A DNA stretch of 43,559 bases, from the NCBI GenBank assembly GCA_012729555.1, contig JAAYCX010000028.1, positions 1 through 43,559 of the forward strand, in the 5' to 3' direction. How positions within the stretch are numbered: position 1 is the first letter of the stretch; every line of letters starts with the position of its first letter. Under the pieces are notes generated by a model that was given only the letters and a program-made list of their open reading frames with translations, did not search any database and was not told the DNA's origin. Made by a program: the position numbers and the translations under genes. Positions 1-43,559 of the stretch are shown in pieces. The stretch comes from Acidobacteriota bacterium. Its GTDB lineage: Bacteria; Acidobacteriota; UBA6911.

Positions 1-4
1 CCCG

Positions 5-27
5 TTGACTCATAATTAAATGTTACC
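5..27 (+). repeat. Left terminal inverted repeat of the IS
   Basis: This pairs with 1287-1308 in inverted orientation over 22-23 bases with one small difference. It begins TTGACTCATAATTAAATG. It also contains the transposase stop codon (TAA on the minus strand at 18-16). Confidence 0.85.
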
Positions 28-1212
28 GAAGCGGGCCTCAGTGGATCGTTGACCACATATGGTCTGCTTATAGCAGGATTGGAAGATATTTTTAAGCTTT
101 CTCTCGATGAATTCTCTGAGTGTGAATGGGTTCAGTGAGACAAATCTGGTTGCAAGATCCGTTTTGATCTCCTGAGAGACATGAGAGGATTCGAGCACTC
201 GTTGGTATGGAGTTTTAGGGCTATCGTGAATCTTGATGGTTTTGGAACCCACCCTTTTTTTGTCCAGGAGTTTAACAGAGGGACAGAAGAAGTTTTGGAA
301 TAGACGCCATTCGTTGCAGTAGAGGTCATTGAGCAAAGAAACGACCCGAGGATTATCGAAACGATCATAGCCGAGCCACTGTCGCACGTGGGTCCAGTTT
401 TTCTGCTCAATGTGGGCGTTGTCATCTTTGTGGTAAGCACGGCTGCGGGTGAAAAGAACCGGCTTGGAGCGATCACGGAAATGGCGCAGGAGGTGGTGGT
501 TGAGAAACTCGGATCCGTTGTCGCAGTCGAATCCAAGCAGGGGGAATGGAAGAGATTGTTCGATGTGGCGGATCTGCATCAAGACATCGGTTTCGCCTCG
601 GCCCCAAACGGCACGTTGCTCGCTCCATCCGGTGGCAATATCAACACAATCAATGGTATAGGCGAATTGGCCAGCCATGGATTCACCACAGTGAGCGACG
701 GTGTCTGCCTCAAGAAAACCAGGTTTGCTCTGGTTCCATTGCTCGGTGGCGATGGGGATTTGGTTACGAAGCAGGGTTCCTGGTTTGGTTGTGCAGTGTC
801 GTGTGTGACGAACACGAATGGGCTTCAGCAACCGGTCGATGGTGGCGGCAGAAATGCGCTGTAGCAGCTTCAGATTATCCGGAAGTAGCGAGCCATACCG
901 ATGCTCGTAGCCGGGGAGCCAAAGAGGCAGGATGGCCTTCAATCGTTTCGAGCACGGGAGATTGGCCGCAAGCCAAATCTTCTTGAGCGGCTGGAGGATT
1001 TCATCCGTGTTATAAACCGGCTTGGGGCCCCGGTGACCGAGTTGAACTCGTCGGCGGCGCTTTAACTTTCGCAGCAAACGGATCGCATGCTTTCGATGAA
1101 ATCCGCAATTGGCACAGAGCTCATCCAGGATGTGGCTCTTGCCAATTCTGTCGCAACGCCGGTAGCGTTTAAGTACGGTTTCGAGATATTCGAGTTTGGT
1201 TCGTGGACTCAT
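16..1212 (-). CDS. IS transposase, integrase-core (rve) DDE type
   Basis: Probable 398-residue transposase that cuts and joins the element's ends. The N-terminal part resembles a helix-turn-helix region (motif SPRTKLEYLE, then GFHRKHAIRLL). The central integrase core shows a DDE triad: D170 in FLEADTV, D231 in FDCDNGSEF and E268 in NAHIEQKNW, spaced D-60-D-36-E. I chose the ATG at 1212 (MSPRTKL). The frame stays open to a TTG at 1263, but that codon lies inside the inner end repeat and would add an unconserved-looking 17-residue extension. No frameshift or stop is visible, so the gene appears intact and the element may be active. Related proteins are often labelled ISNCY-type or integrase catalytic domain proteins; the exact family is uncertain. 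Confidence 0.88.
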   Translation of the reverse strand: MSPRTKLEYLETVLKRYRRCDRIGKSHILDELCANCGFHRKHAIRLLRKLKRRRRVQLGHRGPKPVYNTDEILQPLKKIWLAANLPCSKRLKAILPLWLPGYEHRYGSLLPDNLKLLQRISAATIDRLLKPIRVRHTRHCTTKPGTLLRNQIPIATEQWNQSKPGFLEADTVAHCGESMAGQFAYTIDCVDIATGWSEQRAVWGRGETDVLMQIRHIEQSLPFPLLGFDCDNGSEFLNHHLLRHFRDRSKPVLFTRSRAYHKDDNAHIEQKNWTHVRQWLGYDRFDNPRVVSLLNDLYCNEWRLFQNFFCPSVKLLDKKRVGSKTIKIHDSPKTPYQRVLESSHVSQEIKTDLATRFVSLNPFTLREFIERKLKNIFQSCYKQTICGQRSTEARFGNI

Positions 1213-1241
1213 AATTCCAGCTTCCTCGGGGTCCAATCCCC

Positions 1242-1264
1242 GGTAACATGAAATATGAGTCAAC
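1242..1264 (-). repeat. Inner, second copy of the IS end motif
   Basis: On the minus strand it starts GTTGACTCATATTTCATG and ends GTTACC, so it is a diverged second copy of the outer end about 23 bp further in. A TTG within it opens the transposase frame, but the preferred start is the downstream ATG at 1212. Confidence 0.7.
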
Positions 1265-1286
1265 GATCCCTTTTAAGTCCATTTTG

Positions 1287-1308
1287 GGTAACATTTAATG
1301 TGAGTCAA
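1287..1308 (-). repeat. Right terminal inverted repeat of the IS (outer copy)
   Basis: On the minus strand this begins TTGACTCACATTAAATG and ends GTTACC, matching the left end. Its outer boundary at 1308 is 20 bases from the -35 box of the uvrA promoter. Confidence 0.85.
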
Positions 1309-1328
1309 TTCGGGCGCCGAAGGAAGCC

Positions 1329-1357
1329 TTGAGCCCGCCGGGTTCCGGCCGTACAAT
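1329..1357 (+). promoter_or_regulatory. Sigma70-like promoter of uvrA
   Basis: TTGAGC at 1329-1334 and TACAAT at 1352-1357 are separated by exactly 17 bases. The predicted transcript would start near 1364, giving a leader of about 12 nt before the uvrA ATG at 1376, with no clear Shine-Dalgarno sequence. The IS ends at 1308, so the core promoter is intact but everything more than 20 bp upstream of the -35 box is now IS DNA. Confidence 0.65.
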
Positions 1358-1375
1358 GATCCATTTGGGCGATGC

Positions 1376-4243
1376 ATGCTAGAAAAGATCGTCATACGCG
1401 GCGCGCGCCAGCATAACCTCCGCAACCTCAGCCTCGAAATCCCGAGGCACAGGCTCACGGTCGTCACCGGCCTGTCCGGGTCGGGCAAATCGAGCCTGGC
1501 CTTCGACACCATCTACGCGGAGGGGCAGCGGCGCTACATCGAATCGCTCTCGACCTACGCGCGGCAGTTCCTGGAGCGGATGGAAAAGCCGGAGCTGGAC
1601 AGCGCCGAGGGGCTCTCCCCCGCGATCAGCATCGAGCAGAAGACCACCAGCCGCAGCCCCCGCTCCACGGTCGGGACCATCACCGAGATTTACGACTACG
1701 CCCGGCTGCTGTTCGCCTCCGTCGGGCGCCCCCACTGCCCCCGGTGCGGCAAGCCGATCGCGGCGCAGACGGCCGACCGGATCGTGCAGCAGATCCTGGA
1801 ATACCCTGAGGGGACGCGGGTGGTGGTGATGGCCCCGGTGGTGCGGGACAGGAAGGGGGAATTCCGGCAGCTGTTCGAGAGATACCTCAAGAAGGGGTAC
1901 GTGCGGGTGCGGGTGGACGGGCGGATGCACGACCTCGAGGAGGCGATCCCCCTGGCCAGGACCCGCAACCACACGATCGAGGTGGTCGTCGACCGGGTCG
2001 TCGTCAAGCCCGGCCTCGGTGGAAGGCTGGAGTCCTCGGTGCGCAAGGCGCTCGAACTTGCCGAGGGGCTGGTGACGGTCGAGGCGCTCGAACTCGGGGA
2101 GCGCCTCTTTTCCGAGCGCCAGGCGTGCCTTGACTGCGGCGTCAGCGTGGCGACCCTGGAGCCCCGCTCCTTTTCCTTCAACTCGCGCCACGGCGCCTGC
2201 CCCGAATGCGGCGGCATGGGGACGCGGCAGGTCTTCAACCCGGAGAGCCTCGTCCCGGACCCGGGCCTCCCGCTCGCGGAAATGGCATTTCCGGTCGGCA
2301 ACGCCCGGATCGCGGAGCACCTGAAGGACACCCTCCTCGGTCTCGCCCGGAGGCGCGGGATCGACCCGTCGACCCCGTTCGGGAAATTGCCGAAGGCGGC
2401 GCGCGACGCCTATTTCCACGGGGGGGAGGGGCGGCGGGGGATCGGGCCATGGCTTGAGGACCTGCTCGGGGAGAACCAGAGCCCCGGAACCCGGGAGGAG
2501 CTCGACCGCCTCTTCCGCGCCGAAGACTGCCCCGCCTGCGGGGGGGCGCGCCTGCGGCCCGAGAGCCGGGCGGTCAAAATCAACGGCCTCGCGATCTCCG
2601 ATTACGCCCGGCTTTCGCTCGAGGGGGCGAGGGACGCCTTCGCCGCCGTCACCCTTTCGCCGCGGGAGGAACAGGTCGCCGGGCAGGTATTGAAGGAGAT
2701 CCTCGACCGGCTGGAGTTTCTGCTCAACGTCGGGGTCGGGTATCTCTCGCTCGACCGCTCCGCGGCTTCGCTCTCCGGGGGGGAGGGGCAGCGCATCCGG
2801 CTGGCGACCCAGATCGGGTCCAAACTCCGGGGGGTCCTCTACGTGCTGGACGAGCCCTCGATCGGGCTGCACCCGCGGGACAACCGGAGGTTGCTCGACA
2901 CGCTCGCCGGCCTGCGGGACATGGGGAACACGATCCTGGTCGTGGAGCACGACGAGGAGACCATGCGCGCCGCGGACCACATCATCGACCTGGGGCCGGG
3001 GGGCGGGCGCCTCGGCGGTTACCTGGTGGCGGAGGGGAGCGTCGGGGACCTGACCCGGTGCCCCGATTCGATCACTGGCGCCTACCTTTCGGGGGAGCGC
3101 AGCATCCCGGTCCCTGCGGTCCGGAGGCGGGGGAACGGCAAACGCCTGGTGGTCCAGGGGGCCCGGCACAACAATCTCCGGGACCTGACCGTGGAATTCC
3201 CGCTCGGGCTCTTCATCTGCGTGACGGGGGTTTCGGGCTCGGGGAAGAGTTCCCTCGTGGGGGACGTGCTCTACAACGCCCTGGCGCGCCGGCTGCACCG
3301 CGCGCTCTGCACCCCCGGGGCCCACGACGGGATCGCGGGGATGGAGCACCTGGACAAGGTGATCGAGATCGACCAGTCCCCCATCGGGCGGACCCCCCGG
3401 TCGAACCCCGCGACCTATACCGGGCTGTTCACCCCCCTGAGGGACCTGTACGCCCTTCTCCCCGAATCCCGCGTCCGGGGCTACGGCCCGGGGCGCTTCA
3501 GCTTCAACGTCAAGGGGGGGCGCTGCGAGGAGTGCCAGGGGGACGGGCAGCGGCGGATCGAAATGAACTTCCTCCCCGATGTGCACGTGCTGTGCGACGC
3601 CTGCCAGGGGAAACGGTACAACCGCGAAACCCTGGCGGTGAAGTACAAGGGGTATTCGATCGCCGACCTGCTGGGGATGAACATCAGCGAGGCGCTGCCG
3701 GTCCTGGAAAACATACCGGCGATCGCGCAGAAGCTGAAGGCGCTCGACGACGTGGGGCTCGGCTACGTGCAACTGGGACAGTCTTCCACCACCCTGTCGG
3801 GGGGGGAAGCCCAGAGGGTCAAACTGGCCCGGGAGCTCGGCCGGCGGGCGACGGGGCGGACGCTCTACATCCTGGACGAGCCGACGACGGGGCTCCATTT
3901 CCACGACGTCCACAAGCTGCTCGAGATCCTGAACAGCCTGGTCGACCTGGGAAACAGCGTGATCATCATCGAACACAACCTGGAAGTCATGAAGACGGCC
4001 GACCTCATCATCGATCTCGGTCCCGAGGGGGGGGAGCGGGGGGGGCGGGTGGTGGCCGCCGGGACCCCGGAGGAGGTGGCCCGGGTGGAGGATTCCGCCA
4101 CCGGTCTCGCCCTGCGGTCGGTGCTGGGCACCGGACGGGAGACCCCCTCCCGGCGGAGGCCCGTCAAGAAGGGGCCCGTCAAGAAGGGGCCTCTCAAGAA
4201 GGGGCCCGTCAAGCAGGGGGTCGCCGAAGGGGGGAAGCGATGA
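1376..4243 (+). CDS. uvrA: Excinuclease ABC subunit A (UvrA)
   Basis: DNA-damage sensor of nucleotide excision repair. A UvrA dimer scans DNA with UvrB and loads UvrB at lesions. At 955 residues the length is normal for class I UvrA. Two ABC ATPase halves are visible: Walker A GLSGSGKS at 32-39 with signature [12 protein letters not shown] near 466, and Walker A GVSGSGKS at 618-625 with [12 protein letters not shown] near 808. Both are followed by DEPS/DEPT Walker B motifs. Zinc-binding cysteine pairs are present (CLDCG and CPECGG in the first half; CEEC and CDAC in the second). The C-terminus carries an unusual basic tail of four five-residue repeats of the PVKKG type encoded by 15-bp DNA repeats. 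The stop codon overlaps the start of queE (ATGA), so the two are probably translationally coupled. Confidence 0.98.
4160..4219 (+). repeat. Four tandem 15-bp repeats in the 3' end of uvrA
   Basis: The unit CCCGTCAAGAAGGGG occurs at 4160-4174 and 4175-4189. Slightly varied copies follow at 4190-4204 and 4205-4219. They are in frame and encode [15 protein letters not shown] and PVKQG. Such a run can expand or contract by replication slippage without breaking the frame. Confidence 0.9.
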
Positions 4244-4878
4244 GGGTCAACGAGTTCTTCTACAGCATCCAGGGGGAATCGAGTCATGCGGGCCGTCCCT
4301 GCGCCTTCATCCGGCTGACGGGGTGCAACCTCCGCTGCTCCTACTGCGACACCGAATACGCCTTCGAGGCGGGAATGGAGATGACGATCCCGGAGATCGT
4401 CGAGGCGGTCGGGGAATATCCCACGCGCCTGGTGCTGGTGACCGGGGGGGAGCCGATGCTCCAACCCGGGATCCACGAGCTGCTGGGGGCGCTGCTCGAT
4501 CGCGGCTGCAGCGTGCTGCTCGAGACCGGGGGGCAGGTTCCCCTCTCCGGCGTGGACCCCCGGGTCCACAAGATCGTGGATTTCAAATGCCCTTCGAGCG
4601 GCATGACGGGGCACAACGACTACGGCAACGTCGGCTGCCTGACCATGCGGGACGAGGTGAAGTTCGTCGTGGGGGACCGCCCCGATTTCGACTGGGCGTG
4701 CGCCCGGATCCGGGAATACGACCTCACGGCGCGGGTTTCCGCGGTGCATCTTTCGCCCGTTTACGGCCTCCTGCCGCTGGACCGGCTGGCCGGCTGGGTG
4801 CTCGGGTGCGGGCTCGAGGTCCGGCTGGGGCTGCAGCTGCACAAGATCATCTGGCCCGGCGTCCCGCGCGGCGTCTGA
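4240..4878 (+). CDS. queE: 7-carboxy-7-deazaguanine synthase (QueE)
   Basis: Radical SAM enzyme that contracts 6-carboxytetrahydropterin to 7-carboxy-7-deazaguanine, on the route to preQ0, queuosine and related 7-deazapurines. The 212-residue protein begins with the family's N-terminal pattern ([10 protein letters not shown]). It carries the iron-sulfur cluster motif CNLRCSYC with C29, C33 and C36 in CX3CX2C spacing, then TGGEP, a SAM-binding motif of radical SAM proteins. The start ATG overlaps the uvrA stop by four bases (ATGA). No queC, queD or queF gene is seen in this window, so the rest of the pathway must lie elsewhere. Confidence 0.93.
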
Positions 4879-4894
4879 ATTTTCGTGAGCGTTC

Positions 4895-6355
4895 ATGAAT
4901 TCCTGGGAAGCCCTATCTGAAATCAGGCGGCGGGTCGCAAAAGAGGAGGGGGTGCTCCGCAGTCCCGCGGCCCTCCGGGTGGCGCTGTGCCATCCCGCTT
5001 CCTACGAGGTGGCCATGAGTTCCCTGGGATTCCAGGCCATCTACCGGGAGATCCATCTCCACCGCGGCGCCGCGGCGGAGCGGGCGTTCCTCCCCGACCG
5101 GCCGGCGGAGTACCGGAAAAACCGCCTGCCGGTGTTCACCTACGAGGGGGAGCGGCCCCTTTCGGAATACGCCGTCGTCGCCTTTTCCATCGCCTGGGAA
5201 CTCGAGATCACCGGCCTGTTCGAGATGCTGGACCTGTGCGGCATCCCGCTCAGGCGCGGGGAACGGGGCGCACGCCACCCCCTCGTCGTCGCCGGGGGCC
5301 CGCTCACCCGCTCCAACCCTGCGATCCTGGCCCCCTTCGCCGACCTGATCGCGCTGGGGGAAGGGGAGGAGACGATCCACGACCTGCTCGACGCGGCCGC
5401 GGCCATGAACCGGGAACAGACGCTCGAGTACCTTTCGGGGCGGCCCGGTTTTCACGTCCCTGGGGTTTCCCCCGGTTTCGGCCCTCCAGGCAGGGTGGAC
5501 GACGCCCGCCTTCCCGCTTCCTCCCAGATCCTCACCCCGAACGCCGTCCTCCGGTCGATGTTCCTGGTCGAGCCGGAGCGCGGCTGCTCCCGCACCTGCC
5601 GCTACTGCGTGATGCGGTGCGGCGCGGGGGGTGGGATGCGGGTGGTCCCCGCCGACCGGGTGTGGGCGAAGATCCCGGAAGCCGCCCGGCGCGTCGGGCT
5701 GGTGGGGGCCGCCGTCACCGACCACCCCGAAATCAGGCCCCTGATCCGGCGGATCGTCGACAGCGGCCGGGAGGTCGGCGTTTCCAGCCTGCGGGCCGAC
5801 CGCCTCGACCCGGAACTGGTCGGGCTGCTGGCGCGCGGGGGGTACCGGACGCTGACGACGGCGTCCGACGGGGCTTCGCAGCGGATGCGGGACCTGGCCG
5901 GCCGCAACATCGACGAAAGCCACCTCCTCCGGGCGGCGGAACTGGCCCGCGGGGCGGGGATCGAGCGCCTCAGGCTCTACATGATGATCGGGTTCCCCGG
6001 GGAGACCGACGACGACATCGGGGAGCTGATCCGCCTCTGCGGCGAACTCGCCCGGGTCCTTCCCCTGTCCCTGAGCGTATCCCCCTTCGTGGCCAAGAAG
6101 CACACCCCGCTCGACGGCGCCCCCTTCGAGGATCTCCGGGTGCTGGACCGCAGGCTGCGGGCCATCCGTGCCGGGCTCAAGGGGAAGGCCGACGTCCGCC
6201 CCGGTTCGACCCGCTGGGCCTGGGTGGAATACGCGCTGTCGCAGGGGACGGAGGAAGCAGGCTTAGCCGCGCTCGACGCCTGGCGCGGCGGCGGGGGGAT
6301 CGGGGCCTGGCGGAAGGGGTTCGCCGCCCGCGGGTGCACGCCGGCAAGGCCCTGA
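4895..6355 (+). CDS. Radical SAM protein with B12-binding-like N-terminal domain
   Basis: 486-residue radical SAM protein of unknown substrate. The N-terminal third (ALRVALCHPASYEVAMSSLG through LVVAGGPL and ADLIALGEGEE) resembles the cobalamin-binding-like domain of B12-type radical SAM proteins and of the uncharacterised TIGR03960-type family. The cluster motif CSRTCRYC places C231, C235 and C238 in CX3CX2C spacing, with an extra cysteine at 242 (CVMRC). GFPGETDDD is typical of the core barrel. It follows queE by 16 bp with a weak ribosome site, so it likely belongs to the uvrA-queE operon. A role in RNA or cofactor modification is possible but is not shown by the sequence. Confidence 0.8.
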   Translation: MNSWEALSEIRRRVAKEEGVLRSPAALRVALCHPASYEVAMSSLGFQAIYREIHLHRGAAAERAFLPDRPAEYRKNRLPVFTYEGERPLSEYAVVAFSIAWELEITGLFEMLDLCGIPLRRGERGARHPLVVAGGPLTRSNPAILAPFADLIALGEGEETIHDLLDAAAAMNREQTLEYLSGRPGFHVPGVSPGFGPPGRVDDARLPASSQILTPNAVLRSMFLVEPERGCSRTCRYCVMRCGAGGGMRVVPADRVWAKIPEAARRVGLVGAAVTDHPEIRPLIRRIVDSGREVGVSSLRADRLDPELVGLLARGGYRTLTTASDGASQRMRDLAGRNIDESHLLRAAELARGAGIERLRLYMMIGFPGETDDDIGELIRLCGELARVLPLSLSVSPFVAKKHTPLDGAPFEDLRVLDRRLRAIRAGLKGKADVRPGSTRWAWVEYALSQGTEEAGLAALDAWRGGGGIGAWRKGFAARGCTPARP

Positions 6356-6385
6356 TGCGGGGCTTGGATGGGAGCGCCATCCGCG

Positions 6386-6391
6386 TATAAT
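6386..6391 (+). promoter_or_regulatory. Perfect -10 box six bases before the start codon (leaderless candidate)
   Basis: TATAAT at 6386-6391 is followed by six bases and then the ATG at 6398, so transcription would begin at or next to the start codon. The best -35 match is weak (TTGGAT at 6364-6369, 16-base spacer). Confidence 0.5.
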
Positions 6392-6397
6392 AAGAAC

Positions 6398-7123
6398 ATG
6401 GCTTTTCTTATTCCCTGGGGCTTCGAACGGAAGTCGGCGTGCCGGGCACTGGCTCTGGTTCTTTTCGTCCTGCTCCCCACGTGCGCCCGCGGTGCGGGGC
6501 CGTCCCGGGAGGAGGGGGAATTCGAGATCCGGATCGACGGGGAGGAGATCGGGCGGGAAAAATATTCCATCGAGGTCCGCCCCGACGGAATCGTCAGCGT
6601 TTCCACCGGGACCCTCCGGAATTCCGGCAGCGAGGGGGGGCGCGTGAGGGTCGAGACGCGGCTGGAGATGGACCCTCATTACATGCCGCGCTCCTACCGG
6701 GTCGAGACTTCGGCCGGAGACCGGAAAGGGCGGCTGGAGGGGACCTTCTCCCCCGGCCAGGCCGATTTTCAGTACCTGATCGAGGGAGCCCCGCGCAGGA
6801 GCGGGCTGATGCTCGACGAATACTACGCCGTCCTGGACGCCAACGTCTTCCACCACTTCGCCTTCGTCGGCCGCCTCTTCGATTTCGATGACGGGGAGGC
6901 GCAGGCCCTCGACGTGGTGATCCCCCAGGAACTGGACAACGGGACCGTCGTCATCCGCGACGCCGGGTTGGACACCACCGAAATCGGAAGAAAAGAGAAG
7001 CGGCTGCGTCACCTGAAGCTCGATTCCGGGCAGCTGCTCATCGACCTGTGGCTGGACGAGGAGCGGGTGCTGCAGAAGATCGCCCTTCCGCAGCGGAGGA
7101 TCGAGGTCGTCAGAAGACCGTAG
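6398..7123 (+). CDS. Secreted protein of unknown function
   Basis: I do not recognise the family. From the ATG at 6398 the product has 241 residues. It starts with a signal-peptide-like segment (charged residues, then ALALVLFVLLPTCARG), so it is probably exported or, given the cysteine, possibly a lipoprotein. The mature part is rich in charged beta-strand-like stretches (FEIRIDGEEIGREKYSIEV, LEMDPHYMPRSYRVE). This pattern recalls [11 protein letters not shown] proteins that describe a substrate or lipid-binding beta sheet, but no motif fixes a function. A longer in-frame start exists at 6368; the leaderless -10 box argues for 6398. It precedes the htrA-type protease gene in the same direction. 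Confidence 0.7.
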   Translation: MAFLIPWGFERKSACRALALVLFVLLPTCARGAGPSREEGEFEIRIDGEEIGREKYSIEVRPDGIVSVSTGTLRNSGSEGGRVRVETRLEMDPHYMPRSYRVETSAGDRKGRLEGTFSPGQADFQYLIEGAPRRSGLMLDEYYAVLDANVFHHFAFVGRLFDFDDGEAQALDVVIPQELDNGTVVIRDAGLDTTEIGRKEKRLRHLKLDSGQLLIDLWLDEERVLQKIALPQRRIEVVRRP

Positions 7124-7130
7124 GCGGTTT

Positions 7131-7161
7131 TTGCAACGGAATCGGCCGAATGGCGTAAAAT
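7131..7161 (+). promoter_or_regulatory. Possible promoter of the HtrA protease gene
   Basis: TAAAAT at 7156-7161 is a good -10 candidate. TTGCAA at 7131-7136 is a possible -35 box, but the 19-base spacer is long. Transcription from here would give a leader of about 40 nt that includes the strong ribosome site at 7194-7200. Confidence 0.35.
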
Positions 7162-7193
7162 GAAGGGCAGGAGCGGTCTTATTTATGGCATTC

Positions 7194-7200
7194 AAGGAGG
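7194..7200 (+). promoter_or_regulatory. Ribosome binding site that fixes the htrA start
   Basis: AAGGAGG lies seven bases before the ATG at 7208. It settles the start against an in-frame ATG at 7160, which has no comparable site. Confidence 0.85.
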
Positions 7201-7207
7201 AAAGGGT

Positions 7208-8821
7208 ATGAGCGAACAGCCGAAAAGGGGATTTCCCGGCGGCAGGCGGATGCTCGGCGTTGTCATGGTTCTGGGAGTTCTGGGCCTCGGCATCGGGATC
7301 GGCAGCCTGATCACCGACCGGGTGGATGCCACGGGGCCCGGGGACAGCCGGCTCGAGATGCAGGAGGGGAAGCCGGTGGCGGGGGAGTCGGTCCTCAACC
7401 TGTCCAAGGCCTTCGAGGAGGTCTCCAACCGCGTCGAGTCCGCGGTCGTGAACATCAACACCGAGGAGGTCATTTCGCGCCGCGGGCGGCAGATGCCCCA
7501 GCCCGCCCCCGGCGACCCCATGTTCGATTTCTTCGAGCGCTTTTTCGGCGGGGTTCCCCAGATGCCGGAACAGCAGACGGTGCGCAGCCTCGGCTCCGGC
7601 GTCATCGTCGACCCCCAGGGCTACATCATCACCAACAATCACGTGGTGGAAGGGGCGACCAAAATCAAGGTGAACCTGGCAGGCGGGAGTGAATACAGCG
7701 CCAGGATGATCGGTGCCGACCCGATATCGGACATCGCGGTGATCAAGATCAGCGGCAGCAAGCCGTTCCCCTACGCCAAAGTCGGCAATTCCAAGGCGAT
7801 GAAGGTCGGGGACTGGGTTCTCGCCATCGGCAGTCCCTTCGGCCTGGAGCAGACGGTGACGGCCGGGATCATCTCGACGACCGGTCGCACCTTCAAGGAG
7901 GGGGACGGTCCCTCGGATTACTCCGTGTTCAACGAGTACCTGCAGACCGACGCCGCCATCAACCGCGGCAACAGCGGCGGGCCCCTGGTGAACATGAACG
8001 CCGAGGTGATCGGGATCAACAGTTTCATCTCCACCCCGACCGGGTCCAATGCCGGGATCGGGTTCGCGGTCCCCTCCCAGCTGTTCGTCAGGGTGTACAA
8101 CCAGGTCCTGGAAACGGGGAAGGTCTCCCGCGGCTGGATCGGCGTCAGCATGAACTCCCTCCCCTTCACCCCGGCCATGGCCGAATTCTTCAAGGTGAAG
8201 CAGGGGAGCGGGGTTCTGATCACCCAGCTGATCGACGAGAAGGGGAATCCCTCGACTGAAGGCCCGGCGGCCAAGGCGGGGGTGAAACCGGAGGACGTGG
8301 TCATCGAGTTCGACGGCAACAAGATCCGGGACAACCAGGATTTCCTGATGGCGGTGACCAACACCGTTCCGGGGCGGATGGCCAAAATGAAGGTGGTGCG
8401 CAACGGCGTGGAGAAGGAACTGGAGATCGTCCTGGCGGAACGGAGCCGGGAAACCCTGGCGGAGCGGCGCTACAGCTTTGAGGAGAGCGAGGAACCCCCG
8501 CGCACCGAAATCGGGCTCGAATTCGACAATGTTCCCCCCACGATCGCCAAGACGCTCAACATCACGGGCGGAGTCCTGGTCACCTCCGTCAAGCAGGGGA
8601 GCCTGGCTGACGAAGCGGGCCTGATCGGGCCCACGAGGACCGAGGAGGGGGAGGTGGTGGACGTGATCGTCGCCGCCAACGGGAGGAGCGTGAAGGACAA
8701 GGATGACCTGTTCAACACCGTCAAGGCGATGCGGAGCGGGAGTCCGGTGGTCCTCAAGTTCATGCGCGTCCTGCCGCGTTCCGAACCGGCCCCCTATTAC
8801 ACCAGCATCACCAAACCGTAG
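7208..8821 (+). CDS. htrA: HtrA/DegP-family [11 protein letters not shown] serine protease
   Basis: Envelope quality-control protease that degrades or refolds damaged exported proteins. The 537-residue product has an N-terminal membrane anchor or signal (about residues 14-34). A trypsin-like domain follows with the triad H145 (TNNHVVEG), D175 (SDIAVIK) and S246 (RGNSGGP), then two PDZ-like regions, one around residues 315-410 and one in the last 110. The start is set by AAGGAGG seven bases upstream. It is followed by a strong GC hairpin and then the heat-shock operon promoter, so it is probably its own transcription unit, co-located with cytoplasmic chaperones. Confidence 0.95.
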   Translation: MSEQPKRGFPGGRRMLGVVMVLGVLGLGIGIGSLITDRVDATGPGDSRLEMQEGKPVAGESVLNLSKAFEEVSNRVESAVVNINTEEVISRRGRQMPQPAPGDPMFDFFERFFGGVPQMPEQQTVRSLGSGVIVDPQGYIITNNHVVEGATKIKVNLAGGSEYSARMIGADPISDIAVIKISGSKPFPYAKVGNSKAMKVGDWVLAIGSPFGLEQTVTAGIISTTGRTFKEGDGPSDYSVFNEYLQTDAAINRGNSGGPLVNMNAEVIGINSFISTPTGSNAGIGFAVPSQLFVRVYNQVLETGKVSRGWIGVSMNSLPFTPAMAEFFKVKQGSGVLITQLIDEKGNPSTEGPAAKAGVKPEDVVIEFDGNKIRDNQDFLMAVTNTVPGRMAKMKVVRNGVEKELEIVLAERSRETLAERRYSFEESEEPPRTEIGLEFDNVPPTIAKTLNITGGVLVTSVKQGSLADEAGLIGPTRTEEGEVVDVIVAANGRSVKDKDDLFNTVKAMRSGSPVVLKFMRVLPRSEPAPYYTSITKP

Positions 8822-8829
8822 TTTCTCCA

Positions 8830-8865
8830 CCGGCCGCCGGGGACGAAGGCCTCCCCGGCGGCCGG
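8830..8865 (+). terminator. GC-rich perfect hairpin after htrA
   Basis: CCGGCCGCCGGGGA (8830-8843) and its exact complement TCCCCGGCGGCCGG (8852-8865) form a 14-bp stem with an 8-base loop, nine bases past the htrA stop codon. There is no T run after it, so it is either a Rho-assisted or structural terminator, or an RNA-stabilising 3' hairpin. Confidence 0.6.
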
Positions 8866-8915
8866 ATTCCGCCCCCGGCCGCCGGGCCGCCGGAAGCTTT
8901 ATCCCGTCCCTCCGT

Positions 8916-8943
8916 TTGACTTTGACTCCAGCGATACTATAAT
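8916..8943 (+). promoter_or_regulatory. Sigma70-like promoter of the hrcA operon
   Basis: TTGACT (8916-8921) and TATAAT (8938-8943) are 16 bases apart, with transcription expected near 8950. No inverted repeat resembling the CIRCE operator of HrcA (TTAGCACTC-N9-GAGTGCTAA) is seen around it. Confidence 0.75.
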
Positions 8944-9013
8944 CTTTGCGGACAATGATTTGCCCGAAAGGCGAATGGTGTCCCCCAGAAGTTTTTCCGG
9001 ATGGTCGGCGGTC

Positions 9014-10081
9014 ATGACGGATGCCAGAGAATATCTTATTAATGAAAGGGTTCGCGAGATCCTCAACTGGGTGATCGCCTCTTTTACCGTGACCGGCCGG
9101 CCGGTGGGGTCGCGCGCGGTGGCGCGACACAGCCGGGAGCAGCTCAGCCCCGCCACCGTGCGCAATATCATGGCCGACCTGGAGGAGATGGGATACCTGC
9201 AGCAGCCGCACGCCTCGGCGGGCCGGGTGCCCACGGATAAGGCCTACCGGTTCTATGTCGATTATTTGTTGGAGAGAAAGGATTTATCTCTTCAGGATCA
9301 GGCCATTGTGGAACGGGACCTGCGCCTCGATGACAACGCCGAGCACCTGATGGTGCGCGCCAGCCAGGTGCTTTCCCGGGTGTCGAAGAACGTGGGGATC
9401 GTCGTTTCGCCGCCGATCAGCCGGGTGGCGTTGGAACACATTCATTTCACTAAACTTGCGGATAAGAGGATCCTCGTCATCCTGGTGTCGCGGTCGGGCA
9501 TCGTCCAGAACCGGATCATCCACTGCACGGAGGAGATCGGCCAGAACGAACTGGACCAGGCTGCCCGCTACATCACCGATCATTTCAAGGACCGGACCCT
9601 GAGCGAGATCCGGAGCCGGATCCTCAAGATGATTCAGCACGAGCGGGCGATCTACGACACCTTCATGCAGCAGGTCATCACCCTGAGCACAAAGGCGTTT
9701 TCCGAAACGGGGGGAGTGCCCGACGCGGAGGTGTACCTCGACGGGGCTTCAAACCTGATCAACACGCCGGAATTTTCCGATATCAGCAGGATGAAGCTGC
9801 TGTTTGAAACCATCGAACAGAAAAGCCGGCTGGCGGACTTGCTTTCCCGCTGTATCGAGGGGGACACCCAGGAGGTCCGCATCACCATAGGAGCCGAGAA
9901 CGCCCTCCCCGGAATCGAGGACTGCACCCTGATCACCTCGCGCTATGCCGTCGACGGGAAAACGCACGGGTCGCTGGGGATCCTCGGCCCCACCCGGATG
10001 GAGTACGCACGCGCCATTTCGCTGGTGGACTATGTCGCCCGCATGTTCGGACGGGTGCTTGAGACAGGAACCAAATCATGA
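9014..10081 (+). CDS. hrcA: Heat-inducible transcription repressor HrcA
   Basis: Repressor of class I heat-shock genes, kept active by GroEL in species where it is studied. The N-terminal winged helix is well conserved: PVGSRAVARHS, then LSPATVRNIMADLEEMGYL and PHASAGRVPTDKAYRFYVD. The remainder matches HrcA's dimerisation/inserted domain, with GSLGILGPTRMEY near the end. I chose the ATG at 9014 (MTDAREYL, 355 residues). In-frame ATG 8975 and TTG 8960 are alternatives, and no ribosome site clearly decides. The TGA overlaps the grpE start by four bases (ATGA). The expected CIRCE operator is not visible upstream, so self-regulation is unclear. Confidence 0.93.
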   Translation: MTDAREYLINERVREILNWVIASFTVTGRPVGSRAVARHSREQLSPATVRNIMADLEEMGYLQQPHASAGRVPTDKAYRFYVDYLLERKDLSLQDQAIVERDLRLDDNAEHLMVRASQVLSRVSKNVGIVVSPPISRVALEHIHFTKLADKRILVILVSRSGIVQNRIIHCTEEIGQNELDQAARYITDHFKDRTLSEIRSRILKMIQHERAIYDTFMQQVITLSTKAFSETGGVPDAEVYLDGASNLINTPEFSDISRMKLLFETIEQKSRLADLLSRCIEGDTQEVRITIGAENALPGIEDCTLITSRYAVDGKTHGSLGILGPTRMEYARAISLVDYVARMFGRVLETGTKS

Positions 10082-10677
10082 CGCTGAAAGACAATCCGGA
10101 AACCGCTGAAATTCAAGCGCAGGCCGCCGGGATGGACGGAAAGGGGGAGCCGGTCGAAGCGGTGGTCCCCTCCGATCCCGAGGCGCAGCTCGAGGCGGAC
10201 CTCGAAAATGCCAGGAAGGAGGCGGCCGAGTGGCAGGACCGCTTCCTGCGCAAGGCGGCGGACCTGGAAAACTACCGGAAGCGGATGGACCGGGAAAGAA
10301 CCGAAGCCCGGTCGCTGGCCCAAAGCACCATCCTGATCGAGTTCCTGCCGGTCGCCGATGCCTGCGAGAGGGCGCTGAAGGCGTTCGCGTCGGGGACGGG
10401 TGACGGCCTCGATCAGTACCGGGAAGGGGTCGAACTGCTCTACCGGCAGCTGCTGGATACCCTGGGCCGGGCGGGCGCCGTGCCCCTGGAGGCCGAAGGG
10501 AAGCCGTTCGACCCGCACCTGCACGAGGCCCTTTCGCGGCAGGAGACCGCCCAGTACCCGGAGGGGACCGTGATCACCGAACTCCTCAAGGGGTACCTGT
10601 TCAGGGACAAGCTTCTCCGGCCGGCCCAGGTGATCGTGGCGGCCACGCCGCCGACGGAAGACCCCGCAAACCCATGA
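10078..10677 (+). CDS. grpE: Nucleotide exchange factor GrpE
   Basis: DnaK co-chaperone that speeds ADP release. The 199-residue product has a charged, disordered-looking N-terminus (about 1-40), then the long dimerising coiled coil (QLEADLENARKEAAEWQDRFLRKAADLENYRKR, given in two overlapping parts here as residues about 41-80). The C-terminal beta domain shows KPFDPHLHEAL and GYLFRDKLLRPAQVIV, close to the family signature. It overlaps both neighbours by ATGA junctions, with hrcA upstream and dnaK downstream, consistent with coupled translation and balanced subunit output. Confidence 0.95.
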   Translation: MTLKDNPETAEIQAQAAGMDGKGEPVEAVVPSDPEAQLEADLENARKEAAEWQDRFLRKAADLENYRKRMDRERTEARSLAQSTILIEFLPVADACERALKAFASGTGDGLDQYREGVELLYRQLLDTLGRAGAVPLEAEGKPFDPHLHEALSRQETAQYPEGTVITELLKGYLFRDKLLRPAQVIVAATPPTEDPANP

Positions 10678-12578
10678 GCAGGATCATCGGCATAGATCTG
10701 GGCACCACGAATTCGTGCGTGGCCGTCCTGGACGGCTCTTCGGTCGAGATCGTGCCCAGCGACCTCGGGGGGAGGACGACCCCGTCGATCGTGGCTTTCG
10801 CCGCGAACGGCGAGAGGGTCCTCGGCCAGGTGGCCAAGCGCCAGGCGGTCACCAACGCCGCGAACACGATCTCGGCGGTGAAGCGGCTGATGGGGAGGCG
10901 GTACGACTCCGACGAAATCCAGAAGATTGCGTCCTTTCTGACCTACGCCATCGTCCCCTCCGACAACGGGGACGTCCGGATTTCGGTCCGCGACCGGGAG
11001 TACAGCCCCCCGGAGATTTCGGCCATGCTCCTGCAGCACCTGAAACTCCTGGCCGAGAATCACCTGGGGGAGCCGGTCACGGAAGCGATCGTGACGGTCC
11101 CCGCCTACTTCGACGATTCCCAGCGGCAGGCCACCAAGGACGCGGGCCGGATCGCGGGCCTGGAAATCCGCCGGATCATCAACGAACCGACCGCCGCGGC
11201 CCTGGCCTACGGGCTGGGGAAGAGCGAGCGGGAGCGGATCGCCATCTATGATCTGGGGGGCGGGACGTTCGACATCTCCATCCTGGAACTGCACCAGGGG
11301 GTTTTCGAAGTCGTCTCGACCTGCGGGGACAGTTTCCTGGGAGGGGAGGATATCGACCGGGCCATAGTCGACTGGATGGTTGCCGGGTTTCGGGCCGAAA
11401 CCGGGATCGATCTCTCCGCCGACATCCTGGCGCGTCAGAGGCTGAAGGAGTCGGCGGAAAAGGCCAAATGCGAGCTCTCCTTCGAGCCGCGGGCCCGAAT
11501 CAGCCTTCCGTTCATCGCCTCCGGCCCGGCGGGGCCCCGGCACCTGGACCGGACGCTGGAGCGCGAGGAGTTTGAAAGGCTGGCGGCGCCGCTGATCGAG
11601 AGGACCACCGGGTTCTGCCATAAGGCCATGGAGGACGCCGGGTTGACTCCGGCGGATATCGGCAAGGTGATCCTGGTCGGGGGGCAGACCCGCACCCCGG
11701 CCGTCCAGCGCCATGTCGAGGCGGTTTTCGGGCAGCCCCCCTCGCTCGAGGTCAACCCGGACGAGGTCGTGGCGGTAGGGGCCGCGCTCCAGGGGGGGGT
11801 GCTGCGGGGGGATCTCAGGGATATCGTGCTCCTGGACGTGGTGCCGCTCTCACTGGGGGTCGAGACGCAGGGGGGGCTGTTCACCCGCGTCATCGAGCAC
11901 AATTCGACGATCCCGCTCAGGAAGAAGAACATCTTCACCACCGTGGCGGACCACCAGACCGTGGTGGAGGTTCACGTCGTCCAGGGGGAGCGGGACCTGG
12001 CCCGGCACAACCGGTCGCTCGGGAAGTTCGAACTGGTGGGGATACAGCCGGCCCCCCGGGGGGTGCCCCAGGTCGAGGTGGCCTTTGACATGGATGCCAA
12101 CGGGATCCTCTCGGTTTCCGCCCGCGACCTCCTTTCGGGCAGGGAGCAGGCTGTCCGGATCACCCCCTCGACCGGCCTGGGCAAGGACGAGATCGACCGG
12201 ATGGTGGCCGAAGCCAGGGAGTTCGGGGAAAACGACCGGAAGAGCCGGGAGTTGACCGAACTGCGCAACCGCATCCAGGCCCGGGCGGCCGTGCTGGTCA
12301 GGAGCTACCTGGCCCTGGGGAGCCTGCTTGACGCGGCGGACCAGAAAATGTTAAACGAGGCGCTCCGCAGGGCCAGGGAACTCGGCCCCGAGGACGGAGA
12401 CGCGGAGACGCTGGGCGAGCTCCTGGACCTGGTCGAAGCGGGCGCATCCCGGCTGTCCGAGGCCGTGATGTCGAGCCCCGGAGAGGGGCAGGGGGGCGAC
12501 CCCGGCGGGACGGAAAAGCCCGAAACCGGCATGCGGAACCTGATGAAGGCGGCGCTTGACGATATGGAACATACCTAG
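10674..12578 (+). CDS. dnaK: Hsp70 chaperone DnaK (divergent)
   Basis: ATP-driven folding chaperone working with DnaJ and GrpE. The 634-residue product has the nucleotide-binding domain with GIDLGTTNS at 6-14, the phosphate-2 loop [13 protein letters not shown], and [11 protein letters not shown]. The interdomain linker reads [16 protein letters not shown], with V where most DnaKs have T (DVTPLSLG). The substrate domain and helical lid follow. The C-terminus ends ALDDMEHT and lacks the acidic EEV-type tail common in bacterial DnaK. These deviations could mean a diverged housekeeping copy or a paralogue; its place between grpE and dnaJ supports the former. The start overlaps the grpE stop (ATGA). 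Confidence 0.95.
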
Positions 12579-12597
12579 GGAAGGCGGGGACGGAGCA

Positions 12598-13707
12598 TTG
12601 AACGACAAAAGAGACTGCTATGAGGTCCTGGGGGTTTCGCGGGACGCTTCGGACCAGGAGATCAAGAGCGCCTACCGGCGCCTGGCGCTGAAGTATCACC
12701 CGGACAAGAACCCGAACGACAAGGGGGCCGAGGAGAAGTTCAAGGAGGCGGCCGAGGCCTACAGCATCCTCTGCGACCCCGACAAGCGCGCGCGCTACGA
12801 CCGCTACGGGCACAGCGGGCTCCAGGGGGGGTTCAGCGGGTTCGACCCCACCACCTTCGGCGATTTCGGGGACATCCTCGGGGAATTTTTCGGGTTCGGG
12901 GACATCTTCGGGGGGCGCCGCCGGGGCGGGCCCGAGCGGGGGGCCGACCTGCGCTACGACCTGAAGATCTCTTTCCGTGAAGCCGCCTTCGGCCTCAAGA
13001 CCCGGATCAAGATCCCACGCCAGGACACCTGCGGCGAGTGCGACGGCCGCGGAACGCCCAAGGGCAAGACGCCGGTCAAGTGCCCCACCTGCCACGGTAC
13101 CGGCCAGGTGCGCTACCAGCAGGGATTCTTTTCCATCAGCCGGACGTGCAACCAGTGCAACGGCGCCGGGCAGATCGTGACCGAACCCTGCCCCGAGTGC
13201 CAGGGGCGCGGACGGGTCCGCAGGGAGAAGGTGCTCGAGGTCCGGATCCCCGCAGGGGTGGACAACGGCGCCCGGCTCCGCATCCAGGGCGAAGGGGAGG
13301 CGGGGGTGCACAACGGACCCCCCGGAGATCTCTACGTGGTGATCTACGTGGAGGAGCACCCGTTTTTCCAGCGGCAGGGGAACAATATCTACTGCCAGGT
13401 TCCCATCGGCGTCACCCAGGCGGTCCTGGGGGCCGATATCACCGTCCCGACGCTCGAGGGGGAGGAGAAGGTCCGGATCCCCGAGGGGACCCAGAGCGGC
13501 TCGGTGTTCCGGTTGCGCAACAAGGGTGTGGTCAGCCTCGGGGAGCGGGGGCGCGGCGACCAGTTCGTGACGGTCAGCGTGGTGATCCCCACCAAGCTGA
13601 CGAGGGAGCAGCGCCAGCTGTTCGAATCTCTCGCCAAGGCCAGCAAGGACGACGAACTCGTACAGGAGCGGAATATCTTCGACAAGGTCAAGGATATTTT
13701 CGGATAG
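12598..13707 (+). CDS. dnaJ: Chaperone DnaJ (type I Hsp40)
   Basis: J-domain co-chaperone that delivers substrates to DnaK and stimulates its ATPase. I chose TTG 12598, giving 369 residues starting [11 protein letters not shown] after Met. This matches the normal DnaJ N-terminus and has GGAG-like bases four to eight nt upstream; a TTG 42 bases further up overlaps dnaK. The HPD motif is at 34-36. A G/F-rich linker follows, then four zinc-binding CXXCXGXG modules ([32 protein letters not shown]) and the C-terminal beta domains. All four modules are complete. The usual YYEVLG is CYEVLG here, a harmless-looking change. Confidence 0.95.
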
Positions 13708-13713
13708 AGCCTC

Positions 13714-14496
13714 ATGGCCCGCAGGCGCTTTTACGTTCCCCCGGAATCGATAACCGGTCCGTCGGCCGTTCTGCCGGAGGAGCAGGCGCACCACCTGCGC
13801 GACGTGCTGCGGCTCGGCGCGGGCGAAACGGTCGAGATCTTCGACGGCACCGGGCGGGGATGGGCGGGGGAGGTGACGTTCGGCGGTTTCCGCGTCCTGG
13901 TGTGCGGGCTGAGACCGCTGGCGGCTCAGGAATCGGGGGTCCCGGTAATCCTGGCGGCCGCGCTCATCAAACCGGCCAGATTTGAATGGATGATCGAGAA
14001 GGCGACCGAACTGGGGGTAGGCGAGGTCCTTCCCCTGAAGACGCGCTTTGGCGACGTCCGGATTCCCGGCGATAAGATCGGGGACCGCCTCGGCCGCTGG
14101 GACCGCATCGCCCGGGAAGCGTCGCGCCAGTGCGGGCGGATGGACGCTCCCCGGATCCACCCCCCGATCGATTTCGACCGGTTGCTCGATTCGGATGGCG
14201 TGCGCGGGCGCGGGTGCGTCCTCTTCCACGAAAAGGCCGCCGAGGTCTGGAACCCCGATCCGGCGCTCCCCGCGGCGGGCGTTCTCCTCTGCGTCGGGCC
14301 CGAGGGGGGGTGGGCCGACCGGGAGACGGAGGCGGCGCGCGCGGCGGGGTTCGAGGTGCGCGGGCTGGGAACGCGGATCCTGCGCGCGGAGACGGCGGCC
14401 GTGGCGGCCCTGGCCATCCTGCAGCACCGGATCTCCGGGGCCGGCGGCGACGTTTCCGGGCCGCGGGGGCCGTTAACGTCGGCGGGCAAATCTTGA
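13714..14496 (+). CDS. rsmE: 16S rRNA m3U1498 methyltransferase RsmE
   Basis: SPOUT-fold SAM-dependent methyltransferase that modifies U1498 of 16S rRNA. The 260-residue product starts with the PUA-like N-terminal region (RRFYVPPE, AHHLRDVLRLGAGE). The C-terminal trefoil-knot motifs are KPARFEWMIEKATELGV, LCVGPEGGW and LGTRILRAETA. It begins six bases after dnaJ. The dnaJ-rsmE adjacency is widespread in bacteria, so it is likely co-transcribed from the hrcA promoter. Confidence 0.95.
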   Translation: MARRRFYVPPESITGPSAVLPEEQAHHLRDVLRLGAGETVEIFDGTGRGWAGEVTFGGFRVLVCGLRPLAAQESGVPVILAAALIKPARFEWMIEKATELGVGEVLPLKTRFGDVRIPGDKIGDRLGRWDRIAREASRQCGRMDAPRIHPPIDFDRLLDSDGVRGRGCVLFHEKAAEVWNPDPALPAAGVLLCVGPEGGWADRETEAARAAGFEVRGLGTRILRAETAAVAALAILQHRISGAGGDVSGPRGPLTSAGKS

Positions 14497-14513
14497 GGCT
14501 TCGGGAGGGCGGT

Positions 14514-15368
14514 GTGCGGAAGCGGTTCTGGACGGTGTGGGTCGCCTGTTTGATCTTTCCGGCGGTGGTGTGGGGCCAGCAGCGGCCGCTGGCGACCGAC
14601 GACGCGGAAATCCTGGCTACGGGGCGGGTCCGGGCCCAGGTCGGGATCGAGTTCCTGCAGCGACAGCGCTACACCCTCTCCGGGCTCGAGGGGGACCTGT
14701 CGCGCCTGGGGGTGGCGGCCGTGCAGGTGGGGGTGGGGGAGTACGCGGAGTTCCAGCTGTCGGGAGTGCTCCAGGAGGTCCTGTCGGTGACCGGCCGGTC
14801 CGAACCGGTGGTGGCCCCCGGATTTTCCGGGGAGTCCACGAGCGCCTTCGGGAACCTGAGGCTGGGGACGAAACTCCGGATGGTGCGCGAGAAGGGGCGG
14901 AGGCCGGCCGTCGCCTTCAAGTTCGCGGTCGAACTCCCCAATACAAACCAGAAGAGCGGGCTGGGGAACGATGAAATGCGGTTTTACTCCAGCCTCCTCT
15001 TCAAAAAGGGCTTCGCCCGGGCCGAGGTGCTGGGCGAGGTCGGGTTCGCCATCCTGGGATCCCCCGTCGCCGCCGGAAGGCAGGCCGACCCGTTGACGTA
15101 CGGCGTCGGGGTCCTCGTCCCCCTGCATCGCAACGTGAAACTGGTGGCGGAGGTCAACGGCCGGCAGGGGCCGGGGGGAAGGATCGGCAACGAAAACAGA
15201 TCGCAGGCCCGGGCAGGAGTGCAGTTCCGGACCGGGGCCGTGCGCTGGGACCTCGCGGGGGTGGCGGGCCTGACCCGGGACGATGCGCGATCGGGGATCG
15301 TGGCGGGGGCCACCTACGAGTTCCAGGCCTTCAACCGGAAACCGGTCCCGGTCAGGCTGGTCGACTGA
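14514..15368 (+). CDS. Exported beta-barrel-like (transporter-type outer membrane) protein
   Basis: Probable outer-membrane or [11 protein letters not shown] barrel protein of 284 residues. I chose GTG 14514 because GGGAGGG lies five bases upstream. It then gives a good signal peptide (MRKRFWTVWVACLIFPAVVWG followed by QQ, stated here only as residues 1-23). The mature protein has alternating hydrophobic strands and the motif RPLATDDAEIL at its start, common in proteins annotated as putative outer-membrane transporters. Glycine- and arginine-rich strand turns continue to the C-terminus. It follows rsmE by 17 bp and may be read through from the heat-shock operon. The actual substrate is unknown. 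Confidence 0.7.
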   Translation: MRKRFWTVWVACLIFPAVVWGQQRPLATDDAEILATGRVRAQVGIEFLQRQRYTLSGLEGDLSRLGVAAVQVGVGEYAEFQLSGVLQEVLSVTGRSEPVVAPGFSGESTSAFGNLRLGTKLRMVREKGRRPAVAFKFAVELPNTNQKSGLGNDEMRFYSSLLFKKGFARAEVLGEVGFAILGSPVAAGRQADPLTYGVGVLVPLHRNVKLVAEVNGRQGPGGRIGNENRSQARAGVQFRTGAVRWDLAGVAGLTRDDARSGIVAGATYEFQAFNRKPVPVRLVD

Positions 15369-15393
15369 ACGGCGCCCCCCTGCGGCGTTTCGG

Positions 15394-16056
15394 TCAGTCC
15401 CTCATGAGGCAGGCGACCAGGCGCCGGGGTCCGTGCGCGCCGAGGATGAGGATCTTCTCGATATCGGCGGTGCGGCTGGGGCCCGTGATCAGCAGGAGGT
15501 TCTTCCGCTCCTCGGGCGGCATTCGCTTGAAAAGCTCGAAGTGGTTGGCGACCAGTGATTTCGCGGAAACCAGCGCGATGACGATCTCCGGCAGGAAATA
15601 GGCCTGCATGCTGCGCCCGTCGAGGGGGATGGCAAGCGTGGCGGTGTCGGCCACGGCGCAGGGGGCCTCCACGATTCCGACCAGGATCTTCGCGACGGCG
15701 TTCTTGCGGGCGTCCCCCTCCAGGGTTTCGGGCTTCACCAGGCGTATCCCACCGGCGGAGAGCGCGGCCGAGACCGCGTCGACGAGGGGACCGGAGGAGA
15801 CGGAGGCTTCCGCGGCCGGGGCCTCGCGCACGAGGGCGGCGATCTTTTCCGCCGCTTCGGCCGCCGAGGCGGCCTCGATGTATTCCCCCGACACCGCTTT
15901 CATTTCATCCCGGAAGAGACGGATCTTCTCCTCGAGGCCGAGTTCGGGTATGGCGGTGGCTTCGGAGAGCGTTTCGGGCGCCGCTTCGTCGGGAAGGTGG
16001 GAGGGCGTTTCGAGCGCCCGGCGGATGGAATCGAGTATCTGCTGCCGTGCATCCAT
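15394..16056 (-). CDS. lutC: Lactate utilisation protein LutC (LUD domain)
   Basis: Third subunit of the LutABC L-lactate dehydrogenase complex, which oxidises L-lactate to pyruvate with iron-sulfur proteins. The 220-residue LUD-domain protein has an N-terminal helix (MDARQQILDSIRRAL). The core motif region includes ADTATLAIPLDGRSMQAYFL and LLITGPSRTADIEKILILGAHGP, the latter typical of the family. It is the last gene of the minus-strand lutA-lutB-lutC cluster, 29 bp after lutB, and ends tail-to-tail with the barrel-like gene 25 bp away. Confidence 0.92.
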   Translation of the reverse strand: MDARQQILDSIRRALETPSHLPDEAAPETLSEATAIPELGLEEKIRLFRDEMKAVSGEYIEAASAAEAAEKIAALVREAPAAEASVSSGPLVDAVSAALSAGGIRLVKPETLEGDARKNAVAKILVGIVEAPCAVADTATLAIPLDGRSMQAYFLPEIVIALVSAKSLVANHFELFKRMPPEERKNLLLITGPSRTADIEKILILGAHGPRRLVACLMRD

Positions 16057-16085
16057 GTCTTGTTCCTAATCAGGTCAGGCGGTTG

Positions 16086-17480
16086 TTATCGGGAGTTCTT
16101 TTCGAGTTCCAGGAACCGTTTCCGGAACCCCTTGTCGTCAAAGCGCCCCAATGCGCGCTCCGCGGAGTAGCCGGGCGCCGGGAACGATCCCTTGAGAAGC
16201 TTCTGGAATCTCCCGGGGAACCATGTCGCCAGCCGGTACATGAGCGGATGCTTCGCGAGGAAGGCCCAGACCGCGATGCCGGCGCGCTCCACCTTCATCG
16301 ATTCGCCCGCCTCGACCACCCGGTTGCGCAGCTTGAGCAGGTGGTGGGGGATGTCGATCGACATGGGGCAGATCTGGCGGCAGGCGCCACAGAGGCTGGA
16401 GGTGAAGGGGGCGTACCGCCCCTCGTGCGTGCCGAGGTATTGCGGGATGAGGGTCGCGCCGATCGGGCCCATGTAGACCCAGCCGTAAGCGTGGCCGCCG
16501 ACCTGCTGGTAGATCGGGCAGGTGTTCAGGCAGGCGCCGCAGCGGATGCAGAAAAGGGTCTCGCGCAGCTGCGGGTCGGCCAGGATCTTCGAACGGCCGT
16601 TGTCGAGCAGGACGACGTGCACCTGCTCCGGGCCCTCCCCGCTTTTGGAGCGCTGGGGCCCGCCGACGACGTTGACGTACACGGTCTGTTTCTGGCCCGT
16701 GGCGCTCACAGGCAGGAGCTTGAGAAATACCGGGAGGAGTTCGAAGGACGGCACCAGTTTTTCGATCCCCATCACGGCGACGTGGACCCTGGGCACGCCG
16801 ACGCTCAGGCGCGCGTTGCATTCGTTTTCCACGACGACGCAGCAGCCGGAGTCGACGACCCCGAAATTGACCCCCGAGATGCCCATGTCGGCGGCGAGGA
16901 ACTTCTCCCTCAGCTTGGCCCGCGCGATCGCCAGGAGCTCCGTCGGAACCTCGGTGTATTCCACCCCGAGCTTTTCGTGGAAGACGCGGCCGACGTCCTT
17001 GCGCGTCAGGTGCAGCGCGGGCGCCGTCAGGTGCGAGGGGATCTGGTCGAGGAGCTGGACGATATACTCCCCCAGGTCGGTTTCGAGCGTCTCGATCCCC
17101 TCGTCGATCAGGAACTTGTTGAGGTGGATCTCCTCGGTGGTCAGGCTCTTGGATTTGACCACCGTGCGGACGTTGTTCTCGCGCGCGATCCCGAGCACGA
17201 TGGAGCGCGCCTCGGCCGCGTCGCGCGCCCAGTGGACCGTCATCCCGTTGTTGCGGCATTCGGTCTCGAACCGGGCGAGGTTTTCGTCCAGGCGTTCCAC
17301 GACCGCGCGCTTCGCCGCGTGCCCCAGCTTCCGCAGCTCTTCCCAGAAGGGGTTGATCGCGACCTTTTCGGCCCGCTTCGCGAGCGCCGTCTGCGTCGCC
17401 TTGTCGACCGCGTCGCGAACGGCGTCGTCCTTGAGCGCCTTCTTGATGTACCGTTTTGTCTCTGATGCCCGCAGTTCCAT
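16086..17480 (-). CDS. lutB: Lactate utilisation iron-sulfur protein LutB
   Basis: 464-residue subunit with an N-terminal LUD-type domain and a C-terminal ferredoxin-like domain. Two 4Fe-4S binding motifs are clear: C311, C314, C317 and C321P (CIRCGACLNTCP), and C364, C367 and C371P (CGACRQICP). The start ATG at 17480 shares one base with the lutA stop (TAATG), and the reading frame upstream of it is a shadow of lutA. The motif RGGVDSGCC-like segment (GVVDSGCCVVVENECNARL) marks the LUD core. It probably passes electrons from LutA to an acceptor that is not identified here. Confidence 0.94.
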   Translation of the reverse strand: MELRASETKRYIKKALKDDAVRDAVDKATQTALAKRAEKVAINPFWEELRKLGHAAKRAVVERLDENLARFETECRNNGMTVHWARDAAEARSIVLGIARENNVRTVVKSKSLTTEEIHLNKFLIDEGIETLETDLGEYIVQLLDQIPSHLTAPALHLTRKDVGRVFHEKLGVEYTEVPTELLAIARAKLREKFLAADMGISGVNFGVVDSGCCVVVENECNARLSVGVPRVHVAVMGIEKLVPSFELLPVFLKLLPVSATGQKQTVYVNVVGGPQRSKSGEGPEQVHVVLLDNGRSKILADPQLRETLFCIRCGACLNTCPIYQQVGGHAYGWVYMGPIGATLIPQYLGTHEGRYAPFTSSLCGACRQICPMSIDIPHHLLKLRNRVVEAGESMKVERAGIAVWAFLAKHPLMYRLATWFPGRFQKLLKGSFPAPGYSAERALGRFDDKGFRKRFLELEKNSR

Positions 17481-18205
17481 TACAGCCCCAGACTTTCCGC
17501 CAGCAGTTCGGCAATGTGCAGGGTTTTCGCCTTCATCCCGTGCTTGCGCAGGTACCCCTCGATGTTCATCAGGCAGCTCGAGTCGGCCCCGATGCAGTAC
17601 TCCGCCCCGCTGGCCTCGATCAAGCGGCATTTGCGCGCCACCATGGCGACCGATAATTCGGAAAATTTATAGGAGAAAGTCCCGCCGAACCCGCAGCACA
17701 GATCGGGCATCCCCATCTCCACGAAGTCGATGTCAGGGATGCCCCGGATCAGCTTGCGCGGCTGGGCGTTGATGCCCAGTTCGCGGTTGAGGTGGCAGGA
17801 GTCGTGGTAGGTGACGGTGTGGGGGAAGGATCCCCCCAGCGCGTCCCTCCCCATCACGTCCACGAGATATTCGGTGAACTCGAAGATGCGACCGGCCAGC
17901 CTCTTGCGGGCCTCGACGAGAGCGGGCCGGATGTCGAGGTCGAAATAGAACTTGCGCACCATCGCCACGCAGGATCCGCTGGGGGCCACGATGGCGTCCT
18001 TGTCGCTGAACATCTCGATGAAGCGTTCGGCTACGGGGATGATGTCCTTGCGGTAGCCGGAATTGAAGGCCGGCTGGCCGCAGCAGGTCTGGCCCTCGAC
18101 GTATTCGATCTCCGCCCCGACGTGGCGCAGGACCTTGACCATGTCCAGTGCCGCCTTGGGGTATAAATGTTCGGAAAGGCAGGGTACAAACAGTGCAACG
18201 CGCAT
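17480..18205 (-). CDS. lutA: Lactate utilisation protein LutA (CCG-domain Fe-S oxidoreductase)
   Basis: First gene of the lut cluster, 241 residues, with two CCG cysteine-rich domains as in heterodisulfide-reductase-like proteins. The first holds VPCLSEHLYP and TCCGQPAFNSGY, the second HDSCHLNRELG and LCCGFGGTFSYKF. I chose ATG 18205 (MRVALFVPC) with GGTGAT just upstream. An ATG 12 bases earlier (MTVIMRVALF) is in frame and possible. No lutR-type regulator gene is adjacent. The gene has its own promoter about 96-124 bases upstream and a structured leader. Confidence 0.92.
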   Translation of the reverse strand: MRVALFVPCLSEHLYPKAALDMVKVLRHVGAEIEYVEGQTCCGQPAFNSGYRKDIIPVAERFIEMFSDKDAIVAPSGSCVAMVRKFYFDLDIRPALVEARKRLAGRIFEFTEYLVDVMGRDALGGSFPHTVTYHDSCHLNRELGINAQPRKLIRGIPDIDFVEMGMPDLCCGFGGTFSYKFSELSVAMVARKCRLIEASGAEYCIGADSSCLMNIEGYLRKHGMKAKTLHIAELLAESLGL

Positions 18206-18236
18206 AATCACCGTCATTGATAGATGAACAAGCCGC

Positions 18237-18252
18237 TGCGCCGCGAGGCGCA
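18237..18252 (-). other. Small hairpin in the lutA leader
   Basis: TGCGCC and GGCGCA form a perfect 6-bp stem with a 4-base loop, in the leader transcribed from the predicted lutA promoter, about 30 bases before the start codon. It could affect translation or be incidental in GC-rich DNA. Confidence 0.3.
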
Positions 18253-18300
18253 CTCGTTTCCTGGCGGGGGGCGCACGCCCTGGGACGCACGGGAAGGGGA

Positions 18301-18329
18301 ATTAAACGGCCTGGGAGCCCAAAAGTAAA
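18301..18329 (-). promoter_or_regulatory. Predicted lutABC promoter
   Basis: On the minus strand TTTACT (18329-18324) and TTTAAT (18306-18301) are separated by 17 bases. Transcription would start near 18294, giving a leader of about 89 nt. The -35 box shares bases with the terminator hairpin of the upstream GH3 gene. Confidence 0.6.
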
Positions 18330-18349
18330 GGGCTTTTTGGCAAACCCTT
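18321..18349 (-). terminator. Rho-independent terminator of the GH3-symporter operon
   Basis: On the minus strand AAGGG, TTT and GCC are followed by the complementary AAA and CCCTT with a small bulge, then TACTTTT. It lies 42 bases past the GH3 stop codon in the correct orientation. Confidence 0.6.
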
Positions 18350-18390
18350 AAAACGCAATATTTTCTCCCGGGCCGGGGAGTACGGCGAAA

Positions 18391-20616
18391 TCAGGCGATG
18401 ACCTCGAATGCGCCCATCAGGGTCGCCTCGGAGTCGCCGCCGATCCAGAGGTGGAAGGTCCCCGGCTCCACCACGTAGTCCATGCCGGCGTCGTGAAACC
18501 CGAGGACGTCGACCGACAGGTCGAAGATGACGGTCCGGGATTCCTGCGGCCGGAGGCGGACGCGCTTGAACCCCTTCAGTTCCCTGACCGGGCGGGTGAG
18601 GCTCGCCACGGTGTCGCGGATGTAGAGCTGGACCACCTCCTCGGCCTCGACCGCGCCGATGTTGGCCACTTCCACGGAAACCAGCAGCCTCTCCCCCGCC
18701 CGGATCTTCGTTGAGGAGATCTCCAGGTTGAAATAGCCGAACTCGGTGTAGGACAAGCCGTAACCGAAGGGGTAGAGCGGCCGGTAGCCGGCGTCGAGGT
18801 AGCGCGCGCAGTCGCCGAGCGAACTCTGCCGCGCGCGCAGCGGGATGTCGTCGATCAGGGTGAGCGGCTGTTTGTCCGGGGGCCGGCCGGTGTTCTTGTG
18901 CGCGTAGTAGATCGGGATCTGCCCCTCGGTCGACGGGAAGGTGACCGGCAGCTTCCCCGAGGGGGATTCGGTCCCGAAGATCAGGTCGACCAGGGCGGGT
19001 CCGCACATGGTGCCGGGGTGCCAGGCGTAGAGCACCGCGTCCGCCTTTTCGGCCGCGCTCCCGATGGTCAGGGGCCTTCCGGCGAGGATGACGAGGACGA
19101 GGGGTCTGCCCGAGCGGGCGATTTCGGCGATGAGCGCGTCCTGGGCCCCCGGCAGGTCGAGTCGCGCGCGGCTGTGCGCTTCCCCGGAGAGGATGGCCTC
19201 CTCGCCGCCGAAAAAGAGCACGACGTCCGATTGCCGAGCCGCATCGAGCGCCGCCTCGAACTGGCTGGTGTAGCGGCTGCGCGTGTAGTCGAGCCCCGCG
19301 ACCGCGTGGATCCGCGTCTTCCCCCCGAGAAACTCCCGGAGCGCCTCGAGGGGGGTTACGGTCTCCTCCGTGCGGCCGTCCCGGTTCCATGTCCCCAGGA
19401 CTTCGTAGGGATCGTCGGCCAGGGGGCCGATCACGGCCAGCGACCGCACCCCGCGGGACAACGGGAGGAGGCGGCCGCGGTTTTTGAGCAGGACGACGCT
19501 TTCGCGCGCCGCCTGCCGGGCCAGTTCCAGGTGCGCCGGTTCCGGTTTCGGGTCGGGTCCCGCTGCACAGGGGCGCCTCCCGTCGAACAGGCCGAGCCGG
19601 AACTTGACCTCCAGGATGCGGCGGGCCGCCTCGTCGACGAGCCCGGGCGGCACCTCCCCCGAGGTCACCAGTTCCTCGAGGTGGTCGGCGTAGGCCGTGC
19701 TCTGCATTTCCATGTCAACCCCCGCCAGGAGCGCCTTCCGGGCCGCGTCGCCGAGGTCGGTGCAGAACCCGTGCTCGATCATTTCCGCCGGTGCCTGCCA
19801 GTCGCTGACCACGAAGCCGCCGAATCCCCACTCCTCGCGCAGGATCCTGCGGAGCAGGTGCGCGCTGCCGGTCGCGGGCACCCCGTTGAGTTCGTTGAAC
19901 GCCGTCATCACCGTGGCGACGCCGGCGTCGACGGCGGCCCTGAACGGCGGGAGGTGGACGTCGCGCAGGAGCCCCTCGGGAAGGCTTACGGTGTCGTAGT
20001 CGCGCCCCCCCTCCACCGCCCCGTACCCGGCGAAATGCTTGGCGCACGCCGCGACGGCGTCGGGATCGGAGAGGTCGTTCCCCTGGAAGCCGCGGACCAT
20101 GGCCGCGGCGAAGTCGGAGGCCAGGCAGGGGTCCTCCCCGAAGCTCTCGGCGATCCGGCCCCACCTCGGGTCGCGCGCGATGTCCATCATCGGGGCGAAG
20201 GTCCAGTGGTAGCCCGCCCGGGAGGCTTCCCGCGCGGCCGCGCGGGCGCACGCCCGGGCGAGCTGCGGGTTCCAGGTCGCCGCCAGCCCCAGCGGGATCG
20301 GGAAGAGGGTGCGGAACCCGTGCACGACGTCGCGCCCCATGATCAAGGGGATCCCCAGCCGGCTCTCCTCGAGGGCGATCCGCTGGATCTCGCGGCTCGC
20401 TTCCGGATCGGCGACGTTGAGCATCGACCCGATCCTCCCTTCCCGCAGCCGTTGCCTCAATCCGTCCGTGACCCCGCCGCAATCGGAGAGCTGGACCATC
20501 TGTCCGACCTTTTCCCGCAGCGTCATCGCGGCGAGAAGCTTTTCGATCCTCTTTCCGGTCTCGGTTCTGGCGGTCATGTTGTTCCGATCAGGATTCGGGC
20601 GTTTGACTTCAATCAT
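18391..20616 (-). CDS. GH3-family beta-glycosidase, cytoplasmic type
   Basis: Predicted retaining beta-glucosidase or related glycosidase of 741 residues. It shows the N-terminal TIM barrel (MGRDVVHGFRTLFPIPLG, APMMDIARDPRWGR, KHFAGYG at 193-199). The nucleophile is D272 in FVVSDW. The alpha/beta sandwich holds a plausible acid/base glutamate in FGGEEAILSGEAHSR, and the C-terminal fibronectin-III-like domain includes PLYPFGYGLSYTEF. Its layout is like E. coli BglX, but no signal peptide is present, so it should act in the cytoplasm. The ATG at 20616 has AAGGGGG upstream and overlaps the symporter stop by eight bases; ATG 20577 is an alternative. Confidence 0.93.
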   Translation of the reverse strand: MIEVKRPNPDRNNMTARTETGKRIEKLLAAMTLREKVGQMVQLSDCGGVTDGLRQRLREGRIGSMLNVADPEASREIQRIALEESRLGIPLIMGRDVVHGFRTLFPIPLGLAATWNPQLARACARAAAREASRAGYHWTFAPMMDIARDPRWGRIAESFGEDPCLASDFAAAMVRGFQGNDLSDPDAVAACAKHFAGYGAVEGGRDYDTVSLPEGLLRDVHLPPFRAAVDAGVATVMTAFNELNGVPATGSAHLLRRILREEWGFGGFVVSDWQAPAEMIEHGFCTDLGDAARKALLAGVDMEMQSTAYADHLEELVTSGEVPPGLVDEAARRILEVKFRLGLFDGRRPCAAGPDPKPEPAHLELARQAARESVVLLKNRGRLLPLSRGVRSLAVIGPLADDPYEVLGTWNRDGRTEETVTPLEALREFLGGKTRIHAVAGLDYTRSRYTSQFEAALDAARQSDVVLFFGGEEAILSGEAHSRARLDLPGAQDALIAEIARSGRPLVLVILAGRPLTIGSAAEKADAVLYAWHPGTMCGPALVDLIFGTESPSGKLPVTFPSTEGQIPIYYAHKNTGRPPDKQPLTLIDDIPLRARQSSLGDCARYLDAGYRPLYPFGYGLSYTEFGYFNLEISSTKIRAGERLLVSVEVANIGAVEAEEVVQLYIRDTVASLTRPVRELKGFKRVRLRPQESRTVIFDLSVDVLGFHDAGMDYVVEPGTFHLWIGGDSEATLMGAFEVIA

Positions 20617-22009
20617 ACCGCGCGTTCCCCCTTCTTGCGGCCAATTCCCGCTCGACGGCCAGCACCTTTGCGCGGTCGAGGGGGTAGAGGAGCAGGGCGA
20701 TCCCCTTGCCGACGGCGAAAAGGGCGGGGATGACGGAGAACATCAGCAGGATCCCCCGGAGGGTGGATTCCGATTGCGCCCGGTTGGCGACAAAGCCGAA
20801 CCCGGCGAGCAGGTGACCCCCCAGAAACCCCGCGATCATGGTGCCCGTCTTCAGGGAGAAGAGGGAGGCGGAGTGGATCAGCCCGGTGGAACGCCTGCCG
20901 AAGCGGCTCTCGCCGTAGTCGGCGACATCGCCGTACATCGACCAGACCAGGGCGGAGGTCGGGCCCATCATGAAGGAACCGGCGGCGTTCAGGGCCAGCA
21001 TGAGGCCATAGTATCCGGGCGGAACGAAGTAGAAGGCGAACCAGCACGCGGCGGTGCCGAAGGTGAGGGCGGCCGACAGCGGCTTCTTGTCGACCCTCCG
21101 GATCAGGAAACCGACGCAGAGCACCCCGAGCATCATCATGAGCCGGCCCAGGCTCAGGAAGAGCGAGACCCTGTCCATTCCCAGGAAAACGGGATCCCCC
21201 CCCGCCCCGACCACGTACTTGAAATAATGAAGGGTGACCGAGTCGCGGACGGCGATGAAGGTCGTGGAGAAGAGGGCGGCGAAAAAGAGGATGACCCAGG
21301 GGCGGTTGCGCACGAGTTCCCCGAGTTCCTCCCGGATATCCTGGCGCTGCCCCTCGGGAGGCTGCACCCGTTCGCGCGTCGAAAGGAAGGTGATCCAGAA
21401 GAGAACGACCGACGCCACGGCGAACAGCCCCATGGTGTGCTGGAACCCGCGCAGTTCGTCCCCGCCCCCGAGCCGCTCGACCAGGCCCCGGACATACATC
21501 GAGATCAGCAGGCCGCCCCCGTAGGCGCCGGCGAACCGGAAGTTGGAGGCCACGGTCCGTGCGTGCGACGAGGGGCTCAGCACCCCCATCAGCGAGGAGT
21601 AGGGGACGTTGATGGCGGTGTAGGCCATCATCATCATCGAGTAGGTGAAGTAGGCGTAAACGATCTTGGCCGCCCCCTCGAGCGGCGGGTTGGCGAAGAT
21701 CAGGTACCCGAAGATCCCGTAGGGGACGGACACCCAGAACAGCCAGGGGCGGTACTTGCCCCAGCGGGTGCGGGTGCGGTCGCAGATGATGCCCATGATC
21801 GGGTCGTTGACGGCGTCCCACAGCCGGGTGATGAGAAACATCGTCCCGGCGGCGGCGGCGTCGATTCCGAACACGTCGGTGTAGTAGTAGAGAAGGAAGA
21901 TGTTGAAGGTCTGAAAGAAGAAATTGGAGGCGGTGTCGCCGAGCGCGAAGCCGACATTTTCGAAAAAGGGCAGTCTTCCTTGCGGACGGCCGCCGGGGGT
22001 CTGGCGCAT
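20609..22009 (-). CDS. GPH-family sugar:cation symporter (MFS)
   Basis: Membrane transporter of the glycoside-pentoside-hexuronide family (MelB-like), 466 residues with about 12 hydrophobic helices. Family hallmarks are seen early: ENVGFALGDTASNFFF, the aspartate motif RLWDAVNDPIMGIICDRTRTRWGKYRPW, and NVPYSSLMGVLS. I chose the ATG at 22009 (MRQTPGG). The frame continues upstream through the divergent intergenic region, but that part has no transporter character. Its last codons overlap the GH3 start by eight bases (ATGATTGA), so uptake and hydrolysis are coupled. The likely substrate is an oligosaccharide or glycoside that the GH3 enzyme cuts. Confidence 0.92.
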   Translation of the reverse strand: MRQTPGGRPQGRLPFFENVGFALGDTASNFFFQTFNIFLLYYYTDVFGIDAAAAGTMFLITRLWDAVNDPIMGIICDRTRTRWGKYRPWLFWVSVPYGIFGYLIFANPPLEGAAKIVYAYFTYSMMMMAYTAINVPYSSLMGVLSPSSHARTVASNFRFAGAYGGGLLISMYVRGLVERLGGGDELRGFQHTMGLFAVASVVLFWITFLSTRERVQPPEGQRQDIREELGELVRNRPWVILFFAALFSTTFIAVRDSVTLHYFKYVVGAGGDPVFLGMDRVSLFLSLGRLMMMLGVLCVGFLIRRVDKKPLSAALTFGTAACWFAFYFVPPGYYGLMLALNAAGSFMMGPTSALVWSMYGDVADYGESRFGRRSTGLIHSASLFSLKTGTMIAGFLGGHLLAGFGFVANRAQSESTLRGILLMFSVIPALFAVGKGIALLLYPLDRAKVLAVERELAARRGNARYD

Positions 22010-22055
22010 GAGGTTCTCGACGTTTCCGGGTTCAGACGATGCCTTGTGGGCTGCG

Positions 22056-22084
22056 ATCTTACTATCGGGCCGCGGGCGCGTCAA
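22056..22084 (-). promoter_or_regulatory. Predicted promoter of the symporter-GH3 operon
   Basis: On the minus strand TTGACG (22084-22079) and TAAGAT (22061-22056) are exactly 17 bases apart. The leader would be about 40 nt. The oppositely directed -10 box of the VOC gene lies 65 bp away. Confidence 0.6.
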
Positions 22085-22148
22085 CCGCCATCGGGCGGCG
22101 CGCCCCTTTTGCCGGGGGAACCGATGGCGGGCCGCCCGTGCTTTCGGG

Positions 22149-22154
22149 TATAAT
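22149..22154 (+). promoter_or_regulatory. -10 box of the VOC/FMN-reductase pair
   Basis: Perfect TATAAT 17 bases before the ATG at 22172. The ribosome site GGAGG (22162-22166) would lie at the very 5' end of the transcript. No clear -35 box is seen. Confidence 0.5.
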
Positions 22155-22171
22155 CGCCCCGGGAGGAATGG

Positions 22172-22543
22172 ATGAAATTTACGCTGAATCACAACAACTT
22201 CAACGTCCTGGACCTCGAGAAGAGCCTCCAATTTTACACGGAGGCCCTGGGGTTGGTCGAAACGAGGCGGTACGAACCCGAGGACAAAAGCTTCAAGCTG
22301 GTATTCCTCGGAGACGGCGAGACGCCGCACCGGATCGAGTTGACATGGCTCCGGGACCGCACCGAGCCGTATGACCTGGGGGACAACGAATTCCATCTCG
22401 CCCTGAAGACGGACGACTACGCCGCCGCCTTCGCCCGCCACAAGGAGATGGGGTGCGTGTGCTACGAAAACCCCGGGATGGGCATTTACTTCATCGAAGA
22501 CCCGGACGGCTACTGGATCGAGATCATCCCGGAGCGCGGCTAG
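22172..22543 (+). CDS. gloA: VOC-family glyoxalase I-like protein
   Basis: Small (123 residues) vicinal-oxygen-chelate protein, most like lactoylglutathione lyase, which converts the methylglyoxal-glutathione hemithioacetal to lactoylglutathione. The pattern NFNVLDLEKSLQFYTEALGL, HRIELTWL, FHLALKT and EDPDGYWIEII follows E. coli GloA. Candidate metal ligands H7, E56, H75 and E117 match its four ligands. The start has GGAGG six bases upstream. It is followed 48 bp later by an FMN reductase gene. An MBL-fold glyoxalase II-like gene exists at 36666-37349 but is not linked. VOC proteins are functionally varied, so the exact substrate is uncertain. Confidence 0.85.
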   Translation: MKFTLNHNNFNVLDLEKSLQFYTEALGLVETRRYEPEDKSFKLVFLGDGETPHRIELTWLRDRTEPYDLGDNEFHLALKTDDYAAAFARHKEMGCVCYENPGMGIYFIEDPDGYWIEIIPERG

Positions 22544-22591
22544 GCGAAGACATTACCACGAAGGCGGCGCAGACGCCGCAGGGGAGGAACC

Positions 22592-23149
22592 ATGGGCCGC
22601 GACCCGTACCGTATCGCCGTCATCGTCGGGAGCCTGCGCCGGGAATCGATCAACCGCCGGCTGTCGGAGGCGCTGATCCGGCTGGCGCCTCCGGACCTGG
22701 CCCTGCAGCGGGTCGGGATCGGCGACCTGCCGCTCTACAACCAGGACGACGACGAGCGGCAGGCGGCCCCGGTGCTGCGGTTCAAGGGGGAGATCGAGGC
22801 CTCCGAGGGCCTGATCTTCGTCACCCCCGAGTACAACCGGTCGATCCCCGGCGTCCTCAAGAACGCCATCGACCACGGGTCCCGCCCCTACGGCAAGAGC
22901 GTGTGGGGCGGCCGGCCCGCGGGCGTCATCGGGGCCACCTTCGGCATGATCGGCACGGCGGCGGCCCAGCAGCATCTGCGCAACATCCTCGCGTGCCTGA
23001 ACGTGCGGACCATGGGTCAGCCAGAAGCCTTCATCCGGATCACCGACGGCTTCTTCGACCCGGAAGGGAACGCGGGCTCCGAAAGCAGGGAGTTCCTGCA
23101 GAAATGGATGAAGCGGTTCGCGGCCTGGGTGAGGCTGCACGCCGACTGA
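22592..23149 (+). CDS. NADPH-dependent FMN reductase (flavodoxin fold)
   Basis: 185-residue flavoprotein of the NAD(P)H-dependent FMN reductase/quinone reductase family (ChrR, azoreductase-like). The FMN phosphate loop is VGSLRRESINRRLSEAL near residues 12-28. The isoalloxazine-contacting segment FVTPEYNRSIPGVLKNAID follows at about 77-95, then GGRPAGVIGATFGMIGTAAAQQHLR. It probably reduces quinones, nitro- or metal-containing substrates by two electrons and so limits oxidative stress. GGGGAGG precedes the start. It forms a likely two-gene unit with the VOC gene, fitting a small electrophile/redox defence pair. Confidence 0.9.
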   Translation: MGRDPYRIAVIVGSLRRESINRRLSEALIRLAPPDLALQRVGIGDLPLYNQDDDERQAAPVLRFKGEIEASEGLIFVTPEYNRSIPGVLKNAIDHGSRPYGKSVWGGRPAGVIGATFGMIGTAAAQQHLRNILACLNVRTMGQPEAFIRITDGFFDPEGNAGSESREFLQKWMKRFAAWVRLHAD

Positions 23150-23165
23150 GGCGGCCGGGCGGCCT

Positions 23166-24308
23166 TCAGTCCACGTACACCCGCGGCACCCGGGTGTTGA
23201 TATTGGTCAGGATCTCGTAGGGGATCGTCCCCGCCCAGCGGGCCAGGTCTTCGGCCGTGATCCGCTCCCCCCCCGACTCCCCCAGGAGCACCACCTCGTC
23301 GCCGTTGTAGGCGGAGCCCCGCCCGATGTGGACCATCATCTGGTCCATGCAGATGGTGCCGACTTGGACGTGGCGCTCTCCCCGGATAAGGACTTCGGCC
23401 CGGTTGGACATGCTCCGGAAGTATCCGTCGCCGTACCCGACCGGGACGGTCACCACGCGCGCCGCCTGTTCGGGCCGCCACGTGGACCCGTAACTGACGC
23501 CGTGGCCCGGCTGGACGACCTTGAAATAGACTACGCGCGATTTCCACGCGAGCGCCGGTTCCACCGCGATCGTGCGCTCGACCTCGGGAGAGGGGTAGAC
23601 CCCGTAGAGCAGGATTCCGGGGCGCACCATGTCCAGGCGGCTCTCGGGGAGGCGCAGCACCGCCGCGGAATTGGCGATGTGGCGCACCGGCATGGGAAGG
23701 CTGCGGCGCTCGTAGAAGCGGAGCACCTCCTGGAACCGCTGCAGCTGCCGCCGCGCGTCGGCCGGGTCCGGGGCGTCGGAGTTGGCGAAGTGGGAGAAGA
23801 TCCCCTCCACCTGCACGTGCGCGCACCGGAGCGCCGCCTCCTGCAGCCGCCCGGCGCTGTAGTGGTGGACGCCGATGCGCTCCATGCCGGTGTCGATTTT
23901 CAGGTGCACCTTCGCCGCGAGCCCCATCGCCCCGGCCACCGCGTCGATCTGCTCGAGGCGCTCCACCGACGACGCCGTCAGGGTGAGGTCGTGCCGGAGG
24001 TAGCTCCCGATCTGGTCCCCCCAGACCCCGCCAAGGACGAGGATGGGGGCCGTCACCCCCAGCCGGCGCAGCAGGATCCCCTCCTCGAGCACCGCGACGC
24101 CGACGCAGTCGGTCCTGGGGGAGAGCGCCCGCGCCACCGCCGCCAACCCGTGCCCGTAGGCGTTGGCCTTCACCACCAGCATGATTTTCGCCGGGGCGAC
24201 CGCTTTGCGGATGGCTTCGAGGTTGCGCCCGAGGCGGCCGAGGTGCACCTCTGCCCAGGTCGCTCGGACCCCGCCCTCCTCGGCTATGACGCTGTCGTGG
24301 ATCTGCAT
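23166..24308 (-). CDS. alr: Alanine racemase
   Basis: PLP enzyme that interconverts L- and D-alanine for peptidoglycan. The 380-residue product has the PLP lysine K47 in VVKANAYGHG, the second catalytic base Y273 in HGVSYGSTW, and the C-terminal beta domain with VGYGDGYFRSMSNRAEVLIRG-like sequence (given in part) and GTICMDQMMV. The first 16 residues (MQIHDSVIAEEGGVRA) slightly extend beyond the usual start at TWAEV. The ATG lies seven bases after a TAGAAT box, so the mRNA may be leaderless. It converges with the FMN reductase gene 16 bp away. Confidence 0.95.
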   Translation of the reverse strand: MQIHDSVIAEEGGVRATWAEVHLGRLGRNLEAIRKAVAPAKIMLVVKANAYGHGLAAVARALSPRTDCVGVAVLEEGILLRRLGVTAPILVLGGVWGDQIGSYLRHDLTLTASSVERLEQIDAVAGAMGLAAKVHLKIDTGMERIGVHHYSAGRLQEAALRCAHVQVEGIFSHFANSDAPDPADARRQLQRFQEVLRFYERRSLPMPVRHIANSAAVLRLPESRLDMVRPGILLYGVYPSPEVERTIAVEPALAWKSRVVYFKVVQPGHGVSYGSTWRPEQAARVVTVPVGYGDGYFRSMSNRAEVLIRGERHVQVGTICMDQMMVHIGRGSAYNGDEVVLLGESGGERITAEDLARWAGTIPYEILTNINTRVPRVYVD

Positions 24309-24315
24309 GGGGCGT

Positions 24316-24321
24316 ATTCTA
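24316..24321 (-). promoter_or_regulatory. -10 box of alr (leaderless candidate)
   Basis: On the minus strand TAGAAT ends seven bases before the alr ATG, placing the transcription start at or next to the start codon. No -35 box of note is seen 16-18 bases upstream. Confidence 0.45.
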
Positions 24322-24377
24322 GCCCAAATCGGCTCCGCCGGGTACCGGGAACCCGCCGGCTGAGGGCCCGAATCTGC

Positions 24378-24405
24378 TTTACTCCCGGTCGGATGCCGTT
24401 TTAAA
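24378..24405 (+). promoter_or_regulatory. Predicted promoter of the lipoprotein GH3 gene
   Basis: TTTACT (24378-24383) and TTTAAA (24400-24405) are 16 bases apart. The leader would be about 17 nt and includes the ribosome site GGGAGGGAG before ATG 24429. The same -35 sequence occurs in the lutA promoter. Confidence 0.45.
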
Positions 24406-24428
24406 GTCGCTGCCAGGGAGGGAGTGCC

Positions 24429-26834
24429 ATGAACAAGAGGGCGTATGCCGCGCTGATCATCGTCTTTCTGGGGGGATTCCCGGCGCTGTCGGGGTGCAGG
24501 GGGGGCAAGACTCCCCGGCTGGGGAAAGACCCTGTCGCGCGCGTCGTCGCCGCCATGACGCTCGATGAGAAGGCCTGGTTCGTGACCGGCACCGGCATGG
24601 AGTTGCCCGGGATGCCGGGTGAAGCGGAGGCGGTGGCGGCCGCGGGGGCTCCGGTGGTGGGGGAGACCCGGAACCTGGTGCCGGGCGCCGCCGGCACCAC
24701 CTATGAAATCCCCCGGCTCGGTATCCCGGCGATGGTGATGGCCGACGGCCCCGCGGGAGTGCGCATCAGCCCCACCCGGGAAGGGGACCCCGCCACCTAT
24801 TACTGCACCGCCTTCCCCGTCGCCACCCTCCTGGCGTCCACGTGGGACCCGGACCTCGTCCGCAGGGTGGGGGAAGCCATGGGAGAGGAGGCGCTGGAAT
24901 ACGGGGTCGATATCCTGCTGGCGCCCGGGATGAACCTTCACCGCAACCCGCTCTGCGGAAGAAATTTCGAATACTATTCCGAGGATCCGCTGGTGACCGG
25001 GACCATGGCCGCGGCCATGGTCGGGGGGGTGCAGTCCCGGGGGGTGGGGACCGCGGTCAAGCATTTCGCCGCCAACAACGCCGAGACCAACCGCAACGCG
25101 CTGGACACGGTGGTCGGCCGGAGGGCGCTCAGGGAACTCTACCTCGAGGGATTCCGCGTCGCGATTCAGGAGGCGAAGCCCTGGACCGTCATGTCTTCCT
25201 ATAACCTGATCAACGGCGTGCATGCCTCGGAAAGCCACGACCTGCTGACGAGGGTGCTGCGCGACGACTGGGGATTCGGCGGCTTCGTCATGACCGACTG
25301 GTTCGGCGGTGTCGACGCGGCCGCCCAGCTGCGGGCGGGGAACGACCTGCTCATGCCGGGGAAGGCCGATCAGGGTGCGGCCGTCATCCGGGCGGTGAGC
25401 GAGAAACGGCTCGAGGAGAGCGTGCTCGACCGGAATATCGAACGGATCCTTAAGGTCCTCCTGGAAAGCCCGCGGCTGAAGGGGTACCGGTACTCCAACC
25501 GTCCCGATCTGAAGGCCCATGCCGCGGTGGCGCGGCAGGCTGCGGCCGAGGGGATGGTGCTGCTCGAGAACCGCCGGTCGACCCTGCCGCTTCCGTCGCG
25601 GTCCAAGACCATTGCCGCTTTCGGAAACACCTCCTATGCCATCATCACCGGGGGGACGGGAAGCGGGGATGTGAACGAAGCCTACAGCGTTTCCCTGACC
25701 GGGGGCCTCGAGGGGGCCGGGTTCAGGGTCGAGCCGCATCTCGGGGACGCCTACGAGGCCTATCTCCTGCGGGAGCGCGAGCGGCGGCCCCCCGCCAAGC
25801 CGTTCTCCCTCCCCGACCCGATCGCCGAGATGGGGGTTTCTCCCGCCCTGGCGGCCAGAATGGCCCGATCTTCGGATGCGGCCCTGATCACCATCGGCCG
25901 CAACTCGGGCGAGGGGGGGGACCGCAAGGTGGAGGCCGATTTCAACCTCACCCAGGGGGAGAAGGAGCTGATCCGGCGGGTGGCCGAGGCTTTTCATGCC
26001 AGGGGGAAGCGGGTGATCGTGGTGCTCAATGTCGGTGGTGTCATCGAAACCGCCAGCTGGCGCCATCTGCCCGATGCCATCCTGCTCGCCTGGCAGGGGG
26101 GGCAGGAAACGGGGAATTCGATCGCCGATATCCTCGGCGGCAGGGTGAATCCCTCCGGGCGGCTCGCGTCCACCTTCCCGGTGAAATACGAGGACGTCCC
26201 CTCGGCCGACCACTTTCCCGGGGAGGTGGTGGAGAAGACGCCGTCCCGCCCCGGGGAGGATCCTGGCGACATGGCAGGACCCTTCCGGCGCCCGCGGGCC
26301 AGCCGGGTCGAATACCGGGAAGGGATCTACGTCGGGTATCGGTATTACGGGACCTTCGGCGTCGAGCCCGCGTACCCGTTCGGGCACGGTCTTTCCTATA
26401 CGACGTTCGAGTACGGTGCCCTTGCGCTCGGCGCGCCCGAATTTTCGGGATCGATGAGGGTGACGGTCAGGGTGAGAAACGCCGGCGGGGTCGCGGGCAG
26501 GGAGGTCGTGCAGCTTTACCTGAGCGCGCCCGCGCGCCGGCTCGACAAGCCGGCGCTGGAGCTCAAGGGCTTCGCGAAGACGCGGCTCCTGGAGCCGGGC
26601 GAGTCCGAGACCCTGGAGTTCCTCCTCACGCCGCGATCGATCGCCTCCTTCGACCCCGCCCGTTCGAGCTGGGTCGCGGAGGAGGGGGCCTACACCGTGA
26701 AGGTCGGGGCCTCCGCGCGCGACATCCGCCTGGTCGCGGGTTTCGGGCTGGAGCGGGAAATAGTGGTGCGAGGGGAGAGCGACGCGCTCCCCCCCCGGGC
26801 CCCGATCGAGGAGAGGAAGCCGCCGGCGCGATAG
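24429..26834 (+). CDS. GH3-family beta-glycosidase, lipoprotein
   Basis: Exported retaining beta-glycosidase of 801 residues. A lipoprotein signal is clear: hydrophobic stretch then L20-S21-G22-C23, so the enzyme is probably anchored in the envelope by C23. The GH3 barrel shows MADGPAGVR, KHFAANNAETNR and the nucleophile D290 in FVMTDWFGG. The second domain holds RNSGEGGDR as a plausible acid/base site, and PAYPFGHGLSYTTFEYG begins the fibronectin-III-like C-terminal domain. The sequence type is near bacterial beta-glucosidase/xylosidase. It is not the same subgroup as the cytoplasmic GH3 at 18391-20616. It ends one base from the stop codon of the convergent ABC gene. Confidence 0.93.
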   Translation: MNKRAYAALIIVFLGGFPALSGCRGGKTPRLGKDPVARVVAAMTLDEKAWFVTGTGMELPGMPGEAEAVAAAGAPVVGETRNLVPGAAGTTYEIPRLGIPAMVMADGPAGVRISPTREGDPATYYCTAFPVATLLASTWDPDLVRRVGEAMGEEALEYGVDILLAPGMNLHRNPLCGRNFEYYSEDPLVTGTMAAAMVGGVQSRGVGTAVKHFAANNAETNRNALDTVVGRRALRELYLEGFRVAIQEAKPWTVMSSYNLINGVHASESHDLLTRVLRDDWGFGGFVMTDWFGGVDAAAQLRAGNDLLMPGKADQGAAVIRAVSEKRLEESVLDRNIERILKVLLESPRLKGYRYSNRPDLKAHAAVARQAAAEGMVLLENRRSTLPLPSRSKTIAAFGNTSYAIITGGTGSGDVNEAYSVSLTGGLEGAGFRVEPHLGDAYEAYLLRERERRPPAKPFSLPDPIAEMGVSPALAARMARSSDAALITIGRNSGEGGDRKVEADFNLTQGEKELIRRVAEAFHARGKRVIVVLNVGGVIETASWRHLPDAILLAWQGGQETGNSIADILGGRVNPSGRLASTFPVKYEDVPSADHFPGEVVEKTPSRPGEDPGDMAGPFRRPRASRVEYREGIYVGYRYYGTFGVEPAYPFGHGLSYTTFEYGALALGAPEFSGSMRVTVRVRNAGGVAGREVVQLYLSAPARRLDKPALELKGFAKTRLLEPGESETLEFLLTPRSIASFDPARSSWVAEEGAYTVKVGASARDIRLVAGFGLEREIVVRGESDALPPRAPIEERKPPAR

Positions 26835-26835
26835 G

Positions 26836-27777
26836 CTAGGCCGGCTGCCGGTCTTCGGCCTCGATCAGGGCGACGAAGACGTCCTCGAGGGAGGGCTGGA
26901 TCTTCTCGAGCCGGCGGATCCCGATGCCGCGCTCGCCGAGGCGCGCGCGGATGACGGCGGCGCCCGATTCGAAGTCGTCGACCCCCACGTGCAGCCCCCC
27001 GCCGAAGACCGCGACCTCCCGTATCCCCGGGAGCTTTTCCAGCGCCCGCATGGTGTCGAGCGGCGCCGACGTGTCCAGCTGCACGAGGGTGTGGGTGGCG
27101 AGGTCCGCCCGCAGCCGGCCCGGCGCGCCCAGCGCGATGATGCGGCCGCGGTACATCAGCGCCAGGCGGTGGCAGTACTCCGCCTCGTCCATGTAGTGGG
27201 TGCTGACGAAGATGGTGTGGCCGGTCCCGGCCATTTCACGGATCAGGTCCCAGAAGGCCGCGCGCGCGATCGGGTCCACCCCGGAGGTGGGTTCGTCCAG
27301 GAAAAGGATCGGCGGGTCGTGCAGAATGGCGCAGCCGAGCGCCAGCCGCTGTTTCCACCCCCCCGAGAGGGTGCGCGTCAGCGCCGTGCGCCTCTCCGAG
27401 AGGCCGGCCATTTCGAGCACGTACCGTTTCCGCTCCTCGCGCATGCCGCGCGCGACGCCGTACATGCCGGTGTAGAAATCGATGTTCTGCTCGACGGTCA
27501 GGTCGTCGTACAGGGAGAACTTCTGCGACATGTAGCCGATGTTCCGCCGCACCTCCTCCGGGTCGGCGGCCACGTCGACGCCCCCCACCCGGGCCCTTCC
27601 CGCGGTGGGGGTCAGCAGGCCGCACAGCATCCGGATCGTGGTGGACTTCCCCGCGCCGTTCGGCCCCAGGAAGCCGAAGATCTCCCCCCGGCCCACCCGC
27701 AGGGTGACGCCGTCCACGGCCGTGAAGGAGCCGAATGTCTTCACCAGCCCGTCGGTTTCCACCGCGTGGTCGTTCAT
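26836..27777 (-). CDS. ABC transporter ATPase, last gene of the exporter operon
   Basis: 313-residue ATP-binding subunit of an ABC-2-type exporter. Walker A GPNGAGKST is at 38-46, followed by the signature LSGGWKQRLALG and Walker B ILFLDEPTSGVDP. The C-terminal extension (GIRRLEKIQPSLEDVFVALIE) is typical of drug-export ATPases. The ATG at 27777 overlaps the stop of the preceding ATPase gene (ATGA). In YbhF-type systems the two ATPase domains are fused; here they are separate genes. Transcription runs straight into the convergent GH3 gene with a single base between stop codons, and no permease gene follows. Confidence 0.93.
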   Translation of the reverse strand: MNDHAVETDGLVKTFGSFTAVDGVTLRVGRGEIFGFLGPNGAGKSTTIRMLCGLLTPTAGRARVGGVDVAADPEEVRRNIGYMSQKFSLYDDLTVEQNIDFYTGMYGVARGMREERKRYVLEMAGLSERRTALTRTLSGGWKQRLALGCAILHDPPILFLDEPTSGVDPIARAAFWDLIREMAGTGHTIFVSTHYMDEAEYCHRLALMYRGRIIALGAPGRLRADLATHTLVQLDTSAPLDTMRALEKLPGIREVAVFGGGLHVGVDDFESGAAVIRARLGERGIGIRRLEKIQPSLEDVFVALIEAEDRQPA

Positions 27778-28517
27778 GATCCTCCCGCGGTTTCGGCCGC
27801 GCGCACCGTCCGGATGAAGACCGCCTCGAGGTTCTCCGCTCCCGCGGCGCGCTTGAGCGCCTCGGGCGCGTCGCAGCGGATCAGGGAGCCGCGGTGCATC
27901 AGCCCCACGCGGTTGCAGCGTTCGGCTTCGTCGAGGTAGGCCGTCGTCATCAGGATGGTGATCCCGTCCTTGAGCAGCTGGTAGAGGATGGTCCAGAAAT
28001 CCCTGCGTGACACCGGGTCCACGCCGTTGGTGGGTTCGTCCAGAAACAGGATCTCGGGCCGGTGGAGGAGCGTGCACATGAGCGCGAGCTTCTGTTTCAT
28101 TCCCCCCGAGAGCTGGCCCGCACGGCGGTCCCGGAACGGCTCCATGCGCGTCATGGCGAGCAGGCGCCGGGAAAGGTCGGAGCGCTCCGCTCCCGTGACC
28201 CCGAAGAGGTCGGCGTAGAAACTCATGTTTTCGCGGACGGAGAGGTCCGCGTAGAGCCCGAAGCGCTGAGCCATGTACCCGATCCTGTCCTTCACGGCCT
28301 GCGGCTCGCGCGCGACGTCGAACCCGGCGACCTCGGCGCTCCCCCCGGTGGGGTCCATGAGGCCGCAGAGCATGCGCAGCGTCGTCGTCTTTCCGGCCCC
28401 GTCCGGGCCGACCAGGCCGAAGATCTCCCCGCGCGCCACCTCGAGGTCCAGGCCGTCGACCGCGACCAGCTCCCCGAAGCGGCGGGTCAGGCCCCGCGTC
28501 CGGATGATGGGATCCAT
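27774..28517 (-). CDS. ABC transporter ATPase, first of two
   Basis: 247-residue ATP-binding subunit. Walker A GPDGAGKTT is at 37-45, with signature LSGGMKQKLALM and Walker B ILFLDEPTNGVDP. Together with the next gene it corresponds to the N- and C-terminal halves of the YbhF-type ATPase. It starts three bases after the membrane-fusion-protein gene and overlaps the next ATPase by four bases. The Walker motifs look intact, so both ATPases should be active if a membrane partner exists. Confidence 0.93.
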   Translation of the reverse strand: MDPIIRTRGLTRRFGELVAVDGLDLEVARGEIFGLVGPDGAGKTTTLRMLCGLMDPTGGSAEVAGFDVAREPQAVKDRIGYMAQRFGLYADLSVRENMSFYADLFGVTGAERSDLSRRLLAMTRMEPFRDRRAGQLSGGMKQKLALMCTLLHRPEILFLDEPTNGVDPVSRRDFWTILYQLLKDGITILMTTAYLDEAERCNRVGLMHRGSLIRCDAPEALKRAAGAENLEAVFIRTVRAAETAGGS

Positions 28518-28520
28518 GGC

Positions 28521-29693
28521 TTACTCCAGTTCCAGGACGGCGTCCGCGGGCATGTTCGACTTCAACTCCTGGTCCGGGTTCGCCAGATCGATCTTGATCC
28601 GGTAGACCAGCTTCACGCGCTCCTCCGGGGTCTGGATCTGCTTGGGGGTGAACTCCGCCTCGGAGGAGATGAAGCTCACCCGCCCCTCGTACTTTTTATC
28701 CGGATAGGAGTCGGTGGTGACGACGGCGCGGGTCCCGAGCTTGACCCTGCCCAGGTCGGTCTGGTTGATGTAGGCGCGCAGCCACGGGTGCTCGATGTCC
28801 CCGATCGAAAGGACCGGCGTCCCGGCGGCGAGGACCTCCCCCGGCTCGGCCGATTTCACCAGGACCACCCCGTCGACCGGGGAGACCGCGGCCGCATCGG
28901 CGATCTGGGTGTTGACGAGTGCGAGGTTCGCCCCGGCTCGGGCGATTTCGGCCCGGCGCAGGGGGAGCTCCTGCTCCCGCTTCCGGATCTCCAGGCGGTT
29001 GTTTTCGGCCGCCCGGACGGCGGCACGCGCCCGCTCCACCTGTGCGGCGGCGGCTTCGATCTGCTCCTTGCGCGGCCCGGCCAGCGCCAGGGCCCGCCGC
29101 TGCCGGGCCTGGGTGAGAGCGGCCTCCGCCCCCTCCCACCGGCTGCGGTACTGGTCGTACTGCGCGGTGGAGATGTCGTCGTCCTTGTAGAGCTTCTCCG
29201 CGCGCTCCCAGTCGCGCCGCGCCCGGTCGAATTCGGCCTCGGCGGAGGCCACGGCGGCTTCGGCCTCCCTGATTTCCTCCGGGCGGGATCCGTTTTCGAG
29301 TTCCTGGAGCCGGGCCTCGAAGGCCGCCAGGTCGGCCCGGCGCTCGACGAGGTTCGCGGCGAAGCTCTCTGTCTGCCAGGCGAGGGCCGTTTCCGCCTGG
29401 GCCAGCTGGGCTTTGGCCAGGGCCAGGGCGGCGGTTTCCCGCTCCCGCTGCGCCTCGAGCTGGTCCTGGTCGAGGCGGGCGACGACCATTCCCTTCTGGA
29501 CCACGTCCCCTTCGTCCACGTTCCGCTCCAGCAGCCGGCCCGAGGTCTTGAAGGCGATCTGGACTTCGGTCAGCTCGATGTTCCCGGAGACCTCGATCCG
29601 GTTCGGGGCCTCGTCGCCCGTCCGGGTGAGCAGATAGACGGCGGCGCCGGCGGCGGCCAGCGCGACGATGATGACGGGGATTCGTTTTTTCAT
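28521..29693 (-). CDS. HlyD-family [11 protein letters not shown] adaptor (membrane fusion protein)
   Basis: 390-residue adaptor linking an inner-membrane exporter to a TolC-type channel. One N-terminal transmembrane anchor (VIIVALAAAGAAVYLL, residues 7-22) is followed by a lipoyl-like half-motif (GRLLERNVDEGDVVQKGMVVARLD). A long alpha-helical hairpin rich in A, E and R follows at about residues 80-245, then the second lipoyl half (AAVSPVDGVVLVKSAEPGEVLAAGTPVLSI, in part) and a beta-barrel region. It resembles YbhG/EmrA-type adaptors. It begins 43 bases after the TolC-like gene and is followed at once by the two ATPase genes. Confidence 0.92.
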   Translation of the reverse strand: MKKRIPVIIVALAAAGAAVYLLTRTGDEAPNRIEVSGNIELTEVQIAFKTSGRLLERNVDEGDVVQKGMVVARLDQDQLEAQRERETAALALAKAQLAQAETALAWQTESFAANLVERRADLAAFEARLQELENGSRPEEIREAEAAVASAEAEFDRARRDWERAEKLYKDDDISTAQYDQYRSRWEGAEAALTQARQRRALALAGPRKEQIEAAAAQVERARAAVRAAENNRLEIRKREQELPLRRAEIARAGANLALVNTQIADAAAVSPVDGVVLVKSAEPGEVLAAGTPVLSIGDIEHPWLRAYINQTDLGRVKLGTRAVVTTDSYPDKKYEGRVSFISSEAEFTPKQIQTPEERVKLVYRIKIDLANPDQELKSNMPADAVLELE

Positions 29694-29736
29694 TTCGGGT
29701 TCTCCGGTGCAATCGCTGCCCGCGGCCGCGGTGCGG

Positions 29737-31083
29737 CTACGGCAGCCGCTGCCTCACCCTGCCCATCGCCTGTTCCAGGTCGATGCGCGCGAGGTTGTAA
29801 TTATACAGTGCCTGGATCTGGTTGTCCCGGGCCCGTTCGAGCCGTGTCTGCGCATCGGTCACCTCGAGCCCGAAAGACACGCCGGCCGCGTAACGCCGCC
29901 GGGCCTGCGCCAGCTCGTTTTCCGCCAGGCGCAGCCCCTCGCCGGAGACCTCGATCTGCTCCCGGGCCGAATGGAGCGCGTCGAGCGCCAGCCGGACGTC
30001 CAGCTCGATCTGCTTTTCGAGGTCCTCGGTCCGCGCCTTCTCGGCGCGGTGCAGCGAGGCGGATTCGGCCCGCCGGGCGTCCATGCGCCCGCCGTCGAAG
30101 ATGGGGAGCCGGAGGGAGATGCCGTACGCGCGGGTCGGCAGCGCGTCGTCGAAGCCCCCGCCGATGGTGCCGTAGTCGCCGAAAAAGGAGAGCGAGGGGA
30201 GGCGTTCCATTTTGACGGCGCTCGAGGCCAGCCGGGCGCTTCGCTCGCGCTCCCGCTGCGCCGCGAGATCCGGCCGTCCGGCCAGCGCCAGGGCGGCGGC
30301 GCTCTCGAGCGTGGCCGGGTCCGCGGGGACGTATCCCAGGCGGTCGGTCAGTTCGAGCGCGACCTCGAGTTCGAGGTTCATGGCGCGCAGCAGTTCCATA
30401 TGGGCGCGGCGCCGCGCGGTCTGGGCTACCAGCAGCCGCTGCCGGTCGTTGGCCAGCTGCACGCGGGCGCGGGTGATTTCGATGCCGGTGGAGGTACCCG
30501 CGGCTTTCTGGTTTTCGGCCAGGTCCAGCACCCCCTCGGAAAGGGTGACGTTGGCGCCGGCCGCCTCCAGGTCCGCATCGGCCCGGATGGCCGAGAGATA
30601 GGCGCGGGCGACGCGCGCGGCGACCTCCTCCTCGGCGCTTTCCATCTCCTTGCGCGCCGCCGAAACGGCGGCCCGCGAGGACTGGAACCGGCGGATGGAG
30701 CCGAAATCGAAGAGGGTCTGGGAGCCGGAAAGCCGGGCGTCCATGACGTTGTAAGGACCCACGAGGGCCGGGAAGGAGAAGGCGGAGCCCTCGATGACGG
30801 GGATGTGGAACCTCAGCCCGTTCGCCCGGAGGTTGACGGTCTGGTCGCGGTAATTGAGCGACGAGGAGACCTGGGGCAGCAGTTCGGCGCGGGCCTGGGC
30901 CGAACGGGCGCCCGCCTGGCGGAGCCCTTCCCGGGCCAGCCGGACCCGTACGTTGCCTTCCGGGGCCAGGGCGATGTCGACCGCCCGGCGGAGACTCAGG
31001 GGAAGCGCCTGCCCCCCGGTTCCCTCCTGGGCGGCGCCTGCGGCCGGCAGGAGCGCGGCCAGCAGAATCCATAGTGCTTTCAT
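29737..31083 (-). CDS. TolC-family outer membrane efflux protein
   Basis: 448-residue outer-membrane channel component. I chose ATG 31083, which has GAGGTGA upstream and yields a signal peptide (MKALWILLAALLPAAGAAQ). An ATG 45 bases further up lacks these features. The two OEP repeats are visible as long helical stretches with the repeating pattern of L-P-x-L strands (ERLPSLSFFGDYG, AYGISLRLPIFDGGR). The second repeat ends ARIDLEQAMGRV, a standard TolC-family ending. It is the first gene of the exporter operon and implies a double-membrane cell. Confidence 0.93.
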   Translation of the reverse strand: MKALWILLAALLPAAGAAQEGTGGQALPLSLRRAVDIALAPEGNVRVRLAREGLRQAGARSAQARAELLPQVSSSLNYRDQTVNLRANGLRFHIPVIEGSAFSFPALVGPYNVMDARLSGSQTLFDFGSIRRFQSSRAAVSAARKEMESAEEEVAARVARAYLSAIRADADLEAAGANVTLSEGVLDLAENQKAAGTSTGIEITRARVQLANDRQRLLVAQTARRRAHMELLRAMNLELEVALELTDRLGYVPADPATLESAAALALAGRPDLAAQRERERSARLASSAVKMERLPSLSFFGDYGTIGGGFDDALPTRAYGISLRLPIFDGGRMDARRAESASLHRAEKARTEDLEKQIELDVRLALDALHSAREQIEVSGEGLRLAENELAQARRRYAAGVSFGLEVTDAQTRLERARDNQIQALYNYNLARIDLEQAMGRVRQRLP

Positions 31084-31201
31084 GATTTCACCTCGGTATG
31101 GTTCATGATGCCGGATTGGGACTCCCATGCTGCAAATGATTAAAGCACAGGGAGGGGGGGATCCGGAAAAATTTCCAAAGGAATTCCTCCCCCGGGGCTG
31201 C

Positions 31202-31207
31202 TAGACT
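31202..31207 (+). promoter_or_regulatory. -10 box of thiD (leaderless candidate)
   Basis: TAGACT ends eight bases before the thiD ATG at 31216. GGTAAG between them could be a weak ribosome site only if transcription starts further upstream. Confidence 0.35.
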
Positions 31208-31215
31208 GGTAAGCC

Positions 31216-32004
31216 ATGAAAATTCCCGTCGCCCTCACCGTCGCCGGCTCCGACCCCTCGGGGGGGGCCGGGATCCAGGCCGATCTGAAGACCTTTCACC
31301 AGCGGGGGGTTTACGGGACGGCGGTCCTGACCCTCCTGACGGTCCAGAACACGAAGAGCGTCGACTCCGTGGAGGTCCTGTCCCCCTCCCTGGTCGGCGC
31401 GCAGATCGGGGCGGTGCTCGAGGACATCCCCCCGGCGGCGGCCAAGACGGGGGCGCTGGGGGACTCCGCGATCGTCGAGCTCGTCGCCGAAAGGGCGAAG
31501 GCATTCGACTTCCCCCTGGTCGTGGACCCGGTGATGATCAGCAAGCACGGGACCCCGCTGATGACCGCGGAGGCGCGCCGGGCGCTGGCTTCGCTCCTGC
31601 TCCCGCGGGCGTTCCTGGTGACGCCCAACCTCAGCGAGGCGGGGGAACTGGCGGGCATGCCGATCGACGATCTCGCTTCCATGAAGGAGGGGGCCCTGAG
31701 GATCGCCTCCCTCGGGGTGGCGGCCGTCCTGGTCAAGGGGGGGCACCTGGAGGGGGACGCCGTGGACCTGCTCCTTCACCGGGGGGAGGTCACCCTCTAC
31801 CGGGAGCACCGGATTCCGACCCGGAACACCCACGGGACGGGGTGCACCTTTTCGGCCTGCATCACCGCGGAGCTCGCCAAGGGGCGCCCGCTGGCAGAGG
31901 CCGTGGGCACGGCCAAGAAGTACATCACCCTCGCCATCGAAACCGCTCCCGGCCTGGGCGGAGGCGCGGGGCCGGTGAACCATCATGCGCGGATCGAACC
32001 GTGA
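31216..32004 (+). CDS. thiD: Hydroxymethylpyrimidine/phosphomethylpyrimidine kinase ThiD
   Basis: Ribokinase-fold kinase that phosphorylates HMP and HMP-P in thiamine synthesis or salvage. The 262-residue product shows [22 protein letters not shown] at the N-terminus (stated in part, residues 6-27), [11 protein letters not shown] near 102-112, and the anion-hole/catalytic motif GTGCTFS with C210. Length and motifs are normal. No other thi genes and no TPP riboswitch are seen nearby. A LOG-family gene and dgt follow in the same direction. Confidence 0.94.
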
Positions 32005-32044
32005 CCCGGTCCGTGGAAAACCAACGACCGCAGGAGACAGACGA

Positions 32045-32875
32045 ATGACCGACACGCCCAAACGACCGCTTAAAGCCTATCGCAACCCCCGGTTCCTCCA
32101 CGGCAACGACGCCCGCGTGGTCCGGATGATCAGCGAATATCTCGAGCCGGCCAGCCGGCTGGGCCGGCATCACATCCAGGACACGATCGTTTTTTTCGGC
32201 TCCGCCCGTATCCTGCCGCTGGAGGAAAGCCGGAAGCGGCTGGACGACGTGCGCCGGCGCGCGGATTCCGTGTCGGGCCCGGACACCCCCTCCCCGGAGG
32301 AGGTCGCCCGCGCGGAAACGGCGGTGCGGCTGTCGCGCTACTACGAGGACGCCGCGACCCTGGCGGGACTGATCGTCGACTGGGCGAAGACGCTCGACGG
32401 CGGCATGAAGCGCCTGCTGGTCTGCTCCGGGGGCGGCCCGGGGATCATGGAGGCGGCCAACCGCGGGGCCAAAAGCGCCGGGGGGCAGTCGATCGGGTTT
32501 TCGATCAGCCTGCCGATGGAGCAGTCGGTCAACGACTATATTCCCGAGGAGCTGGCCTTCGAGTTCCACTACTTCTTCATGCGCAAGTTCTGGTTCGTGT
32601 ACCTGGCGAAAGCCATGGTCATTTTCCCCGGCGGCTTCGGCACCCTGGACGAGGCGTTCGAGGTGCTCACCCTGGTCCAGACCGGAAAGGCCGGAAAGAG
32701 GATGCCGGTCGTGGTGTACGGGTCCGAATACTGGAAGGAGATCCTGAACATCGAGGCCATGGCCCGCTGGGGGACGATTTCGCCCGATGACCTCGGTCTC
32801 ATCCGTTTCTGCGACGATCCCCGTGAGGCCTTCGAATACCTGAAGGGCGAACTCACCAGGCTCTATCGTCTCTAG
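32045..32875 (+). CDS. LOG-family protein (lysine-decarboxylase-like, nucleotide-processing type)
   Basis: 276-residue Rossmann-type protein. LOG enzymes release the base from nucleoside monophosphates (cytokinin riboside phosphorylase activity in plants and some bacteria; PpnN-type nucleosidases in others). The two hallmark motifs are present: [14 protein letters not shown] near 129-142 and PGGFGTLDE at 195-203. It is a longer LOG form with an N-terminal extension and an inserted helical region (about 60-110). The ATG at 32045 is supported by AGGAG about ten bases upstream; an upstream in-frame ATG at 31985 overlaps thiD. Being next to dgt suggests nucleotide housekeeping. Confidence 0.88.
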
Positions 32876-32908
32876 CCCGGGCATCCGCCCCCCGGGAGGG
32901 CCACCGAT

Positions 32909-34249
32909 ATGGAAGAATTTCTGCTCGAGCGCCGACACCCTGAGGAAGCCCCCTCCTTGCGGGACCATCGCCATGCCACCGAGCGCGACCGGGACCGGAT
33001 CCTGCACAGCTCCGCCTTCCGAAGGCTGCAGGGGAAAACGCAGGTGTTCGGGATCGGGCAGGCCGATTTCTACCGCACGCGCCTGACCCACAGCATCGAG
33101 GCCTCGCAGATCTCGCGGGCGATCGCCCACAACCTGCTGGTGGAGCAGCCGCAGCTCGGGCCGTGCCTGACCCCGGAGCTGGCCGAGGCGGTCGCGCTCG
33201 CGCACGACCTGGGGCATCCCCCCTTCGGGCATGCGGGGGAGCAGGCGCTGGACGCCTGCATGCGGGAGGTCAGCCGGGGGGCGAAACTGAGCGGGAGGCA
33301 TTTCCTGCGCTTCGAGGGGAACGCCCAGACCTTCCACATCCTGGTGGCCGCCGAACCGAAATCCCCCGCCTACGCCGGGTTGAACCTGACCCGGGCGACC
33401 CTGTCCGGGGTCATGAAGTACCCCTACGAGCAGGACATCGGCAACGACAAGTTCATCTTCGCCTCCGATCTCCCGGCCGCCCGGTGGGCCCTCCGGCGGG
33501 GGGGCGGGGTTCTCAGGGCCCCCCGCCGGGGGCCGGGGCCGCGCCCCCGGACCTCCTTCGCCTGCCAGGTCATGGACTGGGCCGACGATTGCGCCTATTC
33601 GGTGCACGATGTGGAGGACGCGCTGCAGGCGCAGTTCCTCCACCCGGGGGACCTGGAACAGCCGCGGTTCATCCGCCGCGTCCTGGCGCACTACGAGGAG
33701 ACCCGGCGGCAGGAGGCGGTCCCGAAACTGGCGCTCGCGGAGGTGAAGGAGCGTCTCTCGGACCTGAAGCGAAGGATCCTGCCGTCGGACGCGGGGGACG
33801 AGCGCGCCGAGCGCAAATCGGCCATGCGCAACATTCTGAACGACCTGATCACCTCGGTGTCGGTCGAGCCGTGCCCGGACAGCCGGCGCGCCGATTTCGC
33901 CTGGAAGCTCCGGGTTCCGGCCGAGGCCCGCATCCTGTCGGTCCTCTGCAAAGCCGTCATCTGGGAGGCGGTGATCACCGACCCCCGCGTGGCCGCCGTC
34001 AGCACGAAGGGGAGGGAAATCCTGCGCGACCTCTTCCACCTGCTCTTCGAGGAGGTCGTGGAGAAAAGGAGCGTGGCGCTCTTCCCGCGCTATTACCGTC
34101 CGATCCTGGAGGAGATCGCCGACGGGGATCCCGGGGCGGCGGCGCGCGAGGTCTGCAACTTCCTCGCCCTTCTGACCGACATGGACGCGCTCAGGCTGCA
34201 CGCCCTCCTGCGCGGGTCCAAGGGTTCCTCGGTCTTCGATTTCATCTGA
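32909..34249 (+). CDS. dgt: Deoxyguanosinetriphosphate triphosphohydrolase-like protein
   Basis: HD-domain dNTP triphosphohydrolase, which cleaves dNTPs to nucleosides and triphosphate. The 446-residue product has RILHSSAFRRLQGKTQVF near residue 30, then metal ligands H61 (RTRLTHSIE), H99-D100 (AHDLGHPPFGHAG) and D in CQVMDWADDCAYSVHDVEDAL. A low-complexity R/G/P-rich stretch (RRGGGVLRAPRRGPGPRPR) sits just before that last motif and looks like an insertion. The stop overlaps by eight bases the stop of the convergent PHP gene. Confidence 0.92.
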   Translation: MEEFLLERRHPEEAPSLRDHRHATERDRDRILHSSAFRRLQGKTQVFGIGQADFYRTRLTHSIEASQISRAIAHNLLVEQPQLGPCLTPELAEAVALAHDLGHPPFGHAGEQALDACMREVSRGAKLSGRHFLRFEGNAQTFHILVAAEPKSPAYAGLNLTRATLSGVMKYPYEQDIGNDKFIFASDLPAARWALRRGGGVLRAPRRGPGPRPRTSFACQVMDWADDCAYSVHDVEDALQAQFLHPGDLEQPRFIRRVLAHYEETRRQEAVPKLALAEVKERLSDLKRRILPSDAGDERAERKSAMRNILNDLITSVSVEPCPDSRRADFAWKLRVPAEARILSVLCKAVIWEAVITDPRVAAVSTKGREILRDLFHLLFEEVVEKRSVALFPRYYRPILEEIADGDPGAAAREVCNFLALLTDMDALRLHALLRGSKGSSVFDFI

Positions 34250-35000
34250 CTTCCGGTTCGGGAGTTGCGGGCGGCGCGGGACGGCGCCCGAAGGCGCAGC
34301 GCCAGAGGGTGGCGGCCCACCAGGCGGCGGCTTCCTCCCAGCCGAGGGGCGATGTTTCCACCCGCACCAGCCCCCGCTTCACGGCCGAGACGATGGAGGA
34401 AACCTCCGGTTCGGCGTAGATCCAGGTGAAGGTGCGGTCGAGCTGCCAGAGGTAATGAACGTCCCCGAACCCCACCAGCGGCTTGTGCGCCCCGCGGGCG
34501 AATGCGGCCGCGCGGCGGTTGAAATCGAGCCCCCTGACCCGGAAGCCCGAATACTCCACGGCGTCGAAGGCGTCGGCGTTCGACGCGAGACGCTCCCGGA
34601 GGCTCATGGGGCCGGGGTAGAAGGGGTGCGGGGCGATGACGAGGGTGTCCCTGCCGGAGCGGGCGCGGATCTTGGCCAGGGTGTCGAGCTCTTCCGGTGC
34701 GGCGCGGAAATTATAGGCCAGCACGTGGCGTCCGTCGTCGTCGGCGACCTCCATGCCGGGGACCAGGACGATGCCCCGGCTCCGGGCGTACTCCGCCAGG
34801 CCGGGCGTCCAGATATCCAGGTTGTGGCAGGTGATCGCCAGCACCCGGTAGCCAAGTCCGGCCGACCGCTCGATCAGGTCTTCGGGCGAATGGGGGCAGA
34901 TCCGGCAGTCCGAGGGGTCGAGGCTGCAGTGGGCGTGCAGTTCGGCCTTGAGCCAGAGTTTTCGGGAGTCCCCGCCGTCGGTCGGTTCCATGTGCGTCAT
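34242..35000 (-). CDS. PHP-domain metal-dependent phosphoesterase
   Basis: 252-residue protein of the PHP superfamily. The metal-binding signature is KAELHAHCSLDP with H22 and H24. Later conserved sites are AITCHNLD, LVPGMEV, IAPHPFYPG and VGFGDVHYLW. Members hydrolyse phosphomonoesters or cyclic/oligonucleotide phosphates; the substrate here is unknown. I chose ATG 35000, eight bases after a TATATT box; ATG 34991 is an alternative. Four cysteines around residues 25-38 (HCSLDPSDCRIC) could add a metal site. Confidence 0.85.
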   Translation of the reverse strand: MTHMEPTDGGDSRKLWLKAELHAHCSLDPSDCRICPHSPEDLIERSAGLGYRVLAITCHNLDIWTPGLAEYARSRGIVLVPGMEVADDDGRHVLAYNFRAAPEELDTLAKIRARSGRDTLVIAPHPFYPGPMSLRERLASNADAFDAVEYSGFRVRGLDFNRRAAAFARGAHKPLVGFGDVHYLWQLDRTFTWIYAEPEVSSIVSAVKRGLVRVETSPLGWEEAAAWWAATLWRCAFGRRPAPPATPEPEVR

Positions 35001-35008
35001 TTCCGCAA

Positions 35009-35037
35009 AATATAGCAGTCCCGGTCCGCCCGGGCAA
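35009..35037 (-). promoter_or_regulatory. Predicted promoter of the PHP gene (leaderless type)
   Basis: On the minus strand TTGCCC (35037-35032) and TATATT (35014-35009) are exactly 17 bases apart, and the ATG follows eight bases later. The -35 box lies in the first unit of a tandem 14-bp repeat. Confidence 0.6.
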
Positions 35038-35068
35038 ACGCGTTCGGGCAAACGCGTTCGGGCAAACG
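35032..35068. repeat. Tandem 14-bp repeat overlapping the PHP -35 box
   Basis: GGGCAAACG recurs at 35032, 35046 and 35060 with CGTTC between, giving 2.6 units of a 14-bp direct repeat. The junctions make two copies of the palindrome AACGCGTT. The fixed phase and position over the -35 box suggest a regulator-binding array, or slippage of a single site. Confidence 0.85.
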
Positions 35069-35135
35069 AGCCCGGGGTCCGCCCGTTCTCCATATCGGCC
35101 GGTTTCGGGCGCCGCGCGCGCGAATTCGGCCCGCT

Positions 35136-36659
<1,524 letters not shown>

Positions 36660-36665
36660 CCCGGG

Positions 36666-37349
36666 CTACCTCATGTCGCGGGCGAAGCGTTCGGCCGACT
36701 CGTAGTTCATGTAGGGGTTGTTCCTCTTCTGCTCCCCCAGGGTCGAGGTCGGACTCCCCCCATAGTCGTGGCCGGGATAGAGGAGGGTGCAGTCCGGGAG
36801 GTCTCTCAGCGTGCGGCTGAGGCTGCGCCACATTTTTTTCGCGTCCCCTCCCGGGGTGTCTACGCGCCCGCAGGCGTCGACGAAGAGCGTGTCCCCCGAG
36901 AACAGGCATCCTTCCACCAGGAAGCACTGCGACCCCGGGGTGTGCCCCGGGGTGTGCAGGCACTGGACCGCGAGACTCCCCACCCGGACGATCTCCCCGT
37001 GCGACACGGTGCGGATGCCCGGCGCCCGGGCCTCCAGAAGTCCCGGGTCGATCCCGAAGGCTCCCGCCGCCCGGCGCACGTAGGCCAGCTCCTCCTCGTG
37101 GAGGACCACCTCGGCGTCGACCTCCGCCAGCAGCGGCTCCAGCGCGTTGAGGTGGTCGGGGTGCCCGTGCGTCAGGAGGACGTGCCGGATCTCGAGGTCC
37201 GCCTCCCGCGCCCGCCGGAGGATGGCCGCCGCGTCCCACGCGGGGTCCACGACCGCCGCCTCGCGCGACGACGGGCAGCCGGCCAGGTAGACGAAGTTCA
37301 TCATGGGGCCGAGTTCCATCCGGTGGACGATGATGTTTTCGGGTGTCAT
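36666..37349 (-). CDS. MBL-fold hydrolase, glyoxalase II-like
   Basis: 227-residue metallo-beta-lactamase-fold hydrolase. The zinc motif is THGHPDH at 60-66, with further ligands in HTPGHTPGS, SGDTLF and PGHDYG. This set is usual for hydroxyacylglutathione hydrolase-like and related thioester hydrolases. The C-terminus (STLGEQKRNNPYMN) matches a common bacterial MBL subgroup with the NP(Y/F) motif. ATG 37349 is preceded by GGAGGAG. It converges with proS six bases away and diverges from the unknown gene at 37432. It could complete methylglyoxal detoxification with the VOC protein, but they are 14 kb apart. Confidence 0.9.
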   Translation of the reverse strand: MTPENIIVHRMELGPMMNFVYLAGCPSSREAAVVDPAWDAAAILRRAREADLEIRHVLLTHGHPDHLNALEPLLAEVDAEVVLHEEELAYVRRAAGAFGIDPGLLEARAPGIRTVSHGEIVRVGSLAVQCLHTPGHTPGSQCFLVEGCLFSGDTLFVDACGRVDTPGGDAKKMWRSLSRTLRDLPDCTLLYPGHDYGGSPTSTLGEQKRNNPYMNYESAERFARDMR

Positions 37350-37365
37350 GGCTCCTCCTCCCGAC

Positions 37366-37394
37366 AGTATACAGGGGGCCGGGGGAGTTTTCAG
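37366..37394 (-). promoter_or_regulatory. Predicted promoter of the MBL-fold gene
   Basis: On the minus strand CTGAAA (37394-37389) and TATACT (37371-37366) are 17 bases apart. The leader would be about 10-15 nt and carry the ribosome site GGAGGAG. Confidence 0.55.
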
Positions 37395-37419
37395 GTATCC
37401 GCCCGGGGGGAAAAGCTGG

Positions 37420-37425
37420 TATAAA
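37420..37425 (+). promoter_or_regulatory. -10 box six bases before the start of the unknown gene (leaderless candidate)
   Basis: TATAAA at 37420-37425, then six bases, then ATG 37432. No -35 box is evident. It lies 26 bp from the start of the divergent MBL promoter. Confidence 0.45.
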
Positions 37426-37431
37426 GCGGGC

Positions 37432-38271
37432 ATGCCGGACAGGGACACCCATGGGAAACTGGTGGAGGCCTGGCTGCGTTTCCACCGGGACGAACTCTGC
37501 CAGAAGCTGGACGCGGTCTTCGTCTTCGGCGACGAGGGGGTGGAAGTCTGGTGCGTCGTCGAGAGCCGGAAGCACTACGAGCGGCTAGAGCGGCTGCTCG
37601 AGCCGCTCGAGGGGGCTTTCCGGGTGGACCTGTACCCGACCCGCCCCGCCGGGGACCGGAGGAAGATGGAGGACCCCCCTCCCAGCCTCTGCGAAAACCG
37701 CGAGCTGCGGGCGTTTCTGGATGACCCGTTTCTGCGCTTCGAGCGGTCCCTGGACGACCTCGCGATCCGCGGGTCGATTTTCCCCCCCGACGAGCTGATG
37801 AAGCGGAGGCTGCTGGCCTACGCCCGGCAGCTCCTCGGGTGGAACGAAAGGGTGCGGCGCTACGGGTCGGAGCTGCCGGCGCTGGTTGCGGTCGCGTCCG
37901 ACCCGGCGCGTCCCGGGAAGCTGAGGAGGCTGGCGGCCGGCGTCTGCCGCGCCCACGCCCGGGAACTCGGGAAGGTCGTGCGCAAGATGAAGAAGGAGCT
38001 GGCCTACGCGATCCCCGATCCGGCCGGCGGCCGGGAACCACCGCCGGGGACCGATCGTGGGACCGGGGGGGGGGATCCGCGGGAGGGGGCGGAACGGGTC
38101 GCCCGGGCCGCCGCGGAGGTCTTCCGGGGGGTGAAGCGCTTCCTCTACCCGGAGCGGCACACGGTGGATGTGAACGACCTGCACCGGCCGGGACTCCTCG
38201 AGTCCGTGGAAACGCTCGAAGGGGCCGTGGAGCGCCTCGGGAAACTGATCGATGAAACCCGGCCCTCGTAA
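37432..38271 (+). CDS. Conserved-looking protein of unknown function
   Basis: I do not recognise this 279-residue protein. The first 80 residues look like a small alpha/beta domain (KLDAVFVFGDEGVEVWCVVES, in part). The middle is helical, with ELMKRRLLAYARQLLGWNERVRRYGS. A basic helix (HARELGKVVRKMKKEL) and a disordered G/P/R-rich linker (about 208-232) follow. The final helical part has RVARAAAEVFRGVKRFLYPERHTVDV. There is no signal peptide, membrane helix or known catalytic motif. It ends 25 bp before the EEP gene and is probably co-transcribed with it. Codon use matches its neighbours. Confidence 0.75.
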   Translation: MPDRDTHGKLVEAWLRFHRDELCQKLDAVFVFGDEGVEVWCVVESRKHYERLERLLEPLEGAFRVDLYPTRPAGDRRKMEDPPPSLCENRELRAFLDDPFLRFERSLDDLAIRGSIFPPDELMKRRLLAYARQLLGWNERVRRYGSELPALVAVASDPARPGKLRRLAAGVCRAHARELGKVVRKMKKELAYAIPDPAGGREPPPGTDRGTGGGDPREGAERVARAAAEVFRGVKRFLYPERHTVDVNDLHRPGLLESVETLEGAVERLGKLIDETRPS

Positions 38272-38296
38272 GCGACCCGGGCCGGCAGGGGAGGAC

Positions 38297-39481
38297 ATGA
38301 CACTTACGCCGGAAGTGGACGCGCACCCGCTCTGGGTCGAAAACCTGCGCCGGCACGCGACCCTGGGGGAACTCCGCAGGTCCCCTTTCTTTGCCGAATG
38401 GGGCGGGCGGATCGAGCGGTTTCTGTCCACCCCCCAGGTCGTTCCCCTCCCCGGAGCGGCCCCTCGCCTCGGCTCCTTCCTCCGGGTGGCCTCCTGGAAC
38501 GTGGAGAAGGGGAGACGTTTTGAAGAGGTCGCCCGCCTGCTCGAGGCGGACCCGGTCCTCCGATGGGCCGACGTGATCCTGCTCAACGAGGCGGACCGGG
38601 GGATGAACCGGTCGGGAAACCGGCATGTGGCCCGGGACCTGGCCCGTCGGCTCGGGATGCACATGGTCTTCGCCCCCGCCCATTTCGAACTGACGAAGGG
38701 GGTCGGCGAGGACCTGGATCTCCAGGGGGAAAACAGGGAGGGCCTTCAGGGGAACGCCATCCTCTCCCGCTACCCGATCGAGGAGGCCCGGACGGTGATG
38801 CTTCCCGTCTCCTTCGAGCCGTACGAGTTCCACGAAAAGCGCTTCGGCCGGCGCAACTGCGTGTGGGCTCGGCTGAGGCTCGGGAAGGGGGCCCTGTGGG
38901 CGGGAACGACCCACCTGGAACTGCGCAACACCCCCGCGTGCCGCGCCGCGGCGATACGGTGCATCCTCGAACGGCTCCCCGGCGCCGGGGATGAGGCGTA
39001 TCTCCTCGGCGGAGACCTCAATACCAACACCTTCGGACGCGGGACCGCGTGGCGCACGCTCAAGGCGGCGTCACGCCTGCTCCTGCTCCCCCCGTCGCGG
39101 GTCGCGCGGCAGCTGCTCCATCCCGAATCGGGACGGGAACCCCTCTTCGCGGCGCTCCGGCGCGGAGGATTCGAGTGGGAGGGCCTCAATGCCCCCGGGG
39201 AGACCGCCCGTGCCCCCATAGGCTCGCTGGAGGAGATGCGCGTCCTCCCCCGGCCGCTCCGCAGCCTGCTCCCGGGCCGGCTGGACGCCTATGGGGGGTA
39301 CCTCGGGCTCAAGCTGGACTGGCTCCTGGGGAAACACGTCCGGGGGCTTCGTGCCGGACAGGCCAGGGACCGCGCGGCGGGGGTGGAATCGGCGGACCCC
39401 GGATGCCGGGCGGCGGTGCATACGGGCCCCGACCGCCTTTCGGATCATTTGCCCGTGTACGCCGATCTCGATCTGGCATAA
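38297..39481 (+). CDS. Endonuclease/exonuclease/phosphatase (EEP) family protein
   Basis: 394-residue member of the DNase I-like EEP superfamily, which cleaves phosphodiester or phosphomonoester bonds in nucleic acids, lipids or nucleotides. Catalytic-site motifs are all kept: ASWNVEKG with N68, LLNEADRG with E98, GTTHLEL, GGDLNTNTFG, and the C-terminal SDHLPV with the catalytic His. The extra N-terminal 60 residues and an insertion before SDH (about 260-350) are unusual in length. No signal peptide is seen, so it should be cytoplasmic. ATG 38297 is preceded by GGGGAGG; an in-frame ATG 45 bases earlier overlaps the previous gene. Confidence 0.88.
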   Translation: MTLTPEVDAHPLWVENLRRHATLGELRRSPFFAEWGGRIERFLSTPQVVPLPGAAPRLGSFLRVASWNVEKGRRFEEVARLLEADPVLRWADVILLNEADRGMNRSGNRHVARDLARRLGMHMVFAPAHFELTKGVGEDLDLQGENREGLQGNAILSRYPIEEARTVMLPVSFEPYEFHEKRFGRRNCVWARLRLGKGALWAGTTHLELRNTPACRAAAIRCILERLPGAGDEAYLLGGDLNTNTFGRGTAWRTLKAASRLLLLPPSRVARQLLHPESGREPLFAALRRGGFEWEGLNAPGETARAPIGSLEEMRVLPRPLRSLLPGRLDAYGGYLGLKLDWLLGKHVRGLRAGQARDRAAGVESADPGCRAAVHTGPDRLSDHLPVYADLDLA

Positions 39482-39516
39482 TGGGACGACACCGCCCCGG
39501 CGGGAGAAAGGATTTT

Positions 39517-40581
39517 ATGAGCCGAAGCGAGCGTTTCTTGCAGGCCTGCCGAGGGGAGGCCGCCGACTGCACCCCGGTCTGGTTCATGCGTCAGGCCGGC
39601 AGGTACATGAAGGCGTACCAGGAGATCCGTGCCCGATACCCGCTGATGGAGATGTTCCGCACCCCCGGGCTCGCGGCCGAGGTCACCCTGCAGCCGGTCC
39701 GCGCCTTCCCGATCGACGCCGCCATCATCTTCGCCGACATTCTCCTCCCCCTGGAGGGGATGGGGATCGGGTTCGAGTTCGTCGAAAGCCGGGGGCCCGT
39801 GATTGCCCGGCCGGTGCGGAGCGCTGCGGACATCGAGGCGCTCCGGGTGGCCGATCCCGAGGAAGACCTGGGTTACGTGCTCGAGGCCGTGCGCCAGGTG
39901 AGGGCCGAGATCGACGGGAAGGTCCCGCTCATCGGCTTTGCCGGCGCCCCGTTCACCCTGGCCGGGTATGCGATCGAGGGGGGGGGGTCCCCCAACCATC
40001 TGCTGACGAAAAGGGTGATGTACGAGCAGCCGGAGGCCTGGAACCTCCTGATGGACAAGATGGTCCGGACCCTGGTCCCCTTCCTGAAGGCGCAGGTGCG
40101 GGCGGGAGCCCAGGTGGTGCAGCTGTTCGATTCCTGGGTGGGGTGTCTCGACCCGTCAGACTACGCGCGCCACGTACTGCCTCACACCCGGAGGATCTTC
40201 CGGGAACTGCGTGCGGAGGGCATAGTGACCATCCATTTCGGGACCGGGACCGCGGGGCTGCTCCCGTTCATGGCCGAGGCGGGGGGGGACGTCCTTGGAG
40301 TGGACTGGCGGCTTCCGCTCGGGGAGGCGTGGCGGAAAGCGGGACCCGGGGTGCGCATCCAGGGGAACCTCGACCCGGCGGCGCTGCTGGCCCCCCGGGA
40401 GGTCCTCGTCCGGAAAGCGGTGGAGGTGCTCGATTCCGCCGCCGGCCGGCCCGGCCACATCTACAACCTCGGGCACGGAATCCTCCCCGGGACGCCCGAG
40501 GATTCGGTGCGGGCCCTGGCGGACCTGGTGCACGAGCGTTCCGCGGGCCTCAGTCGAACACAACCGTCTGAAGCGACGTGA
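39517..40581 (+). CDS. hemE: Uroporphyrinogen decarboxylase
   Basis: Converts uroporphyrinogen III to coproporphyrinogen III in heme synthesis. The 354-residue product shows the N-terminal signature PVWFMRQAGRYMKAYQEIR (about residues 20-38), the catalytic aspartate in IFADILLPLEGMG, GFAGAPFTLAGYAIEGGGS and YNLGHGILPGTP near the end. GGGAGAAAGGA lies five bases before ATG 39517; an in-frame ATG at 39481 is less well placed. No other hem gene is visible. Its last 32 bases overlap the convergent zinc-ribbon gene. Confidence 0.96.
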   Translation: MSRSERFLQACRGEAADCTPVWFMRQAGRYMKAYQEIRARYPLMEMFRTPGLAAEVTLQPVRAFPIDAAIIFADILLPLEGMGIGFEFVESRGPVIARPVRSAADIEALRVADPEEDLGYVLEAVRQVRAEIDGKVPLIGFAGAPFTLAGYAIEGGGSPNHLLTKRVMYEQPEAWNLLMDKMVRTLVPFLKAQVRAGAQVVQLFDSWVGCLDPSDYARHVLPHTRRIFRELRAEGIVTIHFGTGTAGLLPFMAEAGGDVLGVDWRLPLGEAWRKAGPGVRIQGNLDPAALLAPREVLVRKAVEVLDSAAGRPGHIYNLGHGILPGTPEDSVRALADLVHERSAGLSRTQPSEAT

Positions 40582-40822
40582 TTTCGATCGTCTTCCCGCA
40601 GCGCGGATTCCGGCACCGGATCTTGTCGTCGAGCCGGATGCGGTAGTCCCGGGCCTTGGCGTACCTCGCCCGGTCGCGTTCGTCCGCGCCGCGCGGGAGG
40701 GATGCCTTCTTGGTCCTCCGGCGCCACCGGATGGGGTATTCCATCGAGGTCCGGCATTTCGGGCAGTAGATCGTGGCGGTCACGGTCTCGTCCTTTTCGT
40801 TGTACAGGTCGCGTTCTTCCAT
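40550..40822 (-). CDS. Small zinc-ribbon protein of unknown function
   Basis: 90-residue basic protein with two cysteine knuckles: CPKC at about residues 20-23 and CRNPRC at about 69-74. Together they could form one zinc ribbon. The central 35 residues are strongly charged (RWRRRTKKASLPRGADERDRARYAKARDY, in part). The start ATG lies eight bases after a perfect TATAAT, so the mRNA is probably leaderless. Its 3' end overlaps the end of hemE tail-to-tail by 32 bases. Nucleic-acid or ribosome binding is possible but unproven. Confidence 0.7.
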   Translation of the reverse strand: MEERDLYNEKDETVTATIYCPKCRTSMEYPIRWRRRTKKASLPRGADERDRARYAKARDYRIRLDDKIRCRNPRCGKTIEITSLQTVVFD

Positions 40823-40830
40823 GGGAACGT

Positions 40831-40836
40831 ATTATA
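40831..40836 (-). promoter_or_regulatory. Perfect -10 box of the zinc-ribbon gene (leaderless candidate)
   Basis: On the minus strand TATAAT ends eight bases before the ATG at 40822. No ribosome site lies between. No clear -35 box is found at the usual spacing. Confidence 0.5.
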
Positions 40837-40932
40837 TGCTTCAATGCTCCCGGCGGCATCAAGAACTTGCCTTGAACCGAAAATAAGGGCGCACGGCTTC
40901 GGGCCGGCGGGCTCATCAGGGAACAGGAGACT

Positions 40933-41679
40933 ATGGGACTCATCAGCAGGCTCTTTTCAAGGGAATCCGGCCCTTCGCCGGGCCAGGTCCGGAAGGCGCT
41001 CAAGCAGGTCACCCAGATGCACGGCGAAGCGGGGACGCGCGTCGCCGCCATGGAGCGGCTGGCGTCCTGGCGCACGCCCGAGGCCGCCCGGGCTCTTCTG
41101 CGGCGGTTTACGGTCCAGACGCCGCAGGCCAGCATGGACCTGGAGGAGAAACAGTACGCGGTCAAACTGCTCGCCGGCATGGGGGAACCGGCCGTCGAGC
41201 CGATTCTCCAATACCTGAGGACGGAGCCGGACGTGACCCACCCGGTCCGGGCGCTCGAGGAAATCCTCGCGCCCCAGGAATTTCATGGCGCGCTCCTGGG
41301 AATCCTCACCGGGATGGCGGACGAATATACCCGCTGGCCCGAGGCCAAGGCCGTGCTCATCGGGCACCTTTCGGATCAGGCGTTTTCCCTGGTTGCGGAT
41401 ACGGTGGAGCGGTTCATCGACGACGACGATGACGACGTCTCGATCGCGGCCATCGACTACCTGGCCCGCAGCGGGGACGAAGCCGTGCGGGAAAAGCTGT
41501 TGGAAGCCTACCTGGCCGCCGAACACCGTCCCAGGGTCCGGGGGAGAATCCTGGACCACTTCTGCGAGCTGGGGTGGCCCGTCAGGGGATACCGTAAGAA
41601 GATGGAGGAGGCGGTCGAACTCCCCTACTACCTGACGGGCAAGGGGATCGTCAAGCGCCGGACCGGCCCGGAAGCCTGA
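40933..41679 (+). CDS. HEAT-repeat-like protein
   Basis: 248-residue cytoplasmic protein built from paired helices of the HEAT/PBS-lyase type: RVAAMERLASWRTPEAARALLRRF, EEKQYAVKLLAGMGEPAVEPILQYL and DDDVSIAAIDYLARSGDEAVREKLLEAYL (parts shown as repeat examples from residues about 37-200). A run of aspartates (DDDDDD) sits between two repeats. Such scaffolds bind proteins rather than catalyse. ACAGGAGAC before ATG 40933 is the ribosome site. It lies divergent from the zinc-ribbon gene and ends nine bases from the convergent alpha/beta-hydrolase-like gene. Confidence 0.78.
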   Translation: MGLISRLFSRESGPSPGQVRKALKQVTQMHGEAGTRVAAMERLASWRTPEAARALLRRFTVQTPQASMDLEEKQYAVKLLAGMGEPAVEPILQYLRTEPDVTHPVRALEEILAPQEFHGALLGILTGMADEYTRWPEAKAVLIGHLSDQAFSLVADTVERFIDDDDDDVSIAAIDYLARSGDEAVREKLLEAYLAAEHRPRVRGRILDHFCELGWPVRGYRKKMEEAVELPYYLTGKGIVKRRTGPEA

Positions 41680-41688
41680 AGCCGCCGG

Positions 41689-42570
41689 TCATTTTCCCCC
41701 GAAGAACGATTCGAGCGCCTGGTTGAACGCCTGCGGTTTCTCCAGGAACATGGCGGAGCCGGTCCCTTCGATGATTTCGAGCCCGGACCGGGGCACGCTC
41801 TTTTTGAGGTACTCCCCGAGCGCCCGGTTCTCCGGCGTGGTGACAAAGAGGCTGGGAACGGTGATGTGGCGGAGATCCTCCCTCCTGTCTCCCGTGACGA
41901 GGTCGAAATAGAGCGCGAGTGCCGCCGCCATGGGGGTTTTCAGGCTGGCCTTGGACAACTGGCCGATCACCCGCTCGCTCGGACCCGACCGGAACAGGCC
42001 GCGGACATAGCCGTCGGTGGCCTCGGTCCGGTCGTCCTGGAAACCCAGCAGCAGTTTCCGGGTCCGGTCGAGGGGGACTCCGGCGTAATCCTCCGATTCC
42101 ATGAACGCGGGGCTGAAATCGACGAACACGGCCATGTCGGGATCGATGGTCTCGGGACTGGCCAGGTATTCCAGCAGGGCCGTCCCCCCCGCGCCCCAGC
42201 CCACCAGGTAGGAATGCTCGATTTTGAGCTCCTGCAGGAACGCGTGCAGGTCGGCCGCCTGCTGGCGGTAGGTGTTCCCCTGCTCGGTCTTCGTGGTCTC
42301 CCCGTGACTGCGGGGATCCAGGGCCAGCACCCTGAAGCCGCGGGCGGAGAAATAGGGGATCTGCTCCTGCCAGGCTTCGGCCGGCATCGTCCATCCCGGG
42401 ATGAAAACCAGGGTGCGGTCGCCGGACCCCGCATCCAGGTAGCGTATCCTGATATCCCCCGCCTTCAGCTTCTGCTCCCTCCATGTGGCGCCGTTCCCCG
42501 CCGGGAGAAACAGCCCGCCGAGAAGCATCATCCCCGCCCAGAGAACTCCCGCCCGCCGTGGCATCTTCAT
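41689..42570 (-). CDS. Exported alpha/beta-hydrolase-fold protein lacking its catalytic triad (probable pseudoenzyme)
   Basis: 293-residue protein with a signal peptide (MKMPRRAGVLWAGMMLLGG, cleavage near AGNGA). ATG 42570 is fixed by GGAGGAGGAAGGGGG just upstream. The fold is clear from LVFIPGWTMPAEAWQEQI, FRVLALDPRSHGET and EKPQAFNQALESFF. The nucleophile elbow reads VGWGAGG, so the serine is replaced by G126. The usual C-terminal G-H is G-S at S272 (GTGSAMFLEKP). The acid strand reads LFVTTPENR rather than GxxD. Both substitutions are read directly from codons (GGC, TCC). The open frame is intact and codon use is normal, so it is not a simple pseudogene. It may bind a ligand or partner in the envelope. 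Confidence 0.82.
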   Translation of the reverse strand: MKMPRRAGVLWAGMMLLGGLFLPAGNGATWREQKLKAGDIRIRYLDAGSGDRTLVFIPGWTMPAEAWQEQIPYFSARGFRVLALDPRSHGETTKTEQGNTYRQQAADLHAFLQELKIEHSYLVGWGAGGTALLEYLASPETIDPDMAVFVDFSPAFMESEDYAGVPLDRTRKLLLGFQDDRTEATDGYVRGLFRSGPSERVIGQLSKASLKTPMAAALALYFDLVTGDRREDLRHITVPSLFVTTPENRALGEYLKKSVPRSGLEIIEGTGSAMFLEKPQAFNQALESFFGGK

Positions 42571-42703
42571 CTTCCCCCTTCCTCCTCCGAAACCGCGCTG
42601 TCTTGCCATCCTCGCTCCGAAATCGGCTGTGGTCAACCGTCAATCGACGGCCTGGGTACCATTGTATGTAACAAGCCGCATCATTTTGACGTAATTACAC
42701 AAC

Positions 42704-42729
42704 GAAACCGGTCAGGATCGACCGGCTTC
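42704..42729 (+). other. Hairpin in the leader of the last gene
   Basis: GAAACCGGTC and GACCGGCTTC form a 10-bp stem with one mismatch around a 6-base loop. It precedes the T-tailed hairpin by a few bases. Confidence 0.5.
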
Positions 42730-42734
42730 AGGAC

Positions 42735-42767
42735 GCGCCTTCCCCGATGGGGGCGCCTCGATTTTTT
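42735..42767 (+). terminator. Terminator- or attenuator-like hairpin before the last gene
   Basis: GCGC and CCCC (42735-42745) pair with GGGG and GCGC (42749-42756) with a 3-base bulge, followed by TCGA and six Ts (42762-42767). It lies 23 bases before the ATG at 42790, downstream of a divergent gene. No plus-strand gene just upstream needs terminating, so attenuation is possible. Confidence 0.45.
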
Positions 42768-42789
42768 GACAGGAGACAGGGTAAAAGTC

Positions 42790-43559
42790 ATGCTTCGATT
42801 CCTGCTTGCCGCTCTGCTCGTGGCCGTCCCGCTGGGCGCGGGGTCGGCAAACGCCCAGGCTGTTGCGTTTAAAAACTTTGCCTCGTTCCGAAATCTCGTT
42901 CCGGGGATCGATTTTTTCGCCTCCAGCCGGAAGGCGGTGTCCCCCTACGAAAAGCCGGCGGCCGAGGCGATCGCGCGGCTGAAGGAGCTGATGGGCGAGG
43001 AACTGCCCAGGGGCGCCATCTTCATCTGCTCCAATCTGCAGCAGAAGGATTCGGTCTTCGAGCCCCGGGTTCTCCGGTCCGGCTACCGCTGGTCCATAAC
43101 GGTGGTGACGCCCGAAGTCCGCATGCAGGAGATGATGGAGCGCATGAAGGCCCAGATGGGGGACGACCTCCCGGCCGAGATCAGGAACCGGATGCGGGAG
43201 CGGCCGCCGGAGATGATGGCCAATGTCGAGCAGCAGGCGGCGGCCGCCCTGGTGCAGCAGATCGCCCACGCGGTGACCCAGACCTCCATGGACGAAAACA
43301 TCCAGTTCCGCTCCTCCCGGCTGGACGACATGGGCAAGAGCCCCCTGCCTGACTGGCTGGACATAGGGATCGCCTGGTACGCCGCGGGAGGCAAGGCGAA
43401 TCTGGAGTTCCTGAATCAGAACATGGAGCAGACCTTTCCGATCGAGGATATCATTTCCATGTCCCGGCCCTTCGTGGCATCGTCCTTCGACCAGGGGGGC
43501 GGCATGCCCGGGACGAACGGCGGCGGCTTTCCCGGCGGCGGCATGCCCGGGATGAACGG
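42790..43559 (+). CDS. Exported protein with degenerate peptidase-MA-like core, 3' truncated by the window
   Basis: The frame is open for 256 codons to the window edge. A signal peptide is clear (MLRFLLAALLVAVPLGAGS, cleavage near ANAQA). Residues 140-225 resemble the gluzincin peptidase-MA pattern, but the metal motif HExxH reads QQIAH (156-160), and the downstream W-L-x-E-G reads WLDIG (189-193). The first His and both glutamates are therefore missing. The region after it (NLEFLNQNMEQTFPIEDII) also fits that fold. The in-window tail is G/P/M/F-rich with repeats GGGMPG, GGGFPG and GGGMPG. AGGG lies eight bases before the ATG. The end of the protein is unknown. Confidence 0.7.
   Translation, partial: MLRFLLAALLVAVPLGAGSANAQAVAFKNFASFRNLVPGIDFFASSRKAVSPYEKPAAEAIARLKELMGEELPRGAIFICSNLQQKDSVFEPRVLRSGYRWSITVVTPEVRMQEMMERMKAQMGDDLPAEIRNRMRERPPEMMANVEQQAAAALVQQIAHAVTQTSMDENIQFRSSRLDDMGKSPLPDWLDIGIAWYAAGGKANLEFLNQNMEQTFPIEDIISMSRPFVASSFDQGGGMPGTNGGGFPGGGMPGMN

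Follow-up and report, generated by a model that had tools for sequence, protein, structure and literature searches.

The locus and the fold of the encoded protein

The window, by which we mean the whole 43,559-nucleotide stretch of DNA analysed here, carries at 41689-42570 a gene of the α/β-hydrolase fold between a HEAT-repeat gene and a gene for an exported Peptidase_MA_2-like protein. Its reading frame, described as intact in an earlier note on this DNA, does run unbroken from 42570 to 41689 on the minus strand and encodes 293 amino acids, with a purine-rich stretch preceding the ATG. The features are as follows:

40933..41679, plus strand: gene for a HEAT-repeat protein; across the family it converges on the hydrolase gene, and it serves purely as a marker of orthology
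41689..42570, minus strand: α/β-hydrolase-fold pseudoenzyme, predicted to be exported, 293 aa plus stop
42490..42570, minus strand: stretch predicted as signal peptide, residues 1-27 (basic MKMPRR start, residues 7-23 hydrophobic), read from the sequence; helix 7-17 appears at low confidence in the structure model
42193..42195, minus strand: codon 126, GGC (Gly), nucleophile elbow; Ser in intact relatives
42118..42120, minus strand: codon 151, GAT (Asp), acid kept at the end of strand β6
41827..41829, minus strand: codon 248, AAC (Asn), usual β7 acid site; Asp in no orthologue or near outgroup
41755..41757, minus strand: codon 272, TCC (Ser), catalytic His position
42790..43559, plus strand: exported Peptidase_MA_2-like protein, divergent from the hydrolase gene, running off the contig end and continuing at G000:C70:14222-14671

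The N-terminus of the hydrolase-fold protein, MKMPRRAGVLWAGMMLLGGLFLP, resembles an export signal when judged by eye, and its basic and hydrophobic stretch is consistent with the signal peptide that had been proposed; the protein is therefore likely to be exported. The assignment to the α/β-hydrolase fold is borne out by Pfam, where the protein matches the full Abhydrolase_6 profile (PF12697) over residues 54-285 with 68.1 bits (cut-off 26.3). The matches of the window protein are to Abhydrolase_6/1, and the Abhydrolase_6 profile is also matched by all 13 relatives examined. In a structure model built from a multi-row alignment (mean pLDDT 66.3) the hydrolase core is confident, its blocks lying mostly at pLDDT 72-92, and the cap is poor, with residues 154-178 and 188-228 below 50. 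The model places Gly126 between strand 120-125 and helix 127-137, and Asp151 directly after strand 146-150. Foldseek matches 3fob (E 9e-16), and VIA gives 3bdi (Z 24.0, rmsd 2.2 over 192 residues). The top structure-search matches are α/β-hydrolases only, and the protein has this fold by structure as well.

The Peptidase_MA_2-like neighbour contains an insert rich in Gly. None of the members found, which come from several families across the class, has the metal-binding HExxH, and in the WLxEG motif Ile, Val, Met or Ala stands in place of the usual Glu. As far as these motifs tell, the neighbour is a second conserved pseudoenzyme beside the hydrolase gene.

The catalytic positions of the window protein

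The catalytic acid of α/β-hydrolases follows strand β7 in group A and stands at the β6 end in group B (PMC7034887), and this distinction decides how many catalytic positions have changed. The earlier note had counted all three. For two of them it was right: the nucleophile Ser is replaced by Gly126 (GGC) in the elbow motif VGWGAGG, and the His by Ser272 (TCC) in the motif GTGSAM. The acid strand had been said to lack its Asp as well, but the β7 site is not Asp even in relatives with intact Ser and His. The acid in this Acidobacteriota family is an Asp or Glu at the end of β6, and the exported nearest relatives align with an Asp at the β6 end, none at β7, and intact Ser and His. Asp151 shares its alignment column with the Asp of all intact relatives and is retained as the β6 acid, so that two of the three catalytic positions have changed rather than three. 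In a profile search, the haloperoxidase-type relatives (L063, L067, L068, L070, L072-L074) have an Asp after β7 and Ser or Ala at the β6 end. The β6 position should be checked before a triad is declared lost.

Known active classes of the fold differ from the window protein at defined positions. An active group B serine hydrolase has Asp or Glu after β6, Ser, Cys or Asp at the elbow and His after β8, and only the first of these is found here. The protein shares with group B (PMC7034887) the fold, the elbow geometry, the acid right after β6 and the absence of an acid at β7, and differs from it in having Gly126 for Ser and Ser272 for His. Haloalkane dehalogenases and epoxide hydrolases have an Asp nucleophile where Gly126 stands. 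The bromoperoxidase/arylesterase group (group A), which supplies the best PDB sequence matches (3fob, 3t4u and 1va4, about 23% identity), shares the fold but has Asp after β7, where the window protein has Asn248, and keeps Ser and His. Two motifs of the cleft, PGW and DPRSHGE, persist. Pseudoenzymes are defined by the lack of catalytic residues that are conserved in active relatives (PMC10211241), and here both nucleophile and base are absent, yet present in intact orthologues and outgroups. As no covalent intermediate is possible and the general base is missing, the usual mechanism of the fold is ruled out, and hydrolytic activity has probably been lost.

Repeated loss of the triad within one family

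The gene is present in 12 of the 15 genomes of the Acidobacteriota family. It stands tail to tail with the HEAT-repeat gene in the family orthologues wherever the flank is visible, and within the window's genus its other side is taken, head to head, by the same exported neighbour. Among the class's 38 genomes, no match at E 1e-15 or better lies outside the family, and a plasmid search returns only relatives of less than 60% identity, in general hydrolases. The source organisms are Acidobacteria MAGs, one of them labelled gp18. Two genomes, G013 and G014, have both flanking genes with no hydrolase gene between them; the intergenic spaces of 317 and about 380 bases contain no recognisable hydrolase remnant. 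These two genomes join the window's clade at 100/100. The absence from G010 is left out of the losses, since the HEAT gene is also unfound there and the neighbour gene sits where a contig ends.

In a motif alignment of the family orthologues, the states at the three positions, in the order nucleophile-acid-base, are:

Window, G011, G007: Gly-Asp-Ser
G008: Ser-Glu-Ser
G006: Ala-Glu-Pro
G005: Ala-Asp-Arg
G004: Ala-Asn-His
G012: Asp-Gly-Ser, with an in-frame TAG
G001, G002, G009: Ser-Asp-His
G003: Ser-Asp-His, with a frameshift

An Asp at the elbow occurs among the family orthologues only in the disrupted G012 copy. The nearest outgroup comprises 13 proteins, of which 12 are Ser-Asp-His (11 from another Acidobacteriota family, and G216), compared with 4 of the 12 family orthologues (Fisher p = 0.004, a value that ignores relatedness). 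Because the triad is intact in nearly all outgroup proteins, Ser-Asp-His is ancestral. A further match in G398 is left uncounted, as a stop cuts it before the His site. The one outgroup protein with a changed triad, L041 of G060 (6159-7061), has an elbow Thr, an Asn at the β6 acid site and an unchanged His; read from its motifs, it is another separate triad loss, in another Acidobacteriota family.

In a tree the family is monophyletic (100/100), as is the Gly-Asp-Ser clade (100/100). Mapped onto a tree of neighbouring proteins, the changes amount to at least three losses of the nucleophile in the family, probably four, with a change to Ala probably twice. The His has been lost at least twice, a number given as a minimum because support for the deepest branchings of the genus is low (57-65%). 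The codons fit a stepwise change from Ser (TCN) through Ala (GCN; G006, G005, G004) to Gly (GGN), and at the His site both Pro (CCG) and Ser (TCC) are observed beside His (CAC). Gly126 and Ser272, whose conservation across species was to be checked, are fixed in the window's three-species clade and not across the family, where G001, G002, G009 and G003 have Ser and His. Homologues with Ser and His, which had been named as evidence for a recent loss, thus exist at the level of genus and family (about 50-56% identity to the window protein) but not within the closest clade.

Constraint on the altered protein and its likely role

Within the three-species Gly/Ser clade, where the frames are intact in all three species, ω is 0.15 for the whole gene (95% 0.10-0.22) and 0.11 for the mature part (0.07-0.18), and ω = 1 is rejected (2ΔlnL about 100). 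The dN/dS comparison that the earlier note had called for thus agrees with maintenance by selection, as expected of a retained pseudoenzyme. For neighbouring genes of these three genomes ω is 0.05 (zinc-ribbon-like), 0.08 (hemE), 0.09 (HEAT), 0.14 (pseudo-peptidase) and 0.19 (exonuclease-like). A 10-taxon codon model also rejects ω = 1, but its deep branches have reached saturation, with branch values up to 10, so that its background ω of 0.047 is not trusted and the analysis uses the estimates from within the clade alone. Scaled to the HEAT gene, protein distance is 1.0-1.2 for intact pairs, mostly 1.5-1.8 (some 1.1-1.3) for comparisons with a degenerate copy, and 0.55-0.94 inside the window's clade. 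These ratios, from a small sample and without confidence limits, fit a phase of relaxed change when the residues were lost and a return of constraint afterwards.

As the protein is still constrained, we consider it most likely, with a probability of roughly 0.68, that it is a retained pseudoenzyme with a non-catalytic role, binding a ligand or partner in the envelope. The ancestor would have been a single-copy exported serine hydrolase with a triad of Ser at the β5 elbow, Asp at the end of β6 and His. The need for hydrolysis may then have weakened in one Acidobacteriota family, and the nucleophile and His codons would have changed several times independently. With both residues gone in the window's clade, ordinary acyl- or alkyl-enzyme chemistry would be impossible, while the folded protein would stay under purifying selection. 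Once exported, it would probably still bind its old ligand, or a partner, via a putative retained pocket or surface. Against such a role stand the small number of species in the clade (three) and the short time since the loss, the lack of the gene in G013 and G014 and the stop in G012, which make it dispensable in close relatives, and the poorly modelled cap. The earlier note's conserved, undecayed pseudoenzyme therefore stands in part: the protein is a pseudoenzyme by sequence and undecayed in its own clade, but not a long-conserved one, because relatives keep Ser, Asp and His, others have lost them separately and a sister clade is without the gene.

The main rival is a dying gene, given that the gene is missing or disrupted in close relatives. 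Hydrolysis would no longer be needed, the catalytic sites would have drifted, and the remainder would not yet have broken in three species. The empty site between the same neighbours in the sister clade, the in-frame TAG of G012 and the frameshift of G003 would all follow, although these two lesions, read from draft MAGs, could be sequence errors. The variation of the nucleophile codon among relatives (Gly, Ala, Ser, Asp) is likewise as under drift, and so are the raised distances of most degenerate comparisons. A gene in decay should however not show an ω of 0.11-0.15, no higher than its neighbours, a relative rate that has come back down inside the window's clade and three unbroken frames, and we consider this explanation unlikely, if one to be kept in mind.

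Catalysis might instead have migrated to other side chains of the cleft (e.g. His89, Asp151, Glu247), giving a non-covalent acid-base lyase or isomerase. The retention of Asp151 and of both cleft motifs would suit this, and cofactor-free oxygenases and lyases on the fold are not all Ser-dependent, according to PMC10548524 and PMC11878206. But nucleophile and His are both gone, His89 is Gln in 5 of the 10 complete orthologues, including the triad-intact G001 and G009, and no new conserved Ser, Cys or His appears in the window's clade, which makes such a shift improbable. That errors of sequencing or assembly produced the catalytic codons in the window's MAG is hardly credible: all sequences are draft MAGs, but two others from different projects (95% and 82% identical) have the same Gly and Ser, one of them (G007) encoding the elbow Gly by GGG where the window has GGC, and at least two base changes would be needed from Ser TCN or His CAC. 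Artefact or chance as a reading of Gly126 and Ser272 is rejected on these independent copies.

The reading as a retained, non-catalytic protein has precedents. Neuroligins and cholinesterase-like adhesion proteins keep the fold, have lost the catalytic Ser and are used for binding; they are eukaryotic and of another subfamily, and the likeness is one of fold and Ser loss, not of sequence. There are good reviews of pseudoenzymes in general (PMC10211241), and two bacterial families of the fold are without the triad, DUF3530 (PF12048), thought to have an envelope-related role, and DUF687 (PF05095) (PMC11878206). These are non-catalytic members of the same fold, as the window protein probably is, but they are other Pfam families, to which it has no match in the Pfam search at E up to 1, and the triad is missing from the whole family rather than lost recently and repeatedly. 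The closest comparison is with the intact orthologues G001/L018, G002/L035 and G009/L033, which are the same gene beside the same HEAT neighbour, and with the sister proteins of the other Acidobacteriota family (G115/L039 and ten more). Orthologues and sister proteins alike are exported, most with a PG oxyanion motif, and unlike the window protein they keep Ser-Asp-His. The kind of protein is already known, and what is unusual is recent, repeated loss in one syntenic single-copy gene. Known pseudoenzymes of the fold are mostly old, fixed families, whereas in this case closely related genomes show one single-copy gene, at a fixed locus, as intact, half-lost, fully lost, broken or deleted, and the order of steps toward a pseudoenzyme is thus open to experiment. 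No paper on bacterial hydrolases losing catalysis repeatedly turned up in a literature search, which carries little weight.

More tentatively, and with considerable doubt, a second, non-catalytic function of the exported hydrolase may be what permits repeated loss of the active site (to Gly, Ala or Asp), giving a series from active enzyme through half-triads and retained dead protein to gene loss; the dead form might cooperate with the exported pseudo-peptidase in the envelope.

Two further observations concern the surroundings of these genes. A hairpin of terminator type, with its T run (GCGCCTTCCCCGATGGGGGCGC CTCGATTTTT), lies at 42735-42760 on the plus strand, some 30 bases upstream of the pseudo-peptidase start codon; two terminator-like sites are found against 0.9 expected. 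At 40553-40822 on the minus strand, a 90-aa protein with four Cys (CPKC, CRNPRC), whose Pfam zinc ribbon matches are all sub-threshold, is 79-97% identical in the family, with an ω of 0.045.
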